DNA from: Antiquaquibacter metalliresistens
GTDB lineage: Bacteria; Actinomycetota; Actinomycetes; Actinomycetales; Microbacteriaceae
Length of the DNA stretch: 64,000 nt
Direction: 5' to 3'
Assembly (NCBI RefSeq): GCF_029211225.1
Contig: NZ_JARGEM010000001.1
Coordinates: forward strand, 62,001 to 126,000
Position numbers and translations under genes: made by a program. Position 1 is the stretch's first letter. Each line of letters starts with the position of its first letter. Below are positions 1-64,000 of the stretch, in pieces. The notes under the pieces are model-generated. The model made no database searches. It was not told the DNA's origin and was given only the letters and a program-made list of their open reading frames with translations.

Positions 1-1
1 G

Positions 2-1093
2 GAGCGCGGCGGCATCGACGAGCGTTGGTTCGCCAGTGCCATTCGCGCCGAGAACGGCCCGCTCACCGACCCGTTCGAAGGCCTGAGCCTCGTCGTCGGC
101 CCCGACGGCGAGATCATCCCCTTCGACGAGTTCATCGCTCACACCAAGGATGCCGCGATCGGCAACCTCTGGAACCGCTACGGCAAGTGGCCGATGTACT
201 CCAAGTTCTTCGACAACCAGTACCCGCTGCCGTTCCACGTGCACCAGATGGACCAGCACGCCGCGCTCGTCGGCAAGATGGGCAAGCCGGAGGCTTACTA
301 CTTCCCCCCGCAGCTGAACAACCACGGCGGCATGTTCCCTTACACGTTCTTCGGCTTCCACCCAGAGACGTCCCGCGAGCAGGTGCTCGAGAAGCTCGAG
401 CTCTTCCTCAAGGGCGGCGACAACCGCATCACCGAACTCTCGGTCGCGTATCGCATCACGCCCGGCACCGGGTGGGACGTGCCCCCGGGCGTGCTCCATG
501 CCCCCGCGAGCATGTGCACCTACGAGCCGCAGGCGGCAAGCGACGTGTTCGCCATGACCGAGTCGTGGTCGAACAACCGCGAGGTGCCCGACGAGTTGCT
601 GTGGAAGGACATCCCCGCCGACAAGGTTGGCGACCTCGACTTCGTGCTCGAGATCCTCGATTGGAACCTCAACGTCGACCCCGAGTTCTGGAGCCACCGC
701 TTCAGCCCCGCCCTCGAGACCTCGGCGAGCGCCGCGGCCGGCGGCGAGGACTACGTCGAGAAGTGGATCACCTACCGCTCGGCTGCATTCAGTGCAAAGG
801 AGCTCACGGTGAAGCCCGGCGCGACCGTACGGGTCGAGGATGCCGATGCCTACGGCTTCATCGCCGTCGATGGTCGCGGCGAGATCAATGGGCAGACCGT
901 CGAGGCGCTGTCCTCCATCCGCTATGGCCAGCTCTCGCACGACGAATACTTCGTCACGGCTGACGCCGTGAAGGACGGCGTTACGATCACGAACGCCTCG
1001 GCGAGCTCCGATCTGGTGCTGCTGAAGCACTTCGGTCCGGGCAATGCCGAGCTCGCCGCCGACACCGGTGCCGTCGCGCGGGAGCGCGTGTGA
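2..1093 (+). CDS. Cupin-type sugar isomerase-like protein (5' end outside window)
   Basis: The frame is open from the first bases of the window, so the gene is cut at its 5' end; 363 residues are visible. Two cupin halves can be seen. The first has a metal-binding type cluster, H79-V-H81 followed by QMDQHA, and a second histidine in PPGVLHAP (H166). This is the layout of mannose-6-phosphate isomerase-like cupins, which bind a divalent metal and interconvert ketose and aldose sugars. It overlaps the next gene by 4 bp (GTGA), so it is the upstream member of a sugar-uptake operon and presumably isomerises the imported sugar or its phosphate. The exact substrate cannot be read from the sequence; a non-catalytic sugar-binding cupin is the alternative. 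Confidence 0.6.
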   Translation, partial: ERGGIDERWFASAIRAENGPLTDPFEGLSLVVGPDGEIIPFDEFIAHTKDAAIGNLWNRYGKWPMYSKFFDNQYPLPFHVHQMDQHAALVGKMGKPEAYYFPPQLNNHGGMFPYTFFGFHPETSREQVLEKLELFLKGGDNRITELSVAYRITPGTGWDVPPGVLHAPASMCTYEPQAASDVFAMTESWSNNREVPDELLWKDIPADKVGDLDFVLEILDWNLNVDPEFWSHRFSPALETSASAAAGGEDYVEKWITYRSAAFSAKELTVKPGATVRVEDADAYGFIAVDGRGEINGQTVEALSSIRYGQLSHDEYFVTADAVKDGVTITNASASSDLVLLKHFGPGNAELAADTGAVARERV

Positions 1094-2130
1094 CACCCGC
1101 CGTCCCGATGGTCCACGGGCGATCGCGCGACGAGCTCGCACGCCGCACCGGGACACTCGCGCAGGTCGCGCGCATCGACCGCCTCGTCGATGAGGAGGGT
1201 CCTGCACGCGGTGCGCGCCGCATCCGTCTCGTGACCGGCGGTGGACTCGAGGTCGAAATCCATCCCGACCGCGCGCTCGACCTCGGGCAGGTCACGTTCC
1301 GCGGAGTTCCGGTCGCCTGGATGTCTCCCACCGGGATGATGGCACCGGGGCTCGCCGAGAGCTCCGGATCTCAGTGGCTGCGGTCATTCGGCGGCGGGCT
1401 TCTCGCGACGTGCGGTCTGGACTCGTTCGGACCGCCCACCGTCGACGAAGGTGTCGAGTACCCCCAGCACGGCCGCGTTGGTGTCGTTCCGGCGACGATC
1501 ACGCGTGCTGAGGTGCGCGGCGGAGAACTCATGGTCAGTGGCATCGTGCGCCAGACCGGCGTCTTCGCCGAGAACCTCGTACTCGAGCGCACCTGGTCGG
1601 CCGACATCGGCGGGACGACGCTGCGCTTGCGCGACGTCGTGCGCAACGAAGGCTTCGCCGACGCCGGCCACATGGTGCTGTATCACGTGAACATCGGCTG
1701 GCCGTTGCTCGACGAGACAGCGAGTCTCGAGCTGCCCTCACGCGAGGTCAATCCGCGTGACGCGGACGCGCGCTCGGGCGCCGGGCGGTGGCACCAGATC
1801 GAGGAGCCCCAGGCCGACTACCGAGAGCAGGTCTTCGGCCACGACTTCCGTGACAGCGGCACCGCGGTCGTCGCCATCGACAACCCCGGGATCGACACGC
1901 GTCTCGAACTACGATTCGACACCGGCACGCTCCCCGCCCTCCACCAGTGGAAGATGAGTGGCGAGGGTCACTACGTGATGGGGCTCGAGCCGGTCAACGT
2001 CAACACCTTCACCGGTCGCGCAGGGGCGCGCGCTGCAGGCAATCTGCCGACGATCAAGCCCGGTCGTTCGGTTGCCTACACGGTCGATCTCGCCTTCTCC
2101 CCGTCAACCGAGAGGAAGGGCAAGCGATGA
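1090..2130 (+). CDS. DUF4432 aldose 1-epimerase-like protein
   Basis: A 346-residue protein that starts with GTG overlapping the previous stop codon. It has the features of the DUF4432 group of the galactose mutarotase-like fold: an early EIHPDRALDLG segment, GGLLATCGLDSFGPP near residue 100, a QHGRVG motif, and VLYHVNIGWPLLDE in the middle. Members of this family sit in carbohydrate operons and are thought to interconvert anomers, but few have been assayed. The flanking isomerase and ABC transporter genes support a role in preparing an imported sugar. The family call is firm; the reaction is inferred. Confidence 0.75.
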   Translation: MTPAVPMVHGRSRDELARRTGTLAQVARIDRLVDEEGPARGARRIRLVTGGGLEVEIHPDRALDLGQVTFRGVPVAWMSPTGMMAPGLAESSGSQWLRSFGGGLLATCGLDSFGPPTVDEGVEYPQHGRVGVVPATITRAEVRGGELMVSGIVRQTGVFAENLVLERTWSADIGGTTLRLRDVVRNEGFADAGHMVLYHVNIGWPLLDETASLELPSREVNPRDADARSGAGRWHQIEEPQADYREQVFGHDFRDSGTAVVAIDNPGIDTRLELRFDTGTLPALHQWKMSGEGHYVMGLEPVNVNTFTGRAGARAAGNLPTIKPGRSVAYTVDLAFSPSTERKGKR

Positions 2131-3623
2131 GCGAGGCCGCGCCCGCGCTGCGCATGAGCGGGATTTCGAAGAGCTTCCCCGGCATCCGGGCGTTGACCCA
2201 CGTCACGCTCGAAGTCGCCGCCGGCGAGGTGCACGCGATCGTTGGCGAGAACGGCGCAGGCAAGTCGACGCTCATGAAGATCCTTGCCGGCGTCTACCAG
2301 CCCGACGAGGGCACGATCGAGTTGCAAGGCGACGCCGTGCGCATCGCCGGGCCGATCGACGCCCGCAAGCGCGGCATCGGCATGGTCTACCAAGAGCTCA
2401 ACCTCGTCCCCGACCTCACGGTCGCCGAGAACATCACGCTCGGATCGCCACCCTCACGCTTCGGCATCGTCGATCGCAAGGCCCTCCGCGCCCGCGCCGA
2501 AGACGTACTCGCCGAACTCGGGGCCAAGGTCGGGGCCGACGACCTCGTGGGCTCGCTTCCGGTGAGCCAGCAGCAGATCGTCGAGATCGCCAAGGCCTAC
2601 GCGTCGTCGCCGCGCATCATCGTGCTCGACGAGCCGACCTCATCGCTCTCCGAGAACGAAGCGCAGGCGCTCTTCCGTGTCGTTCAGCGCATGAAGGATG
2701 CCGGCATCGCCGTCATTTACATCTCGCACCGTCTCCGCGAGGTCATCGATCTCGCCGACCAGGTGACGGTGCTGCGCGACGGACGCCTCGTCGAGACGCG
2801 CCCGGTGGCGGGTATCACCGCCGCCGACATGATTCGCTTGATGGTCGGGCGCGACCTCACCGACGTTTTCCCCAAACGCGAGGTGCCGATTGGCGAGGTC
2901 GTGCTCGAGGTGCGCGGGCTCACCCGCGCCGGCGTGTTCGACGACGTTCATCTCGACGTGCGTGCCGGGGAGATCGTCGGTCTCGCCGGCTTCGTCGGTG
3001 CCGGTCGAACCGAGGTCGCACGCGCGATCTTCGGCCTCGATCGGGCCGAGCAAGGCGAAATCCACGTCAAGGGCAAGCTCGTGACGATCCGCCATCCCCA
3101 TGACGCCGTCGAGGCCGGAATCGCCTATGTTCCCGAAGACCGCAAGCGTGATGGGCTCGTGCCCCAGCTCTCGGTGAAGGACAACATCTCCCTGCCGGTT
3201 CTCGGCGAGGTCGCGACCATCGGCTGGATCCGCGGCGGCGCCGAACGTCGTCTTGCAACCGACAAGGCGCGGGAACTCGGCGTCTCGCCTCCGGTCATCG
3301 ACCGTCAGGTCGATACGTATAGCGGTGGCAATCAGCAGAAGGTCGTCTTCGCGAAGTGGCTTGCGACCCGGCCCGACGTTCTCATTCTCGACGAGCCGAC
3401 ACGCGGCGTCGATGTCGGCGCCAAGGCCGACATCCACACGATCATCGGCGAGCTTGCGGCGAACGGCACGGCGATCCTCATGATCTCGTCGGAACTTCCG
3501 GAGGTGCTCGCGGTGAGCGATCGGATCTACGTGCTCCACGAGGGACACGTCTCGGCGGAGCTCCCGCGCGGTGCCGGAGAGCAGGATGTCATGCTCGCGG
3601 CGACCGGGGAGGTGGCGGCATGA
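2127..3623 (+). CDS. Sugar ABC transporter ATP-binding protein, RbsA/MglA type
   Basis: A 498-residue protein with two nucleotide-binding domains in one chain, as in RbsA, MglA and XylG. The first domain has Walker A GENGAGKST at residues 40-48 and Walker B IIVLDEPTSS. The second has the degenerate P-loop GFVGAGRTE that is usual for this family, the signature YSGGNQQK and Walker B VLILDEPTRGVD. The ATG start at 2127 overlaps the previous stop (ATGA) and follows a GAGGAAGGG ribosome site; a longer frame upstream is only read-through inside the preceding gene. It powers the two permeases that follow. The substrate is a pentose, hexose or related monosaccharide; which one is not clear. Confidence 0.93.
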   Translation: MSEAAPALRMSGISKSFPGIRALTHVTLEVAAGEVHAIVGENGAGKSTLMKILAGVYQPDEGTIELQGDAVRIAGPIDARKRGIGMVYQELNLVPDLTVAENITLGSPPSRFGIVDRKALRARAEDVLAELGAKVGADDLVGSLPVSQQQIVEIAKAYASSPRIIVLDEPTSSLSENEAQALFRVVQRMKDAGIAVIYISHRLREVIDLADQVTVLRDGRLVETRPVAGITAADMIRLMVGRDLTDVFPKREVPIGEVVLEVRGLTRAGVFDDVHLDVRAGEIVGLAGFVGAGRTEVARAIFGLDRAEQGEIHVKGKLVTIRHPHDAVEAGIAYVPEDRKRDGLVPQLSVKDNISLPVLGEVATIGWIRGGAERRLATDKARELGVSPPVIDRQVDTYSGGNQQKVVFAKWLATRPDVLILDEPTRGVDVGAKADIHTIIGELAANGTAILMISSELPEVLAVSDRIYVLHEGHVSAELPRGAGEQDVMLAATGEVAA

Positions 3624-4612
3624 GCATCCCCACGGACACCATCCCGGGCGATCGCATCGTCAAACAGAGTGCCCTGGCACGGCACGGCGCGACGCTTGCC
3701 ATGCCTGCCGGCATCGTCGTGCTGTTGATCATCGGCACCGTGTTGAGCGACCGATTCCTCTCGGTCGGCAACCTCACGAACGTGCTGATCAATATGTCGA
3801 TCGTCGGCATCATCGTCGTCGGCATGACCTTCGTCTTCGTCAGCCGCGGGATGGCCGACCTCTCGGTTCCGGCGACCGTCGCGGTGGGCGGCATCCTCGT
3901 GCTGATGCTCGACGATGTGATCGGCACCCTGCCCGCTGCGCTGGTCGGCGTGCTCGTCGCGAGCCTGGCCGGGGTCATCAACGGTTTGCTCATCGGCTAT
4001 GCCGGGCTCAACCCCGTGATCACCACGCTCGCAAGCGGCATCATCGTGCTCGGTACCGCTCAGGCCTTCGTCGGCGGTGTCATCGTCTACGGGCAGGATG
4101 CGGCTGCGAAGGACTTCCTCACCGGGCGACTGTTCGGCGTCGTGCCCGTCATCGTGCTCGTCTTCCTCATCGTCGCGCTGCTCGGACACCTCGCGCTCTC
4201 TCGCACGGTCTTCGGACGCTGGACGTACGCGGTCGGTAGCAACCCTTATGCGACCGAGGCGAGCGCCGTTCCAGTGCGGTTCGTCAAGGCCGGTGCGTTC
4301 GTGCTCACCGCGACCCTCGCCGGCTTCAGCGGCGTACTGCTCGGCATCTCACTGCAGGCCGCCCGCCCGGAGATCGGCACCGGATACGAGTTCGACGCGA
4401 TCACCGCCGTCGTCGTGGGCGGCGTGAGCCTGCTCGGCGGCTCCGGCAGCATCCCCCGTGCCATCGGCGGCCTGTTGTTCGTGACGCTGCTCAACAACAT
4501 CCTGATCCTGCAGGGGGTTCCGTCCGAGCCGCAAGGCATGGTCAAGGGTGCCCTCATCGCCGGCGCCGTCGCGCTCGACGTGTATCTGCGACGCCGAGGA
4601 GGCCGCGAATGA
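3620..4612 (+). CDS. Sugar ABC transporter permease, RbsC type (first)
   Basis: A 330-residue polytopic membrane protein with about eight to ten hydrophobic segments. The hallmark of the BPD_transp_2 family is visible: FGRWTYAVGSNPYATEASAV, then later VVVGGVSLLGGSGS. It starts at ATG 3620, overlapping the ATPase stop by 4 bp. Together with the next, distinct permease it probably forms a heterodimeric channel, unlike ribose systems that use one RbsC as a homodimer. The two permeases share the family motif but differ strongly elsewhere. Confidence 0.9.
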   Translation: MSIPTDTIPGDRIVKQSALARHGATLAMPAGIVVLLIIGTVLSDRFLSVGNLTNVLINMSIVGIIVVGMTFVFVSRGMADLSVPATVAVGGILVLMLDDVIGTLPAALVGVLVASLAGVINGLLIGYAGLNPVITTLASGIIVLGTAQAFVGGVIVYGQDAAAKDFLTGRLFGVVPVIVLVFLIVALLGHLALSRTVFGRWTYAVGSNPYATEASAVPVRFVKAGAFVLTATLAGFSGVLLGISLQAARPEIGTGYEFDAITAVVVGGVSLLGGSGSIPRAIGGLLFVTLLNNILILQGVPSEPQGMVKGALIAGAVALDVYLRRRGGRE

Positions 4613-5652
4613 ACGCCATCCGTCGAGCTTTCGACAGCGACGTGTTCCTCGGAATCGTGCGCTACCGCGTCGCGATCATCCTCGTCGCCACGATCGTCAT
4701 CTCAGCATCGATGGTGCCCGGCATTCTCGAGTTCCGTGCGCTGAGCCTGAGCCTCGACCGCATCAGCACCACCGCGCTCGTCGCCGTGGGCCTCACGGTC
4801 GTGCTGCTGGCTGGCAAGCTGGATCTCTCGGGCGGCGCGATCCTCGCCCTCTCCGGCATCGCGGCGATTGGACTGCAAGAGGAGCTCGGCCAGGTGGCGG
4901 CGGCCGTCGTCGGGGTCGGCGTTGGACTCCTCGCGGGCGTCGTCAATGGAATCCTCGTCGTGACGCTGCGCATCAACTCCCTCGTCGCGACGCTCGCCTC
5001 GATGCTGTTCTTCCGCGCGCTGTGCCACTTCCTCACCGAGTCCCGTCCGATCAGCGGCCTCGATCCGCTCTTCGGCCTCGTCGTCTCGCGACCGATCGAG
5101 GGCACCGTGACAGTGCGCACGATCATCTTCATCGTGCTACTCGTCACACTGCATCTGTGGCTCACGCGGGCGGTTGCCGGCCGAAACCTGTTCGCCGTGG
5201 GCAGCAACCCGGTCGCCGCGGAGGCGAGCGGCATCCGTTCCAACGCCTACGTGTTCGGCACGTTCGTCTTCGCCGGCACCACTGCCGGGGCGGCGGGTGT
5301 CATCCAGAGCCTGAGCGTCAATACCGGCTCCCCGGTCTTCGGCGAATCGACGTCACTGCTCGCCATCGCCGCCGTCGTCATCGGCGGTACGCGCCTCGAG
5401 GGCGGACGGGCCTCCGCCCTCGGCACCCTCGGCGGGCTCCTGGTGCTGGCGATACTCACCACGGCGATGGAGTTCTCGAACGTCCCCGCCTACATCCAGA
5501 ACATCGTCACAGGAGTCATCCTGCTGCTGCTGATTTTGCTCGACCGATTCGTGTCGGGCAAGAAGGGCCGGGACCTGTCGTTGAGCGCATTCGTGCGGTC
5601 GATGCGGCGGGCCCGGCGAAACCCCGAGAACGAGAGGACTCACGCACCATGA
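4609..5652 (+). CDS. Sugar ABC transporter permease, RbsC type (second)
   Basis: A 347-residue polytopic membrane protein overlapping the first permease by 4 bp. The conserved cytoplasmic loop reads AGRNLFAVGSNPVAAEASGI, and a second conserved stretch is VIGGTRLEGGRASALG. An Arg-rich C-terminal tail of about 25 residues lies in the cytoplasm. Two consecutive permease genes with one RbsA-type ATPase are typical of AraH/RhaPQ/LsrCD-like arrangements, so rhamnose-like, autoinducer-2-like or pentose substrates are all possible. Confidence 0.9.
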   Translation: MNAIRRAFDSDVFLGIVRYRVAIILVATIVISASMVPGILEFRALSLSLDRISTTALVAVGLTVVLLAGKLDLSGGAILALSGIAAIGLQEELGQVAAAVVGVGVGLLAGVVNGILVVTLRINSLVATLASMLFFRALCHFLTESRPISGLDPLFGLVVSRPIEGTVTVRTIIFIVLLVTLHLWLTRAVAGRNLFAVGSNPVAAEASGIRSNAYVFGTFVFAGTTAGAAGVIQSLSVNTGSPVFGESTSLLAIAAVVIGGTRLEGGRASALGTLGGLLVLAILTTAMEFSNVPAYIQNIVTGVILLLLILLDRFVSGKKGRDLSLSAFVRSMRRARRNPENERTHAP

Positions 5653-6614
5653 GAACCAAACCCCTCATCGGCGGCGCCGTTGCCGCTGTGGCAGCGCTCG
5701 CGCTGGCCGGTTGTGCCACAGGAGGCACCGGCGGCGACGCCGCATCGCTGAACATCTGCTACGTCACGGCGGCAGAGTCGCACGCCTATGTGACCCCGGC
5801 GAACGAGGCGTTCGACGAGGCCGCTGACGCGGCCGGCGCGACCGTCAATCGCCTGTCGCAGGAGTTCGATGTGCAGACCGGCACCGACCAGCTGACGACG
5901 TGCGTCAGCCAGGGCGCCGACGGCATCGTCCTGTGGCCGCTCGACCCCCAGGCCTACATCCCCGGCATGATCGCCGCCCAGGATGCCGGCATCCCGCTCA
6001 TCATCATCAACTCGCCGATGGACGCCGAGGCCGAGGAGTACTACGACTCCTTCACCGGCCCGGACGTCTACGAGGAGGGCGTGCTCTCCGCTGACGCGCT
6101 CAACGAGGTGCTCGGCGGCGCGGGCAAGGTCGTAATCATCGCGGGCCAGGCGGGCAACGGCACGACCATCGGTCGCACCGACGGTTTCACCGAAGAGCTC
6201 GAGGAGCTCGGCTCGAGCATCGAGGTACTCCAGGTCGTCAACGCCGACTTCGACCAGCAGAAGGCGCTTGAGGCGAGCCGCGACCTGCTGACGCGCTTCG
6301 GCGACGACATCGACGGCGTCTACGCCAACGACGACACGATGGCGCTCGGCTTCATCGACGCCTGGAAGGAGTCGGGACGCAGCCTCGACGCCCTCCCGCC
6401 GATCGTCGGCATCAACGGCCAGGTTCAGGCGTTCGATCTGATCAAGACCGGTCAGTACTACGCGACGATCGTGCAGTCGCCGGCCGAGGACGGCAAGCTC
6501 GCCGCCGAGACGATCATCAAGCTGATCAAGGGCGAGAAGGTCGACAAGCGTCTGCCGATCCCGCTGACGGTCGTCACGAGCGAGAACGTCGAGTCGGTCG
6601 ACCCGGCGTTCTGA
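5649..6614 (+). CDS. Sugar-binding lipoprotein of ABC transporter (Peripla_BP_4 type)
   Basis: A 321-residue lipoprotein. A short signal peptide ends in the lipobox LALAGC, so Cys22 would be acylated and the protein tethered outside the membrane. The mature part has the periplasmic-binding-protein fold of the RbsB family: DQLTTCVSQGADGIVLWPLD in the first lobe and GVYANDDTMALGFIDAW in the second. The ATG overlaps the permease stop (ATGA), and it is the last gene of the operon, followed by a hairpin terminator. It captures the sugar and hands it to the permeases. Confidence 0.9.
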   Translation: MRTKPLIGGAVAAVAALALAGCATGGTGGDAASLNICYVTAAESHAYVTPANEAFDEAADAAGATVNRLSQEFDVQTGTDQLTTCVSQGADGIVLWPLDPQAYIPGMIAAQDAGIPLIIINSPMDAEAEEYYDSFTGPDVYEEGVLSADALNEVLGGAGKVVIIAGQAGNGTTIGRTDGFTEELEELGSSIEVLQVVNADFDQQKALEASRDLLTRFGDDIDGVYANDDTMALGFIDAWKESGRSLDALPPIVGINGQVQAFDLIKTGQYYATIVQSPAEDGKLAAETIIKLIKGEKVDKRLPIPLTVVTSENVESVDPAF

Positions 6615-6640
6615 TCACGCTCGCGACTTTCATCGCGACG

Positions 6641-6673
6641 GCGGCCCGTTCCTCTTCACGAGGGGCGGGCCGC
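6641..6673. terminator. Bidirectional hairpin terminator
   Basis: An imperfect inverted repeat of about 14 bp (GCGGCCCGTTCCTC against GAGGGGCGGGCCGC) with a short TTCA loop lies between the convergent binding-protein gene and LacI-type gene. There is no long T tract, as is common in high-GC actinobacteria. Confidence 0.6.
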
Positions 6674-6692
6674 TGCCTCGTTTCCGGGTTCG

Positions 6693-7694
6693 TCAGGCGC
6701 TGTCACGCACGATGAGTTCGGGCTGCAAGACGACGTGATTGCTGCGCGGAATGCGAGCGCTCGGACGCCCGAGCAGTTCCATGATCATGTCGACCGCGGT
6801 ACGTCCGAGGCCCTGCCGCGGCTGGCGCACCGTGGTGAGCGGAACACTCGATACCGACGCCCACTCCAGATCGTCATAGCCGACGACCGCGATATCGTCC
6901 GGGATGCTGAGGCCTTCACGCAACAGCTGCTGGGCGAGCCCGAGCGCGAGCATGTCGTTGGCGCAGAACACGGCCGTCGGTCGCTTGTCTGGGGAACGCT
7001 CGACGAGCCGCGCCCCGGCGCTGCGTCCGGCCTCGATCGACCACGATCCGGCCTCGAGCAGCTCGAGCTGCACCCCCGGGCTCTCGGCCACGACCGAACG
7101 GGCACCCGCGAGGCGTGTGCGCACCTTCGGGGAAGTCTCCGGGTGTCCCAGGAAGGCGATGCGACGGTGACCGGCGGCGATGAGGTGGCGGGTGCCGAGT
7201 TGCCCGCCACGGAAGTCGTCGACGACGACCGACCAGCAGTCGCGATCGTCGCCGACCCTGTCGACGAAGACCATGGGAACCCCGCGGTCTTTGAGCATCT
7301 CGAGCCGAGAGCTGTTCTCGTCGACTGGCGCGATGATGATGCCCTGGACCCTAGACTGCACGAGCAAGTCGAGATTGTGCGTCTCGCGCACGGGGTCGTA
7401 GCCACTATTGGTGATGACGACGCCGACCCCGAGCTCTGCGCAGCGCTCCTCGGCGCCGAGCGCGACGTCGACGAAGAAGGGATTGTCGAGGTTGGCGATC
7501 GCCAGCCCGAGCGTGCGCACCCGGCCGGGTCGAAACTGGCGGGAGCCCTGTCGTGGCACGAAGTCGAGGTCACGAATGGCGGCGAGCACGCGCTCACGGG
7601 TCTCGACGTTGACGTATGAGGGACGGTTGAGCACATTGCTCACCGTGCCCGCCGAGACTCCAGCGAGCTGTGCGACATCCTTGATGGTCGCCAT
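6693..7694 (-). CDS. LacI-family transcriptional repressor (first)
   Basis: A 333-residue regulator. The N-terminal helix-turn-helix and hinge read MATIKDVAQLAGVSAGTVSN and the effector domain is Peripla_BP_3-like, ending in LTTVRQPRQGLGRTAVDMI. The start ATG at 7694 has a GGGGAG ribosome site 4-5 nt upstream. It lies tail-to-tail with the sugar ABC operon, so it is the natural candidate repressor of that operon, with the transported sugar as inducer. A perfect palindrome just upstream suggests autoregulation. Confidence 0.92.
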   Translation of the reverse strand: MATIKDVAQLAGVSAGTVSNVLNRPSYVNVETRERVLAAIRDLDFVPRQGSRQFRPGRVRTLGLAIANLDNPFFVDVALGAEERCAELGVGVVITNSGYDPVRETHNLDLLVQSRVQGIIIAPVDENSSRLEMLKDRGVPMVFVDRVGDDRDCWSVVVDDFRGGQLGTRHLIAAGHRRIAFLGHPETSPKVRTRLAGARSVVAESPGVQLELLEAGSWSIEAGRSAGARLVERSPDKRPTAVFCANDMLALGLAQQLLREGLSIPDDIAVVGYDDLEWASVSSVPLTTVRQPRQGLGRTAVDMIMELLGRPSARIPRSNHVVLQPELIVRDSA

Positions 7695-7726
7695 CGATCT
7701 CCCCGGATGGTCGCCGACGGCGACTC

Positions 7727-7737
7727 GTTCAATGAAC
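7727..7737. promoter_or_regulatory. Palindrome GTTCAATGAAC upstream of LacI-type gene
   Basis: A perfect 11-bp palindrome 33-43 nt upstream of the first lacI-type start. Size and position fit an autoregulatory operator, although the CG centre usual for LacI operators is absent. Confidence 0.4.
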
Positions 7738-7798
7738 CATAGTAGAACGATGCGGTGCCGGGATGCTCCGGTTCACGCGAACTCGATGACCGCCCGAT

Positions 7799-8086
7799 TC
7801 AGACCAGGCGGAAGTCGATGCCCAGCAGGTCGGCCGCAGCCCGATAGTCGGCTGCACGATGACCAACCGACAACGACCAATGGTGTCCGGTACCGGTGGC
7901 ACTCCAGTCGTCGACCCACTGGCCGGGGTCGCGACCGAAGTCGACGCGCGAGGTCGTGTTGCCGATCTCGAGCAGCGGCCCGGGCACGACGATGCCCTCC
8001 GACGCGACGAATGCCAGGGCGCCATCCCGGTCTTGGGCAAGGCTCAGCTCGGCGAGGCGGGTGGTGAGGGTGGCGGCGTCCGTCAT
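7799..8086 (-). CDS. Stand-alone C-terminal domain of L-fucose/L-arabinose isomerase-type enzyme
   Basis: A 95-residue gene with its own ATG at 8086 and a GGAAAG ribosome site 6 nt upstream. From residue 30 it reads GIVVPGPLLEIGNTTSRVDF, then GTGHHWSLSVGHRAADY and a final LLGIDFRLV. This is the closing segment of the L-fucose/L-arabinose isomerase superfamily, including its conserved HH pair. The usual enzyme is several hundred residues long; there is no room upstream for the rest, because 8087-8219 is an operator/promoter region and then a divergent LacI gene. It is either a remnant that kept a working translation start or a genuine small domain protein. The product alone should not be a complete isomerase. 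Confidence 0.6.
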   Translation of the reverse strand: MTDAATLTTRLAELSLAQDRDGALAFVASEGIVVPGPLLEIGNTTSRVDFGRDPGQWVDDWSATGTGHHWSLSVGHRAADYRAAADLLGIDFRLV

Positions 8087-8120
8087 GTGGTCTTTCCGTT
8101 CTGGGCAGCGTCGGCCAGTA

Positions 8121-8132
8121 TGAATCGTTTCA
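8121..8132. promoter_or_regulatory. LacI-type operator between divergent genes
   Basis: TGAATCGTTTCA is a near-perfect inverted repeat with a central CG, the classic form of LacI-family operators. It lies about 35 nt upstream of the 95-residue isomerase-fragment gene and 88 nt upstream of the second lacI-type gene, so it could control both. Confidence 0.65.
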
Positions 8133-8219
8133 ATGACTGTATCGGCGCTCACGCGCACTGTCAATCGGAGACCTGGTCTCGGCCATGCCATGATGGTGCC
8201 GTCCGGTGGGAGGGCGATC

Positions 8220-9242
8220 ATGACGACGAGCATCAAAGACGTCGCCGCGCGCGCAGGAGTCTCGGTCGGCACCGTCTCGAACGTGCTGAACTCCCCGGAC
8301 AAGGTCGCGGCCAGCACGGTGGAACGCGTGCTCTCCGCGATCCGGGAGCTGGACTATGTGCGCAACGACGCCGCTCGACAACTGCGGGCCGGCAACAGCA
8401 ACACCCTCGGACTCGTCGTGCCCGACGTGCGCAACCCGTTCTTCACCGATGTCGCGCGGGGCGCCGAGGACCGCGCCGCCGAGACAGGCCTCACGGTCAC
8501 GCTCGGCAACAGCGACGAGAACGAGGGTCGGGAGTCGATGTACCTCGACCTCTTCGAGCAGCAGCGCGTGCAAGGCATGCTCATCTCGCCCTACGGCGAG
8601 GTGACCGCCCGACTTCGCCTCTTGCGGGAGCGCGGCATCCCCGTGGTGCTGGTCGACCGCACCAGCGACGATCCGAGCCTGAGCTCGGTCTCCGCCGACG
8701 ATGTCGCGGGTGGGCGGCTGGCGGTCGAGCACCTCATCGCCCAGAGTCGCCGCCGGATCGCCTTCATCGGCGGGCCGCTGGCGGTGCGACAGGTCGCCGA
8801 CCGACTGGAGGGCGCCCGAGCCGCGGTGGCTGCGGCATCCGGCGTCACGCTCGAGGTGATCGAGATCGACGCGACGACCGTTGTGGAAGGACGGGCCGCG
8901 GGTGCCGCGATTCAGGCGCGCGCTGCCGATCAACGTCCGGACGGCATCTTCGCGGCGAACGATCTCGTGTCGATGGGCCTGCTGCAGTCATTGCTCATGC
9001 ATGGCACACCCGTTGCGGTTCCCGACGAGATCGCGATCATCGGGTATGACGACATCGACTACGCGGCGGCCGCGGTCGTGCCCCTTTCATCGATCCAGCA
9101 GCCAAGTGCACTCATCGGCAAGACCGCGGTGGAGCTGCTCCTCGCGGAGGCCGAGAACCCGAACGTCGAGCCGAGGCAGGTGGTGTTCCAGCCCGTGCTC
9201 GTCGCACGGGCCTCTACCGACTCGGGAAGCTCCGGCCCGTGA
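8220..9242 (+). CDS. LacI-family transcriptional repressor (second)
   Basis: A 340-residue repressor. The DNA-binding end reads MTTSIKDVAARAGVSVGTVS and the hinge region follows with RNDAARQLRAGNSNTLGLVV; the rest is a Peripla_BP_3 effector domain ending in PLSSIQQPSALIGKTAVELL. The ATG at 8220 is preceded by GGGAGGG at 5 nt spacing; an extended open frame upstream has no such site. It is clearly a relative of the first LacI-type protein of this region but not a recent duplicate. It probably binds the operator upstream at 8121-8132. Its last 29 bp overlap the convergent gene that follows. Confidence 0.92.
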   Translation: MTTSIKDVAARAGVSVGTVSNVLNSPDKVAASTVERVLSAIRELDYVRNDAARQLRAGNSNTLGLVVPDVRNPFFTDVARGAEDRAAETGLTVTLGNSDENEGRESMYLDLFEQQRVQGMLISPYGEVTARLRLLRERGIPVVLVDRTSDDPSLSSVSADDVAGGRLAVEHLIAQSRRRIAFIGGPLAVRQVADRLEGARAAVAAASGVTLEVIEIDATTVVEGRAAGAAIQARAADQRPDGIFAANDLVSMGLLQSLLMHGTPVAVPDEIAIIGYDDIDYAAAAVVPLSSIQQPSALIGKTAVELLLAEAENPNVEPRQVVFQPVLVARASTDSGSSGP

Positions 9243-9675
9243 TCGTCTCCGGCACGATGCGCACGTAATTCGCCTTCTCGCCAGGTCCGCTCGTCAGCAG
9301 CCGCGTGACACCTGAGGCGAGGATCTCGTCGTCGAACGCGAGCCGCTCGGCCCGACCCTTCACCACGACGCTCGACCATTGCGCGTCCCGGTACCGCTCC
9401 ACCTGAACCGCGACGTGCGGATGCTCGGTGAGCTCCACGAGCTTCGTGCCCGATGCACTGCGGAAGTAGAGCTGCTGCTCGTGGATCAGGTAGTTAATCG
9501 GCACGATGTCAACGCCCTGCGGTTGCGACCGCAGCGCGAGATGACCGATGCCCGTGTCACCGAGCAGTGCCCAACACTGCTCCGGCGTGAGCTCGGTGAC
9601 CTCGCTGTCGTCACTGAGCACGATGCGCGAGGGGCCGCCCGCAGGCTCGTTCCGGTCGTCGTGCGAGTTCGTCAT
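9214..9675 (-). CDS. Pyridoxamine 5'-phosphate oxidase-like flavin-binding protein
   Basis: A 153-residue protein with the split-barrel FMN-binding fold of the PNPOx/Nim group: LGDTGIGHLALRSQPQGVDI, then PINYLIHEQQLYFRSASGTK and VAVQVERYRDAQWSSVVVKG. The family binds FMN, F420 or heme and often acts in redox or nitro-compound metabolism. The ATG at 9675 follows a CACAAT -10-like sequence by 6 nt, so the mRNA may be leaderless. Similar small split-barrel proteins are common near low-oxygen regulons in actinobacteria, which fits the cyd/devRS cluster next door, but no DosR-type box was found in front of it. Confidence 0.8.
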   Translation of the reverse strand: MTNSHDDRNEPAGGPSRIVLSDDSEVTELTPEQCWALLGDTGIGHLALRSQPQGVDIVPINYLIHEQQLYFRSASGTKLVELTEHPHVAVQVERYRDAQWSSVVVKGRAERLAFDDEILASGVTRLLTSGPGEKANYVRIVPETITGRSFPSR

Positions 9676-9707
9676 CGCCCCATTGTGACCTGTCGGCGGG
9701 TGCGCTG

Positions 9708-10307
9708 TCAGGCGCGAGCGCTCTCGGCGGCGAACAGTCGTCGCGCGAGGGGCGCGGTAAAGCTTGCGATCGTCACCGCCATGAGGAGCCCCGCGAGCAC
9801 ATAGAGCACGACGACGAGCGCCAACGGACTGCGTTCGTCGATGATCGGTGAGGGCGCGAAGGTCCAGAGGATCGCGACCGCCCACGCCCCCATGTTCACG
9901 GGCACCCACGCGAAGGTGCCCGTGCGGTGCAGCACGAGCCACTGCGTGACTGGGATGCTCGCGAGCAGCACGAGGCCTCCGAGCGTGAGGGCGACGATCG
10001 TTGCCGGGGAGCCGAGGTCAACGCCCAGCGTGCTCGGCAGCATCCCGAGCAGCCAGGCGAACGCGGCCGCCGCGGCAGTTCCCGCGATCCACGGCAATGG
10101 GCGCGGACGTCCGCTTCGCATGGCGAGGTACTGGCCCGTGCCGAGCGCCGCACCCTCGAGCGCACCACCGGCGACCACTGCGGCGAGCGACCACGCCCCG
10201 GTCAGTCCGCTCGAGATCGTCGCGACCGCGACCCCGGTGGCGATCGCGAAGCCTGCCGCCTCGGCGACGCCGACCGTGACGATCCAGCGGCGGACGAACG
10301 CACTCAC
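9708..10307 (-). CDS. Hypothetical multi-pass membrane protein, coupled to cydDC
   Basis: A 199-residue protein with about six hydrophobic segments, rich in Ala, Leu and Val. It begins with GTG overlapping the cydDC stop by 4 bp (GTGA), so it is translated as the last gene of the cyd operon. No family was recognised. An early GGALEGAALGTGQYLAM segment looks like a conserved small-residue helix, and PVNMGAWAVAILWTF lies near residue 140. Its place in the operon suggests a part in bd oxidase assembly or in the same stress response, which is inference only. Confidence 0.75.
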   Translation of the reverse strand: MSAFVRRWIVTVGVAEAAGFAIATGVAVATISSGLTGAWSLAAVVAGGALEGAALGTGQYLAMRSGRPRPLPWIAGTAAAAAFAWLLGMLPSTLGVDLGSPATIVALTLGGLVLLASIPVTQWLVLHRTGTFAWVPVNMGAWAVAILWTFAPSPIIDERSPLALVVVLYVLAGLLMAVTIASFTAPLARRLFAAESARA

Positions 10308-13300
10308 GGCTGCGCGCCGGTCGCCGCCATCCGCTGCTCCCCCGCGCCGGTCAGCGTGAGTCGGCGGTCCGCGGGCCGATGATCGCTCGAACGGTGCGAG
10401 ACGAGCACGACGATGCGGTCGCCCGTCGCGCGACGGATGTCGTGCATCATCGCCGCGGCCGTCGGCTCGTCCAGGTGCGCGGTGGGTTCGTCGAGCAGCA
10501 GGATGTCGGCGTCGCTCAGCAGCGCCCGCGCGACCGCGAGTCGCTGGCGCTCGCCACCGGACAGCGCACCCCCACGAACGCCGACCCGCGCGTCCAGCCC
10601 GTCGTCGAGTTGGCGCAGCAACGGATCGAGTCCGACCCGCCCGAGCACATCAACCATCTCCTCGTCGGTGACCCCCGCGGCGCGCGGGCGGGCGATGAGG
10701 AGGTTGCCGCGGATCGTCGAGTCGAACACGTGCGCATCTTGCGGGCACCAGGCCACGCGTTCGCGCCACGCGGCGGAGTCGAGTTCAGCGAGGGGAAGGC
10801 CGTCGGCGAGCACGACGCCGGCGTCGGCATCCTGGGCACCGAGGATCACCGAGAGCAACGTGGACTTGCCCGAGCCGGAGGGGCCCTCGATCACGAGCCA
10901 CTCCCGCGCCGTGACACCGACGCTCACCGGACCGACGACGGGATGGCCGTAGCCGGCCTCGACGTCGACGAGGTCGAGGCGGGCGACGGGGGCATCCGGG
11001 GTGCGGCCGTCCCGATCGATCGGGGCCGTGCTCGCGAGCGGCGCAAGACGGCGAGCGACGGCGAGCAGCGCCGGGAGACGACGCGCGGAACCCGCGGCGG
11101 CGGCGATCGGTTCGAACGAGGCCAGGGCGAGCAGCGCGACGACCGCCACCAGCTCGGCCGGTACGCCCTCGGCAGCCGCGAGGGCGGGCACGAGCGCGGC
11201 GACCGCCCCGGTGCCAAGGCTCGCGAGAGCGGTCGCGAGTCCCTCCGAGCGTGCCGTGCGCCGCTCGGTGATCGCGCGCTCGGCGTCGGTCGTCGCGATC
11301 TGCGCGAGGGCCCGGTCGGCGACACCGTTGGCGCGCAGATCGTCGGCGGCCGAGCCGAGGGCGCTCATCTGGCGCACGAGGGCGGAGCGCACGGCCACAC
11401 GGGAGCGCTGCGCGCGCGCGTCGTGAGCGAACCCGACGAGGCACGAGACGACGAGGGTGGCCCCAAGGCCGCCGAGCACCACCCAGGTGAAACCGGGTGC
11501 CACGAGCGCGGTCGTCACGGTGATGCCGACCACGGTCAGCACGCCGACGGCCGCCGGGGTGACCACGCGAGGCACGGCGTCGCGCAGCTGGGCGACGAGC
11601 ACCACGAGGTAGTCGAGGGCGGTGCCGCCCTCGAGCAGGTCGCGCGAGCCCGCACCGCGGGCGGCGATGCCGCGCCACAAGCGCAGGCGCAGGGTATCCG
11701 TGGCCGCGAACACGGCATCGTGGCTCGCCAGCCGTTCGGCGTACCGTGCGACCGCGCGACCGATACCGAAGAAGCGCACCCCGACGATGGCGACGAGCAG
11801 ATACATGATCGCCGGCTGCTGGCTCGCGCGCACGATGAGCCACGCGGAGACGGCGGTCAGGGCGAGGCCCATGCCGGTGGCGAGGAGGCCGAGCAGCACG
11901 GCACCGATCCAGCGTCCGAGGGAGGGGCGCAAGAGACCCAGCAGGAAGCGGGTGGGGCTCTGCGGGTGCTGCGCTGCGACCGGAGCGTGCTGTGGACGCT
12001 GGGTGGCGACATCCGTTGCCGCCGGCGACGGCACGGCGCTCATCGGCGAGGAATCATCGAGCGCGAGCACATGGTCGGCGAGAGCGAGGGTCGCGGGATC
12101 GTGGCTGACGAGCACGATCGTCGCGGTGCCGCGCACCGAGCGGATCGCCCGGCGCACGAGCTCTGCCGAGACCTCGTCGAGGTGTGCGGTCGGCTCGTCG
12201 AGCACGAGCAGGTTCGCCCCCGCGCGTACCCGCAGGATCGCGCGCGCGACGGCCACCCGGCGCAACTCGCCGGGACTCAGCGTCGCGGTGCCGGCACCGA
12301 GCAGTGCGCCGATGCCGAGCTCGTCGGCGACGACATCGATCTGGGTCGCATCGTCCGCATAGAGCGCGAGTTCGGCACGCACCGACGGCTCGAACGCACG
12401 CGGCGCCTGCGGGGCGTAGGCCACGCGGGCGGGGTCGACGCCCCGCACCCAACCGCGCACCTCGGCGTCGGCGGGCACGGTGCCGGCGAGCACGGCGAGC
12501 AGGGTCGACTTGCCCGCCCCGCTCGCACCGGTCACCGCGGTGATCTTGCCCGCTTCGAAGGCGGTGGCGCAGACGCTCAGGGCGGGTTCGGTGCGGCCCT
12601 CATAGCGCACGACCAGCGCGCTGAGGCGCACGTCGTTGCCGCCACCGCGCGCGATGACCCGCGGCGTGCCGGCCAGCAGCTCGCGCACGCGACGCAGGGC
12701 ACCACGACCGTCTTGCGAGGAGTGGAAGGCGGCGCCGACGTCACGCAGGGCGCCGAAGCACTCGGGGGCCAGCAGCAGCGCGAGCAGCGCGGCGGAGAGC
12801 GTCACGTCGCCGGAGAGCAGCCGGATGCCCAGCACCACCGCGACCACGGCGACGGAGAGCGTGGCGAGCAGTTCGAGTGCGAGCGCGGAGAGGAACGCCG
12901 AGCGCAGGCTCGCGTTGGTGCGCTTGCGATACTCGTCCTGGATGCCGGCGAGCGCGCGGCTCTGCTCGTCGACCCGTCCGAGTCCGACGAGCACGGGCAG
13001 CCCGTGGGCGAGCTCCACCAGGTGGTCGGCGAGACGATCGAGGGCGCCGCTGGCGGCATCCACCTTGTCCCGGGTGTGCATGCCGATGAGCGCCATGAAG
13101 AGCGGTACCAGCGGCAGCGTGACCGCGATGATCACCGCGCTCAGCCAATCGACGGTGAGGATGCGCAGACCCAGCACGAGCGGGATGACGAGCGCCGCGA
13201 CCGTGGTCGGGATGACGACGCCGTAGTACTCGTCCAGGTCATCGAGACCCAAGGTCGCCAGCACGGCGTCTCGCCCGCTGCCATTGCCGCCGTCCTGCAC

Positions 13301-13588
13301 CAGGCGGGCGGCGACCTGCGCTCGCAACGCGGTCTTGGCCGCGATCGCGCCGCGGGCGGCCACGATGGGCAGTGCCCAGGAGACGACCGCGCGCAGCAGC
13401 ACGCCGCCCGCCGCGAGTGCGGTGCCGAGGCGCCAGTCCTGGGTGCCGGACGCGAGCGCGGCGATCGAGGTCGCCAGCCCTTCGGCGATGAGCACCAGTG
13501 CGATCGCGCGCAGTGCGGAGAGCACCCCGATCACCGCGACCGCGCGGGTGCCCCCCGGTCCGAGGGCACCCGCGAGGCGTTCGCTCAC
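10304..13588 (-). CDS. cydDC: Fused CydDC thiol/heme ABC exporter
   Basis: A 1094-residue protein that joins the CydD and CydC half-transporters. The first half has a transmembrane domain and an ATPase with Walker A GASGAGKST, an altered signature LSPGELRR and Walker B LLVLDEPTAHLD. A Pro/Ala/Gln-rich linker of about 35 residues follows. The second half has another transmembrane domain, Walker A GPSGSGKST, a normal LSGGERQR signature and ILLLDEPTAHLD. CydDC exports reduced thiols, binds heme and is required for assembly of cytochrome bd. The GTG start at 13588 overlaps the cydB stop (GTGA). The normal second signature and deviant first one suggest asymmetric ATP sites. Confidence 0.93.
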   Translation of the reverse strand: MSERLAGALGPGGTRAVAVIGVLSALRAIALVLIAEGLATSIAALASGTQDWRLGTALAAGGVLLRAVVSWALPIVAARGAIAAKTALRAQVAARLVQDGGNGSGRDAVLATLGLDDLDEYYGVVIPTTVAALVIPLVLGLRILTVDWLSAVIIAVTLPLVPLFMALIGMHTRDKVDAASGALDRLADHLVELAHGLPVLVGLGRVDEQSRALAGIQDEYRKRTNASLRSAFLSALALELLATLSVAVVAVVLGIRLLSGDVTLSAALLALLLAPECFGALRDVGAAFHSSQDGRGALRRVRELLAGTPRVIARGGGNDVRLSALVVRYEGRTEPALSVCATAFEAGKITAVTGASGAGKSTLLAVLAGTVPADAEVRGWVRGVDPARVAYAPQAPRAFEPSVRAELALYADDATQIDVVADELGIGALLGAGTATLSPGELRRVAVARAILRVRAGANLLVLDEPTAHLDEVSAELVRRAIRSVRGTATIVLVSHDPATLALADHVLALDDSSPMSAVPSPAATDVATQRPQHAPVAAQHPQSPTRFLLGLLRPSLGRWIGAVLLGLLATGMGLALTAVSAWLIVRASQQPAIMYLLVAIVGVRFFGIGRAVARYAERLASHDAVFAATDTLRLRLWRGIAARGAGSRDLLEGGTALDYLVVLVAQLRDAVPRVVTPAAVGVLTVVGITVTTALVAPGFTWVVLGGLGATLVVSCLVGFAHDARAQRSRVAVRSALVRQMSALGSAADDLRANGVADRALAQIATTDAERAITERRTARSEGLATALASLGTGAVAALVPALAAAEGVPAELVAVVALLALASFEPIAAAAGSARRLPALLAVARRLAPLASTAPIDRDGRTPDAPVARLDLVDVEAGYGHPVVGPVSVGVTAREWLVIEGPSGSGKSTLLSVILGAQDADAGVVLADGLPLAELDSAAWRERVAWCPQDAHVFDSTIRGNLLIARPRAAGVTDEEMVDVLGRVGLDPLLRQLDDGLDARVGVRGGALSGGERQRLAVARALLSDADILLLDEPTAHLDEPTAAAMMHDIRRATGDRIVVLVSHRSSDHRPADRRLTLTGAGEQRMAATGAQP

Positions 13589-14613
13589 GGTCGGACGGCC
13601 GGGAGCACCGCGTGGGCGTCCGGGATGCTGGCGCCGGTGATGCGGCGGCGGAACACCCAGTAGCTCCATGCCTGGTACGCGAGCACCACCGGCAGGGCGA
13701 TCCCCGTGATGATCGACATCACCGTGAGGGTGTAGTCGCCGCTCGCCGCGTTCTCGATCGTGAGGTTGTAGGCCGGGTCGACCGTCGAGGGCAGCACGAC
13801 CGGGAACACGGCCGCGAAGATGGATGCCGCACCCGCGACCAGGAACACCGCGAAGCCGACGAAGCCCCAACCCTCGCGTCCGACCCGACTCTGCAGCCAG
13901 CCGAACACCACCGCCACCACGGCGACGACGACGAGCGCCCACGAGAGCAGGTCACCGGACTGGAACTGCACGAGCAGCACCCAGCCCACCAGCGGCAGCA
14001 GCGCGATCGGGGAGAGGCGCACGGTGTCGCGGCGGGCGCGCTCGCGCACCGCGCCATCCGTCTTCAACGCGAGGAAGTTGGCGCCGTGCACGAAGGCGAA
14101 GCCCACCACCGCGAGTCCGCCGAGCACCGCGATCGGTGTCAGCCAGACGAAGGGTCCGCCGACCCGGTCGCCGTTGGCATCGATCGGCAGCCCGGTCGTG
14201 GTGAGCGCGAGCGCCGCACCGATGCCGAAGGCGGAGAGGAAGGATCCGAGGCCGATGGCCCAGTCCCAGCCGCGACGCCAGCGGTCGCTGTGCCCCTTGC
14301 CGCGGTACTCGATCGCGACCGCCCGGAAGATGAGACCGAGCAGCACGAGCACGAGCGGCACGTAGAGGGTGGAGAAGAGCGAGGCGTACCAGAACGGGAA
14401 GGCGGCGAAGGTCGCCGCTCCCGCGGTGAGCAGCCACACCTCGTTGCCGTCCCAGACGGGCCCGATCGTGTTGAGCATCACGCGGCGCTCGTTCTCCGAG
14501 CGGGCTCGCACCAGCAGGTGCATGCCGACCCCGAAGTCGAAGCCCTCGAGCAGCAGGAAGCCGGTCCACAGGATCGCGATTGCGATGAACCAGATGATGG
14601 GCAGGATGTCCAT
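13585..14613 (-). CDS. cydB: Cytochrome bd quinol oxidase subunit II
   Basis: A 342-residue membrane protein starting MDILPIIWFIAIAILWTGFL followed by LEGFDFGVGM, the conserved opening of CydB; WDGNEVWLLTAGAATFAAFP follows in the first third. About eight or nine membrane helices are present, the usual number. CydB supports the heme-bearing CydA subunit and proton/oxygen paths. The ATG at 14613 has GAGGAC upstream. It lies 28 nt after cydA and overlaps cydDC. Confidence 0.95.
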   Translation of the reverse strand: MDILPIIWFIAIAILWTGFLLLEGFDFGVGMHLLVRARSENERRVMLNTIGPVWDGNEVWLLTAGAATFAAFPFWYASLFSTLYVPLVLVLLGLIFRAVAIEYRGKGHSDRWRRGWDWAIGLGSFLSAFGIGAALALTTTGLPIDANGDRVGGPFVWLTPIAVLGGLAVVGFAFVHGANFLALKTDGAVRERARRDTVRLSPIALLPLVGWVLLVQFQSGDLLSWALVVVAVVAVVFGWLQSRVGREGWGFVGFAVFLVAGAASIFAAVFPVVLPSTVDPAYNLTIENAASGDYTLTVMSIITGIALPVVLAYQAWSYWVFRRRITGASIPDAHAVLPAVRP

Positions 14614-14641
14614 GAGTGTTTGTCCTCGTGTCTCGAAGGGA

Positions 14642-16213
14642 TCAGTAGGCGAACGCGAGCACGTCGCGCTTGTCCTGGTCGTCGCTGCCGGGCTCATCGG
14701 GCTTGCCCAACTCGGGCATCGCGGCCGCGACGCCGCCGCGCACGTAGCGCACCATGATCGCCAGTTCCACGACCAGCAGTGCGGCATAGACGAGGGTGAG
14801 GGTGATCACCGAGAAGAGCATCTCCCCCGCCGTCACACCGGGCGAGACCGCGGCGGCGGTGAACATGAACACCCCGTCGATGCCACTCGGGTTCGGGTTG
14901 GGTGCGACCACGAACGGCTGGCGCCCCATCTCGGTGAAGATCCAGCCCGCGGCGCTCGCGGCGAACGGCGCGAGGATGCCCAGCAGAGCCAGTCGCATGA
15001 TCCACTTCGACTGCGGCACCGTGCCCTTGCGGGTGAGCCACAGGGCGACCACCGCGGCGAACGCCGCGACGGCGCCGAACGCGATCATGAGCCGGAAGCC
15101 CCAGTAGGTCACCCACATGATGGGCACGTAGTTGACCTCCTGGCCGGCGCGGTCACCGTAGATCTCGCCCTCCGGCAGCGTGGCGCCGTACTCGGCCTGG
15201 TATTGCGGGAGCAGGTCGGACACTCCCTCGACGGTCGTGTTCGGGTCGCCGTTGGCGAGGAAGCCGAGCAGGCCGGGCACCTCGATCACCGTGACGACGT
15301 TGCCGCAATCGGCCGACTCCAGGTCGCCGAAGGCGAGCACGGAGAAGCCCGAGCCGGTCTCGCACGCCGCTTCGGCCGCGGCCATCTTCATGGGCTGCTG
15401 GTCGAACATGAGCTTGGCCTGCAGGTCGCCGGTGAGGGTGACGCCGGCGAAGCCGAGGATCGCGATGACCGCACCCACCCGAAGCGACTTGATCCAGACG
15501 CTGTGGTCGGCCTCGTCGCGACCGGGAATGGTCGGAGCCGAGCCGACGACGACGCGACCGGTCGCATCGACCGTGTCGATGCCGTCCTTGCGGCGACGCC
15601 AGAGGTGGTACCAGGCGATGCCGAGCAGGAAGGCTCCGGCCACCGAGACCGAGCCGAGCAGGGTGTGCGTGAAGGCGGCGATCGCCGTGTTGTTGCCCAG
15701 CACCGCCCAGATGTCGACCAGCACCGGCCGACCGTCGATGAGTTCGACGCCGACCGGGTGCTGCATCCAGGAGTTGGCCACGATGATGAAGAACGCGGAG
15801 ATCCACGAGCCGATCACGGCGAGCCAGATGGTGGCGAGGTGCACGCGCTTGGGCAGGCGGCCCCATCCGAAGATCCACAGACCGAGGAAGGTCGACTCGA
15901 CGAAGAAGGCGAGCAGGCCCTCCATCGCCAGCGGTGCGCCGAAGACGTCGCCCACGTATCGCGAGTACTCGCTCCAGGCCATGCCGAACTGGAACTCCTG
16001 CACGATGCCGGTCGCCACACCGAGGATGAAGTTGACCAGGTAGAGCTTGCCCCAGAACTTGGTCATCCGCAGCCAGCGCTCGTTGCCGGTGCTGACGTAC
16101 ATGGTGTGGAAGAACGCGACGACGGGACCGAGCCCGAGCGTCAGCGGCACCAACAGGAAGTGGTAGACGGTGGTGATGCCGAACTGCCAACGGGCGATGT
16201 CAACGGGGTCCAC
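14642..16213 (-). CDS. cydA: Cytochrome bd quinol oxidase subunit I
   Basis: A 523-residue heme protein of the plasma membrane that oxidises quinol and reduces oxygen with high affinity. Likely heme ligands are H18 in VYHFLL, H183 in FTHTLLGS and M376 in WGFRLMIAFG, matching the E. coli H19/H186/M393 set. The quinol-loop residues PMKMAAAEA are present and the loop appears of the short type. The C-terminal motif reads GRQPF rather than the common GRQPW. A GTG start at 16213 with GAGGAG 6 nt upstream is preferred to longer frames. A DosR-like box lies 67 nt upstream, so induction at low oxygen is likely. Confidence 0.95.
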   Translation of the reverse strand: MDPVDIARWQFGITTVYHFLLVPLTLGLGPVVAFFHTMYVSTGNERWLRMTKFWGKLYLVNFILGVATGIVQEFQFGMAWSEYSRYVGDVFGAPLAMEGLLAFFVESTFLGLWIFGWGRLPKRVHLATIWLAVIGSWISAFFIIVANSWMQHPVGVELIDGRPVLVDIWAVLGNNTAIAAFTHTLLGSVSVAGAFLLGIAWYHLWRRRKDGIDTVDATGRVVVGSAPTIPGRDEADHSVWIKSLRVGAVIAILGFAGVTLTGDLQAKLMFDQQPMKMAAAEAACETGSGFSVLAFGDLESADCGNVVTVIEVPGLLGFLANGDPNTTVEGVSDLLPQYQAEYGATLPEGEIYGDRAGQEVNYVPIMWVTYWGFRLMIAFGAVAAFAAVVALWLTRKGTVPQSKWIMRLALLGILAPFAASAAGWIFTEMGRQPFVVAPNPNPSGIDGVFMFTAAAVSPGVTAGEMLFSVITLTLVYAALLVVELAIMVRYVRGGVAAAMPELGKPDEPGSDDQDKRDVLAFAY

Positions 16214-16279
16214 GGGATGCTCCTCACGGCCGCCGGGTGCGACCAACACAACACTCGTGGAGTCGCGTCCGCGCACGTA

Positions 16280-16293
16280 GGGCCCAAGGTCCC
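16280..16293 (-). promoter_or_regulatory. DosR/DevR-like box upstream of cydA
   Basis: On the minus strand the sequence is GGGACCTTGGGCCC. It matches the mycobacterial DosR site GGGACTTTCGGCCC at 12 of 14 positions with both half-sites intact. It is between the usp stop and cydA, 67 nt before the cydA GTG. I could not find a clear -10 behind it. Confidence 0.6.
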
Positions 16294-16305
16294 GCCGCGT
16301 CCTGA

Positions 16306-17142
16306 TCAGGTCGAGATCGGCTGAGCCGGCGGCACGACGCACACCGGAGCGTGCCCGTTGTTGAGCACCGAACGCACCGTCGAGCCGAGCACGGCGGCCA
16401 TTACGGTTCCGCGGCGGTGCGTGCCGAGCACGACGAGCGAGGCGCGATCGGCATGCGGCACGATCCGGTCAGCCGGTGGACCCTCGTGCAGGTAGCCGCG
16501 CACGCGCACCGACGGGAACGCGGCGCGGACGCGCTCCATGGCCGCCGACAGCAGCTCGCGGTGCGCCCGACGCAGGTCGGTGGGACTCAGCGGCACACCC
16601 ACGAGGGTGTCGGTCACCGCGGGCAGCTGCCAGGCGTGCAGGACCTCGAGTTCGCAGTCCGCCTCGGTGGCGTTGAGCGCGGCGAAGAGCAGGGCACGGT
16701 TCGCGGTCGCATCGTCGCCGACGCCGACCACGACCGGTCCGCTCGACTGTCTCCAGTCCGAGGGCACGATCACGGTCATGCAGCGTGCGCGGGATGCCAC
16801 GCGGAACGGCAGCGACCCGGTGAGGGCCGACCGCACCGGGTGGTGGGGATGGGCTCCGAGCACGAGCAGGTCGAACGACGCGGAGAGCTCGACGAGCCCC
16901 TCGACGATCGAGCGGTCCGTCACCGTCGTGGTGACCTCGACGCCCGGGGCGCTCTGGCGGATGCGGTCGGCGGTGCGCGCCAGGCGCGCGTCATCCTCCG
17001 CAGGATCGCCGGTGAGCAGATCGCCGGAGGTCACGAGCGTCACGACGAGTTCGCGGTCGCGGGCACGTTGAATCACCCAGTCGACCGCGGTCTGGCTCGC
17101 TTCCTCGGCATCGATGCCGACCAGCACGCGCTCGGTTCTCAT
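16306..17142 (-). CDS. Tandem-domain universal stress protein
   Basis: A 278-residue cytoplasmic protein with two Usp domains. The first starts ERVLVGIDAEEASQTAVDWV; the second starts PVVVGVGDDATANRALLFAA and ends with VVLGTHRRGTVMAAVLGSTV, the G-x-H-R-G(8-9)G-S/T pattern of ATP-binding Usp proteins. The ATG at 17142 lies 9-10 nt after AGGAGG; another ATG at 17151 is too close to that site. Tandem Usp proteins are standard members of the mycobacterial DosR regulon. A DosR-like box sits 57 nt upstream, and devS is divergent. Confidence 0.9.
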   Translation of the reverse strand: MRTERVLVGIDAEEASQTAVDWVIQRARDRELVVTLVTSGDLLTGDPAEDDARLARTADRIRQSAPGVEVTTTVTDRSIVEGLVELSASFDLLVLGAHPHHPVRSALTGSLPFRVASRARCMTVIVPSDWRQSSGPVVVGVGDDATANRALLFAALNATEADCELEVLHAWQLPAVTDTLVGVPLSPTDLRRAHRELLSAAMERVRAAFPSVRVRGYLHEGPPADRIVPHADRASLVVLGTHRRGTVMAAVLGSTVRSVLNNGHAPVCVVPPAQPIST

Positions 17143-17198
17143 ACCGCGCATCCCTCCTCGTGAATGACCACTCTGTGGGCGAGCCGGGTGCGCAGACA

Positions 17199-17212
17199 GG
17201 GCCGGAAGTCCC
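17199..17212. promoter_or_regulatory. DosR/DevR-like box in the usp-devS divergent promoter
   Basis: The plus strand reads GGGCCGGAAGTCCC, that is GGGACTTCCGGCCC on the minus strand, 13 of 14 identical to the mycobacterial DosR site GGGACTTTCGGCCC. It lies 57 nt upstream of usp and 56 nt upstream of the devS GTG. A TACGCT -10 candidate at 17232-17237 places the box over the -35 region for devS, the usual position of an activator. An overlapping palindrome GTCCCATGGGAC covers 17208-17219. Confidence 0.7.
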
Positions 17213-17267
17213 ATGGGACGCGGAGACGGGATACGCTGGCGCTGTCCGATTGGGAGAAACGATCCAC

Positions 17268-18950
17268 GTGACGAGCGAAGAGATAACCTTCCCCGATACC
17301 CCTCGATCTGAACTGGAACGTACGATCGAGGAACTCGTCGCGAACGCGCAACGAGTGCTCGCGACTCAGAGTCGCCTGCGCAACCTGCTGCGGGCCAATC
17401 GTGCCGTCGTCGAGGATCTCGAACTGCCCGAGGTGCTGCGTCGTATCGCGCAGGCGGCCGTGGAACTCGTCGATGCGCAGTACGGCGCGCTCGGGGTCAT
17501 CGGGCCGGATCGCGGACTCGAGCAGTTCATCCACGTCGGCCTCGACGAGCCGCTCGCGACGCGCATCGGGCACCTCCCCGAGGGGCACGGGCTGCTCGGC
17601 GCCGTGATCGACTCCGGTGAGGCGATCAGGCTCGAGCACCTGCACGACGATCCGCGCTCCGCGGGGTTTCCGCAGCATCACCCGAACATGGATGCCTTCC
17701 TCGGCGTACCGATCCGGGTGCGCGACGAGGTGTTCGGCAACCTCTACCTCACCAACCCGGCCTCGGGCGCATTCAGCCGGGAGGACGAGGAATTGGTGAG
17801 CGTGCTCGCCGCGACCGCGGGGATCGCGATCGAGAACGCACGGCTGTTCGACGAGACCCGTCGTCGCGAGCGCTGGAGCGCCGCGAGCGCTCGCGTGACC
17901 GCCGAGATCCTGCGCAGGGACTCGGAGGCGCTGCCGGTGATCGCCGATGAGGTCGCCGCGCTCGTCGATGCCGAGCTCGTCTGCGTCGTCGTTCCGGCGG
18001 ACGATCCGGTGCTGCTGCGCATCGCGGTCGCCCGCGGCGAGCAGGCCGAGCGCGTGCGGGACCAGGTCTACCCCGCCGCCGGCAGCATCGTCGGGCGATC
18101 CCTGGAGTCCAACGAGCCCATGCTCGTGGAGGTCCTCGACGCCGAGGCGGCGGACTGGCCGCAGGCCGGACCCACCTTCGTGGTGCCGCTCTACGGCGGT
18201 GAGCGCACGATCGGAGCGCTCACCGTCAGTCGCGCCCTCGGCGCGCAGCGCTTCTCGCCCGCCGACCTGGAGCTCGCCACGGAGTTCGCCGCCCAGGCGA
18301 GCGTCGCGATCGAGATCGCCCGCGGTCGACGCGACCGGACTCGGCTCGAGCTCTCCGAGGACCGCAGCCGGATCGCGCGCGATCTGCACGACCACGTCAT
18401 CCAGCGCCTCTTCGGTGCCGGGCTGAGCCTGCAGAGCGCCGCCGTGCGTCACCCGGAGGTGAGCGAATCGGTGCTCGAACAGGTGGACGCGATCGACACC
18501 GCCATCGCCGAGATCCGCACCGTGGTGTTCGCGCTCTCCTCCCCCGAACGAGCCCGCGGTCAGACCCTGCGTCACCGCCTGCTCGACCTGGTCAGCGAGC
18601 TCGACTCCGGCCTGAAGGCCTCCCCCAGGCTGTCGTTCCTCGGTCCGGTCGACCTGCTCGTACGGGCGGACCTCGCGGAGGATGCCGTGGCGGTCGTTCG
18701 TGAGTCGCTCACCAACGTCGCGAGGCACGCGCAGGCCTCGATGTGCGAGGTGGAGGTCGCCGTCGAGACCGATGTGCTGCGCATCCGCATCGACGACGAC
18801 GGTGTCGGCTTTACCCCGGGCGGTCGCACGAGCGGCACCGCGAACCTCGCCGAACGCGCCGCCCGCCGTGGCGGCAGCTACTCGATCGACGCCAGACCCG
18901 ACGGCGGGACGCGTGTCGCCTGGACCGCCCCCTTGGAGGCCCATTCATGA
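17268..18950 (+). CDS. devS: DevS/DosS-like GAF-domain sensor histidine kinase
   Basis: A 560-residue soluble kinase: GAF domain 1 (about residues 50-200), GAF domain 2 (215-355), HisKA_3 dimerisation helix with phospho-acceptor H374 in RDLHDHVIQR, and a HATPase_c domain. The first GAF domain keeps a HHPNM histidine (H138) and the tyrosine of GNLYLT (Y160), 22 residues apart, which is the spacing of the heme-ligand His149 and distal Tyr171 in M. tuberculosis DosS. It could therefore be a heme sensor of oxygen, NO or CO, not just a fold relative. The GTG at 17268, 10 nt after GGGAGA, is preferred to an ATG at 17160, which has no ribosome site and lies upstream of the promoter. It overlaps devR by 4 bp. 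Confidence 0.88.
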   Translation: MTSEEITFPDTPRSELERTIEELVANAQRVLATQSRLRNLLRANRAVVEDLELPEVLRRIAQAAVELVDAQYGALGVIGPDRGLEQFIHVGLDEPLATRIGHLPEGHGLLGAVIDSGEAIRLEHLHDDPRSAGFPQHHPNMDAFLGVPIRVRDEVFGNLYLTNPASGAFSREDEELVSVLAATAGIAIENARLFDETRRRERWSAASARVTAEILRRDSEALPVIADEVAALVDAELVCVVVPADDPVLLRIAVARGEQAERVRDQVYPAAGSIVGRSLESNEPMLVEVLDAEAADWPQAGPTFVVPLYGGERTIGALTVSRALGAQRFSPADLELATEFAAQASVAIEIARGRRDRTRLELSEDRSRIARDLHDHVIQRLFGAGLSLQSAAVRHPEVSESVLEQVDAIDTAIAEIRTVVFALSSPERARGQTLRHRLLDLVSELDSGLKASPRLSFLGPVDLLVRADLAEDAVAVVRESLTNVARHAQASMCEVEVAVETDVLRIRIDDDGVGFTPGGRTSGTANLAERAARRGGSYSIDARPDGGTRVAWTAPLEAHS

Positions 18951-19594
18951 CCACCGTCTTCCTCGTCGACGACCACGAGATCGTGCGTCGCGGCATCGCC
19001 GACCTCATCAACGCCGAGCGCGACCTCGAAGTCGTCGGCGAGTCCGCGACCGTCGAGCGCACCCTCGGCCGGGTGAGCGCGACGCGGCCGGACGTGGTCG
19101 TGCTCGACGTGCGGCTGCCCGACGGCAGCGGCATCGACCTATGCCGTGACATCCTCTCCGTGCTCCCGGAGACGAAGTGCCTGATCCTCACTGCGTACGA
19201 TGACGATCACGCGAGCGTCGCCGCCGTCATGGCGGGTGCGAGCGGGTACGTGCTCAAGGACATCCGGGGCCAGCGCCTGATCGAAGGCATCCGCGCCGTG
19301 GCCGGCGGCAAGAGCCTCATGCGCCAGGATGTCGCCCAGCGCGTCGTGCAGGACCTCACCGCGACGACCCTGCCCTCGACCCCCGCCGCGCCGGCGCCGG
19401 AGCTCTCCCTGCGCGAGCGTCAGGTGCTCGAGCTCATCGCCGACGGGCTCACGAACCGACAGATCGGCGAACGCCTCGAGCTCGCCGAGAAGACCGTGAA
19501 GAACTACGTCTCGGGGCTGCTCGCGAAACTGGGCATGGAGCGGCGCACTCAGGCCGCCGTCTACGGCGCTAGCGTCAAGACGCCCGAGCACTGA
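18947..19594 (+). CDS. devR: DevR/DosR-like response regulator
   Basis: A 215-residue NarL/LuxR-type regulator that looks like a true DevR. The receiver domain has phospho-acceptor D54 in VVLDVRLPDG, T82 and K104, the same numbers as in mycobacterial DevR. The DNA-binding helix region reads LTNRQIGERLELAEKTVKNY and is followed by SGLLAKLGMERRTQAAV, which is almost the mycobacterial sequence, explaining why DosR-type boxes would be recognised. It is translationally coupled to devS (ATGA). Predicted targets here are usp/devS and cydABDC. Confidence 0.93.
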   Translation: MTTVFLVDDHEIVRRGIADLINAERDLEVVGESATVERTLGRVSATRPDVVVLDVRLPDGSGIDLCRDILSVLPETKCLILTAYDDDHASVAAVMAGASGYVLKDIRGQRLIEGIRAVAGGKSLMRQDVAQRVVQDLTATTLPSTPAAPAPELSLRERQVLELIADGLTNRQIGERLELAEKTVKNYVSGLLAKLGMERRTQAAVYGASVKTPEH

Positions 19595-19610
19595 ACCGGT
19601 CGGTCGGCGG

Positions 19611-20498
19611 CTAGAGCTGCGAGCCCTCCACGTCGAAGGTATTGCACGCGTCCGGACCGCCGTTCGCGCCGACCAGGAACCACTTCTGGCGGCTCTCGCT
19701 CGAGCCGTGCGTCCACGTCTCGGGCGTGACCTGCCCCTGGGTCGACTGCTGGATGCGATCGTCGCCGACCGCGGATGCCGCGCTGAGGGCATCCCGAATC
19801 TGCTCCTCGGTCACCGGCTCGAGAAAGCTGACGCCGTTCTCGTCGGTGATGGACGGCGCCGCCCCGACCCACGCGCCCGCGAAGCAGTCCGCCTGCAGCT
19901 CGAGCCGCACCCCGTCGGAGTCGGGGCCGGCGTTCTGCAGGTCGAGGCCCGACATGATCCCGGTGATGTTCTGAATGTGGTGACCCCACTCGTGCGCGAT
20001 CACATACATCTCGGCGAGCGGACCGCCGGACGAGCCGAAGCGGGTGCGCAGCTCGTCGTAGAAGGCCGTGTCCACGTAGATCGTCTCGTCGGCGGGGCAG
20101 TAGAACGGGCCGACCGCGCTCGTCGCGCCACCGCAGCCCGTGTCGGTCTGTCCGCTGAACAGCACGATCTGCGTCGAACGGTAGGTGCCGCCGAACTCCG
20201 GCAGGGTCTGCCCCCAGTAGGTGTCGAGCGAGTCGGCGGCGCCGGCGATGCGGCAGTCGATCGAGGCGTTGGCCTCGGCACCGGTGTCGCAGCCCGCGAG
20301 CGGCTCGCCCTGTTGTCCGCTGCCGGTGCCGCCGCCCTGGATCGCGGGGGCGAGGCCGGTGAGGTCGACGCCCAGCAGTTGCGAGAGCAAGAAGAGGCCA
20401 ACGACGAGCAACCCGCCGCCGCCGATCGCGATACCGGTGTTGCGGCCGCGACGGCTCACGCGATTCGGGTTGATCTTGGCGTTGTCGTTGAACGTCAT
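19611..20498 (-). CDS. Neutral zinc metallopeptidase, YpfJ family
   Basis: A 295-residue protein with an N-terminal membrane anchor (GIAIGGGGLLVVGLFLLSQL, about residues 22-41) and an external peptidase domain. The zinc site is HEWGHH followed downstream by the third-ligand region ELQADCFAGAW, both typical of the putative neutral zinc metallopeptidase family. Conserved cysteines suggest disulfides outside the cell. The substrate is unknown. The ATG at 20498 has no ribosome site but a -10 element ends 6 nt before it. Confidence 0.88.
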   Translation of the reverse strand: MTFNDNAKINPNRVSRRGRNTGIAIGGGGLLVVGLFLLSQLLGVDLTGLAPAIQGGGTGSGQQGEPLAGCDTGAEANASIDCRIAGAADSLDTYWGQTLPEFGGTYRSTQIVLFSGQTDTGCGGATSAVGPFYCPADETIYVDTAFYDELRTRFGSSGGPLAEMYVIAHEWGHHIQNITGIMSGLDLQNAGPDSDGVRLELQADCFAGAWVGAAPSITDENGVSFLEPVTEEQIRDALSAASAVGDDRIQQSTQGQVTPETWTHGSSESRQKWFLVGANGGPDACNTFDVEGSQL

Positions 20499-20504
20499 GG
20501 CTCG

Positions 20505-20510
20505 ACGCTA
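20505..20510 (-). promoter_or_regulatory. Leaderless -10 element (TAGCGT) of the metallopeptidase gene
   Basis: TAGCGT ends 6 nt before the ATG on the minus strand and there is no Shine-Dalgarno sequence, so transcription would start at or next to the start codon. Confidence 0.5.
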
Positions 20511-20565
20511 CCGGTCATCGGGGGCGGCGCGCGGCGTAGTCTGGGCCAGAAACGAGGAGGTCACC

Positions 20566-21363
20566 ATGCGCGACGCACGCGACACGGCACGGCAGATCAC
20601 GGTGGCGGCCTCGGCGGTGATCGCGGTGATCGGCTCCTTCATCGGATCGGGCGCAGCAGGCGGCACGCCGATCCAGGATGCCGCGGGCGGTGCCCTCGCC
20701 GCCGACGCGACCCTCATCGCCCCCGCCGCTCCCGCGTTCTCGATCTGGTCGGTGATCTACCTCGGACTCCTGGCGTACGCGGTGTGGCAGTTCCTGCCGG
20801 CGCAGTCCGGCGCGCAGCGGCACCGGCGGATCGGGTACTGGGTCGCGGCATCGCTGGTGCTGAACGCGGCGTGGATCCTGTCGATCCAGTTCGACCTGCT
20901 GCCGCTCAGTGTGCCGATCATCGCGGTGCTGCTGGCGGTGCTGCTGCGCATCCTGCTGGAGCTCACCGCATCGCCGTCGACGAGTCGCCTGGACGCCGTC
21001 ATCACCGACGGCTCGCTCGGCCTCTACCTCGGCTGGGTGACCATCGCGACCGCCGCGAACGTCACCGCGTGGTTGGTGGCGAGCGGCTTCACCGGCTTCG
21101 GCTGGCCGCCGGAACTGTGGTCGGTGCTGGTGATCGTCGCCGCGGCGGCCGCCGGCGTCGCGATCGCGATCGCGGGGCGCGGGCGCATCGCTCCGGCGCT
21201 CTCGCTGAGCTGGGGGCTGGCCTGGGTGGCGGTCGGGCGGCTCACCGGGGAACCCGCCTCGACCGTCACGGCGGTCGCGGCGATCGCGGCCGTGGTCGTG
21301 GTGCTGGGCTCGGCGGCGCTGCTGCGAGCGCGGCGGCGCGATGCAGTTCGCTCCCGGGCGTAA
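20566..21363 (+). CDS. TspO/MBR-like tryptophan-rich membrane protein
   Basis: A 265-residue membrane protein. The segment FSIWSVIYLGLLAYAVWQF, a later AASLVLNAAWILSIQFDL and LYLGWVTIATAANVTAWLVA resemble the large actinobacterial branch of tryptophan-rich sensory proteins (TspO/MBR), which bind tetrapyrroles or act in oxidative stress. It is longer than classic TspO (about 160 residues), with roughly seven to eight helices. The ATG has an excellent GAGGAGG site 5 nt upstream. Its TAA stop codon is part of the -10 element of the next gene. The family call is moderate. Confidence 0.6.
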   Translation: MRDARDTARQITVAASAVIAVIGSFIGSGAAGGTPIQDAAGGALAADATLIAPAAPAFSIWSVIYLGLLAYAVWQFLPAQSGAQRHRRIGYWVAASLVLNAAWILSIQFDLLPLSVPIIAVLLAVLLRILLELTASPSTSRLDAVITDGSLGLYLGWVTIATAANVTAWLVASGFTGFGWPPELWSVLVIVAAAAAGVAIAIAGRGRIAPALSLSWGLAWVAVGRLTGEPASTVTAVAAIAAVVVVLGSAALLRARRRDAVRSRA

Positions 21364-21366
21364 GTT
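21361..21366 (+). promoter_or_regulatory. Leaderless -10 element (TAAGTT) of the MFS gene
   Basis: TAAGTT overlaps the stop codon of the TspO-like gene and ends 6 nt before the GTG start of the transporter; no ribosome site intervenes. Confidence 0.45.
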
Positions 21367-21372
21367 TGCGCC

Positions 21373-22962
21373 GTGGCATCCGAACGCACCCGCTGGCTCG
21401 GCCTCGTCTTCATCAGCGTCGCCGTCGCGCTCATCATCGTCGACTCGACGATCGTCAACGTCGCGATCCCCTCGATCGTCGACGACCTCGGCATCTCCTC
21501 GACCCAGGTGCAATGGGTGCAGGAGAGCTACACACTGGTGTTCGCGGCGCTGCTGCTCGTGTTCGGCACGCTCGCCGATCGCTTCGGCCGTAGACGGATC
21601 ACGCTCATCGGTGTCGCCCTGTTCGCCATCGCATCGGTGTTCGCTGCGCTCGTGACCACGGGCGAACTGCTGATTCTCGCGAGGTTGATCCAGGGCGTCG
21701 GCGGCGCCATGATCCTGCCCGCCTCGCTGTCGACCATCAACGCCACCTTCCGCGGGCGGGAGCGCGCCATCGCGTTCGCCGTCTGGGGCTCGACGATCGG
21801 CGGCATGGCCGCGGTCGGCCCGCTGCTCGGCGGCTGGCTGACCACCTACTTCTCGTGGCGCTGGGCGTTCGGCATCAATGTGCCGCTCGGCGTGATCATC
21901 ATCGTCGGCATCCTCGTGACCGTCTCCGAATCACGCGAGGTCGGCGAGCCACGCCGGGTGGATGTCGTCGGAGCCATCCTCTCCGTGCTGCTCTTCGCAA
22001 GCCTCGTCTTCGGTCTCATCGAGGGCCGCACCTACGGCTGGTGGTTCAGCGACACCCCGCCGAACTTCTGGACGTTCGGGATCTCGCCGATCCCCTTCGT
22101 CTTCGCGCTGACCCTGGTCGCGCTCGCCGCCTTCGTGCTCTGGGGGCTGCGCCGCGAGCGCGAGGGCAAGCCCACGATGCTGGCGTTCGGCCTGCTGCGC
22201 ATTCCGTCGTTCCGCAACGGCAACATCGCGGCGCTCATCGTCTCGCTCGGCGAGTTCGGGCTCATCCTCTCCCTGCCGCTGTGGCTGCAGAACGTGCTCG
22301 GCTACGACGCACTGCAGGCGGGCTTCGTGATCCTCGCCCTCGCGATCGGGTCGTTCGTGGCGAGCGGGTTCGCCGGCGGCTTCGGCAACCGGGTCAGTCC
22401 CGTGACGATCGTGCGCGTGGGCATCGTGGCCGAGGTGATCGGCATCCTCATCGTCGCGCTCGGCATCTCACCCACCTCCGAGTGGTGGCAGATCGTGCCG
22501 GGCGTCTTCGTCTACGGCTTCGGCGTCGGCCTCGCGACCGCGCAGCTGACGAGCGTCGTGCTCAAGGACGTACCGCTCGATCAGAGCGGCCAGGGTTCCG
22601 GCACGCAGAGCACGGCGCGACAGGTCGGCTCGGCGCTCGGCATCGCGGTGCTGGGCACGATCCTGTTCGCCAGTCTGGGTGCGGGGCTGCAGTCCAAGCT
22701 GGACGAACGCGACGAGATCCCCGCCGATGTGCGCACCCAGATCGTGGACGCCGTCGTCGACTCGGCGGGCAGTGCCATCCCGAGCCTGGACGATCGGTCG
22801 CCGGATGCCGCCGCCGACGCCCGGGCCGCCTTCAGCGACGCGACCCGCCTCGCCGCGTTCTCCGCGGCAGGATTCCTCGCCCTCGGGTTCCTCGCCACCC
22901 TGCGCCTCACGGGCTCCGGCCGACGTGAGGAGCACCTCGAGGACTCCACGACCCCGAGCTGA
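21373..22962 (+). CDS. MFS drug-efflux transporter, DHA2 (14-TM) type
   Basis: A 529-residue transporter with about 14 membrane helices. The signature sequences of proton-driven multidrug exporters are present: IIVDSTIVNVAIPSI in helix 1, ADRFGRRRITLIG in the first loop, and GPLLGGWLTTYFSWRWAFGI in helix 5. A long outer loop and an acidic cytoplasmic C-terminus follow. It starts with GTG at 21373 and is probably transcribed without a leader. No regulator gene lies directly next to it. The exported compound is not predictable. Confidence 0.9.
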   Translation: MASERTRWLGLVFISVAVALIIVDSTIVNVAIPSIVDDLGISSTQVQWVQESYTLVFAALLLVFGTLADRFGRRRITLIGVALFAIASVFAALVTTGELLILARLIQGVGGAMILPASLSTINATFRGRERAIAFAVWGSTIGGMAAVGPLLGGWLTTYFSWRWAFGINVPLGVIIIVGILVTVSESREVGEPRRVDVVGAILSVLLFASLVFGLIEGRTYGWWFSDTPPNFWTFGISPIPFVFALTLVALAAFVLWGLRREREGKPTMLAFGLLRIPSFRNGNIAALIVSLGEFGLILSLPLWLQNVLGYDALQAGFVILALAIGSFVASGFAGGFGNRVSPVTIVRVGIVAEVIGILIVALGISPTSEWWQIVPGVFVYGFGVGLATAQLTSVVLKDVPLDQSGQGSGTQSTARQVGSALGIAVLGTILFASLGAGLQSKLDERDEIPADVRTQIVDAVVDSAGSAIPSLDDRSPDAAADARAAFSDATRLAAFSAAGFLALGFLATLRLTGSGRREEHLEDSTTPS

Positions 22963-22984
22963 GCGAACGGTCCACCCACATGGG

Positions 22985-23023
22985 TGAGCCGGGAGCGCTG
23001 TATCGGGTCACGCTCCCGGCTCA
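22985..23023 (+). terminator. Strong hairpin terminator after the MFS gene
   Basis: A perfect 13-bp inverted repeat, TGAGCCGGGAGCG and its complement CGCTCCCGGCTCA, with a 13-nt loop. Confidence 0.7.
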
Positions 23024-23032
23024 CGTTGGGGG

Positions 23033-23068
23033 GGGTGCGGGCCACCCGGGGGATGCTGACCCGCACCC
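23033..23068 (-). terminator. Hairpin terminator after the surface-protein gene
   Basis: A perfect 9-bp inverted repeat (GGGTGCGGG/CCCGCACCC) with an 18-nt loop sits 7 nt beyond the minus-strand stop codon. Confidence 0.6.
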
Positions 23069-23074
23069 GGCTCC

Positions 23075-24682
23075 TTACTCCTCTTCGGCCTCCATCAACG
23101 GGCGACGACGGCGCACCGCCCCGGCGACCATGAGTCCGGCACCGATCGGCACCAGCGCGAGCGCCGGCAGCAGCTGCGAGCTCGGACCTTCACCCGTGTG
23201 GGCGAGCGCCGGGCACGAACTGATCGTGCCGGTCGCGGTCCACGTGAGCGGGTCGTACTCCGGCACGTCGACGTACTTGGCGCCGAGCACCGCGTACTCG
23301 ATGTCGTAGCTCTGCGTGTCGACGACCGTCACGGTGTAGGTACCTGGCGGCAGGTGTGCCGGGGGCACCGCCCACGTCGTGGCGTCGGCGATGAAGGTCA
23401 CGTCGGTCACGACGCCGCCCGGCCCTTCGACCGTCACCCAGTACTCCCGACCGATCACCAAGCCGGACAGCGTTGCGCCGAGCGAGCCCGCATCGTTGGT
23501 CGAGCAGGTCGGCGTGATCGTGATGACCACCTCACCCGGGCACGGTGCGACCGTGAACTGGTAGGTCACGGGGCCGAGTGCGGGCACGTGCTTCCATCCC
23601 TCGCTCGTCACGGTGACGGTGTAGTCGCCGGGCACCAGGTAGAGATCCTTCTCCCAGTACGAGGTCCAATCGGCCTGGAACGTCTCGTCACCGTTGGGTC
23701 CGCTCACGACGATGTCGTAGGTTCTCCACCAGTCGAGATCGGCGACCCGCACCTCGACCTCGGCGTCGCCACCGATCACCTTGCATTCGTGCTCGACATC
23801 GGTCGAGATGTTCGGGCAGACCTGCCAGAGCCACTCGTGCTCATAGGCAACCTTGTGATCGCCGCGGTAGACCTTCACCTCGAAGGCGCCCTCCTCGGCG
23901 GCCACGGTGAACGAGGTCTTGCCCCACTTGTCGATCTCGAACTGCTGCTCGACGCCGTTGACGGTGATCGAGTAGTCCAGCCATTCCGCGAACCAGAGAT
24001 GCTCGACACTCACCACGACCTCGATCGGGCAGACGTTCGTGACGTCGATGTCGATCTCGGGGTCCGGGAAGCACCATCCCCAGCGATCGGTGTCCTGCGA
24101 GTACGTGGAGAAGCTCACGTCATTGCAGTTGTTCACCATGCGCTCGGACGAGACCTCCGAGGACGGCTCTTCGACCGTCTCCTCCGCGGGAGGGTTGGCG
24201 GCGGCCAGCGCCTCCTCGGCGGCGACTGCGGCAGCCTCGAGCTCTTGCGCCGTCGCGAGCGCCGCGGCAGCGGCAGCCTCGGCTTCGGCGGCAGCGGCCT
24301 CGGCCGTGAGCGCGGCAGCATCCGCTGCCTCGAAGGCGGCCTGGGCCTCGGCGGCGGCGGTCTGCAGAGCAGGGTCATCCGGCGATGCGGCCAACGCGTC
24401 GGCTGCCGTGGTCGCGGTCGCGGAGGCGGAGTCGGCAGCAGCGCGTGCTGATGCCGCACTCTCGGCGGCGGCCGCGGCATCCGTCTGGGCCTGGGCGGCC
24501 GTGGCGTGCGCGGCGTCGGCGGCCGCCCTCGCCTCCTGCGCAGCCGTCGTGAGGTCGGTCAGGTCGTCGGCGGCGGCGGGCAGCGCCGGGAGCAACGCCA
24601 GCGAGGCGGCGGCGAGGACCGCCGTGCAGAACGCTGCAAGACTCCTCGGCCGCACGGCGCCGTGCGGGTATCGGGTAGACAT
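23075..24682 (-). CDS. Cell-wall-anchored surface protein with Ala-rich coiled coil (LAHTG)
   Basis: A 535-residue secreted protein. A signal peptide ends near LPALPAAADD. Residues about 35-165 are an extremely Ala-rich segment with Ala/Gln/Glu/Asp heptad-like patterns, suggesting a coiled coil or wall-spanning stalk. Several beta-rich modules follow with repeated forms such as TYTVTVVDTQSYDIEYAVLG and DYTVTVTSEGWKHVPA, probably Ig-like. The C-terminus has the sorting motif LAHTG, a hydrophobic segment and an RRRR tail, the LAXTG form used by class E sortases of actinobacteria. No sortase gene is in the window. The ATG follows GAGG by 5 nt. Ligand unknown. Confidence 0.8.
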   Translation of the reverse strand: MSTRYPHGAVRPRSLAAFCTAVLAAASLALLPALPAAADDLTDLTTAAQEARAAADAAHATAAQAQTDAAAAAESAASARAAADSASATATTAADALAASPDDPALQTAAAEAQAAFEAADAAALTAEAAAAEAEAAAAAALATAQELEAAAVAAEEALAAANPPAEETVEEPSSEVSSERMVNNCNDVSFSTYSQDTDRWGWCFPDPEIDIDVTNVCPIEVVVSVEHLWFAEWLDYSITVNGVEQQFEIDKWGKTSFTVAAEEGAFEVKVYRGDHKVAYEHEWLWQVCPNISTDVEHECKVIGGDAEVEVRVADLDWWRTYDIVVSGPNGDETFQADWTSYWEKDLYLVPGDYTVTVTSEGWKHVPALGPVTYQFTVAPCPGEVVITITPTCSTNDAGSLGATLSGLVIGREYWVTVEGPGGVVTDVTFIADATTWAVPPAHLPPGTYTVTVVDTQSYDIEYAVLGAKYVDVPEYDPLTWTATGTISSCPALAHTGEGPSSQLLPALALVPIGAGLMVAGAVRRRRPLMEAEEE

Positions 24683-24808
24683 TCGTGCCTCATTTCCTGG
24701 GAACGGACCCCGGGCAGTCGCATACAAGCACCGGGCCCCGGGTGATCAGGGGGTGAGGGATGGGTGATCCGGGGTGAGACCCGGTACGAAAGTGGGGGAT
24801 GCTCAGGG

Positions 24809-26368
24809 TCAGTCGGCGAGGCCGAATCGCGCCGCCCGGTCGAGCGCCTCATGCCGGTTCGATGCGCCGAGCTTGCGATAGATGCTGCGCACCTGCGCCT
24901 TGACCGTGTTGGGCGAGACTCGGAGCTGCGATGAGATCTGCCGCCGCGTCTCACCCGCCGCGATCCGCGCCAGAACGATGCGCTCGCGGGAGCTCAGCGG
25001 CGCGATGTCGGGAGCCGCTCCCACCGCGGCGCCCGCGAGCACGTCGAGCACTTCGCGGGACTCGGGGGGCTGCGGGCGCGCGGCCGCGTCCTCGAGCATC
25101 CCCGCGAGCCGAGTCGGAGGGATCACCTGGAAGTGCCGTCGCCACCCGGTGCGCGCCGCTTGCATCAGCACGCGATCGAACGTCTCGCCCGCCGTGATGG
25201 CGTCACCCAAGGCATCGTGCGCCGCCGCACGCAGCACCTCCACCGCGGCGAGGGAACGCGGCGCGTGCCGATCGCCCATCGCCCTGCACGGCGCGGTCAG
25301 CTCGAGCACGCCGTCATGGTCCGCCGAATGCAGGGCGAGCCGGGCCGGCGCCACGGCCGGGCAGTCCGCGTGCCGGGTGTGCAGGGGGTTCTTCTTCGGC
25401 AGCCCGGCCACCGCATCCCGCGCGGCGCCGAACGAGCCGAGTCGGATCAACGCCGCGACGCGTTCGCCGTCGTGCAGGGCGCGCAGCAACGCCGGGGACT
25501 GCCAGTCGTGTGTGACGAAGACGACGGAACGCAGCACATCGAGCCTTTCCAACTCCGTGGTGATGTCGGCCGACATCGCCCGCAGCTGCAGGACGAAGGC
25601 CTCGAACTCCGTGCCGCCCGCAATGGCTTCGAGCCGGTCGATCGTCGAGCCGGCCCGCACATGCTCGCCGTCGTCGAGGGCGACCAACGCGTCCGCGAGC
25701 AGTGCCGGTGCCACCTCGAGCCGATCGGCGCCGCCGCCCATCGGAACCGCGGCGAGATGACGTGAGGCATCGGCCGCGCCGCCCAAGAAGTAGTCAACGA
25801 CGACGAGCCAGCCCCTCGCCTCGACGAGCCCGGGCACCTCGAGTGCACCCGCCAGGCCGAGGCCGTGACGGATCTGGCGACTCGCTGCATCCAGTTCGCC
25901 CATGAGTGCGAGGCACGCCCCCTCCTCGAAGAGGGTGCGCGCCTCCAGATCCAGCCGCACGCCCACGCGGAACGGCGCGGCCGCGACCAGCTGACGCGCG
26001 ACCAGCGCCTGCGCCCGGGCGTCGGCGAGGCGCCCGAGTCCCCGCATCGAGCGAGCCCGCCCGAGGGCGACGAGCACCAAAAGGTCGGGCCGCGCCTCGA
26101 TCAGCCGGGATGCCGCATCCAGATAGGCGAGCGCGGCGAAGTGGTTGCTGTCCGGCGCCTCGCGGAAGGTCGCGGCGAGCGCCACCAGCAGTGCGGGATC
26201 GTTCTCCCAGCACGACTCGGGCAGCGAGGTGATGCGCTCCGCGAGCTCCGCGGCCCGGTCCGGCAGGTAGTGCTCCCAGGCCGTAGCCATCCTCTCCGTC
26301 GCCTCCTCATAGGAGGTGGAGCGGACCAATGCGAGAAACTCGTCATCAAGGGCGTCGATGGGGGGCAC
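24809..26368 (-). CDS. Orphan LuxR-type regulator with TPR-like sensor region
   Basis: A 519-residue protein. The last 60 residues form a LuxR/FixJ-type DNA-binding domain (SSRERIVLARIAAGETRRQI and SPNTVKAQVRSIYRKLGAS). The rest is all-alpha, with repeated helical pairs resembling the TPR-like part of MalT/LAL regulators. There is no Walker A motif, so the NTPase domain of LAL proteins is missing. The start is uncertain: GTG at 26368 lacks a good ribosome site but lies about 20 nt after a hairpin in the leader. It is directly upstream of the surface-protein gene on the same strand and may regulate it. Confidence 0.7.
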   Translation of the reverse strand: MPPIDALDDEFLALVRSTSYEEATERMATAWEHYLPDRAAELAERITSLPESCWENDPALLVALAATFREAPDSNHFAALAYLDAASRLIEARPDLLVLVALGRARSMRGLGRLADARAQALVARQLVAAAPFRVGVRLDLEARTLFEEGACLALMGELDAASRQIRHGLGLAGALEVPGLVEARGWLVVVDYFLGGAADASRHLAAVPMGGGADRLEVAPALLADALVALDDGEHVRAGSTIDRLEAIAGGTEFEAFVLQLRAMSADITTELERLDVLRSVVFVTHDWQSPALLRALHDGERVAALIRLGSFGAARDAVAGLPKKNPLHTRHADCPAVAPARLALHSADHDGVLELTAPCRAMGDRHAPRSLAAVEVLRAAAHDALGDAITAGETFDRVLMQAARTGWRRHFQVIPPTRLAGMLEDAAARPQPPESREVLDVLAGAAVGAAPDIAPLSSRERIVLARIAAGETRRQISSQLRVSPNTVKAQVRSIYRKLGASNRHEALDRAARFGLAD

Positions 26369-26388
26369 GACAGCTGCTTCGGGTAGCG

Positions 26389-26406
26389 GTCCCCCAAAAG
26401 GGGGAC
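26389..26406. promoter_or_regulatory. Perfect palindrome/hairpin in the LuxR-type gene leader
   Basis: GTCCCCCAAAAGGGGGAC has two 7-bp arms round AAAA and lies 21-38 nt upstream of the GTG start. A TACAGT -10 candidate at 26415-26420 puts it inside the 5' untranslated region, so it could act as an operator or as an RNA hairpin. Confidence 0.5.
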
Positions 26407-26414
26407 GTCTGCGA

Positions 26415-26420
26415 ACTGTA
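26415..26420 (-). promoter_or_regulatory. Candidate -10 element (TACAGT) of the LuxR-type gene
   Basis: TACAGT on the minus strand lies 47 nt upstream of the GTG start, ahead of the palindrome. Confidence 0.35.
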
Positions 26421-26480
26421 GCACCGAGCCGGAGTTTCCGAAAACCCCCACTTTCCGAAGCCCGTGGGGTCGAGCAGGCG

Positions 26481-28553
26481 TCAGGCCGAGGCGGGCCTCC
26501 CGGCCTTCGCCGGAGCCTTCTCCTCCTCGGGCAGCGTGCCGGCGGCACGCTGGGCCGCGTAATACGCCCGCGCCTCATCCTGCCTGGCCTGCTCGGCGCC
26601 GAGCGCGATCGGTGCACCGATGAGCTCCGGCGTGAACTCGAACGCGGCGACGAGGTCGAGGGCATGCGCGCGCAGTCGGGGCAGCAGGCGGTCATCGATG
26701 TAGCTCGTGACGGCCTGGATGCGCTGCGCCGAGATCCGCCCATAGGTCAGGTACCACGCCGCGTGCTGCTCGATCAGACCGAGCCCGAAGAGGTCGCGCA
26801 ACCAGGTGAGCACCTGCTTCGTGCCGGCATCCTGAATGTCGTCCAGCGCATCCGTGAACGCCTCCCACTGCAGCAGCTCACCGTGCGCCCGGGCCGCCTC
26901 GATGAGCGCGTTCTGGTTGCTGTTGAACAGTGCGGCCGCTTCGGCCTTCGGCAGCTTGTTCGCGTTGCGCAGGCGACCGGCGATCTCCGCGACCATCGTC
27001 TGCACCCGGTCGGTGAGCAGCTGGCGCTGCGAGTCGGTGTCACGGATGTAGCCGACCGAACGTGCCGTCGAGCCGAAGTCGCGCACCTTCTGCGCGAAGC
27101 TGCGCAGCCCGGTGCGGTTGATCGCGGCATCCCCGACCTGGTCGGCGACGAACGCGGCCATCGCACCCGCGTCGAGGCTCGCGAACTTCTTCGAGTAGTC
27201 GGTGAGCAGTCGCTTGGCGACCAGCTGCAGCAGCACGTTGTTGTCGCCCTCGAACGTCACGTAGATGTCGAGGTCGGCGCGCAACTGCGTGAGCCGGTTC
27301 TCGGCGAGGAATCCGGCGCCGCCGCACGCCTCGCGCGCCTCTTGCAGGATGTCGAGCGCGGCCCAGGTGGAGAGCGGCTTGAGGGCCGCCGCGAGCGTCT
27401 CGAGGTCTTGGCGGTCGGCATCCGTGTCGTGCGCACCGCTGAAGACGTCGTCGAACTTCTCGAGGAAGCGCTCGTGCGCGAACGACATCGCGTAGGTCGT
27501 CGCCAGGCGGGTCAGCAGGCGGCGCTGGTGCCGCTGGTAGTCGAGCAGCACTTCCTCGTCGGTGTCGCTGCCCGCGGTGAACTGCCGGCGCTGCGTCGCG
27601 TAGGTGATCGCGATCGTCAGCGCGGCCTTCGAGGCGACCGTCGCGGCTCCGTCGAGCGAGACGCGACCCTGCACGAGGGTGCCGAGCATCGTGAAGAACC
27701 GCCGACCCGGGCTCGCGATGGGCGAGCTGTAGGTGCCGTCTTCCGCGACGTCGCCGTAGCGGTTGAGCAGGTTCACGCGCGGCACCCGCACGTGGTCGAA
27801 GTGCAGCCGGCCGTTGTCGATGCCGTTGAGGCCGCCCTTGAGGCCGTCGTCCTCGCCGCCGACGCCGGGCAGGAAGCCGCCCTCGTCGCGGATCGGCACG
27901 TAGAAGGCGTGCACGCCGTGGTTGACGCCCTTCGTGATGAGCTGGGCGAAGACGACGGCTGCCTGTCCGTGCAGGGCGGCGTTGCCGAGGTAGTCCTTCC
28001 ACGCCGCGCGGAACGGTGTGTGCAGCACGAAGTCGCCGGCCTCGGGATCGTAGGTGGCCGTCGTGCCGATCGCCGCGACATCCGACCCGTGGCCGGTCTC
28101 GGTCATCGCGAAGGCGCCGGGCACCTCCAGCGTCATGATCTTCGGCAGCAGGGTCTCGTGGTGCAACGCCGTGCCCAGGTGCAGCACCGCCGCGCCGAAC
28201 AGGCCCCACTGCACGCCCGACTTGATCTGTAGGCTGGGGTCGGCGAGCACGAGCTCCTCGAAGCCGGCGATGTTGCCACCGTGGTTGTCCTGGCCGCCGA
28301 CGGAGACCGGGAAGGCGCGCTGCACGGCGTTCTCCTGCACGAGCAGGTGCAACTGGGTGAGCACGCGTTCGCGATGCTCGGCCATCGACTGGCCGGGGAT
28401 GCGCTGGATCTCGGGGCGCGCAGCGAGCGCGCGGGCGGTGCGGCGGATGTCGGCCCAGCGACCGAGGAGCTGTTGGCCGAGCGCGGAGACGTCGACGGTC
28501 GGAGCCTCGTCAACGGCGGACGCGGCGGCTGTGCGATCGGCAATCTGGCTCAT
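26481..28553 (-). CDS. Acyl-CoA oxidase/dehydrogenase
   Basis: A 690-residue flavoenzyme of the acyl-CoA oxidase type, carrying out the first step of fatty-acid beta-oxidation. The flavin-contacting motif AFAMTETGHGSDV is near residue 148, and the catalytic-base region VTFEGDNNVLLQLVAKRLL is near residue 435. Length and the helical C-terminal half match peroxisomal-type ACOX proteins rather than 380-residue dehydrogenases. A Lys/Ala/Pro-rich tail of about 20 residues ends the protein. An ATG at 28553 is preceded by a TAGCGT -10 element at 6 nt, so the message is probably leaderless. Confidence 0.9.
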   Translation of the reverse strand: MSQIADRTAAASAVDEAPTVDVSALGQQLLGRWADIRRTARALAARPEIQRIPGQSMAEHRERVLTQLHLLVQENAVQRAFPVSVGGQDNHGGNIAGFEELVLADPSLQIKSGVQWGLFGAAVLHLGTALHHETLLPKIMTLEVPGAFAMTETGHGSDVAAIGTTATYDPEAGDFVLHTPFRAAWKDYLGNAALHGQAAVVFAQLITKGVNHGVHAFYVPIRDEGGFLPGVGGEDDGLKGGLNGIDNGRLHFDHVRVPRVNLLNRYGDVAEDGTYSSPIASPGRRFFTMLGTLVQGRVSLDGAATVASKAALTIAITYATQRRQFTAGSDTDEEVLLDYQRHQRRLLTRLATTYAMSFAHERFLEKFDDVFSGAHDTDADRQDLETLAAALKPLSTWAALDILQEAREACGGAGFLAENRLTQLRADLDIYVTFEGDNNVLLQLVAKRLLTDYSKKFASLDAGAMAAFVADQVGDAAINRTGLRSFAQKVRDFGSTARSVGYIRDTDSQRQLLTDRVQTMVAEIAGRLRNANKLPKAEAAALFNSNQNALIEAARAHGELLQWEAFTDALDDIQDAGTKQVLTWLRDLFGLGLIEQHAAWYLTYGRISAQRIQAVTSYIDDRLLPRLRAHALDLVAAFEFTPELIGAPIALGAEQARQDEARAYYAAQRAAGTLPEEEKAPAKAGRPASA

Positions 28554-28559
28554 GACACC

Positions 28560-28565
28560 ACGCTA
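28560..28565 (-). promoter_or_regulatory. Leaderless -10 element (TAGCGT) of the acyl-CoA oxidase gene
   Basis: TAGCGT ends 6 nt before the ATG at 28553 and no ribosome site is present. Confidence 0.5.
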
Positions 28566-28693
28566 CGTCCGGGGTTCGGAGCGCGCCAGCCACCGGTAGG
28601 GAGCCACCAAACAGCCGCGACCGGCCCGCCCGACCGTTGGTGGATTCCTGCAAAGAACCCCAGGTCGAGTTGTGGAGTTGCGCCGGGGTGACG

Positions 28694-29497
28694 TCAGCCC
28701 AGGAGCGACTTCATCTGGCTGGCGATCAGCAGGGTCGCACGGCGCGGCGCCAGGCGGGCGAGACGGTCCATGAGGCGCGCATCGCCGCCGATGGTCGCCC
28801 GGAAGGCGCCCTTCTCCATCGCCTGGACGATCTGACGCCCGGCATCCGCCGCGCTCGTCGCCTTGGGCTGCTTGCCCGTGCTCGCCGCCATCCGCGGCAT
28901 GTCGACGCCGGAGTTCGTCGTGATGTTCGTCGCGACCCCACCGGGGAAGACCACCGTCACCGCGAGCGGTGTGCCCTGCGTCTCCGCGAACAGCGCCTCG
29001 GTGAACAGCTTGACCGCAGCCTTGCTCGCGCCGTATGCGGCCTGACCCGGAACGGGGAGGAAGCCGCCCATGCTCGAGACGTTCAGCAGGCCCGACTCGG
29101 GCCGTGCCAGCAGGTGCGGCAGGAATGCCTTCGACATGTTGACGACGCCCCAGAAGTTGACGTTCATCACACGCTCGATCACGTCGAAGCCGAGCTCCTC
29201 GAGCTTCACGAACGGTTGGATGATGCCGGCCACGTTGAAGAGGCCGTCCACCTGGCCGTGGGCCTTGATCACCGTATCCGGCAGCGCGAGCACCGCGTCC
29301 CGATCGGCGACGTTGACGGCATGGGTCGTGAGTCGGCCTTCCGTTGCGCCGGCGAGCGCGACCGTCTCGGCGAGACCGGCCTCGCTCAGATCGACGGCGG
29401 CGACTCGAGCACCGCGCTGGATGAGCTGAAGCACCACCTCGCGGCCCATCCCGTTACCACCGCCGGTGACGACGAATACCTTGTCGGCGATCTGCAT
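28694..29497 (-). CDS. Short-chain dehydrogenase/reductase
   Basis: A 267-residue classical SDR. The NAD(P) site is VTGGGNGMGREV, with NVAGII and the catalytic set N-S-Y-K visible as VSSM followed by YGASKAA. An acidic VDLSEAG after beta-2 favours NAD(H) over NADP(H). The ATG at 29497 follows a GAGAG-rich sequence. It is directly downstream of a TetR-type gene, and the 41-bp gap between them holds an inverted repeat that is probably the TetR operator. The substrate is unknown; proximity to an acyl-CoA oxidase hints at lipid or alcohol metabolism. Confidence 0.88.
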   Translation of the reverse strand: MQIADKVFVVTGGGNGMGREVVLQLIQRGARVAAVDLSEAGLAETVALAGATEGRLTTHAVNVADRDAVLALPDTVIKAHGQVDGLFNVAGIIQPFVKLEELGFDVIERVMNVNFWGVVNMSKAFLPHLLARPESGLLNVSSMGGFLPVPGQAAYGASKAAVKLFTEALFAETQGTPLAVTVVFPGGVATNITTNSGVDMPRMAASTGKQPKATSAADAGRQIVQAMEKGAFRATIGGDARLMDRLARLAPRRATLLIASQMKSLLG

Positions 29498-29521
29498 GGC
29501 GTGGCTCTCTTCTCTTCGCAG

Positions 29522-29537
29522 CGGACAACAGTGTCCG
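29522..29537. promoter_or_regulatory. TetR-type operator upstream of the SDR gene
   Basis: CGGACAACAGTGTCCG has perfect 6-bp arms (CGGACA/TGTCCG) and a 4-nt spacer. It is 25 nt before the SDR start and immediately after the TetR-type gene. Confidence 0.6.
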
Positions 29538-29538
29538 G

Positions 29539-30090
29539 TTAAGTATGCACCTCGATGCCCAGGAGGCGCCATGCCCCGGCGCTGACGGCTTCCCGAGTCC
29601 CCTCGACCGATCCCGCAAGCGCCCCCGCGACCATGCGGATCGCAAGCAGCACGTCGTCGACGGTGTAGTGCGCCGGCACCGTTCCCGACCGCACACCCTC
29701 GACGATGGTCGCCTCGATGACCGCCCGGATTCGCACCCCGAGGCTCGCCCAGTCGGGTTCCTGCGCGAGCGGCGCGAGAAGCTCCAGGAAGGCGACGGAT
29801 GCCCTGGCCTGCTCAGTGACGAGTGCGAGCACCTGCGCAAGAGTTCCGCCGCGGGCCGTCAGCGCCTCGATCTCGGCCAGCCCCTGATCGAAGGCCGCGT
29901 ATGCGAGCGACGCCCTGGTGGGAAAGTGACGATAGAGACTGCCCTGTCCCACTCCCGCGCGCTTGGCGATGGCGTTCAGCGGCGCGTTCAGACCCTGCTC
30001 TGCGAAGATCTCGCCGGCGGCTCGAATGATCGCCGCTCGGTTCTGCGCGGCGGCGGCTGGACCCCGGTTGACGCGTGCATTCGTACCCAT
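29539..30090 (-). CDS. TetR-family transcriptional regulator
   Basis: A 183-residue regulator. The DNA-binding domain covers residues about 17-60 (IIRAAGEIFAEQGLNAPLNA, then IAKRAGVGQGSLYRHFPTRA); the C-terminal ligand domain is not recognisable. The ATG at 30090 comes 7 nt after TAGACT, so it is likely leaderless and shares a compact promoter with the divergent thioredoxin gene. The probable target is the SDR gene immediately downstream. Confidence 0.92.
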   Translation of the reverse strand: MGTNARVNRGPAAAAQNRAAIIRAAGEIFAEQGLNAPLNAIAKRAGVGQGSLYRHFPTRASLAYAAFDQGLAEIEALTARGGTLAQVLALVTEQARASVAFLELLAPLAQEPDWASLGVRIRAVIEATIVEGVRSGTVPAHYTVDDVLLAIRMVAGALAGSVEGTREAVSAGAWRLLGIEVHT

Positions 30091-30097
30091 CGGCTGA

Positions 30098-30103
30098 AGT
30101 CTA
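30098..30103 (-). promoter_or_regulatory. Leaderless -10 element (TAGACT) of the TetR-type gene
   Basis: TAGACT ends 7 nt before the ATG at 30090. It lies 12 bp from the -10 element of the divergent gene, so the two promoters overlap. Confidence 0.5.
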
Positions 30104-30115
30104 CGGTGGGGCGTC

Positions 30116-30121
30116 TAGGCT
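30116..30121 (+). promoter_or_regulatory. Leaderless -10 element (TAGGCT) of the thioredoxin gene
   Basis: TAGGCT ends 6 nt before the ATG at 30128; the intervening TGATCA is not a ribosome site. Confidence 0.5.
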
Positions 30122-30127
30122 TGATCA

Positions 30128-30508
30128 ATGGCTACTGTCGCCCTCACCGCCGACGGATTCGGCGAGACCGTCACCGCCCCCGGCATCACGCTCGTCGACT
30201 TCTGGGCGGAATGGTGCGGCCCCTGCCGCCAGTTCGCGCCGATCTTCGAGGCCGCCTCCGAGGCGCATCCCGAGATCACCTTCGGCAAGGTCGACACGGA
30301 GGCCGAGCGCGAGCTCGCCGGTGCGGCGGGGATCACGTCGATCCCGACGCTCATGGCGTTCCGCGACGGCATCCTGGTGTTCTCGCAGCCCGGCGCCCTC
30401 CCGGCACCCGCACTCGAACAGGTCATCGCCGCCGTCGAGGCTCTCGACATGGACGAGGTGCGCGCCAAGGTGCAGGAGCTGGGCGGGGAGCCGGCCGAGG
30501 AGAGTTGA
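30128..30508 (+). CDS. Thioredoxin
   Basis: A 126-residue cytoplasmic thiol-disulfide oxidoreductase. The active site is WCGPC (Cys30 and Cys33), preceded by LVDFWAE and followed by the cis-proline loop SIPTLMAF. The C-terminus is about 15 residues longer than E. coli thioredoxin and acidic. It reduces protein disulfides with electrons from thioredoxin reductase, which is not encoded here. Confidence 0.95.
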   Translation: MATVALTADGFGETVTAPGITLVDFWAEWCGPCRQFAPIFEAASEAHPEITFGKVDTEAERELAGAAGITSIPTLMAFRDGILVFSQPGALPAPALEQVIAAVEALDMDEVRAKVQELGGEPAEES

Positions 30509-30533
30509 CCGGTGCGTTGAGCGCGGCGCCCTC

Positions 30534-31054
30534 TCAGGTGCGCGCCAGCCGGTACAGCACGTGCGACCTCACCGGACTGCCGACCGGCACCGCAGGATGC
30601 TCGAAGTCGCCGCTCGGATCCCGCACCATTCCGATGCGCTCCATCACCCGCATCGACGGCAGGTTCGAAGCGGCCGTGAACGACACGAGCTCGGCCAGAT
30701 CGAGGCCGTCGAACGCGTGGTCGACGACCGCGAGCGCGGCCTCTGTGGCGTAGCCGTGCCCCCAGGCGTGGCGCGCGAAGCGCCAGCCGATCTCGGTGGC
30801 GGGTGCACACGGCAGGTCGTCGGCGACGGTGCTCAGCCCGGTGAAGCCGAGGAACTCGCCGTCGAGGTCGACGGCCCAGAGGCCCCAGCCGCGAGACTCG
30901 AGCGCCGAGGAGATGCGCTCGAACGCGGCATCCGACTCGGCGCGCGTGAGCACGGAGGGGAAGTGTCGCCGAACCTCGGGGTCGGCGTTGAGCGCCGCCC
31001 ACGGTTCGCGGTCGGACTCGCGCCACTGCCGCAGCAGCAGGCGCTCGGTGCGGA

Positions 31055-31058
<4 letters not shown>
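30534..31058 (-). CDS. GNAT-family N-acetyltransferase (RimJ/RimL type)
   Basis: A 174-residue acetyltransferase starting IRTERLLLRQWRESDREPWA, the typical beginning of the RimJ/RimL-like branch. The acetyl-CoA loop is in WGHGYATEAALAVVDHAF, and the motif NLPSMRVMERIGMV follows. The GTG start overlaps the recQ stop (GTGA), so it is translated with recQ. Substrate unknown. Confidence 0.88.
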
Positions 31059-32854
<1,796 letters not shown>

Positions 32855-32860
32855 GCTCCC

Positions 32861-32866
32861 ACTGTA
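32861..32866 (-). promoter_or_regulatory. Leaderless -10 element (TACAGT) of recQ
   Basis: TACAGT ends 6 nt before the recQ ATG on the minus strand. Confidence 0.45.
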
Positions 32867-32912
32867 CGAGGGAGAGCCGACCTGAGCCGTGCCCTCCCCC
32901 GCACCGGTGGAA

Positions 32913-35900
32913 CTAGAACGTGATCACGACGGAGGGGAAGCCCCACGAGGGTTCAACCTGCTCGTTGCCGAGGTAGCGCGCCGTCAGCAGGTGCACGCCG
33001 CGATCCAGCCCCTCGATCGGCAAGGTGACGCGCCCCGCATCGCCTGGCTCGAGCACGACCCTGGTGAGCTCCCGCGAGCCGTCGTAGATCACCACCTCGC
33101 CGGTCGGCTCGACGCCCTCCGCCGCCTTGACCGTGACGGTGTAGTTCAGCGGCTGGTTGCCGAAGACGAGCAGCCGACTCGCGGTGCCCGTGGTGCGGCT
33201 GTCGAGCAGCGCGACCGACTTGCCCGCCGTCGTCGCCGTGCCGTCGGCGTAACCGGCCGCACTCGCGGTGACGGTCACGGTGAGCTCGGCGCCGGCATCC
33301 TCGACCGTGACGACGTAGCGCTCGCCCGTCGCGCCCTCGATCGGCACGCCGTCGCGGTTCCACTGGTAGGCGAAGGACGCATCGCGCACGCTCCACTTGC
33401 CCGGCTGCACCGTGAGGGTGCGGCCCACCTTCGCCGCCCCCGCGATCTTCGGCGCCTTCTCGTTGACGATCGCCTCCGCGTTCGAGGTGACCTCGATCGG
33501 CACATCGATCGAGGATCCGCTCGCCGGCACCGCGATGCTCAACAGCAGCTGACCACTCGGCGTCCCCTCCGGGATCGTGACGGTGGCGGATGCCCGCCCC
33601 ACCTCATCCGTCGTGTCGACGATCGCGGGGTCGATCACCGCGGAGCCGAGCTCGCTCCCGCCGGCGCTCACCGTCACCGTGCCCTCGCGCGGCCCGTCCC
33701 GGGTCAGCAACAGGGAGGACAAGTTCAGCGTCAGTTGGTCACCGGGCGAGTACCCGTCGGCGTCCGGCGCGGAGAGCGTGACACCGATCGAGCGCTGCGC
33801 GTAGTCGGGGTCGGCGCTCTCGAACTCCTCGAAGTAGTCGACCATGCTCTGCAGGTCGACCTTGCCGGTGTCCGTGGGGTTCGCGCCCTGCGCGAGCGTG
33901 ACGAAGTTGTCACCCCCGGCCGCGAGGAACGAGTTCGCCGCCACCGTGTACATGGCCGCCGGGTTGATGAGCTCGCCGTCGATCCACACCGCGGTGATGC
34001 GGCTGCCCGCCGGTGCGGCCGGGTCGTAGCTGTACTCGAGGTTGCTCGAGACGCCGAGCTTGAGGAACGGGCGGCTCGCCCCAGCGGGCTGCCACTGCTC
34101 CTCGAGCACCTGCTTCACTTGCGCGCCCGTGAGTTCGGTCGTGAACAGCGTGTTCGCGAACGGCTGCACGCCGGCCGCCTCCGCGTAGGTCACGACGCCC
34201 TCGGCATCGCCCGGCTGGGCCGGGTTGGCGGCGAACTTGAGGTCCGCGCGCAGACCACCGGGGTTCATCACCGAGATCTCGGCGCCGTTCTCCTGCGTGG
34301 CCCACAGCTGCACGTCGGCGACGAAGTTGCCGAGCGTCGACTCCGCGCCTCGGTTCTCCGAACCACCGGATTGCACGCCCCGGTTGAAGTCGGCGGACAC
34401 CTCGCCGAGCGGCACCGAGCCGAGCTCCGTCGCGACCGCGGTCGCCTCCGCGACGATCGCGGCGACCTCCGGGTCGGGGGTGAAGCCCGCGAGCGGCAGC
34501 ACGTCCGCCGTGATGCTCAGCAGGTCGCCGGTCTCGGGGTCGATCGACAGCGCCGTGTGGCTGTACTTCTCGCCGTACTGACCGGAGGAGAGCACCGGAC
34601 GCACGCGATCGGTTCCGGGGATCGGCACCTCGTGGTCGTAGGCGAGGTGCGTGTGGCCGGAGATGATCGCGTCGATGTTCGCGTTCGCGCCGGTGACGAT
34701 CTGACCGAAGGCCGAGTCATCCGTGGCGCTCGCGATGTCGGTCGTGACCGCACCCTCGTGCACGAGCAGGATGATCACGTCCGCCTCGCCGTTGGACTCG
34801 TCGCCGTCGCTGAGCTGATCGGCGACCCGGTTGACGGCGGGCACCACCGGCCCGACGTCGAGCGTCGCGATGCCGGCGGGGCTCACGAGGCTCTCGAGCT
34901 CGTCGGTGACGGCGCCGACGAAGCCGACGGAGACATCCCCGTAGTCCTGTACCCAGTACTCCTGGTACGCGGGCTCGTCGGTGCCCTTCTCGTAGAGGTT
35001 CGCAGCCAGGTAGTCCCAGTCGATGTACGGCAGGATGCGGTCGTCCACGTCCGTGCGACCCTGGTCGAACTCGTGGTTGCCGAACGCGCTCGTGTCGAGC
35101 CCGATCTCGTTGAGGATGTCGAGGGTCGGGATGTCGTCCTGGATGAACGAGGTGAACGTCGATGCCCCGATGAAGTCGCCGGCACCCACGAACAGGGTGT
35201 TGGGGTTGTTCGCCCGGTAGGAGTCGACCATGCCGCCCATCACCGCGGCACCCGCCACGGCACCGTTGGCCTCGAGCCGACCGTGGAAGTCGTTGACGCT
35301 CACGATGTCGACCGCAACCGGAGCCGGTGCGGAGCTGAAACCGACCTTGATCGGGTCGTGGTCGCTCGAGCGGAACGGTGTGCCGGCCTCGGTCGCGCCG
35401 TACGCGTAGCCGCGATCCGACCACTCCGGCGCGTTGATCGTCCACACGTCGACACCGGTCACGGCGGCCGCGAGCGAGCCGCTCACGTAGGCATGGTCGA
35501 GCGAGCCGAGCTCGCCGTTGAACGTGTAGGTGTACTCGTCGGTCGCGTCCGGGACGAGGTCGGTGAAGCCCGCACCGGTGATGACCTGGCTCGGGTCCTC
35601 CTCGTGATACGCATTGAAGTCACCGAGCAGGATGACGTCGGCACCCTTGGCAGGATCGGCCTCGATCTCGTCGACGAAGGCCATGAGACGCGTGGCCTGC
35701 TCCACCCGCTCCGCGGTGAAGAAGCCCTGCAGGTCGGCCGGCTCCGGGGCGGTGTTGCCGTCCGGCGGGGTCTTCGACTTGAAGTGGTTCGCGACCACGG
35801 TGACGGTCTTGCCGTCGACGTCGAAGGTCTGCGCGAGCGGTTCGCGGGCGATGTCCCACACCGCCTCGTCGACGTCGGCGAAGCTCGCACCCACCGGCGT

Positions 35901-37145
35901 CGCGCTCGCCGTCTGATAGATGATGCCGTTGGTGATCACGTCGACGATCGCCGGGTCGGTCAGCTCCGCCGGGGTGGGGACGTAGGCCCAGGTGCCGGCC
36001 CCGGCGGCCGCGTTGAGCGCGCCGACGAGATCGGCAATCGCCTCGTCGACCGGCTCGCCGAGCTTGAGCGAGTTCTCGATCTCCTGGAGCGCCACGACAT
36101 CGGCGTCGAGGTCGAGAATCGCGGCGACGATCTTCGACTGCTGGATCGCGAACTGCTCCGGGGTGTCCGCCCCGCGGGCGTCGCCGCCGAAGGTGGTGAA
36201 GTAGTTGAAGACGTTGAAGGCGCCGATGGAGAAGTCGCCGCCGACCTCGGCGGGGGCATCCGTTCGCGGGTTCAGCGACTCCCAGGTCGGCTCGTACGCG
36301 ACGTACTCGGCGGGTGAGGTGGAGCTCAGCGGACGCTGCGGCTGCAGTCGCCAGTCGTTGAATCCCCAGCTGAGCACCATTCCGGCGGAAGGCCCGACGT
36401 AGCGGTCGCCGTTGCGCACCACGGTCGCGGTCTCGAAGTAGGGCTGGTCGCCGGGGTGGGCGCCGTTGGAGATCTGCAGGCTGTACCCGTCGTCGAGCAG
36501 CAGCCGACTGGCGGCGTTGGCCGCGGCGATCGCGTTGGCGGCGTCACCGGCATCCGTCGTCTCGGTGGCCTTGACCCGCATGCCGCCGGTGCTCATCCAG
36601 AGCGTGCCGAAGTTGTAGAGTTGGTGGCTCGAGGTCAGGTACGCGCTCTCGGGGGCCACGAGCATGCCCTCGAAGGCCTCCCGCGCCGCGCCGACGACAC
36701 TGTCGGGCAGCACGGTGGCCGCTGGGAGCCCGGCACCGGGCGTGAGCACCTCGACGCCCGCGGCGTCGGCGATCGTGATCTGGGTCTGGCCCTGGTATTC
36801 GCCGGCCGTGCCCGTGATGCTCACCAGGTCGCCGATCTCGCCGGCGGGGTCGTGGTTGCCGGTGAAGACGAAGATGCCGTCGGATGCCCCGGCCACCGCC
36901 CCAGCGTTCGGATCCTGCACGAACAGCCCCCGGTACCCGCTGCCGGTCGGCGCGGTGAGGTCCGCGGTGATCACGCCGTGCACGGTGACGAGGCTGCCGC
37001 CGACCGGCGTGCTCTCCCCGGTGCCCTGCACCTCGGCGATGGTCGTGGTGGCGTCGGCGGCGACAGCGGGCGCCGCCGTGAGCGTGCCCAGCCCGAGGGC
37101 GACGACGATGGCGGTGAACGCGGCGGCTGGCCTGAGGCGTGACAT
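32913..37145 (-). CDS. Secreted bifunctional nuclease/5'-nucleotidase (ExeM/NucH plus UshA-like)
   Basis: A 1410-residue exported protein. After a signal peptide ending APAVAA come an OB-fold-type region (to about residue 135), an endonuclease/exonuclease/phosphatase domain (about 305-610; VALQEIE, LGDFN, SDHDP), a calcineurin-like metallophosphoesterase (about 618-880; VNDFHGR, GNHEFD, SGHTH), a 5'-nucleotidase C-terminal domain (about 905-1080; ENRGAESTLGNF, NPGGLRADL), and Ig-like beta modules with AYQWNRDGVPIEGA. It can in principle cut extracellular DNA and then dephosphorylate the nucleotides, giving phosphate and nucleosides. No sorting motif or final membrane segment is seen. The ATG follows AGGGAG by 10 nt. 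Confidence 0.92.
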   Translation of the reverse strand: MSRLRPAAAFTAIVVALGLGTLTAAPAVAADATTTIAEVQGTGESTPVGGSLVTVHGVITADLTAPTGSGYRGLFVQDPNAGAVAGASDGIFVFTGNHDPAGEIGDLVSITGTAGEYQGQTQITIADAAGVEVLTPGAGLPAATVLPDSVVGAAREAFEGMLVAPESAYLTSSHQLYNFGTLWMSTGGMRVKATETTDAGDAANAIAAANAASRLLLDDGYSLQISNGAHPGDQPYFETATVVRNGDRYVGPSAGMVLSWGFNDWRLQPQRPLSSTSPAEYVAYEPTWESLNPRTDAPAEVGGDFSIGAFNVFNYFTTFGGDARGADTPEQFAIQQSKIVAAILDLDADVVALQEIENSLKLGEPVDEAIADLVGALNAAAGAGTWAYVPTPAELTDPAIVDVITNGIIYQTASATPVGASFADVDEAVWDIAREPLAQTFDVDGKTVTVVANHFKSKTPPDGNTAPEPADLQGFFTAERVEQATRLMAFVDEIEADPAKGADVILLGDFNAYHEEDPSQVITGAGFTDLVPDATDEYTYTFNGELGSLDHAYVSGSLAAAVTGVDVWTINAPEWSDRGYAYGATEAGTPFRSSDHDPIKVGFSSAPAPVAVDIVSVNDFHGRLEANGAVAGAAVMGGMVDSYRANNPNTLFVGAGDFIGASTFTSFIQDDIPTLDILNEIGLDTSAFGNHEFDQGRTDVDDRILPYIDWDYLAANLYEKGTDEPAYQEYWVQDYGDVSVGFVGAVTDELESLVSPAGIATLDVGPVVPAVNRVADQLSDGDESNGEADVIILLVHEGAVTTDIASATDDSAFGQIVTGANANIDAIISGHTHLAYDHEVPIPGTDRVRPVLSSGQYGEKYSHTALSIDPETGDLLSITADVLPLAGFTPDPEVAAIVAEATAVATELGSVPLGEVSADFNRGVQSGGSENRGAESTLGNFVADVQLWATQENGAEISVMNPGGLRADLKFAANPAQPGDAEGVVTYAEAAGVQPFANTLFTTELTGAQVKQVLEEQWQPAGASRPFLKLGVSSNLEYSYDPAAPAGSRITAVWIDGELINPAAMYTVAANSFLAAGGDNFVTLAQGANPTDTGKVDLQSMVDYFEEFESADPDYAQRSIGVTLSAPDADGYSPGDQLTLNLSSLLLTRDGPREGTVTVSAGGSELGSAVIDPAIVDTTDEVGRASATVTIPEGTPSGQLLLSIAVPASGSSIDVPIEVTSNAEAIVNEKAPKIAGAAKVGRTLTVQPGKWSVRDASFAYQWNRDGVPIEGATGERYVVTVEDAGAELTVTVTASAAGYADGTATTAGKSVALLDSRTTGTASRLLVFGNQPLNYTVTVKAAEGVEPTGEVVIYDGSRELTRVVLEPGDAGRVTLPIEGLDRGVHLLTARYLGNEQVEPSWGFPSVVITF

Positions 37146-37190
37146 GAGCGGATGGTCTCCCTGGTCGTGCGAACGGTGATCATCGGGTTC

Positions 37191-37207
37191 TACCCCCTTA
37201 TGGGGGG
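37191..37207. promoter_or_regulatory. CsoR-like palindrome upstream of the nuclease gene
   Basis: TACCCCCTTATGGGGGG lies 46 nt upstream of the secreted nuclease start. A C-tract and G-tract separated by an AT-rich centre is the form of operators bound by CsoR/DUF156 metal or sulfur sensors. No such regulator is in the window, so the assignment is tentative. Confidence 0.35.
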
Positions 37208-37334
37208 TTCAGCTCACCGTACGTCGCTCGAGGGAGGATGTCGAGGGCAGCACCAGAGATTCACCCAACGGCAACCGGGCGCGCGGGTGTGCGACCCGAG
37301 CCGTCGGGGGGCATCCCGCGCAGAACCGCGCGAC

Positions 37335-37871
37335 TCAGATCACGTAGAAGGCCGCTGCCGGCGACGAGGTTCGAGGGCGGGCGACGGCGGGCACGCCGAC
37401 GATCGTGGAGTCGGCCGGGGCATCCCGGATCACGACGGCGTTGGCGCCGATCACCGAGTTCGCGCCGACCGTCACCGGGCCGAGCACCGCGGCCCCCGCG
37501 CCGACGACGACGTGGTCGCCGATCATCGGATGCCTGCGCCCCGCCTGCGATCCCGTGCCGCCGAGCGTGACCCCGTGATAGAGCAGCACGTCGTCGCCGA
37601 CCACGGCGGTCTCACCGATCACGACACCCATGCCGTGGTCGATGAACAGCCGCCGCCCGATGGTCGCGCCCGGATGGATCTCGATGCCGGTGAGAAAGCG
37701 CGTGAACTGCGAGACCACGCGCGCGAGCAGCCTCAGCCGCCAGCGCCACAGACGGTTGGCGAGGCGATATCCCCACACCGCGTGCAGGCCGGAGTAGGTC
37801 AGCCAGACCTCGAACGCGGAACGTGCTGCGGGATCCCGACGACGCGCGTTGGCGACGTCTTCCCGGATCAT
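37335..37871 (-). CDS. cysE: Serine O-acetyltransferase
   Basis: A 178-residue enzyme making O-acetylserine from serine and acetyl-CoA. The left-handed beta-helix of hexapeptide repeats is clear ([20 protein letters not shown], then [20 protein letters not shown]). It is of the short EpsC/actinobacterial type, lacking most of the long N-terminal helical domain of E. coli CysE. The ATG overlaps the cysK stop (ATGA), so the enzyme is made together with cysteine synthase, with which it often forms a complex. Confidence 0.95.
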
Positions 37872-38800
37872 GCCAGGTGCTCGTACAGCGCGGTCGAGAG
37901 GTAGCGCTCGCCGTAGCTGGCCACGATCACGACGATCGTCTTGCCCGCGTTCTCCGGTCGCTTCGCGATCTCGACGGCGGCGTGCACCGTCGCGCCCGAC
38001 GAGATGCCGGCGAGGATGCCCTCTTCCACCGCGAGTCGTCGCGCCATCGCCAGCGACTGCCCGATGTTCACGTCGAACACCTCGTCGTAGATCTCGCGGT
38101 CGAGGATGCCGGGGATGAAGTTCGCCCCGATGCCCTGGATCTTGTGCGGCGCCGCCGTGCCGCCGTTGAGCAGCGGCGACTCCTCGGGCTCGACCGCGAC
38201 GATCGTGACCTCCGGCTTCTGCTGCTTGAGGTAGTTGCCGACTCCGGTGACGGTGCCGCCCGTGCCGACGCCGGCCACGAAGATGTCGACGGCGCCGGCG
38301 GTGTCTTCCCAGATCTCGGGGCCGGTGGTCGCGAAATGGATCGCGGGGTTGGCAGCATTCTCGAACTGGCGCGCGAGCACGGCTCCCGGTCGCTCGTCGA
38401 CGATCTTGCCCGCCGCCTCGAGCGCGCCGCGCATGCCGTCGGCGCCGGGGGTGAGCACGAGCTCGGCGCCATAGGCGCGCAGCAGCAGCTTGCGCTCGTT
38501 GCTCATCGTCTCGGGCATCGTGAGCACGGCCTTGTAGCCGCGCGCGGCGGCGACCATCGCGAGCGCGATGCCCGTGTTGCCGCTCGTCGCCTCCACAATC
38601 GTGCCGCCCGGCTTGAGCTCGCCGGAGCGCTCCGCCTGGTCGACGACCGCGATCGCGAGACGGTCCTTCACGCTCGCCGAGGGGTTGTAGAACTCGAGCT
38701 TGGCGAGCACCGTCGCGCCCGCGCCATCCGTCACCCGGTTCAACTGCACGAGCGGGGTCTTGCCGAACGCCTCGGTGATGTCCTTGTAGATGCCGGCCAT
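37868..38800 (-). CDS. cysK: Cysteine synthase A (O-acetylserine sulfhydrylase)
   Basis: A 310-residue PLP enzyme that joins O-acetylserine and sulfide to give cysteine. The PLP lysine is in [11 protein letters not shown], the substrate-binding loop is [10 protein letters not shown] and the phosphate-binding glycines are [11 protein letters not shown]. Length is normal. The ATG at 38800 is preceded by GAGGAG and AGG elements; longer frames upstream are not supported. It is the first gene of the cysK-cysE operon. Confidence 0.96.
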
Positions 38801-38868
38801 GACCTGTCCAATCTCCTCGCGGGAACCTGGGTCAAGCCTAGAGAACGGCGGGGCGGACGTGTATTGCG

Positions 38869-39351
38869 TTACGCGAGCTTGCCGCGGTTGCGGCGCCGCG
38901 CCTCGCGCGGGGCGCGCCCGCCGAGGAACGACTTGCCGGAGGTGACGTCGATGCCGTGACGCAGCGCCTCGCGGCCGATGAGCATGCGAAAGCCCATCTG
39001 GTCGCGGTTGCTCAGCGTGACCTCGGCGAGCACCTCGCGGCCGACGAGCACCACGCGCATGAGCACCACGAATCGGTGCTGCACGTGGCCCGAGGAACTG
39101 CGCACCCGACGCCGGTCGTGCACGGGGCACTCGACCACGACCTCGTCTTCGATGGACTCCTGCCACGGTCGCACGTGAAAGCGCACCCAGTCGGCGCCGT
39201 CCCGATCGAACACGGTGATGCCGTACGCGTGCAGCGACGACGTCTGGGCGCCCGTGTCGAGTTTCGCCTTGATCCAGGGGATGCCCACATCCGGCAGCTG
39301 CACCCATTCCCGCCACCCGGCGAGGGTGTTTGAATGGGGTGTCCTACTCAC
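38869..39351 (-). CDS. rimB: RimB-like retropepsin-type protease (Zn_protease/DUF785 family)
   Basis: A 160-residue protein of the family long named ATP-dependent zinc protease. A retropepsin-like active-site motif LDTGAQTSSLHA is at residues 31-42, and NRDQMGFRMLIGREAL is the second conserved block. In Pseudomonas the homologous RimB acts with RimK in glutamate tailing of ribosomal protein S6. The GTG at 39351 is 6 nt after CAAGAT, a leaderless-type -10. The rimK start is only 27 bp away in the opposite direction. The C-terminal 15 residues are Arg-rich. Confidence 0.8.
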   Translation of the reverse strand: MSRTPHSNTLAGWREWVQLPDVGIPWIKAKLDTGAQTSSLHAYGITVFDRDGADWVRFHVRPWQESIEDEVVVECPVHDRRRVRSSSGHVQHRFVVLMRVVLVGREVLAEVTLSNRDQMGFRMLIGREALRHGIDVTSGKSFLGGRAPREARRRNRGKLA

Positions 39352-39378
39352 CGCTCCATCTTGGCAGGGCCCCTCCCC

Positions 39379-40569
39379 ATGAAACTTGCGATCCTGTCGC
39401 GCGCGCCGCGTTCCTATTCGACGCAGCGCCTTCGCGCCGCTGCCGAGCAGCGCGGGCACGAGGTGAGAGTGCTCAACACCCTGCGCTTCGCGATCGACCT
39501 CTCCGGCGACGATCCGGACCTGCAGTACCGCGGCAAGCCGCTCAGCGATTACGACGCGATCCTGCCCCGCATCGGCAGCTCGATCACCTACTTCGGCACG
39601 GCCGTGGTGCGCCAGTTCGAGCAGATGGACGTCTACACGCCCAACACCGCCAACGGGATCTCGAACGCGCGGGACAAGCTGCGGGCCACCCAGATCCTCT
39701 CGAGGCACAACATCGCGATGCCCGCCACGGCGTTCGTGCGGAATCGGGCGGATGTGCGACCGGCGATCGAGCGCGTCGGCGGCGCCCCGGTGGTGATCAA
39801 GCTGCTCGAGGGCACCCAGGGCATCGGGGTGATCCTGGCTCCGGAGATCAAGGTCGCCGAGGCGATCATCGAGACCCTGCACTCGGCTCGGCAGAACGTG
39901 CTGATCCAGCGGTTCGTCAGCGAGAGTCGGGGGCGCGACATCCGGGCCCTCGTCGTGGGCGATCGGGTGGTCGCGGCGATGCGGCGCACCGCGACCGGTG
40001 ACGAGTTCCGTTCCAACGTGCACCGCGGCGGCACGGTCGAGCCGGTGGAGCTCGCGGCCGACTTCGAGCAGGCCGCCGTGCGCTCCGCCCAGATCATGGG
40101 CCTTCGAGTCGCCGGCGTCGACATGCTGGAGGGCCCGGACGGGCCCCTCGTGATGGAGGTCAACTCGTCACCCGGCCTCGAGGGCATCGAGAAGGCGACA
40201 CAACTGGATGTCGCGGGCGCGATCGTCGACTACATCGCCAACCAGGTGGCCTTCCCCGAAATCGACGTGCGCCAGCGCCTCAGCGTCTCCACCGGCTACG
40301 GCGTCGCCGAACTGCTCGTGCACAACAACGCGGACTTCGTGGGGCAGAAGCTCGGCGACCTCGACCTCTGGGAGCGGGACATCACGGTGCTCACCCTGCA
40401 CCGGGGCACGACGGTGATCCCGAACCCGCGCAAGGGTGTCATCCTCGAGGCGAGCGACCGCCTGCTGTGCTTCGGCAAGCTCGAGGAGATGCGCTCGATG
40501 ATCCCCGAACGCCGTCGCCGTCGTGCGAAGGTGCGCAAACTGCCGCCGGAGGCGCTGCCCGCCGAGTAG
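39379..40569 (+). CDS. rimK: RimK-type glutamate ligase fused to an RCK_C (TrkA-C) domain
   Basis: A 396-residue protein. Residues 1-290 match RimK, an ATP-grasp ligase that adds glutamates to the C-terminus of ribosomal protein S6: ILPRIGSSITYFG, VVIKLLEGTQGIGV and the metal-binding MEVNSSPGLEGIEKAT (259-274). Classical RimK ends near 300 residues. Here residues about 298-375 form a separate domain: GVAELLVHNNADFVGQKLGD, ITVLTLHRGTTVIPNP and ILEASDRLLCFG. This is the RCK_C pattern known from potassium-channel regulators, where it binds small ligands including c-di-AMP. A basic tail (RRRRRAKVRK) ends the protein. The ATG at 39379 has only a weak ribosome site. Confidence 0.85.
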   Translation: MKLAILSRAPRSYSTQRLRAAAEQRGHEVRVLNTLRFAIDLSGDDPDLQYRGKPLSDYDAILPRIGSSITYFGTAVVRQFEQMDVYTPNTANGISNARDKLRATQILSRHNIAMPATAFVRNRADVRPAIERVGGAPVVIKLLEGTQGIGVILAPEIKVAEAIIETLHSARQNVLIQRFVSESRGRDIRALVVGDRVVAAMRRTATGDEFRSNVHRGGTVEPVELAADFEQAAVRSAQIMGLRVAGVDMLEGPDGPLVMEVNSSPGLEGIEKATQLDVAGAIVDYIANQVAFPEIDVRQRLSVSTGYGVAELLVHNNADFVGQKLGDLDLWERDITVLTLHRGTTVIPNPRKGVILEASDRLLCFGKLEEMRSMIPERRRRRAKVRKLPPEALPAE

Positions 40570-40597
40570 CGGGCGCCCGGGAGCGGATTGCGCAGTC

Positions 40598-40724
40598 GGC
40601 GGGAGACGTGGCGCGTCGGCGGGAGACGCTCCGTATTCGGCGGGAGCTCGTAACGATTGGCGGGAGTCATTCCTCCCGCCAATCGTCCGCAACTCCCGCC
40701 GAAGGGTGAAGCTGGGCTCCCGCC
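40598..40724. repeat. GGCGGGAG repeat cluster with 20-21 bp period
   Basis: Four direct copies of GGCGGGAG start at 40598, 40618, 40639 and 40659, followed by three inverted copies CTCCCGCC at 40673, 40693 and 40717. Spacing of 20-21 bp in the forward set is about two helical turns. The cluster fills the space between the convergent rimK and RNA-helicase genes. Confidence 0.7.
40653..40686. terminator. 14-bp perfect hairpin at the centre of the repeat cluster
   Basis: ACGATTGGCGGGAG and its exact complement flank a 6-nt loop. Lying between two convergent genes it would serve as a bidirectional terminator, but the same repeat unit also occurs in a divergent region near 51.5 kb, so termination is not its only possible role. 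Confidence 0.55.
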
Positions 40725-40734
40725 GAAGGGTGGC

Positions 40735-42831
40735 TTACAGGGCGGCGAGCTGCTCGATGACGGCGTCGCCGGGCGCGGCGTACTCGGACTTCGCCTCGAT
40801 CTCGGCGCGGCCCAGCAACTCGTCCATCTTGCGACGACGGTTGCGGTTGACGAGCGTGACGACGGTGCCCACCTTGCCCGCGCGGCCCGTGCGGCCCGAG
40901 CGGTGCAGGTAGGTCTTGTACTCCTCGGGCGCGTCGGCCTGAATCACGAGTGAGATGTCGTCGACGTGGATGCCGCGTGCCGCGACATCCGTCGCCACGA
41001 GCACGTTGACCCGGCCGCTGGTGAGCAGCGACAGGTTGCGCGTGCGGCGGGACTGGTTGAGGTCGCCGTGCAGGCTCGTCGCGGGGATGCCGGCGTCCTC
41101 CAGGTAGTCGCTCATCTCTTCGGCGAACGCGCGGGTGCGCGTGAAGATGAGCGTCTTGCCCTCGCCCGAGGCGAGCTGCTGGATGATCTCGCGCTTGTCG
41201 CGCTGCTCGATGAGCAGCACACGGTGATCGATCGTCGAGGACGCCTGGTCCTCACCGGCGACCTCGTGCACGGCCGGGTCCACGAGGAACTCGTCGACGA
41301 GCGTCGCGACGCCCTTGTCGAGAGTCGCCGAGAACAGCAGCTTCTGACCGCCGGGCTTGGTCTCGTTGAGGATGCGCTGCACCGGCTCGAGGAACCCCAG
41401 GTCGCACATGTGGTCGGCCTCGTCGAGCACCGTGATCATGACGTTCGAGAGGTCGAGCTTGCCCTGCTCCACGAGGTCTTCGACGCGACCGGGGGTCGCG
41501 ATGATGATGTCGACGCCGCGCTGGAGGCCGGCGACCTGCTTGTACTGCGGCACGCCTCCGACGATCGTGACGGTGAACAGGCCGACCGAGCGGGCGATGG
41601 GCTGCACGGTGCGGTCGATCTGCTGCGCGAGCTCACGCGTCGGCGCGAGGATGAGGGCGCGGGGCAGACGACCGATCTTGCGATCCTTGCCGCCGTTGTT
41701 CTCCATGAGACGCTCGACGAGCGGCGCCCCGAAGGCGATGGTCTTGCCGGAGCCGGTCTTGCCACGGCCGAGCACGTCCTTGCCGGAGAGCACGTCCGGG
41801 ATGGTGGCAGCCTGGATCGGGAACGGCGCCGCCGCACCCATCTCGGACAGCTGGCGCACGATGTTGCCGCCGAGGCCGAGGTCGGCGAAGGTCACACCGT
41901 CGACGTCCGTGGCCGTGATGACGGCGGCCTCGAGACGCTCGAGCACGACATCGTCCTGCGGGGTGAAGCGCTGGGCCTCACTGGGCCCACGCCGGCCGGT
42001 TCCGGACGATGCGTCAGCATCGGACGGCCGTGCCCGGTGGGGAGCCGGGTAGTAGCTCGAGTCGCGGCGCGGGGCGCGGTCGTCGAAGTCGCGACGCGGT
42101 CGGTCGTCGCGGACCGGACGGTCGTATGCGGGGCGAGCGGGACGCTCGGCACGGTCGTACGCGGGGCGGGCGGGACGCTCGGCACGGTCGTACGCCGGGC
42201 GGGCCGGACGGTCGGCACGGTCGTAGGCCGGACGAGCGGGACGCTCACCGCGGTCGTACGCCGGACGGGCGGGACGGTCGTAGCTCGGGCGCTCGGCGCG
42301 CGCCGGGCGGTCACCGCGGTCGTAGGCCGGGCGCGCGGGACGCTCGGTGCGGTCATCGGAGCGCGGGCGCTCGGTGCGGTCGCCGTACTTCGGGCGGTCG
42401 CCATACGCCGGACGCGCAGGACGGTCACCGTAGGCGGGACGCTCGGTGCGCTCCGGGCGGTCACCGTACGCAGGGCGGGCCGGACGCTCGGTGCGGTCGC
42501 CATACGCCGGGCGGGCCGGGCGGTCACCGTACGCGGGACGCGCCGGACGCTCGGTGCGGTCACCGTAGGCCGGACGGGCGGGACGCTCGGTGCGGTCACC
42601 ATACGCCGGGCGAGCGGCGCGGGCCGGCTTCTCCCGCGGGGTCCAGTCGGGGCGGCGGTCGTCGCCGGCGGGGCGGGCCGGACGGTCTCCGGTGCGGGCG
42701 GCACGGTCATCCGCGCTCCAGCGCTTCTTGGGGGCGGGGGCGCCGGCCTCCTCCGGGCGGTAGCCGCGGTGGTTGGGGCTGCGCGAGCCGGACTTCGGGG
42801 CGCCGCTGCGCGGCGTGGAGTTCTTGGGCAT
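40735..42831 (-). CDS. DEAD-box RNA helicase with long Arg/Tyr-repeat N-terminus
   Basis: A 698-residue helicase. The core (from about residue 290) has the Q-motif PFPIQAATIP, Walker A GKTGSGKT, PTRELAQQI, TPGR, the DEAD box VLDEADHMCDLGF, SAT and HRSGRTGRAG, with the usual order and spacing. In front lies a 270-residue disordered region made mainly of tandem RPAYGDR and RPAYDR units. Such proteins unwind RNA in cold adaptation, ribosome assembly and RNA decay; the Arg/Tyr region should bind RNA and may drive condensate formation. The ATG at 42831 is preferred; an in-frame ATG 24 nt upstream is possible. A longer leader with two palindromes precedes it. Confidence 0.92.
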   Translation of the reverse strand: MPKNSTPRSGAPKSGSRSPNHRGYRPEEAGAPAPKKRWSADDRAARTGDRPARPAGDDRRPDWTPREKPARAARPAYGDRTERPARPAYGDRTERPARPAYGDRPARPAYGDRTERPARPAYGDRPERTERPAYGDRPARPAYGDRPKYGDRTERPRSDDRTERPARPAYDRGDRPARAERPSYDRPARPAYDRGERPARPAYDRADRPARPAYDRAERPARPAYDRAERPARPAYDRPVRDDRPRRDFDDRAPRRDSSYYPAPHRARPSDADASSGTGRRGPSEAQRFTPQDDVVLERLEAAVITATDVDGVTFADLGLGGNIVRQLSEMGAAAPFPIQAATIPDVLSGKDVLGRGKTGSGKTIAFGAPLVERLMENNGGKDRKIGRLPRALILAPTRELAQQIDRTVQPIARSVGLFTVTIVGGVPQYKQVAGLQRGVDIIIATPGRVEDLVEQGKLDLSNVMITVLDEADHMCDLGFLEPVQRILNETKPGGQKLLFSATLDKGVATLVDEFLVDPAVHEVAGEDQASSTIDHRVLLIEQRDKREIIQQLASGEGKTLIFTRTRAFAEEMSDYLEDAGIPATSLHGDLNQSRRTRNLSLLTSGRVNVLVATDVAARGIHVDDISLVIQADAPEEYKTYLHRSGRTGRAGKVGTVVTLVNRNRRRKMDELLGRAEIEAKSEYAAPGDAVIEQLAAL
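42110..42620 (-). repeat. Coding tandem repeat (RPAYGDR/RPAYDR units)
   Basis: About 15 units, each with one tyrosine: seven RPAYGDR and one PKYGDR toward the N-terminus, then six RPAYDR and one RPSYDR. The DNA copies are similar but not identical, so the array is prone to length change and was probably expanded by slippage or recombination. Confidence 0.8.
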
Positions 42832-42914
42832 TGGAATACTCTCTGGTGGGTTCATCCGTGCATGTCGAGCGCGCGCACGCGCTCACGAACCCGAGCAGTC
42901 ATTGGCCGGGGCCA

Positions 42915-42951
42915 TCACAGTTGTGATTGTCACCAGGGGATTCCACTGGTG
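42915..42951. promoter_or_regulatory. Two palindromes in the helicase/hydrolase divergent region
   Basis: TCACAGTTGTGA (42915-42926) has perfect 5-bp arms. Just beyond it CACCAG at 42931 pairs with CTGGTG at 42946, across 9 nt. Both are within 120 nt upstream of the helicase gene and may be operators or leader structures. The rest of 42832-43046 shows nothing else. Confidence 0.35.
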
Positions 42952-43046
42952 AACCGGCCCGCAAGACCTACACAAAATGCTGCGCGTGACTTCCGCGCGC
43001 GTCTTGAGCCGACCTGGCTACGTTACTGCATCGAGGCCCGCAGCAC

Positions 43047-43052
43047 TAGGGT
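43047..43052 (+). promoter_or_regulatory. Leaderless -10 element (TAGGGT) of the hydrolase gene
   Basis: TAGGGT ends 7 nt before the ATG at 43060 and no ribosome site is present. Confidence 0.5.
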
Positions 43053-43059
43053 TGACCGG

Positions 43060-44016
43060 ATGACGCGCCGCACCCCCGCGCGCCCGGCCGGCGCACTCCT
43101 CGCCGCCGCCGTCCTCCTCGCGCTCACCGCGTGCGGTCCCACGGGGGACGACTCGCAGCGCGTCGACCCCGAATCCCAGCCGGTGTACCCGCAGCTGCAG
43201 ACCTATCCCGACATCCCTGTGCTCGAGAATCTGGCGTACGGCTCCGACCCCGCGCAGGTGCTCGACGGCTGCTTCCCGCTCGAGCGCGGCATCGGGGCCG
43301 AGCTCTCGGATCCGCGACCGGCGATCGTCGTCATCCACGGCGGCAGCTGGCAGCGCGGCGACAAATCCAACCTGAACTGGCGTGCGGTGTGCCAGTGGTT
43401 CGCCTCGGAGGGGTTCGTCGCCGTCTCGGTGAACTACCGGCTCGCCCCGGCGTCGACGTTCCCGGCGCAACTCGACGACGTGCAGGCGGTCGTCTCGTGG
43501 CTGCGCGACGAGACGCAGGTGCGGCGGTTCAATCTCGACCCCGACCGCATCGGCGCGTTCGGCGGCTCGGCCGGCGGCAATCTCGCCGCCCTGCTCGGCA
43601 CGGCCGGTTCCGGCGACCTGGTCACCGGAACGAGAGTGGCCGCGGTGGCAGAACTCAGCGGTCCGGCGGATCTGCGCGCGGCGATCCCCACGATCGACAG
43701 CTACCACCAGGACTTCGGCGAGGTCGTGCTGCAGTACGTCGGGTGCCTCGACTTCGTGGATTGCGCGGCGGCGAGCGCGGCATCCCCGGTCACCCTCGTC
43801 GACTCGACCGACCCGCCGTTCTTCGTGGGGCACTCCGTCGACGAGTTCATTCCGCGCTCGCAATCCGACGGACTCGTCGAGACGTTGCGCGACGCGGGCG
43901 TGGCCGTCGACTACGTGACGGTCGAGGGTGCACTGCACTCGATCGCCATGCTCGACGACGACATGCGCGAGCGGATCATCGCCTTCTTCGAGCGCACCCT
44001 CGCCCCGATCGCGTAG
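43060..44016 (+). CDS. Alpha/beta hydrolase lipoprotein
   Basis: A 318-residue exported esterase-like protein. A signal peptide ends in the lipobox LALTAC, so it would be membrane-tethered outside the cell. The fold markers are the oxyanion motif IVVIHGGSWQRGDKSN and the nucleophile elbow FGGSAGGN (GxSxG), the pattern of BD-FAE/carboxylesterase-type hydrolases; the final histidine is probably in GALHSIAM. A cysteine pair in the insert suggests a disulfide. It acts on an unknown ester. Confidence 0.85.
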   Translation: MTRRTPARPAGALLAAAVLLALTACGPTGDDSQRVDPESQPVYPQLQTYPDIPVLENLAYGSDPAQVLDGCFPLERGIGAELSDPRPAIVVIHGGSWQRGDKSNLNWRAVCQWFASEGFVAVSVNYRLAPASTFPAQLDDVQAVVSWLRDETQVRRFNLDPDRIGAFGGSAGGNLAALLGTAGSGDLVTGTRVAAVAELSGPADLRAAIPTIDSYHQDFGEVVLQYVGCLDFVDCAAASAASPVTLVDSTDPPFFVGHSVDEFIPRSQSDGLVETLRDAGVAVDYVTVEGALHSIAMLDDDMRERIIAFFERTLAPIA

Positions 44017-44382
44017 CTAGCCCGCGACGAGCTCCTCGATCGAGTGGTACACGGGCAGCCCGCGCTCCAGGGCGATCGCGACATCCTGGTCGGCGCCCTT
44101 CGACTCGCCCGGCAGGCGCAGCACGGCGTCGCAGTGCTGCAGCAGGCGCTCGGCGGTCGGGTACATGATCGCCTCCGCGATGGGGTCGGCGAGACCCGTT
44201 CCGCCGGCGCTGCGCAACACGGGCAGCGCGACCCATTCGCCGATCATCGGGATGTGGCCGGCCTCGAACACCGGCCAGGCAGCCTCCTCGAGACGGCGCA
44301 GATTGGCCTCGAGGAGCACGGGATCGTCGCCGGTGCCCGAGCGGTAGGGACCGGCGATGAGGATGAGCTTCGGTTTGGACAT
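44017..44382 (-). CDS. DUF4406 protein (nucleoside 2-deoxyribosyltransferase-like)
   Basis: A 121-residue protein beginning KPKLILIAGPYRSGTGDDP with the late motif CDAVLRLPGESKGADQDVAI and EEL near the end. This is the DUF4406 family, with the Rossmann-like fold of nucleoside deoxyribosyltransferases; the biochemical function is not established. Its stop codon abuts the stop of the convergent hydrolase gene with no gap. The divergent neighbour is a DeoR-type regulator. Confidence 0.8.
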   Translation of the reverse strand: MSKPKLILIAGPYRSGTGDDPVLLEANLRRLEEAAWPVFEAGHIPMIGEWVALPVLRSAGGTGLADPIAEAIMYPTAERLLQHCDAVLRLPGESKGADQDVAIALERGLPVYHSIEELVAG

Positions 44383-44388
44383 GGCGAC

Positions 44389-44394
44389 AGCATA
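44389..44394 (-). promoter_or_regulatory. Leaderless -10 element (TATGCT) of the DUF4406 gene
   Basis: TATGCT on the minus strand ends 6 nt before the ATG at 44382. Confidence 0.5.
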
Positions 44395-44395
44395 C

Positions 44396-44422
44396 GTGCA
44401 TGTTCGTGTAGAATCGTGCACA
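44396..44422 (+). promoter_or_regulatory. DeoR-type gene promoter with GTGCA/TGCAC inverted repeat
   Basis: A TAGAAT -10 candidate at 44409-44414 lies 28 nt before the ATG. It is enclosed by an inverted repeat with arms GTGCA and TGCAC, a probable operator for the DeoR protein itself, which could control the divergent DUF4406 gene too. Confidence 0.4.
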
Positions 44423-44441
44423 ATCAAGAATCGAGGACCGG

Positions 44442-45197
44442 ATGCTCGCCGCCGAACGTCGTGACCTGCTGCTGGCCAGGCTCGCCCGCGACGGCAAGCT
44501 CGTCGCCCGCGACCTCGCCGCCGAGCTCGGTCTCTCCGAAGACAGCGTGCGCCGAGACCTGCGCGAACTCGCCGCCGCGGGCCTTGCGCAACGGGTGTAC
44601 GGTGGCGCGCTGCCGATCTCACCCGCGATCGGCGACTACGCCGCCCGGGAGACGATCTCTGCCGACGGCAAGGCACGCATCGCCACGGCCGCCGCTCGGC
44701 TCGTGCTGCCATCCTCGACCGTCATCATCGACGGCGGCACGAGCACGCTCGCCGTCGTGCGGGCGCTGCCCCGCGACCTCGCGGCGACGATCGTCACACA
44801 CAGCCCGACGATCGCCTCGGCACTCATCGAGTACCCGAACATCGAGATCTACCTCATCGGCGGGCGGGTGTTCAAGCACTCCGCGGTCACGAGCGGGGCC
44901 GCGGCGGCGGAGGCCGCGGCGGGTGTCAACGCCGACCTGTTCCTGCTCGGTGTCACGGGCGTCCACGCCGAACAGGGTCTGACGACCGACGACGCCGACG
45001 AAGCCGCGATGAAGCGCCTGCTGTCGCGGCGCGCCGCGGAGACCTGGGTGCTGGCCAGCTCCGAGAAGGTCGGCACGGCATCCCGGTTCGCGGTGTTGCC
45101 CTTCGAGCAGGTCGCCGGCGTCATCACCGACGTGCCCCCCGACCACCCGACGATGCTGGCCGTGCGCGCTCGCGGCGTCGAAGTACTCGCCGCCTGA
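44442..45197 (+). CDS. DeoR/GlpR-family transcriptional regulator
   Basis: A 251-residue regulator. An N-terminal winged helix (RRDLLLARLARDGKLVARDL, then AELGLSEDSVRRDLRELAA) is followed by a DeoRC sugar-phosphate sensor domain with VIIDGGTSTLAVVRAL, IYLIGGRVF and ADLFLLGVTGVH. Family members respond to phosphorylated sugars. A GAGGACC ribosome site precedes the ATG. No sugar-metabolism gene is adjacent; DUF4406 is the only divergent partner. Confidence 0.9.
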   Translation: MLAAERRDLLLARLARDGKLVARDLAAELGLSEDSVRRDLRELAAAGLAQRVYGGALPISPAIGDYAARETISADGKARIATAAARLVLPSSTVIIDGGTSTLAVVRALPRDLAATIVTHSPTIASALIEYPNIEIYLIGGRVFKHSAVTSGAAAAEAAAGVNADLFLLGVTGVHAEQGLTTDDADEAAMKRLLSRRAAETWVLASSEKVGTASRFAVLPFEQVAGVITDVPPDHPTMLAVRARGVEVLAA

Positions 45198-45201
45198 GGC
45201 C

Positions 45202-48200
45202 TCAGCCCTCCGCCGCCGCCCGCTTCGCCGCGCGCCGTTCGCTCGCACCCTCGACGAGCGCATAGAGCGTCGGGAGCACGACGAGCGTCAGCAGCGTGGA
45301 CGACACGAGCCCGCCGATCACGATGATCGCCAGAGGCTGCGAGATGAAGCCGCCGTGGCCCGTGAGCCCGAGTCCCAGCGGCAGCAGCGCGAAGATCGTC
45401 GCCGCCGCGGTCATGAGGATCGGCCGGAGCCTGCGCGAGGCACCCTGCACGACGGCCTCGCCGACCGTCATCCCCTTCTCGCGGTACTGGTTGATGAGGT
45501 CCACGAGCACGATCGCGTTCGTGACGACGATGCCGATGAGCATGAGCACGCCTATGAGCGAGGCGACGCCGAGCGGGATGCCCGAGATCACCTGCAGCAG
45601 GATGGCACCGGTCGCCGCGAACGGCACCGACACCAGCAGCAGCAGCGGCTGCCGCAGCGACTTGAAGGTCGCCACCATCACCACGTAGACGATGAGGATC
45701 GCCACCAGCAGCGCGAGGCCGAGCTGTTGGAAGGCATCCGACTGCTGGGCCGTGACGCCGCCGAGCTCCGCGGTCGCGCCCGCGGGAAGGTCGGCGCCAT
45801 CGAGGGCGGCCTGCACCTGAGCCGAGGCCGTGCCCACGTCGTCGCTGTTCGGCGTGACGCTCACCGTCGCGCTGCGCACGCCCTTGATGGTCACGAAGCT
45901 CGCGGGACCGTTGACCTGCTCCACCGTCGCCAGCTCGGAGAGCGGCACGGGGCCGGTCGCCGTCGGGATCACGAAGTCGCGCAGCTCTTGGATGGTCACG
46001 GGCGCCGAGGAGTTCACGATGTAGATCGAGAGCGTCTTCTCGTCGATCACGACCTCGCCGACGGCGCTCGGGTTCATGGCCGCCGTCACGATGCCGCCGA
46101 CCGCGAGTTCGCTGAGGCCGCGTTCGGCGGCGGCCGCGCGGTCCACCTGCACGGCGATGTAGGGCTGATCGTCGGCGAGGTTGCTGGTCGCCTCGGCCAC
46201 GACATCCAGGTCTCGCATGACCTCGACGACCTTGTCCGCCGCGTCGCGCAACTCGGACGCGCTCGTCGCGGTGATGTTGACCTCGATGTTCGAGGAGGCG
46301 AAGCCGGAGCCGGCTGCGGCGAGGGTGATCTCGCCGGCGTCGCTCAGGCCCTCGACGGCGTCGCGCACCTGAGCCTGCAGCTCCACCTGGTCGAGGTCGG
46401 GGTCGGTCGTCAGCGAGAACGTCGTCGCACCGCCGCCGGAGAAGATCGAGCGCAGCGAACTGCCGCCCGACCCGATCGAGGTCTGCACGATGTCCACACC
46501 GGGCACGTCCGCGAGCGCGGCCTCCACCTTCTCGGCCGCGGCGTCACGCGCGTCGAGGCTCGCGCCCACGGGGAGCTCCTGACGCACCGTGAGCGTGTTC
46601 TGCCCGCTGTCGCCGATGAAGTTGGTCTTCATGAGCGGCGCAGCGGCGATCGTGCCCCCGAGCACGAGCACCGCGATGATGAGGGTGACGGCGGGCCGCT
46701 TGAGCGTCCAGTGGATGACCGGCAGATAGGCGCGCTGCAGGCGGCCGGGCTTCTCCTCCACCTGCTCGGTGCCGTCGCTGGCGTGGCGGTGCTGCTTGTT
46801 GCCGAGGAACCAGTAGGCGAGCACGGGCACGATCGTGAGCGAGACGAACAGGGATGCCGCGAGCGCGATCGTCACCGTCAGCGCGAACGGTCGGAACAGC
46901 TCTCCCGTGATGTCGCCGACGAGGGCGATGGGCAGGAACACCGCGACCGTCGTGGCCGTGGACGCGGTGACCGCGCCGGCGACCTCCCGCACCGCGGAGA
47001 GGATGGCCGGCAGCTTCTCCTCCCCGAGCGTGAGGTGCCGCTTGATGTTCTCGATCACGACGATGGAGTCGTCGACCACGCGACCGATCGCGATGGTGAG
47101 CGCGCCGAGGGTGATCACGTTGAGCGTGTAGCCGGCGGCGAGCATGCCGATGAAGGTGATGAGCACCGAGGCGGGGATCGAGATGGCCGTGACGAGCGTC
47201 GAGCGGATCGACAGCAGGAAGATCAGGATCACGATGACGGCGAAGGCGAGACCGAGCAGGCCCTCGGTCGCGAGCGAGTTGATGGACTCCTCGATGAACG
47301 GCGCCTGGTCGAACGCGACCGTGAACTCCGTGTTCTCGCCGAGCGCCGCCGCGAGCTCGGGCAGCAGCGCGTTGACCGCCTTGGAGACGGCGACCGTGTT
47401 GCCCGCTGGCGTCTTCGTCACGGCGAGGGTGAGCGCCGGCTCGCCGTTGACCCGGGAGATGCCGGTGATCGGCTCATCTGCGATCTCGACGGTCGCGACA
47501 TCCCCGATCGTCACGACGCCGGTGCCGTTGCCCCCGAGCAACGGCAGTGCTGCGAGCTGTTCGATGGAATCCAGTCGCGTGCCGGCCTGCACGATGAGCG
47601 TCTTGTCGTCTTCGGTGATCTGACCGGCGGGCAGCAGGATGCCGTTGGCGTCGAGCGCGTCACGGATCGCCTGGGTGCTGAGCCCCCGGGCGAAGAGCTC
47701 GGCGGTGTCCGGCGTGATCGCGACCCGCTTCTCGGTGGCGCCGAGCAGGCTGACGTCGCCGACCCCGTCGATCTTCTCGAGTTCGACGATCGTGGAGGAC
47801 TGCAGCTTCGCGGCGAGGTCTTCCGGGCTCAGGTCGCTCGAGACGGCGATCTGCATCACGGGAAGGTCGGAGAAGTTGAACGAGAACACCTGGGTGTCGG
47901 CCCCGTCAGGCAGGCCGGTGATGCGATTGATCGCCAGTTGCACCTTCTGCTCCGCCGTGGCGATGGAGGTGCCGTAGGTGAACGATGCGGTGATGTTGGA
48001 GACGTTCGCGCTGGAGGTCGCGGTCGTGGACTCCAGGCCGTCGACGCTCTGGATCGCGGCCTCGATCGGGGTCGAGACATCCTTCTCGACGACCGCGGGC
48101 GAGGCGCCGGGGTAGCTCGTGACGATGAAGAGCTGGGGCAGCGAGAGGCTCGGAATGAGCTCCTGCTTGAGCGAGGTCAACGCGATGCCGCCGAAGATGC

Positions 48201-48267
48201 CGATGACGATGGTCACGAGCGCGATGAGCGCCCGGTTGCGCAGGCTGAAAACGGAGAGCAGGTGCAC
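45202..48267 (-). CDS. RND-type efflux permease (HAE1/AcrB-like)
   Basis: A 1021-residue pump with the standard 12-helix, duplicated layout: TM1 RALIALVTIVIGIFGGIALT, two large outer domains (about residues 40-330 and 560-850), and the second repeat. The sequence VGRVVDDSIVVIENIKRHL, here starting IGRVVDDSIVV, is the TM4 proton-relay aspartate motif. No membrane-fusion protein or outer-membrane partner is nearby, as expected for a monoderm. The start codon is GTG at 48267. Substrates may be drugs, lipids or siderophores. A 104-bp spacer with no clear site separates it from the MocR-type gene. Confidence 0.9.
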   Translation of the reverse strand: MHLLSVFSLRNRALIALVTIVIGIFGGIALTSLKQELIPSLSLPQLFIVTSYPGASPAVVEKDVSTPIEAAIQSVDGLESTTATSSANVSNITASFTYGTSIATAEQKVQLAINRITGLPDGADTQVFSFNFSDLPVMQIAVSSDLSPEDLAAKLQSSTIVELEKIDGVGDVSLLGATEKRVAITPDTAELFARGLSTQAIRDALDANGILLPAGQITEDDKTLIVQAGTRLDSIEQLAALPLLGGNGTGVVTIGDVATVEIADEPITGISRVNGEPALTLAVTKTPAGNTVAVSKAVNALLPELAAALGENTEFTVAFDQAPFIEESINSLATEGLLGLAFAVIVILIFLLSIRSTLVTAISIPASVLITFIGMLAAGYTLNVITLGALTIAIGRVVDDSIVVIENIKRHLTLGEEKLPAILSAVREVAGAVTASTATTVAVFLPIALVGDITGELFRPFALTVTIALAASLFVSLTIVPVLAYWFLGNKQHRHASDGTEQVEEKPGRLQRAYLPVIHWTLKRPAVTLIIAVLVLGGTIAAAPLMKTNFIGDSGQNTLTVRQELPVGASLDARDAAAEKVEAALADVPGVDIVQTSIGSGGSSLRSIFSGGGATTFSLTTDPDLDQVELQAQVRDAVEGLSDAGEITLAAAGSGFASSNIEVNITATSASELRDAADKVVEVMRDLDVVAEATSNLADDQPYIAVQVDRAAAAERGLSELAVGGIVTAAMNPSAVGEVVIDEKTLSIYIVNSSAPVTIQELRDFVIPTATGPVPLSELATVEQVNGPASFVTIKGVRSATVSVTPNSDDVGTASAQVQAALDGADLPAGATAELGGVTAQQSDAFQQLGLALLVAILIVYVVMVATFKSLRQPLLLLVSVPFAATGAILLQVISGIPLGVASLIGVLMLIGIVVTNAIVLVDLINQYREKGMTVGEAVVQGASRRLRPILMTAAATIFALLPLGLGLTGHGGFISQPLAIIVIGGLVSSTLLTLVVLPTLYALVEGASERRAAKRAAAEG

Positions 48268-48371
48268 TGGGTCTCTTTCGTGCGGGTCGGAAACGGGGGC
48301 GCACGGCGGCGTGCCTCTGGTTAGGAATTATCCAGTCATTGTGCCGGGGACACATACTCCGGCGGGATGAT

Positions 48372-49790
48372 TCACAGCACCGCGGGAGCGAGGTCGTCGT
48401 CCGACGCCGCCATGGGATGACGCCCGACCGCCGCCCAGGCACGGGCGAGGGCATCCACTCCGCGCTCCATGTCGTCGGCCGGATAGCAGAACGGCACGCG
48501 GATGAACCGCTCGAACGCCCCGTCGACGCCGAACCGCGGACCCGCGGCGATGATGAGCCCCTCGTTGCGCGCAGCGATCGCCAGTTGCGAGCTGACGGGA
48601 TGCCCGAGCCCGACCCACGCCGTTAATCCGCCGCCCGGCAACGGCACGTCCCACTCCGGGATGCGCTCACGCAACAGCGCGACCAGACGGTCGCGGCCGT
48701 CGCGCAGATACGCGCGGCGAGTCTCGAGGATGCCGTCGTAGTCGCGCAGCAGGTTGGCGACGATGAGCTGTTCGATGAGCGGCGTGCCCAGGTCGCTCGA
48801 GGAGCGCTCCCGCACCAGGCGCTGGATGACGGTGCGGTCGGCACGGATCCAGCCGATGCGCACCCCGCCCCACACCGACTTGCCGACCGAGCCGACGGTG
48901 ATCGCGGGGCCGTGCGCCGCGAAGGGCACCACCGGGCCGTGCACGTCGAAGCCGAGCTCGCCCATCGTCTCGTCCGCGACGAGCGTCGTGCCGTGGCGGG
49001 CGGCCAGACCGAGCACACGCTCGCGCAGCTCGGGGCTCATGCTGCGGCCGGTGGGGTTGTGGTTGTCGGGCATGAGATAGCCCAGTGACGGGCTGGTGCG
49101 CTGGATGGTCTGCTCCAGCACGAGTTCGTCCCAGCCGTGATCGCTCGTCACGCTGACCGGGGCGAGCCGCGCGCCCGCCGCCTTGAGCGCGTCGAGCGCA
49201 TGCGGGTAGGTGGGGTTCTCGATGAGGGCGCGATCGCCGCGGGCCATGATGGTGCGGGCGATGAGCGCGATCGCGCTCTGCGCACCGACCGTCACCATGA
49301 TCTGGTCGGGCTCGGTCGGCAGGCCGCGGGCGGCGTACCGGTTCGCGAGCGCCTGCCGCAGCACCGGCAGGCCCACGGGGTCGAAGCCCGACTCCCCCAG
49401 GTAGGCGGGCAACTGCTCGGCGGCCTCGCGCGCCGCCGCGACGACTCCCGGCAGCGCGGGCATGGTCGCCTTGCTGAAGTCGAGGTAGCCGGGCGCGCTG
49501 GGCTCGGCGATCGACGGGGCGCGGAACGGCAGGCGGGCCACGCTGCCGGAGCCCCGCAGGCTCTGCAGGTAGCCCGAGTCGCGCAGTTCGGCGTAGGCGG
49601 CGGTGACGGTCGTGCGACTCACGCCGAGCTGGGCGGCGAGCTCGCGCTCGGCCGGCAGTCGCGTGCCCGGCGCGATGCGACCGTCGAGCACGAGCAAGCG
49701 GATGCGGTCGGCGAGCGCCGCATAGGCGACCCCACCGACCCGCCAACTCTCCAGCAACAAGGCCAATGCGCGCGCAGAGACGGTCGTCAT
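48372..49790 (-). CDS. yczR: MocR-type regulator (GntR HTH fused to aminotransferase)
   Basis: A 472-residue fusion. Residues about 20-85 form a GntR winged helix (LPAERELAAQLGVSRTTVTA). The rest is a fold type I PLP aminotransferase with MPDNHNPTGRSM and the PLP-lysine region TVGSVGKSVWGGVRIGWI. MocR proteins use the PLP domain as a sensor. The divergent partner is a YczE-type membrane protein, the pairing known for YczR. An ATG at 49790 follows TAGAGT by 6 nt. A long palindrome in the shared promoter is its likely binding site. Confidence 0.93.
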   Translation of the reverse strand: MTTVSARALALLLESWRVGGVAYAALADRIRLLVLDGRIAPGTRLPAERELAAQLGVSRTTVTAAYAELRDSGYLQSLRGSGSVARLPFRAPSIAEPSAPGYLDFSKATMPALPGVVAAAREAAEQLPAYLGESGFDPVGLPVLRQALANRYAARGLPTEPDQIMVTVGAQSAIALIARTIMARGDRALIENPTYPHALDALKAAGARLAPVSVTSDHGWDELVLEQTIQRTSPSLGYLMPDNHNPTGRSMSPELRERVLGLAARHGTTLVADETMGELGFDVHGPVVPFAAHGPAITVGSVGKSVWGGVRIGWIRADRTVIQRLVRERSSSDLGTPLIEQLIVANLLRDYDGILETRRAYLRDGRDRLVALLRERIPEWDVPLPGGGLTAWVGLGHPVSSQLAIAARNEGLIIAAGPRFGVDGAFERFIRVPFCYPADDMERGVDALARAWAAVGRHPMAASDDDLAPAVL

Positions 49791-49796
49791 GGCGCC

Positions 49797-49802
49797 ACTC
49801 TA
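49797..49802 (-). promoter_or_regulatory. Leaderless -10 element (TAGAGT) of the MocR-type gene
   Basis: TAGAGT on the minus strand ends 6 nt before the ATG at 49790. Confidence 0.5.
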
Positions 49803-49807
49803 GCAAG

Positions 49808-49832
49808 ATTGGACTCTTGCTTACAGTCCAAT
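49808..49832. promoter_or_regulatory. MocR operator: ATTGGACT / AGTCCAAT inverted repeat
   Basis: Perfect 8-bp arms separated by 9 nt lie between the two divergent starts. The right arm overlaps TACAGT (49822-49827), a -10 candidate for yczE, so binding would both repress and possibly reorganise the two promoters. Confidence 0.7.
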
Positions 49833-49851
49833 TCGGCAATTGGATGCTGAT

Positions 49852-50490
49852 GTGACCTCCGCACCGACCATCCGCCCGCTCTGGCGCCCGCTGCGCCACC
49901 CGCTCGCCGCCCGGCTTCCGCAACTGGTCGTCGGACTGCTCCTCTACGGCATCGGGCTCGCACTCATGGTGCGCGCGGGCATCGGCGTCGCCCCGTGGGA
50001 TGTGCTCTCGCAGGGCATCGCCCTGCAGACGGGCCTGCCCTTCGGTCTCGTCACCAACCTGGTGGGCGCGACCGTGCTGCTGCTGTGGATCCCGATCCGC
50101 CAACGACCGGGGCTCGGCACCGTGCTCAACGTGCTCATGATCGGCACGAGCGCGGAGGTCGGGCTGTGGCTCATCCCGGTGGTCGAGGAACTCGTGCCAC
50201 GCGTGCTGCTCTTCGCCGCCGGACTCCTGCTCACGGCGATCGCGACGGGGCTCTACATCGGGGCGCGATTCGGGCCCGGCCCGCGCGATGGGCTGATGAC
50301 TGGCATCCATCGACGTTGGGGCTGGAAGATCTGGATCGTGCGCACCGCGATCGAGGTCACGGTGCTGACGATCGGTTGGCTGCTCGGCGGCAACGTCGGA
50401 GTGGGAACCCTCGCCTTCGCCCTGCTCATCGGCCCGCTCGTGCAGGTGACGCTGCCGCTGCTCCGCGTGCCGGACGAGGTGAAGGCGTGA
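49852..50490 (+). CDS. yczE: YczE-type membrane protein
   Basis: A 212-residue protein with about five or six membrane helices. The motifs GIGLALMVRAGIGVAPWDVL, FGLVTNLVGATVLLLWIPI and FGPGPRDGLMTGIHRRWGW are those of the YczE/YitT-like group. The start is uncertain: GTG at 49852 is chosen, with TTG at 49840 as an alternative in the same frame. Its partner regulator is the divergent MocR-type protein. The transported or sensed compound is not established. It is coupled to a 35-residue gene behind it. Confidence 0.8.
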   Translation: MTSAPTIRPLWRPLRHPLAARLPQLVVGLLLYGIGLALMVRAGIGVAPWDVLSQGIALQTGLPFGLVTNLVGATVLLLWIPIRQRPGLGTVLNVLMIGTSAEVGLWLIPVVEELVPRVLLFAAGLLLTAIATGLYIGARFGPGPRDGLMTGIHRRWGWKIWIVRTAIEVTVLTIGWLLGGNVGVGTLAFALLIGPLVQVTLPLLRVPDEVKA

Positions 50491-50594
50491 CGGTCGTGCT
50501 GCTCGTGCTGATCGCCGCGATCGCGACCACCGGCATCGTCGGCGCGCTCGTCACGGCGGCTCGCGACGGGTATCGGCGGGTGCCCGACCGGTGA
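50487..50594 (+). CDS. 35-residue single-span membrane microprotein
   Basis: The GTG start overlaps the yczE stop (GTGA). The product is a hydrophobic helix (TVVLLVLIAAIATTGIVGAL) followed by a short basic tail ending RRVPDR. It resembles the small membrane proteins that accompany transporters. No known family was recognised; it depends on translational coupling for support. Confidence 0.5.
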   Translation: MTVVLLVLIAAIATTGIVGALVTAARDGYRRVPDR

Positions 50595-50637
50595 TCGAGC
50601 TCGTCGAGATCCTGGATCCCGGCTCGCTCGATCACCG
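50589..50637 (+). terminator. 12-bp perfect hairpin after the yczE operon
   Basis: CGGTGATCGAGC and its exact complement GCTCGATCACCG are 25 nt apart. The left arm overlaps the stop codon of the microprotein gene. It can serve both this gene and the convergent MerR-type gene. Confidence 0.6.
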
Positions 50638-50643
50638 ACCCGT

Positions 50644-51405
50644 CTAGCCCAGCTCGCGCTCGGCGTAGACCCGCATCGCGTCGCGCACGAACGTCGCACT
50701 CTCGACGCCGCCGTAGGTCGCCGCGAGGCGCTCGTCCGCGACATACATGTCGCCCAGACCGACGAAGTACTCCTTCGTCGGGGTGCCGTCGGCGCTCTGC
50801 GGGGTGCCCGGGATTCCGGACAGCCACTCGAACTGGCGGTGGGCCAGGGCCTGGGCGTCGTCGCTGTCGGAGGCGAGGCCGCGAGCCGCGGCATCCTTCC
50901 AGTCGACGATGAGGCCGGCGGCGCGGGCCTGCCAGGCCCGCTGCTCGTCGGTGCCGAGTGAGGTCCACCAGCGATTGCCGTCGGCGTAGGCCTGCTCACC
51001 CCAGCGCTGCTCGACCTCTTCCCGGTACACGGTGTGGTCGAATCCGTCGAACATCTCCTCTGCCATCAGTTGTTCACCTCCCTCCATCTTTCGGATCGTG
51101 GTCTCGACGGAGGCGATCTGCCGGTCGAGACGCTGCTGCTCCTGCCGCAACCACTGCAGGTGGGTGACGAGGGCCTGGGCGTGGTCGCGTTGACCCTCGA
51201 GCACGTCCGCGATCGCCGGGATGCCGAGCCCCAACTCGCGCAGCATGAGGATGCGCTGCAAACGCGCGAGCGCTCGCTCGTCGTAGTAGCGGTATCCGTT
51301 GCTGCCGATGCGACTCGGAGGGAGGATGCCGACCTCGCCGTAGTGACGCAGCGTGCGCGAGGTGGTGCCCGCGAGCCGTGCGATGTCTTGGATGCTCCAG
51401 TCCAT
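50644..51405 (-). CDS. MerR-family regulator, TipA type
   Basis: A 253-residue regulator. The MerR helix-turn-helix is at the N-terminus (SIQDIARLAGTTSRTLRHYG and SNGYRYYDERALARLQRIL), followed by a long coiled-coil dimerisation helix. The C-terminal half is a TipAS domain (EEMFDGFDHTVYREEVEQRW), which binds thiopeptide antibiotics covalently in Streptomyces TipAL. It probably controls a multidrug response, but no transporter is adjacent. The ATG follows GGGAG by about 7 nt. Confidence 0.92.
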   Translation of the reverse strand: MDWSIQDIARLAGTTSRTLRHYGEVGILPPSRIGSNGYRYYDERALARLQRILMLRELGLGIPAIADVLEGQRDHAQALVTHLQWLRQEQQRLDRQIASVETTIRKMEGGEQLMAEEMFDGFDHTVYREEVEQRWGEQAYADGNRWWTSLGTDEQRAWQARAAGLIVDWKDAAARGLASDSDDAQALAHRQFEWLSGIPGTPQSADGTPTKEYFVGLGDMYVADERLAATYGGVESATFVRDAMRVYAERELG

Positions 51406-51520
51406 CTCGACGCTCCCTTCCGTGGTTGTGATCCCACGGTAAAGGTTGACGTCGCGTCAAGGTCAAGGCGCGGCATCCGAGCTGGCAGCGCTTTGTCGGA
51501 GCTTGTGGGCGGAGAGAAGA

Positions 51521-51554
51521 ACCAGTGGCGGGAGTTATGAGTCCCGCCACTGGT
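51521..51554. repeat. Hairpin repeat of the GGCGGGA family
   Basis: ACCAGTGGCGGGA and its exact complement form a 13-bp stem with an 8-nt loop. It is followed by GGGAGTCCCGCCA at 51586 and by CCGCCACTCAT units at about 51606 and 51619. The core is shared with the cluster at 40.6 kb, although this region is divergent and not a terminator position. Confidence 0.65.
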
Positions 51555-51666
51555 GCGGTGCTCCCTCCGCATTGGGAGGGAGTCCCGCCATCCGCTCACT
51601 TCTCCCGCCACTCATACCCCGCCACTCATCCGCCGACAGTCATCCGCGACCGCTGCCGGCGAGCAC

Positions 51667-51734
51667 TCGCGATATAGCTTGACATCGGTGAATACGCGAT
51701 ATAGCGTGACTTCATCACACGCGATACATCGCGA
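51667..51734 (+). promoter_or_regulatory. Promoter with three CGCGAT operator repeats (PadR sites)
   Basis: Two direct copies of CGCGATATAGCNTGAC start at about 51668 and 51695. A third site is a perfect palindrome, CGCGATACATCGCG (51720-51733). They overlap a promoter with -35 TTGACA (51679-51684) and -10 TAGCGT (51702-51707), 17 bp apart. The downstream PadR protein is the likely ligand, giving autorepression. Confidence 0.65.
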
Positions 51735-51748
51735 GAAGGGAGCCGATC

Positions 51749-52549
51749 GTGGCCCAGGAGAAGTGGCTCGTCGACGGCGAGAAGATCATCGACGTGGACA
51801 ACGTCACCAAGCTCAAGGTCGGCCTCGTCGCCGGTCAGGTGAACGTCATCGGTCATGACGAGAGCTATGCGCGCGTCGAGGTGCACTCGGTCAAGGGCAA
51901 GGACCTGCTCGTGCAGGTGGTCGGCGACACCCTCGTGGTCGACCACGCCCAGTGGAGCTGGGACAACTTCATCGAGGTCTTCAAGTCGTTCCGCGGCAGT
52001 GCCCGAGCGGATGTCACGATCACGGTGCCGCGCGACATCGCGCTGAAGTTCGGCGTCGTCTCCGCAACCGCGCTCATCACCGGCCTCACCGCGGAGGCAT
52101 CGGTCAGCTCCGTCAGCGGCGATGTCGTCGTCGACGGCCTCTACGGCGACCTGCAACTGAACACCGTCAGCGGAGAGCTGTCGGTGCGAAACCACTACGG
52201 CCAGATCAACGCCCACTCGATCAGCGGCGACATCACGAGCTCGGGCGAGCTCATGCGATTCGCGGGCGACACGGTCTCCGGCGACGTGTTCCTCGATGTG
52301 CGGGGCGTGCCCGACGAGGTGCGGGTCAACACGGTCAGCGGGGCCATCACGGTGCGGCTCGAGAGCGAGGTTCCCGCGCAGTACAAGATCAACACCGTCA
52401 GCGGGCGACTGCAACTCGACAACGCGGAGATCACCGGCGTGCGCGGGGCGTACACCGGCAAGTACGGCACCCTCGACCAGCGTTGGCTCGAGTTCAAGGC
52501 CAACACCGTCTCCGGCAACATCTCCGTGCTGCACCAGGTGTCGGCGTGA
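51749..52549 (+). CDS. DUF4097 beta-strand-repeat protein
   Basis: A 266-residue protein made of repeated short beta strands with the recurring unit xxNTVSGxxxVxx (for example LQLNTVSGELSV, VRVNTVSGAITV, YKINTVSGRLQL). This is the DUF4097 right-handed beta-helix family, often encoded with PadR or PspC genes and linked to envelope stress. There is no signal peptide or membrane helix, so it stays in the cytoplasm. The GTG start is preceded by AAGGGAG at 7 nt. It overlaps padR by 4 bp. Confidence 0.85.
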   Translation: MAQEKWLVDGEKIIDVDNVTKLKVGLVAGQVNVIGHDESYARVEVHSVKGKDLLVQVVGDTLVVDHAQWSWDNFIEVFKSFRGSARADVTITVPRDIALKFGVVSATALITGLTAEASVSSVSGDVVVDGLYGDLQLNTVSGELSVRNHYGQINAHSISGDITSSGELMRFAGDTVSGDVFLDVRGVPDEVRVNTVSGAITVRLESEVPAQYKINTVSGRLQLDNAEITGVRGAYTGKYGTLDQRWLEFKANTVSGNISVLHQVSA

Positions 52550-53178
52550 CTCCGCCGGTCTTCGCCCACGGTCACCTGCGGCTCTACCTGCTGAGTCTGC
52601 TCGCGGCATCCGACACCGGCATGCATGGTTACGAACTCATCCAGGCGCTCGGCGACCGGTTCGGCGGCACGTACGTGCCGAGCGCCGGCACCATCTACCC
52701 GCGACTGGCCAAGCTCGAGTCCGAGGGCCTGGTCACCAAGGTCGCCGACGGCCGCAAGACCGTCTACGCGATCACGGATGCCGGTCGCGCCGAACTCACG
52801 GCACGCGAGTCCGAGCTCGACGACATCGAGAGCGACGTCACCGACTCGGTGCGCCGACTCGCCGACGAGGTGCGGGCATCCGTCAATGACGCCATGCGCA
52901 CGCTGCGCGCGGACCTCGCCGCGGCCGCACGCGAGGCGCGCAGCGAAGCCAGACAGGCGGGGCGTTCCGCGCGGGCGGAGCAGACGAGCGATGCGACCTC
53001 GAGTCGCCTGCAGCTGCAGGCCGCCGAGGCGGCGCTGCACGAGTTCCGCGACGCGCTGCGCTCGGAGCTGCGCCAGCACGTCGCGCGCGGCAACGAGCTC
53101 GGGGATGACACGGTGCAGGCGCTGCGCGACGGCCTCGCGGCCCTGCGCACCGACGTGACGGCCCGGCTGCACCGCTAG
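52546..53178 (+). CDS. PadR-family regulator with long C-terminal helix
   Basis: A 210-residue regulator. The winged helix covers residues about 10-85 (LRLYLLSLLAASDTGMHGYE, VPSAGTIYPRLAKLESEGLV). The remaining 120 residues are strongly helical with many Ala, Arg and Glu, a longer C-terminal domain than the short PadR-s1 type. It starts with GTG inside the DUF4097 stop. It should bind the CGCGAT repeats in front of the operon. Confidence 0.9.
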   Translation: MTPPVFAHGHLRLYLLSLLAASDTGMHGYELIQALGDRFGGTYVPSAGTIYPRLAKLESEGLVTKVADGRKTVYAITDAGRAELTARESELDDIESDVTDSVRRLADEVRASVNDAMRTLRADLAAAAREARSEARQAGRSARAEQTSDATSSRLQLQAAEAALHEFRDALRSELRQHVARGNELGDDTVQALRDGLAALRTDVTARLHR

Positions 53179-53222
53179 TCGAATGGGCAGCGGTACCCAT
53201 TCGCAACGGGTGCCGACGCCGC

Positions 53223-53228
53223 TACCGT
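53223..53228 (+). promoter_or_regulatory. Leaderless -10 element (TACCGT) of the WXG-like gene
   Basis: TACCGT ends 6 nt before the ATG at 53235; there is no ribosome site. Confidence 0.45.
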
Positions 53229-53234
53229 TTGACC

Positions 53235-53507
53235 ATGACGGATCTTCAGGTCGCGGGCGACTTCATGGACGAGCTCGCCACGAAGCTCTCCGAGCTCGCC
53301 GGACTCGTCGACCCGCGCGTGGACGGGATCGTGGACTACACGGTCACCGGCTCCGCGACCGTCGAGATGGCCGCGGAGACCGCCCAGGCATCCCAGCGGG
53401 CCCGCGCCACGCAAGTGAGCGCCAACCTGCTCGCCCTCTCGCAGCACGCGAGCGCCGCCCGCATTCAGATGGATGCCGTCGACGAGTCGCTCGCCACGGG
53501 CGGTTGA
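53235..53507 (+). CDS. Small helical protein, possible WXG100-like partner
   Basis: A 90-residue helical protein (DLQVAGDFMDELATKLSELA, then TAQASQRARATQVSANLLAL). Size, helix content and position before a large WXG-bearing protein resemble ESX/type VII secreted partners and their relatives, but no WXG motif is present, so the class is a guess. The ATG at 53235 is preferred over TTG at 53229. It is followed after 2 nt by the next gene. Confidence 0.6.
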   Translation: MTDLQVAGDFMDELATKLSELAGLVDPRVDGIVDYTVTGSATVEMAAETAQASQRARATQVSANLLALSQHASAARIQMDAVDESLATGG

Positions 53508-53509
53508 CC

Positions 53510-55285
53510 GTGCGCTGGACTCAGGAGGATCCGGGGGTCGGCGACCCGGGGATGCTGCACGGCGTCGCCCGGGTACGCGGCGCGCTCGCCACCGAGCTCG
53601 ACCTCGTGGTCGTGCGCCTCGACGCGCTCGCGACCCAACTGCCCGAGGCCTGGCAGGGCACCTCGGGGGCCGCTCACCTCGGGCAGTACTCGCTCATGCG
53701 CGCCGACCTGGATGCGCTCGCCTCCTCCTATCGCGCACAGCAGGCCGCGATCGAGACCTACGCGACGGCGCTCGACCGCATCCAAGCGGCGGCGGCACCC
53801 GTAGTCACCGGCATCCGCGGACTCGAGGAGGAGTTGCCGCGCCTGCGCCTGCTCCGCCGCAACCTGAACGTGCCCATCCCCACGCCGCGCGAGTTTTCGG
53901 AGGTACTCGTCGCCGCGCTCGACCCGTGGGACGCCTACACGATCGCGGACTACAGCTACGCACTCCGTCTCGACCAGCAGATCCGCGAGTACCAGGCCGA
54001 GCTCGGCCGCCTGGTCGCCGCCCGCGGCGGCATCGTCGAAGACCGGCGTGCCGCGGATGCCGCCGCGACATCCGCGCTCGGCTCGCGCGCCGCGGTGGGG
54101 GCGCTGACCGCGGACACCATCCGCGATTCGCGCACCTGGGATCGGGACGAACTGATGCGACAGCTCTCGACCATGACGGCGTCGGAGCGGGCGCTGCTGC
54201 TCGCGCAGCACCCGGAGCTCTTCGCGCTGCTCACCGCCGACAACGACGACCCCGACAACATGCTCGCGGTCGCGGCGGTGTGGGGCAGCATCGGACCGGC
54301 GGGCGGCGCGCTGCTCGCGAAGACCTACCCGCAGCTCGTCGGCAACCTCGAGGGCGCCGCCTACCGCGACCGCGCGAGCGCGAACACGACGATGATCACC
54401 GCGGAGCGCAGCGCACTCAAGGCCTACGTGCGTGAGCATCCCGACGATCAGGACGCGGTCGAGCGGTTGAAGGCGATCGACGCGATCCTCACCACCCTCG
54501 GCACCGGCACGGGCACCCCGCCGCGCTCGCTCATCAGCCTCGACCTGGGCGATCCGGTGCTGGCCGCGATCTCGTTCGGCGACGTCGACACCGCCGACAT
54601 CACCTCGTTCCTCGTACCCGGCATGAACACGACGGCCGCATCGATGCCCGACTGGGGCGGCTCGGCCCTCGACTTCTACAACGAGCAACTGCTGGTGATG
54701 CGGGAGGCCGGTCTCACCGGAACCATCGCGACGATCGCCTGGATCGGCTACGAGACGCCGACCGAGCTCACAGTGAAGGACGCCGATCTCGCGATCGCCG
54801 GTGCGGCCCGTCTCGGCCAGGCCCTCGACGGGTTCAACGCCGCGACCCTCTTCACCAATCAGAGCGCCCAGCTCAACGTGTTCGCCCACTCCTACGGTTC
54901 GACGACGGCCATGTACACGCTCAAGGAGGATCACGGGGTCGACACCTTCGCGGCCTTCGGATCGGCGGGCTGGATCGTCGACGACCGGGTGCTGCACGGC
55001 GATGACGGCAGCGGCGACCCGTTCTACGTGGTCGGCGACGGCGGGTTCTGGTACACGGATGCCCCGCTCGACTTCGTCAACGACATCGGCGTCGGGCTCA
55101 GCCAGTTCAGCGCGAACCCCCGGCTCATGCCCGACGTGCTGCCGGGCACGCAGGAGTTCGGCAGCGACGGCGGCGACGACTTCGAGGCCTCCTACCACCA
55201 CGGCGACTACCTGCGCGTGGGCACCGAGGCGTTGCGCAACATGGCCATCCTGGCCGCTGGGCGTCCGGACTTGCTGATTGAATAG
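53510..55285 (+). CDS. DUF1023 alpha/beta hydrolase with N-terminal WXG-like helical domain
   Basis: A 591-residue protein. The N-terminal 150 residues are helical with a WQG turn (W48) as in WXG100-superfamily domains. A DUF1023 hydrolase domain occupies the C-terminal half: the elbow NVFAHSYGSTTAMYTL places the nucleophile at S461, and an HHGDY near the end could carry the catalytic histidine. Such fusions are known around actinobacterial ESX-type systems and are thought to be secreted or surface enzymes. The start may be GTG 53510 or TTG 53504. No ESX machinery gene is nearby. Confidence 0.82.
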   Translation: MRWTQEDPGVGDPGMLHGVARVRGALATELDLVVVRLDALATQLPEAWQGTSGAAHLGQYSLMRADLDALASSYRAQQAAIETYATALDRIQAAAAPVVTGIRGLEEELPRLRLLRRNLNVPIPTPREFSEVLVAALDPWDAYTIADYSYALRLDQQIREYQAELGRLVAARGGIVEDRRAADAAATSALGSRAAVGALTADTIRDSRTWDRDELMRQLSTMTASERALLLAQHPELFALLTADNDDPDNMLAVAAVWGSIGPAGGALLAKTYPQLVGNLEGAAYRDRASANTTMITAERSALKAYVREHPDDQDAVERLKAIDAILTTLGTGTGTPPRSLISLDLGDPVLAAISFGDVDTADITSFLVPGMNTTAASMPDWGGSALDFYNEQLLVMREAGLTGTIATIAWIGYETPTELTVKDADLAIAGAARLGQALDGFNAATLFTNQSAQLNVFAHSYGSTTAMYTLKEDHGVDTFAAFGSAGWIVDDRVLHGDDGSGDPFYVVGDGGFWYTDAPLDFVNDIGVGLSQFSANPRLMPDVLPGTQEFGSDGGDDFEASYHHGDYLRVGTEALRNMAILAAGRPDLLIE

Positions 55286-55289
55286 CGCG

Positions 55290-55775
55290 ATGAGCACACG
55301 GGGGGTGGCGCTGCTGGCGATCGGGGCGCTGCTGCTGACCGGATGCTCGACGGGCGGATCGGAGAACACGATGACTCCCCAGGAGGCGCAGGCGGAACTG
55401 CTCGCCCTGCTCGACGAGACCCAGGAGGCGGTCGGCGGTCAGTGGCAGGTGGACGACGATGACACTCCGCTGCAGTGCGTTCTGCCGTCGGGCGAGACCG
55501 GCGTGACGTTCTCCGGCTATCGCCGCTCATCGCAACCCGTCGAGGGGGGTGCCGACGCTGTCGCGGAGTTCTGGGAGTCCAAGGGCTTCACCGTCGAGCC
55601 GCGGCCCGAGCTGGCCGGGCTCGACGACGTCTTCGTGCGCTTTCCCGGCGAGCCGGACCGCTACCTGCACTTCGCGATCGGCGACAACGTGATGGCGCTC
55701 GAGGGCTGGGGCCGCTGCGTTCCCGGCAACGCCCTCGATGAGATCGAGCGCATCCAGCGGGAATCGGCCGACTAG
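55290..55775 (+). CDS. Small secreted lipoprotein
   Basis: A 161-residue protein with a signal peptide and lipobox LLLTGC, hence anchored outside. The mature part is acidic with two cysteines that could pair. No family was recognised. It starts 4 nt after the DUF1023 gene and belongs to the same operon. A TTG at 55278 is a weaker start. Its last four bases (CTAG) overlap the stop of the convergent gene. Confidence 0.75.
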   Translation: MSTRGVALLAIGALLLTGCSTGGSENTMTPQEAQAELLALLDETQEAVGGQWQVDDDDTPLQCVLPSGETGVTFSGYRRSSQPVEGGADAVAEFWESKGFTVEPRPELAGLDDVFVRFPGEPDRYLHFAIGDNVMALEGWGRCVPGNALDEIERIQRESAD

Positions 55776-56407
55776 AACCCCACCGGGATGTAGACGTCCT
55801 GCACACGGTCGCCGAGCGCCGTGTGATCGTTGCGCGTGTAGATGCCGCAGGCCTGCTCGCGGCAGTCGAAGCCCTCGCCGACGGGGTCGCCGACCTCGAT
55901 GTACGCGGTGAACGTGCCGGTCGTGATGTCGTCGTAGCTTCTGGCGCCGAACAGCTTCCACGCCCAGTCGTCGTTGATCCAGTTGCTGGGGGCGAACTCC
56001 ACCGCCCCCACGGTGGACTGCGTGGACTCCTGCTCGGGCACGCCGCCGATGCACGGCCCGGGCTTGGTGGCCGGGTCATCCGGGATGACGCAGATCGCCA
56101 CGTAGATGCCCTGCGTCGCGTCGTACCCGGTTCCGCTCACGACCAGGCGCTCACCGACCTCGAGCGTCGAAGTGTCGACCTCCCCGCCCGGCTCGACCGG
56201 ATGCACGGACAGCACGCGCGTGCGACCGTCGTCACCCTCGGCCGTCACGGACAGCGGCCATTGCTCGCCGGTGGACTCCTGGTTGGAGAGCCCCGCGTTC
56301 TGGTGGGTGAGGATCGGCACCACGAGGATCGCGACCGGCACGAGCAGCACCACGATCACGGCCCCGACGATCCAGGGCCAACGGCGGCGGCGGCGGGTGG
56401 CGGGCAT
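55772..56407 (-). CDS. Membrane-anchored protein with neocarzinostatin-like domain
   Basis: A 211-residue protein with a basic N-terminus (RRRRRWPW), one membrane span (about residues 12-33) and an external domain. The domain pattern VSGTGYDATQGIYVAICV, a CIGG cysteine and the end ACGIYTRNDHTALGDRVQDVY resembles the neocarzinostatin-fold (Ig-like) proteins of actinobacteria, although the antibiotic-binding role is not implied. The ATG follows TAGAAT by 6 nt. It ends against the preceding lipoprotein gene with a shared CTAG. Confidence 0.7.
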   Translation of the reverse strand: MPATRRRRRWPWIVGAVIVVLLVPVAILVVPILTHQNAGLSNQESTGEQWPLSVTAEGDDGRTRVLSVHPVEPGGEVDTSTLEVGERLVVSGTGYDATQGIYVAICVIPDDPATKPGPCIGGVPEQESTQSTVGAVEFAPSNWINDDWAWKLFGARSYDDITTGTFTAYIEVGDPVGEGFDCREQACGIYTRNDHTALGDRVQDVYIPVGF

Positions 56408-56413
56408 GGGGGA

Positions 56414-56419
56414 ATTCTA
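56414..56419 (-). promoter_or_regulatory. Leaderless -10 element (TAGAAT) of the neocarzinostatin-like gene
   Basis: TAGAAT on the minus strand ends 6 nt before the ATG at 56407. Confidence 0.5.
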
Positions 56420-56423
56420 GGCC

Positions 56424-56435
56424 GCAAGTGCTTGC
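56424..56435. promoter_or_regulatory. Palindrome GCAAGTGCTTGC between divergent promoters
   Basis: Perfect 5-bp arms with a TG centre lie between the -10 elements of the two divergent genes, in reach of both -35 regions. Confidence 0.4.
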
Positions 56436-56456
56436 TCACACGCTCCGCGGCAGGAG

Positions 56457-56462
56457 TAGGCT
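56457..56462 (+). promoter_or_regulatory. Leaderless -10 element (TAGGCT) of the KimA-like gene
   Basis: TAGGCT ends 8 nt before the GTG at 56471. A CAGGAG just before it would be upstream of the transcript and so is not a ribosome site. Confidence 0.4.
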
Positions 56463-56470
56463 CGCCCCTC

Positions 56471-58498
56471 GTGACGGAAGTAGGACGCTCCCCGAAGCGA
56501 TGGCTCATCGGTGAGCCGCTGCCCTCGGACAAGCTCGAGGGCCAGCTGCTGCCCAAGCACCTCGCGCTGCCGATCTTCGCGAGCGACCCGCTCTCGTCCG
56601 TGGCCTACGCGCCGCAGGAGCTGCTGATGATCCTGCTCATCGGCGGGCTCGCCTTCCTCTCGTTCGCGCCCTGGGTCGCGGCCGCGGTCGTCGTGCTGCT
56701 CATCGTGGTGGTGCTCTCCTACCGCCAGCTCATCAAGGCCTATCCGAGCGGCGGGGGCGACTACGAGGTCGCCTCGAAGAACCTGGGCGAGAAGGCCGGC
56801 CTCGTGGTCGCCTCCGCGCTGCTCGTGGACTACGTGCTCACGGTGGCCGTATCGGTCGCCTCGGGCGTGGACAACATCATCTCCGCGATCCCGGAGCTCA
56901 ATCCGTTCCGCATCGAGATCGCGGTCGGCTTCATCGTGCTGCTGGCCGCGATCAACCTGCGCGGGGTGCGGGAATCGAGCAAGGCCTTCGCGATCCCGAC
57001 CTACCTGTTCATCGGCAGCATCGCCGTGATGGTCATCGTCGGCCTGGCACGCACCTTCGCCGGGGACGCGCCGGTCGCCGAGAGCGCCGAGTACGTCGTG
57101 CAGGCGGAGCAGCTCACGCAGGCGGGCATCATCCTGCTGCTGCTGCGCTCGTTCGCGAGCGGCTGTGCGGCGCTCACCGGCGTGGAGGCGATCTCCAATG
57201 GCGTGCCCGCGTTCCGTCGGCCCAAGATCCAGAACGCGCAGAAGACCCTCGTGGCGATGGGCGCGATCGCCATCACGCTGTTCAGCGGACTCGTCGCCCT
57301 CGGACTCATCACGGGCGTGCACTACGCCGAAGACGCCTGCCACCTCATCGGCTTCGAGAACTGCGAGACCAGCCCGCAGCGCAGCCTCATCGCGCAGATC
57401 GCGGCGGCGACCTTCGGCAACAACTCGATCGCGTTCTACGTGATCCAGGCCACGACCGCGGCCGTGCTGCTGCTGGCGGCCAACACCGCGTTCAACGGAT
57501 TCCCCCTGCTGGGCTCGGTGCTCGCGCAAGACCACTACGCGCCGAAGTCGCTGTCGACGCGCGGGGACCGGCTCATCTTCTCCAACGGGGTCATCGCCCT
57601 CTCCGTGATCGCCGCGGCCATCCTCGTGGTCTACCAGGCCGAGGTCACGGCGCTCATCCAGCTCTACATCATCGGGGTGTTCATCTCCTTCACCCTCGGC
57701 CAGGCGGGCATGGTGCGGCACTGGTGGCGGATGCTCAAGAACGGCTGCGCAGACCGCGGCACCGTCTGGCGATCACTGGTGCTCAACGGCGTCGGCGCGG
57801 CCATGACCGCCAGCGTGCTGATCGTGGTGACGATCACGAAGTTCACCCACGGCGCCTGGCTGGTCTACGTGATCATGCCGGTGCTCTTCGTGCTCATGCT
57901 CGGCGTGCACCGCTACTACCGCGATGTCGACAAGGAGCTCGAGGTCGACGCGACCACCAAGTTCGGTTCGCACGGCGACCACGCGATCGTGCTCGTGGGC
58001 CGCATGCAGAAGCCCATCCTGAAGGCGCTCGACTACGCGATCGCCGCGCGTCACCAATCGATCGAGGCCGTGCACCTGTCGATCGACGACGCCGCGAGCG
58101 AGCAGCTCGAACGCGATTGGGAGGCGCAGAACATCAAGGTGCCGCTGCGCATCATCGCCTCGCCGTACCGGGACATCAGCGTGCCGCTCGCGAACTACAT
58201 CAAGCACCGGCGCGAGGAGTTCGGCCCCGAGGTCGTCACGGTCTACATGCCGCAGTTCATCGTCGGGCACTGGTGGGAGAACTTCCTGCACAATCACAAG
58301 GCACGCCGCATCCGTCACAAGCTCGTGCTCGTGCACGGGGTCGTGATCGCGCTCGTGCCGTGGCTGCTGGACTCCTCGACGCTCATCTACGGTCGCCGCT
58401 CGCGGCCCCTGCCCGGTGAGGATCGCCGCGGCGAGCCCCGCCGTCCGGTGGTGCGCAAGCCGATGCCGCCGGCGAAGCCACCGGCCGGACGACGATGA
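56471..58498 (+). CDS. kimA: KimA-like APC-superfamily potassium importer
   Basis: A 675-residue membrane protein. Twelve helices of the APC fold are followed by a soluble C-terminal region of about 180 residues (from ATTKFGSHGDHAIVLVGRMQ) resembling a universal stress protein-like domain. The opening LPIFASDPLSSVAYAPQE and the later TGVEAISNGVPAFRRPK match KimA (YdaO), a high-affinity potassium symporter controlled by c-di-AMP. The GTG at 56471 is likely read from a leaderless mRNA. The stop overlaps the first fluoride-channel gene by 4 bp. Confidence 0.85.
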   Translation: MTEVGRSPKRWLIGEPLPSDKLEGQLLPKHLALPIFASDPLSSVAYAPQELLMILLIGGLAFLSFAPWVAAAVVVLLIVVVLSYRQLIKAYPSGGGDYEVASKNLGEKAGLVVASALLVDYVLTVAVSVASGVDNIISAIPELNPFRIEIAVGFIVLLAAINLRGVRESSKAFAIPTYLFIGSIAVMVIVGLARTFAGDAPVAESAEYVVQAEQLTQAGIILLLLRSFASGCAALTGVEAISNGVPAFRRPKIQNAQKTLVAMGAIAITLFSGLVALGLITGVHYAEDACHLIGFENCETSPQRSLIAQIAAATFGNNSIAFYVIQATTAAVLLLAANTAFNGFPLLGSVLAQDHYAPKSLSTRGDRLIFSNGVIALSVIAAAILVVYQAEVTALIQLYIIGVFISFTLGQAGMVRHWWRMLKNGCADRGTVWRSLVLNGVGAAMTASVLIVVTITKFTHGAWLVYVIMPVLFVLMLGVHRYYRDVDKELEVDATTKFGSHGDHAIVLVGRMQKPILKALDYAIAARHQSIEAVHLSIDDAASEQLERDWEAQNIKVPLRIIASPYRDISVPLANYIKHRREEFGPEVVTVYMPQFIVGHWWENFLHNHKARRIRHKLVLVHGVVIALVPWLLDSSTLIYGRRSRPLPGEDRRGEPRRPVVRKPMPPAKPPAGRR

Positions 58499-58881
58499 CG
58501 TTGCTCGCGGTGCTGATCGGCGGCGCCGTCGGCACCGCGCTGCGCCTCGGGATCGACGCCCTCCTGCCGCACGGCGACGACGCCTTCCCCTGGGCGACGC
58601 TCGGCATCAACGTGCTCGGCGCCTTCGTGCTCGGTGCGCTCGTCTCATCCGCCTGGGATCGCGCGCCGGCCTGGCTTCGGGCCGGACTCGGCCCTGGACT
58701 CCTGGGCTCCTTCACCACGTTCTCCGCACTCGCCGTCTCCCTGGTGACCCTCGCCGCAGCGGACGAGTGGATGCTCGCCGCGGGCTATCTCGCCGCCTCC
58801 ATCCTGCTCGGCCTCACCGCCGCCGGGCTCGGGCTGCGACTCGGTCGCCGGAGTCCCCTGATCGACGAGGCCGCCGAGTGA
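58495..58881 (+). CDS. crcB: Fluoride channel subunit FluC/CrcB (first)
   Basis: A 128-residue four-helix membrane protein. VLIGGAVGTALRLGIDAL, LGINVLGAFVLGAL and GLLGSFTTFSALAVS are the FluC signatures, including the conserved asparagine and Phe/Ser/Thr of the fluoride pore. The ATG overlaps kimA (ATGA) and the GTG of the next subunit overlaps its stop, so all three genes form one operon. It acts as an exporter of toxic fluoride with its partner. Confidence 0.93.
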   Translation: MTLLAVLIGGAVGTALRLGIDALLPHGDDAFPWATLGINVLGAFVLGALVSSAWDRAPAWLRAGLGPGLLGSFTTFSALAVSLVTLAAADEWMLAAGYLAASILLGLTAAGLGLRLGRRSPLIDEAAE

Positions 58882-59234
58882 GCGCCCTGCTGGCGGCGGT
58901 CGTGGTCGGGGCCCTGGCCGCGGTCGTGCGCTTCGAGGTCACGCGTCGCATCCGGGCGCCCTGGGGTGTGCTCGTGGTCAACGTCGTCGGCTCGGCGATC
59001 GGCGGTGCCGTGGTCGGTCTCGCGGCCCGCGCGGCGCTCGGCGAGGACCTGCGGCTGGTGCTGCTCGGGGGTCTGTGCGGTGGCCTCACCACCTTCAGCA
59101 CGCTGAGCGTGGAGACGATCCAGCTCGTGCAGCAGGGCAGGTGGCGGCCCGCGATCGGCAGCGTCGCCGCCAACCTCGTGCTCGGCATCGGCGCCGCAGC
59201 CGCGGCCTGGGCTCTCGTCGCGCTGACTGCCTGA
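58878..59234 (+). CDS. crcB: Fluoride channel subunit FluC/CrcB (second)
   Basis: A 118-residue four-helix protein related to but clearly different from the first subunit: VVVGALAAVVRFEVT, LVVNVVGSAIGGAVVG and LCGGLTTFSTLSVET. Paired FluC proteins in Gram-positive bacteria form hetero-oligomeric, dual-topology channels. It starts with GTG inside the previous stop. No fluoride riboswitch is visible upstream of the operon. Confidence 0.93.
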   Translation: MSALLAAVVVGALAAVVRFEVTRRIRAPWGVLVVNVVGSAIGGAVVGLAARAALGEDLRLVLLGGLCGGLTTFSTLSVETIQLVQQGRWRPAIGSVAANLVLGIGAAAAAWALVALTA

Positions 59235-59237
59235 TCG

Positions 59238-60398
59238 CTACCGCTTGGGCCATTGCCAGGCCGGGGCGTCGAGCAGCCCCTGATCGACCACGCTCGTCTC
59301 ACCGTTCGACTTGGCCAGTTCGATGCGCGAGGCGCCGGCGGCATCGAGTGCGGCGATGAGTCGCGGAGAGTGCGAGACCACGACCGTCTGCGTGCGCTCG
59401 GCGGCGGCGGCGATGAGCTGGCCGAGCGGCTCGATCAGGTCCGGATGCAGACTCGTCTCCGGCTCGTTGAGCACGAGCAGCGCGGGCGGGCGGGTGCTCA
59501 GGAGCGCGGCGATCCACAGCAGGTAGCGCAGCGTTCCGTCGGAGAGCTCCGCCGCGGCGAGCGGACGCAGCATGCCGGGCTGGCGCATGCCGAGCGAGAA
59601 CCAGCCGTCGGTGCCCGTGATCTCCAGGTGTGCGCCTGGGAAAGCGGCGGAGACGGCGTGGTCCAGTTCGTCGGATCGCCCCTGCTCTCTGATCGTCTGC
59701 AACGCGGCGGCGAGGTCGGAGCCGTCGTGGGCGAGCACCGGGGTGCGCGTGCCGAGCCGGCTCGCGCGGGCCGGTGCGCCGGCATCCGTGCGGAAGTGGT
59801 CGTAGAAGCGCCAGGAGCGCATGCGTTCGCGCAGCTCGAGCAACTCGGGCGTCAGCCTCGGGTCGGCGAACTCGGCGAGCATCGAGTCGAACGGTCGCAG
59901 CCGGTGGTCGTGAGCACGCCAGGCGCCGTCGTCGTCGCGCATGCGCATCGCGGGTCCGTGGCGTTCGGTGAGCGCGGTCGCCGGGCGCAGCACCGCTCCG
60001 CTGAAGACGGCTTCGGCCTTGATCTCGGGATCGAGGCCGAACATCGTCTGGGAGGGGATCGGCAGCCCGAAGTCGATGGCGTAGCCGAACTCGTCGCCGG
60101 AGAACCCCAGCCGCAGCGCAACCGGCGCGGAACGCGCGGTGCCCTGCACCGCGAACTCGCCGGAGGCCACCCGTCGTGCGACGGTCTCGGGCCCCGCCCA
60201 CAGGGTGCTGCGCAGGCCGCCCTCCTGAGCGAGAGCGGCGACGGCACCGCCCATCGAGCAGGCCGCGAGCAGCCGCAGCGCGCGGTACAGGCTCGACTTG
60301 CCGCTGCCGTTGGGACCGGTGACCACGGTGAGCGCGCCGAGGGGAACGACGAGACTGCGCAGGGAGCGGTAGCCCTCCACGGCGAGCGTTCTGATCAC
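59238..60398 (-). CDS. AAA ATPase (RecF/ABC-type, AAA_21)
   Basis: A 386-residue ATPase. Walker A is VTGPNGSGKSSLYRAL near residue 28, and the closing half has LSDGTLRYLLWIAALL, Walker B LLVLNEPETSLHPDLI and the switch VVVSHSPRLI. The insert between them is small, without a long coiled coil. Relatives occur in DNA-repair and in some defence contexts, but no nuclease or TOPRIM partner is adjacent. The GTG at 60398 follows TACGCT by 7 nt. The function is unknown. Confidence 0.82.
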   Translation of the reverse strand: MIRTLAVEGYRSLRSLVVPLGALTVVTGPNGSGKSSLYRALRLLAACSMGGAVAALAQEGGLRSTLWAGPETVARRVASGEFAVQGTARSAPVALRLGFSGDEFGYAIDFGLPIPSQTMFGLDPEIKAEAVFSGAVLRPATALTERHGPAMRMRDDDGAWRAHDHRLRPFDSMLAEFADPRLTPELLELRERMRSWRFYDHFRTDAGAPARASRLGTRTPVLAHDGSDLAAALQTIREQGRSDELDHAVSAAFPGAHLEITGTDGWFSLGMRQPGMLRPLAAAELSDGTLRYLLWIAALLSTRPPALLVLNEPETSLHPDLIEPLGQLIAAAAERTQTVVVSHSPRLIAALDAAGASRIELAKSNGETSVVDQGLLDAPAWQWPKR

Positions 60399-60405
60399 GT
60401 CCTCG

Positions 60406-60411
60406 AGCGTA
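60406..60411 (-). promoter_or_regulatory. Leaderless -10 element (TACGCT) of the AAA ATPase gene
   Basis: TACGCT on the minus strand ends 7 nt before the GTG at 60398. Confidence 0.4.
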
Positions 60412-60438
60412 CGGGGGCCGACCGACTGTACGGATCAC

Positions 60439-60490
60439 TTGACATGTTGTCTGAGATTCTTTACATTGGGCGCGTCAAAGATTCTTTACA
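60439..60490 (+). promoter_or_regulatory. Promoter with duplicated AGATTCTTTACA operator
   Basis: A near-consensus promoter has -35 TTGACA (60439-60444) and -10 TACATT (60462-60467) with 17-bp spacing. The 12-mer AGATTCTTTACA occurs at 60454-60465, over the -10, and again at 60479-60490, just before the ribosome site. Two direct copies 25 bp apart are a likely binding site for the XRE protein two genes on. Confidence 0.6.
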
Positions 60491-60500
60491 AGGAGGAACC

Positions 60501-60929
60501 GTGTCCTACGAGGAGAAGGGCGTCTGGGTGCTGGGCATCATCGCGGTCGTCGCCTACAGCATCTACGTGGCCATCGTGCTGAACGCCGCCGCAGGCGGCC
60601 CGCTCGTGGACGTCGCCTACCAGTGGCCGATGATCTGGACCATTGTCGGGGCGATCGTCGGAGGCATCGTTGTGACGATCTTCGTCGCCATCTTCTCGCC
60701 GCGCGATCGGGGACAGCGCGACCAGCGCGACCGGGACATCTACCGCTGGGGCGAGTACGTCGGTCACTCCTTCGTGATCGCGGGCGCGCTCGGCGCGCTC
60801 GCGCTCGCCATGCTCGACGCGCACCCGTTCTGGATCGCCAACGTGCTCTACCTCGCGTTCGTGCTGTCGGGCATCCTCGCCACGATCACCAAGCTCATCG
60901 CCTACCGCCGGGGACTGCCGACATGGTGA
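60501..60929 (+). CDS. Small four-helix membrane protein, operon leader
   Basis: A 142-residue protein with about four hydrophobic segments (for example VWVLGIIAVVAYSIYVAIVL and GYLGALALAMLD-like regions) and a charged middle loop rich in Arg, Gln and Asp. It resembles uncharacterised membrane proteins that pair with small XRE regulators. An excellent AGGAGG is 4 nt before the GTG. Its end overlaps the XRE gene by 7 bp. Function unknown. Confidence 0.75.
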   Translation: MSYEEKGVWVLGIIAVVAYSIYVAIVLNAAAGGPLVDVAYQWPMIWTIVGAIVGGIVVTIFVAIFSPRDRGQRDQRDRDIYRWGEYVGHSFVIAGALGALALAMLDAHPFWIANVLYLAFVLSGILATITKLIAYRRGLPTW

Positions 60930-61147
60930 AGCCGACCAAGGTCACCAACGCCATCCGCACCCTGCGGTTTCACCACGGCGAGATGACGCAGGCGGAGCTC
61001 GCCGACCGCATCGGCGTCACCCGCCAGACCGTCATCGCGATCGAGCAGGGGCGCTACTCCCCCTCGCTCGAGATGGCCTTCCAGATCGCCCGCGTCTTCG
61101 GCGTGCCTCTCGACGACGTGTTCCACTACCCCGAGGAGACGGCATGA
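60923..61147 (+). CDS. XRE-family helix-turn-helix regulator
   Basis: A 74-residue, single-domain DNA-binding protein: MTQAELADRIGVTRQTVIAI and EQGRYSPSLEMAFQIARVFG make up the full lambda-repressor-type helix-turn-helix, ending DVFHYPEE. It lacks an effector domain, so activity may depend on the membrane partner in front. The ATG at 60923 overlaps that gene by 7 bp, and the next gene starts inside its stop (ATGA). Confidence 0.92.
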   Translation: MVKPTKVTNAIRTLRFHHGEMTQAELADRIGVTRQTVIAIEQGRYSPSLEMAFQIARVFGVPLDDVFHYPEETA

Positions 61148-62100
61148 GAGCCATCCAGCAAGACCGCTACGGCGACGTCGACGTGCTCGAGTTGCGCGAC
61201 GTGCCCATCCCGAGCCCCGGCGACGACGAGGTCGTCGTCGAGGTTCGCGCTGCGAGCATCAACCCAGCCGATTGGCACCTCATGACCGGCCTGCCGACCA
61301 TGGTGCGCCCATTCCTCGGGCTCCGCGGTCCGCGCCAGGCGACGCGCGGCGTGGATGTCGCGGGCGTCGTGCACGCCGTCGGCACGAAGGTCACGCACCT
61401 GAGCCCCGGCGACGAGGTACTGGGCACGGCGCGCGGATCCTTCGCCGACTACGCCGTGGCGCGAGCCGACCGTCTCGTGCCCAAGCCCGCCGGGCTGGGG
61501 TGGGTGCAGGCGGCGAGTCTGCCGCTGGCGGGCAGCGCGGCCGTGCACGCGGTGCGTGGCGCGGAGGTGGCATCCGGCGATCGTGTGCTGGTGATCGGCG
61601 CGGCCGGCGGCATCGGCTCGATCGTGGTGCAGCTCGCGGTCGCCGCCGGTGCGACCGTCACGGGTGTGTGCAGCACGAGCAAGACCGACCTGGTGCGCTC
61701 GCTGGGCGCGAGTCGGGTGATCGACTACACGCGCGAGACGCTCGACGGCGTCTACGACGCGATCATCGACACCGCCGGTGGGCGTGCGCTCGACCTGCTC
61801 CGCGCGCACCTGACGGCCACGGGGGCCCTCGTGCTGGTCGGCGCCGAGGGCGGCGGGCGCGTGCTCGGCGGACAACGCCGCCAGTTCGCCGCGATGCTCC
61901 GCGACCCGTTCACGAAGCAGCGACTGCGGTCGGTGATCTCCTCGGAGACGCCGGAGGTGCTGCAGCAGTTGCTCGAGGCGGTGTCGGCAGGCGACCTGAG
62001 GGTGGTGATCGACCACGAACTGCCGCTCGATTCGGTGGCCGACGGCATCCGCTACCTCGCCGAGGGTCGTGCCCGCGGCAAGGTGGTCGTCGTGCCCTAG
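61144..62100 (+). CDS. Zinc-free MDR oxidoreductase (quinone reductase-like)
   Basis: A 318-residue NAD(P)H-dependent enzyme of the medium-chain dehydrogenase/reductase group. The catalytic domain has ASINPADWHLMTG and GVDVAGVV, without structural-zinc cysteines; the nucleotide-binding fold has VLVIGAAGGIGSIVVQLAVA. The family reduces quinones or enones. It is the last gene of the membrane protein-XRE operon. Its final CTAG is shared with the stop of convergent lspA. Confidence 0.88.
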   Translation: MRAIQQDRYGDVDVLELRDVPIPSPGDDEVVVEVRAASINPADWHLMTGLPTMVRPFLGLRGPRQATRGVDVAGVVHAVGTKVTHLSPGDEVLGTARGSFADYAVARADRLVPKPAGLGWVQAASLPLAGSAAVHAVRGAEVASGDRVLVIGAAGGIGSIVVQLAVAAGATVTGVCSTSKTDLVRSLGASRVIDYTRETLDGVYDAIIDTAGGRALDLLRAHLTATGALVLVGAEGGGRVLGGQRRQFAAMLRDPFTKQRLRSVISSETPEVLQQLLEAVSAGDLRVVIDHELPLDSVADGIRYLAEGRARGKVVVVP

Positions 62101-62621
62101 GCCTCGGGACGCTCGGCGGTCTCCGCGACCTCGGCTGGGGCCGCCTTGCCCCGGATCGGCACCTGCATCAGGGCGAGCACCCCGCCGAGGATCGCGCCGC
62201 CAACGATCGCGATGTCGGCGACGTTGCCGATGAAGAAGTTGCCGTAGCCGATGAAGTCCACGACCTTGCCGCGGAACACGCGGTCGCCGAAGTGCGTGAC
62301 GGCGCCGCCGAGCACGAGGCCGAACACGACCGCCCACCACCAGGAGCGCACGCGCCAGCCGTACCAGGCGATCGCCACCGCCGCGGCGCCCGCAACGAGG
62401 GCGAGCACCCAGGTGTACCCGGCGCCGAGCCCGAAGGCGGCGCCGGCGTTGTACACGAGTACGAACCGGATGAAGTCCCCGATCACCGGGATGACCTCGC
62501 CATCGCCGAGCGCCGCCTCCGCCCAGACCTTGCTGAGCTGGTCGGCGATCACGACGAACACGGCGAGCGCGATCACGAACCAGTAGCGGCGTTGCGGGGG
62601 ACGGGGTGTGGCCTCGGTCAT
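62097..62621 (-). CDS. lspA: Lipoprotein signal peptidase
   Basis: A 174-residue aspartic protease with four membrane helices that removes signal peptides from acylated lipoproteins. The first conserved stretch is VADQLSK-like (VIADQLSKVW), the second VYNAGAAFGLG. The two catalytic aspartates are in the FGDRVFRGKVVDFI and NVADIAIVGGAILG segments. The common GNLIDR form is replaced by HFGDRV, keeping the Asp. Several lipoproteins in this window would be its substrates. The ATG at 62621 follows GATAAT by 6 nt. Confidence 0.93.
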   Translation of the reverse strand: MTEATPRPPQRRYWFVIALAVFVVIADQLSKVWAEAALGDGEVIPVIGDFIRFVLVYNAGAAFGLGAGYTWVLALVAGAAAVAIAWYGWRVRSWWWAVVFGLVLGGAVTHFGDRVFRGKVVDFIGYGNFFIGNVADIAIVGGAILGGVLALMQVPIRGKAAPAEVAETAERPEA

Positions 62622-62627
62622 CGGGCC

Positions 62628-62633
62628 ATTATC
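62628..62633 (-). promoter_or_regulatory. Leaderless -10 element (GATAAT) of lspA
   Basis: GATAAT on the minus strand ends 6 nt before the ATG at 62621. It lies inside the end of the adjacent 51-residue gene. Confidence 0.45.
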
Positions 62634-62784
62634 GTGCACCCGGGTCATGCTCCTCGTCGGCCGAACGCGCGCGGTCGATCTCCACCTGCCGCCGGGCCGC
62701 CGGGATGAGCACCGCGAGCACGATCACGCCGAGCACGACGACGAGCACGCCGAACACGATCGGCACCAACCAGAACAGCTCCAT
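62629..62784 (-). CDS. 51-residue single-span membrane protein
   Basis: The ATG at 62784 overlaps the monooxygenase stop (ATGA). The product has a hydrophobic helix (LFWLVPIVFGVLVVVLGVIV) and a charged tail of about 20 residues rich in Arg, Glu and Asp. It is too short for most gene finders but has the base composition and coupling of a real gene. No family was recognised; it might anchor or assist the flavoenzyme. Confidence 0.6.
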   Translation of the reverse strand: MELFWLVPIVFGVLVVVLGVIVLAVLIPAARRQVEIDRARSADEEHDPGAR

Positions 62785-63890
62785 CAGCGCCCCGCCTGCA
62801 GTTTGCTCAGCGTGGCGATGACCTGACGGGCGATCATTCGCCCCGCCCGGTTCGCGCCGATCGTGGAGGCCTGCGGTCCGTAGCCGGCGAAGAACACGCG
62901 CGGGTCCTTCCACGACGCGCCCTGCGCCACGACGACGCCGCCCTCCTTCTCGCGCAGCTTCAGCGGGGCCAGGTGGCGCAGTTCGGGACGGAACCCGGTG
63001 GACCAGATGATGGCATCCGCCTCGACGAACGCCCCGTCGGCCCAGCGCACGCCCTTCGGTTCGATCGAGGCGAAGATCGGGCGTGGAGTGAGCACGCCGC
63101 GCTCGATTCCGGCCTGGATCTTGCGCGTGCGCGGCACCCCCGTGCCGCTGACGATGCTCGGCAGCGCGCGGCCGGCCCGAGCGGCCTCGTCCTGCGCGCG
63201 CACCGCCTCCATGCGCGCCTCGAGGTTCAGGTCGCCGTCTTCCAGAAAGTCGATCGGGCGGCGACTGACCCAGGTGAGCTTGGATGCGACGTTCTCGAGC
63301 TCCAGCAGAAAGCCGATCGCCGAGGTGCCGCCGCCGACCACCACGACGCTCTTGCCGCGGAAGTCCTCGGCGGAGGTGTACTCCCCGGTGTGCAGGTGTC
63401 GCCCCTCGAACGACTTCAGCCCCGGGTACCACGGGATGAACGGCGCGCCCCACGTGCCGGTCGCATTGACGACGGTGACCGTGGAGACCTCCTTCTCCTC
63501 GTCGTCGAGTGTGAACTTCACGGTGAGATCGGTGCCCAGATTCTCGACGGCGGTGACGTCGGCGGGGCGCACCACCTGCAGGCCGTAGTACTGCTCGTAC
63601 CGCGCGTAGTAGTCGGCCACGACGTCTTTGGCCGGCGCGTGCCGATCCGCGGTCTCGAAGCTCAGCCCCAGCGCGTCGAGGCCCGGAAGGTCGTTGATCT
63701 TGTGCGCCGAACCGATGCGCAGGGACTCCCAGCGGAACTGCCACGCGCCGCCCGTGCCGGGGCCGCGATCGAGCACCACGAAGTCGTTGCCGGGATCGAG
63801 CCCCAGACGTCGCAGATAGTACGAAACCGAGAGACCGGCCTGACCCGCACCGATGACGACGACCGAGGTGTCGGTAGTCGCGGAAGCCAC
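62784..63890 (-). CDS. Flavin-containing monooxygenase-like NAD(P)H oxidoreductase
   Basis: A 368-residue flavoprotein. The FAD-binding motif is VVVIGAGQAGLSVSYYL near the N-terminus, the NADPH site is VVVVGGGTSAIG near residue 172, and WSTGFRPEL and VFFAGYGPQAS lie in the C-terminal third. These are typical of CzcO/Baeyer-Villiger-like single-component monooxygenases. Two in-frame GTG codons are possible; the one at 63890 lies 6 nt after the -10 candidate TAGCCT and is preferred, and 63896 would touch it. The substrate is unknown. Confidence 0.88.
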   Translation of the reverse strand: MASATTDTSVVVIGAGQAGLSVSYYLRRLGLDPGNDFVVLDRGPGTGGAWQFRWESLRIGSAHKINDLPGLDALGLSFETADRHAPAKDVVADYYARYEQYYGLQVVRPADVTAVENLGTDLTVKFTLDDEEKEVSTVTVVNATGTWGAPFIPWYPGLKSFEGRHLHTGEYTSAEDFRGKSVVVVGGGTSAIGFLLELENVASKLTWVSRRPIDFLEDGDLNLEARMEAVRAQDEAARAGRALPSIVSGTGVPRTRKIQAGIERGVLTPRPIFASIEPKGVRWADGAFVEADAIIWSTGFRPELRHLAPLKLREKEGGVVVAQGASWKDPRVFFAGYGPQASTIGANRAGRMIARQVIATLSKLQAGR

Positions 63891-63896
63891 CGACAC

Positions 63897-63902
63897 AGGC
63901 TA
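63897..63902 (-). promoter_or_regulatory. Leaderless -10 element (TAGCCT) of the monooxygenase gene
   Basis: TAGCCT on the minus strand ends 6 nt before the second GTG (63890), supporting that start. Confidence 0.45.
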
Positions 63903-63970
63903 CCGGGCGCCGCGCGCGCCCGCGCTCGCCCACGGTGAACAACACCCGGATCGGGCGAAGACCGCGTGCT

Positions 63971-63987
63971 AAACTGCCGGTTAGTTT
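63971..63987. promoter_or_regulatory. TetR-type operator at the right window edge
   Basis: AAACTGCCGGTTAGTTT has AAACT/AGTTT arms and a near-symmetric centre; six of eight base pairs match. It resembles the ACCGGTTAGT-type operators of actinobacterial TetR proteins and overlaps a TAAACT -10 candidate (63970-63975), so a gene to the right is probably controlled by it. Confidence 0.4.
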
Positions 63988-64000
63988 TCTTCATCCCTGT

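What the first reader, a model, noticed from the sequence alone, without database searches (positions are those of the whole stretch)
53235..55775. WXG-like small protein, WXG-DUF1023 hydrolase and lipoprotein in one tight operon
A 90-residue helical protein is followed 2 nt later by a hydrolase with an N-terminal helical WQG domain and a GHSYG-type elbow (S461), then 4 nt later by a lipoprotein. This looks like an ESX-linked effector or envelope-enzyme set with no ESX machinery genes nearby. The substrate is unknown.
Basis: partly seen in the sequence, partly recalled or inferred. Interest (0 to 1): 0.5.

Follow-up and report, generated by a model that had tools for sequence, protein, structure and literature searches.

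The report
Probable type VII toxin–immunity cassette
Three adjacent genes in an actinobacterium look like a weapon kit against other bacteria: a small export partner, a lipase-like toxin, and a membrane-anchored lipoprotein that probably protects the producer.

Summary
Confirmed: a 90-aa helical protein (53235-53507), a 591-aa WXG-like/DUF1023 α/β-hydrolase (53510-55285) and a lipoprotein (55290-55775) form one tight operon. It is an inserted unit: 10 genus relatives lack it beside the same padR gene. The genome does hold type VII parts on another contig (EccC/EssC-like ATPase, WXG100). A lipoprotein of the same family follows 69 of 89 long hydrolases, in tandem in 31 of 88, against 15 of 102 short ones; in a genome-wide search 35 of 36 lipoprotein matches lie beside a DUF1023 gene. 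In two near relatives flanks, partner and N-terminal half are 92-96% identical in DNA, while catalytic half and lipoprotein fall to 68% and 54%; elsewhere orphan catalytic ends alternate with lipoprotein genes. That is a polymorphic toxin-immunity signature. Best explanation: a type VII-exported esterase/lipase toxin acting outside the target's membrane, with lipoprotein immunity; it works like S. aureus TslA/TilA but is not a member. Secretion, toxicity, binding and substrate are untested.

The parts
53235..53507 (+). P0001, 90-aa helical partner, probable co-secretion partner of the hydrolase; MDAVD near the C-terminus sits where relatives have [YF]xxx[DE]
53510..55285 (+). P0002, 591-aa WXG-like/DUF1023 hydrolase, probable toxin
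53546..53866 (+). predicted N-terminal helical hairpin of P0002 (residues 13-119) with W48-Q-G50 in the turn
54512..55282 (+). predicted alpha/beta-hydrolase domain of P0002 (about residues 335-591)
54890..54892 (+). Ser461, predicted nucleophile (AHSYG), invariant in 42 aligned proteins
55070..55072 (+). Asp521, predicted triad acid, conserved in at least 90% of 42
55199..55201 (+). His564, predicted triad base, invariant in 42
55290..55775 (+). P0003, 161-aa lipoprotein, probable immunity protein; conserved Cys63 and Cys143
55344..55346 (+). Cys19 of the lipobox LLTGC of P0003, invariant in 27 aligned proteins

Best explanation
A self-contained toxin-immunity cassette. P0001 and the helical N-terminus of P0002 form a PE/PPE- or Lap-like pair that takes the hydrolase to the cell's FHA-EccC-type type VII system (inferred). 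The exported DUF1023 domain, with a predicted Ser461-Asp521-His564 triad, hydrolyses an ester in a neighbouring cell's envelope, most likely membrane lipid (inferred). P0003, lipid-anchored on the outside of the producer's membrane, binds the matching catalytic half and blocks it (inferred from genetics). Shown here: gene order and its conservation, insertion as a three-gene unit, dedicated linkage of the lipoprotein family to DUF1023 genes, tandem arrays, orphan catalytic ends, and joint replacement and co-divergence of catalytic half and lipoprotein. Not shown: secretion, toxicity, binding, substrate.
For: Lipoprotein directly downstream of 69 of 89 long hydrolases, tandem in 31 of 88, six in a row in L220; 35 of 36 genome-wide lipoprotein matches beside a DUF1023 gene (positions compared by hand). 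Allele replacement covering only catalytic half and lipoprotein in L083/L098 and, less sharply, L093/L099. Lipoprotein distances follow the catalytic half (Spearman 0.50) more than the N-terminal half (0.21), and the two halves of one protein correlate at 0.14, over 69 cassettes. Orphan catalytic ends alternate with lipoproteins in L137 and L138. Partner gene in 57 of 89 long against 2 of 101 short; [YF]xxx[DE] in 34 of 57 partners against 9.4 expected. EccC match in 36 of 39 long-hydrolase genomes against 120 of the other 260. Empty site in relatives. 117 of 136 linked copies have a lipobox, 13 another hydrophobic segment.
Against: No secretion, toxicity or binding datum. 20 of 89 long hydrolases have no lipoprotein by the profile; three of these (L123, L128, L129) have a divergent one by eye. 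15 of 102 short hydrolases, many with a hydrophobic start, also have one, so the pair is not confined to type VII. The focal partner's motif is degenerate (MDAVD). WXG matches are sub-threshold. Three of 39 long-hydrolase genomes lack a strong EccC match. Not every close pair shows the swap: L144/L145 is even throughout, L103/L091 and L082/L102 have the less conserved N-terminus.
Confidence: 0.72

Rival explanations
1. An exported envelope-remodelling or nutrient esterase whose lipoprotein is a dedicated chaperone, activator or membrane anchor rather than immunity.
For: Short DUF1023 proteins, 66 of 102 with a hydrophobic segment before the core, also have a lipoprotein of the family in 15 of 102, including contig C30 of the window's genome. 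Co-divergence with the catalytic half would also fit a chaperone.
Against: Tandem divergent copies (31 of 88 long against 1 of 57 short), orphan catalytic ends with their own lipoproteins, a solitary lipoprotein (L258) and allele swapping are usual for immunity and unusual for a chaperone.
Confidence: 0.17
2. The hydrolase and its partner leave the cell by type VII but act on a eukaryotic host or on host lipid.
For: The same anatomy (helical export domain plus lipase) is known in mycobacterial PE/PPE hydrolases (recalled, no call).
Against: A dedicated self-protecting lipoprotein would not be needed; arrays and allele swapping point to bacterial rivals.
Confidence: 0.05
3. The proteins are not type VII substrates at all; the helical N-terminus is a structural or regulatory part of an enzyme exported or used otherwise.
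For: WXG matches are sub-threshold, three of 39 long-hydrolase genomes lack a strong EccC match, and the machinery is unlinked in the focal genome.
Against: Partner gene, YxxxD/E-type motif, EccC association and three cassettes beside EccC genes (searches is a paper; loci L091, L103, L105).
Confidence: 0.06

Closest known systems
S. aureus TslA-TlaA1-TlaA2-TilA, type VIIb lipase toxin (PMC10730906; abstract and passages seen)
   Same: Ser-Asp-His lipase-type toxin with a helical export domain, small helical partners and a lipoprotein immunity protein in variable copy number; most sequence variability in the lipase half; cassette found inside or away from the type VII locus.
   Different: Domain order is reversed (TslA has the helical domain at the C-terminus), two partners instead of one, immunity of family DUF576 (no Pfam match to it among our 27 lipoproteins), Bacillota instead of Actinomycetota.
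Polymorphic toxin systems with alpha/beta-hydrolase toxins (Tox-ABhydrolase-1 to 3) and the lipoprotein Imm65 (PMC3482391; passages seen)
   Same: Alpha/beta-hydrolases predicted as polymorphic toxins; one lipoprotein immunity protein noted.
   Different: Imm65 goes with Tox-JAB-1; the paper is not among the seven listed for DUF1023, PF06259 or Abhydrolase_8.
Abhydrolase_8 (PF06259, DUF1023)
   Same: P0002 is a member by sequence.
   Different: The family is defined by its fold; the papers looked into give no role in secretion or antagonism (passages).
LppA of M. tuberculosis (structure 2v7s)
   Same: Best structural match of P0003, Z 11.3, rmsd 3.1, 118 aligned; LppA/LppB are adjacent-numbered, diverse, recombining lipoproteins under selection (PMC4770551, passages).
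   Different: No sequence-level match; no tie of LppA to a DUF1023 hydrolase was examined.

Membership tests
Abhydrolase_8 (PF06259, DUF1023) | score over Pfam's cut-off and Ser-Asp-His triad | tested here: met
   81.8 bits against 20.5; S461, D521, H564 conserved
WXG100 family (for P0001) | WXG motif and family match | tested here: not met
   no W.G in P0001, no Pfam match up to E 1
Type VII secretion substrate | helical WXG/LXG-like export domain with a small helical partner encoded beside it | tested here: met
   predicted helices 13-47 and 51-119 with WQG in the turn, sub-threshold WXG100 match, partner gene
Type VII secretion substrate | YxxxD/E-type motif on partner or substrate | tested here: inconclusive
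   enriched in relatives, 34 of 57 against 9.4 expected; the focal partner has MDAVD
Type VII secretion substrate | export that depends on EccC/EssC | not testable with these tools
   ATPase present in the genome; secretion not testable
Polymorphic toxin-immunity system | constant N-terminus, exchanged toxin part together with the adjacent immunity gene | tested here: met
   L083/L098 and L093/L099, tree-distance test over 69 cassettes; not tested for the focal copy itself, which has no close orthologue here; L144/L145 shows no swap
Polymorphic toxin-immunity system | tandem or orphan immunity genes and orphan toxin ends | tested here: met
   in relatives; the focal cassette has a single lipoprotein
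Polymorphic toxin-immunity system | toxicity neutralised by the immunity protein | not testable with these tools
   needs an experiment
TslA/TilA (Tsl1/Til1) family | N-terminal lipase, C-terminal helical domain | tested here: not met
   order is opposite
TslA/TilA (Tsl1/Til1) family | DUF576-family immunity lipoprotein | tested here: not met
   no DUF576 among the Pfam matches of 27 lipoproteins up to E 1
LppA lipoprotein family | sequence match | tested here: inconclusive
   no Pfam or PDB sequence match but best fold match
T7SSa (canonical ESX) machinery in this genome | EccB present beside EccC | tested here: not met
   no PF05108 match at E up to 1 in an assembly 97.7% complete

The most novel reading that the evidence does not exclude
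Actinobacteria carry an undescribed class of polymorphic type VII toxins in which the catalytic half of a DUF1023 hydrolase and an LppA-fold lipoprotein immunity gene travel as one exchangeable module, loaded by a PE/EspC-like partner into a reduced FHA-EccC system without EccB; the fast-evolving mycobacterial lipoproteins LppA/LppB may belong to the same immunity lineage.
Probability: 0.25. Interest if true: 0.85.

Novelty: new variant of a known kind. Interest (0 to 1): 0.7.

Why it matters
It offers a role for DUF1023 hydrolases, for which the papers looked into give only fold-level or incidental mentions, and for a lipoprotein family that Pfam does not name. It would extend lipase-type type VII antagonism with lipoprotein immunity from Bacillota to Actinomycetota, with forward domain order, and it is directly testable: each catalytic half should be neutralised by its own lipoprotein and not by a swapped one. 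No paper in the searched open library holds both 'DUF1023' and 'type VII secretion'.

Tried and rejected
WXG100 membership of the small protein: rejected. EspC (PF10824): only sub-threshold matches in two relatives' partners. 'No ESX in the genome': rejected. Lipoprotein as a known Pfam family: none for P0003; the PDB sequence profile search gave three matches with E 0.19 or worse. Fold of the N-terminal domain: the structure-comparison rows span residues 334-591, so it was hardly tested there; DUF576 structures do not appear among the rows shown, which shows nothing either way. Promoter: by eye TTCGCA (53200-53205), 17 nt, TACCGT (53223-53228) before the ATG would suit a leaderless transcript, but the scan found no promoter or terminator.

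Counts and choices. A first count with the unrefined lipoprotein profile (55 of 63 long, 12 of 55 short) was replaced. Dropped before counting: hydrolase hits weaker than 1e-30, hits not reaching model position 540, repeats with an identical last 150 residues, and loci with under 600 bases downstream. The long/short border (190 residues before the core) was mine. Seeds of the lipoprotein profile come from some of the same loci. The EccC threshold of 1e-80 was chosen after seeing the list; EccC counts and the set of 39 long-hydrolase genomes were made by hand from listings that are capped, and the 39 are those whose loci I fetched (long frames in G031, G260 and G309 were not counted; their best EccC E-values are 8.5e-83, 1.1e-110 and 8.4e-64). 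The search is not sensitive: it missed lipoproteins that one search shows in G014, G035, G047 and G051. The named set is capped (best 80 of 509). Pairs against the swap: L144/L145 even (91%), L101/L100 mild, L123/L128 and L128/L129 divergent over the whole cassette; L103/L091, L082/L102 and L131/L124 do not show a more conserved N-terminus.

Full report
What is there. P0002 is an Abhydrolase_8 (DUF1023) protein, 6e-23, with sub-threshold WXG100, WXG100_2 and PPE matches at its N-terminus and a weak match to an EsxA among solved structures (3zbh, E 0.0034, residues 13-91). P0001 has no WXG motif and no Pfam match. P0003 has a lipobox (LLTGC, Cys19) and two further cysteines, 63 and 143; P0002 has no cysteine.

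Structure. AlphaFold2 with 42 sequences gives P0002 a mean pLDDT of 89.4 and pTM 0.80: helices 13-47 and 51-119 with W48-Q-G50 in the turn, more helices, then an alpha/beta-hydrolase region to 591. S461 and H564 are invariant and D521 is at least 90% conserved over the 42 rows. The nearest folds are esterases, lipases, thioesterases and a GPI inositol-deacylase, none standing out (best Z 14.7, rank 50 still 12.5). P0003 has a confident compact domain (mean pLDDT 87.9) whose best match is LppA of M. tuberculosis (Z 11.3, rmsd 3.1, 118 aligned), then a DUF4853 protein (Z 9.5), then 6.9 and lower. No sequence-level link to LppA was found.

Where it sits. The window is part of a 3.07-Mb assembly in 34 contigs. 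A genome placed in the same genus shares a contig length with a record titled Rhodoglobus, so this is probably a Microbacteriaceae close to that genus. Among the 26 other genomes of the genus none has a match that begins before query residue 184, that is, none has a full-length relative. In 10 of them a padR orthologue (65-76% identity) marks the site; P0001-P0003 are in none of these 10. In 8 padR is followed directly by the gene at 55772, in one by the APC transporter, in one by an unrelated, permease-like gene. So the three genes form the inserted unit. Base composition does not differ from the flanks (70.2% against 68.9% and 69.4%).

Secretion machinery. Contig C29 of the genome has an FHA-EccC/EssC-like ATPase (1596-aa frame; EssC model 1e-153, EccCa 6e-94, EccCb 6e-94, each below NCBIfam's own cut-off), preceded by a transglutaminase-core protein and followed by a WXG100 protein (2.6e-14), then a 92-aa protein and a 771-aa protein with a weak T7SS-signal match, a pair arranged like P0001+P0002. 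EccB was not found, so it is not a canonical ESX system. Over 299 genomes of the family, 156 by hand count have an EccC match at 1e-80 or better; of 39 whose long hydrolases I fetched, 36 do (Fisher p 2e-8). The genomes are related, so the p-value is only a guide; the exceptions are G177, G189 and G221. In G014, G289 and G316, all of one genus, the cassette lies beside the EccC gene.

Partner gene. A co-oriented ORF of 75-135 aa ending at the hydrolase start occurs in 57 of 89 long hydrolases and 2 of 101 short ones (one search prints 58 of 90, because one locus repeats the window). [YF]xxx[DE] occurs in the last 45 residues of 34 of 57 partners, against 9.4 with sd 2.5 in shuffles of the same residues. 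The focal partner has MDAVD at this place. 46 of 90 long loci have both partner and lipoprotein, 9 neither (the repeat included).

Lipoprotein. With a profile seeded from 13 and refined with 101 sequences, the family is directly downstream of 69 of 89 long hydrolases and 15 of 102 short ones; tandem copies in 31 of 88 and 1 of 57. Some of these loci supplied seeds, so the fairer test is genome-wide: with A4, built from the window and named records, 36 matches in 60 one-per-genus genomes fall in 14 genomes; compared by hand with the hydrolase positions lie beside a DUF1023 gene, and the other is a solitary gene in a genome with three cassettes. That search missed divergent copies (see Tried and rejected). 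L220 (Microbacteriaceae bacterium PS02333) has six in a row. 117 of 136 linked copies have a lipobox, 13 another hydrophobic segment, 6 neither.

Toxin-immunity genetics. A second cassette pair of the same two genomes shows 83%, 61% and 59% between flanks of 90-92%; a third, milder, 93%, 85% and 82%. A pair in other genomes, L144/L145, is 91% throughout, and some more distant pairs do not show the pattern. Over 69 cassettes lipoprotein distances follow the catalytic half (Spearman 0.50; partial 0.49) and much less the N-terminal half (0.21; partial 0.16), and the two halves of one protein correlate at 0.14. In L137 three C-terminal hydrolase fragments, 63-76% identical to the full-length end, alternate with four lipoprotein genes; L138 has one fragment, 88% identical.

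Mechanism. These facts fit a polymorphic toxin-immunity module: the first half serves export and is shared, the second half is the toxin and is exchanged together with its antidote. The antidote's anchor places it outside the membrane, so the toxin should act there, and the fold class makes lipid esters the likeliest substrate. Shown: linkage, exchange, conservation, insertion. Inferred: export by type VII, toxicity, binding, substrate. TslA/TilA of S. aureus is the working precedent (PMC10730906, abstract and passages), but membership fails on domain order and lipoprotein family. The review of T7SS variants (PMC11217815: abstract, one section and passages) describes T7SSd as the only new subtype in Actinomycetota and holds no mention of Microbacteri-, MoxR or transglutaminase, so the C29 locus may be a further variant; this was not pursued.

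The short paralogue. Short DUF1023 genes, 66 of 102 with a hydrophobic segment before the core against 10 of 89 long ones, are frequent, and 15 of 102 have a lipoprotein of this family, including contig C30 of the window's genome. They may be an ancestral enzyme-inhibitor pair or a Sec-exported toxin; they are the main support for the chaperone rival.

Literature. No paper in the searched open library holds both 'DUF1023' and 'type VII secretion'. Of 9 papers naming DUF1023, PF06259 or Abhydrolase_8 (7 listed), I saw passages of three: a mutant-table entry, a fold comparison and a remark on lids. LppA/LppB are reported as non-essential, diverse, recombining and under selection (PMC4770551, passages), as immunity proteins can be; their genomic neighbours were not examined.

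Noticed in passing
L078 (own contig C29, 338000-354000): Type VII-like locus with MoxR-like, transglutaminase, FHA-EccC/EssC ATPase, WXG100, a 92-aa and a 771-aa WXG-like pair, and no EccB found in the genome; possibly a further T7SS variant of Microbacteriaceae.
   Followed up: partly
L081 5933-7775 (own contig C30): Second, short DUF1023 gene with a hydrophobic N-terminus, followed 74 nt later by a single lipoprotein of the same family.
   Followed up: partly
L137 1-6000 and L138 3500-8240: Catalytic-end fragments of the hydrolase alternating with lipoprotein genes behind a full-length gene.
   Followed up: yes
L084 6478-9330: Four consecutive lipoprotein-family ORFs with a hydrophobic segment instead of a lipobox, two of them carrying two copies of the domain in one frame.
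   Followed up: partly
L162, L190, L196, L221 (Saccharopolyspora): Two or three DUF1023 genes close together; L221 has a weak lipoprotein-family match (3e-5) between two of them.
   Followed up: no
L258 4024-4575: Solitary lipoprotein of the family without a hydrolase among the neighbouring genes, in a genome with three cassettes.
   Followed up: partly
window 53200-53234: Promoter-like TTCGCA, 17 nt, TACCGT just before the ATG of P0001, by eye; not found by the consensus scan.
   Followed up: partly
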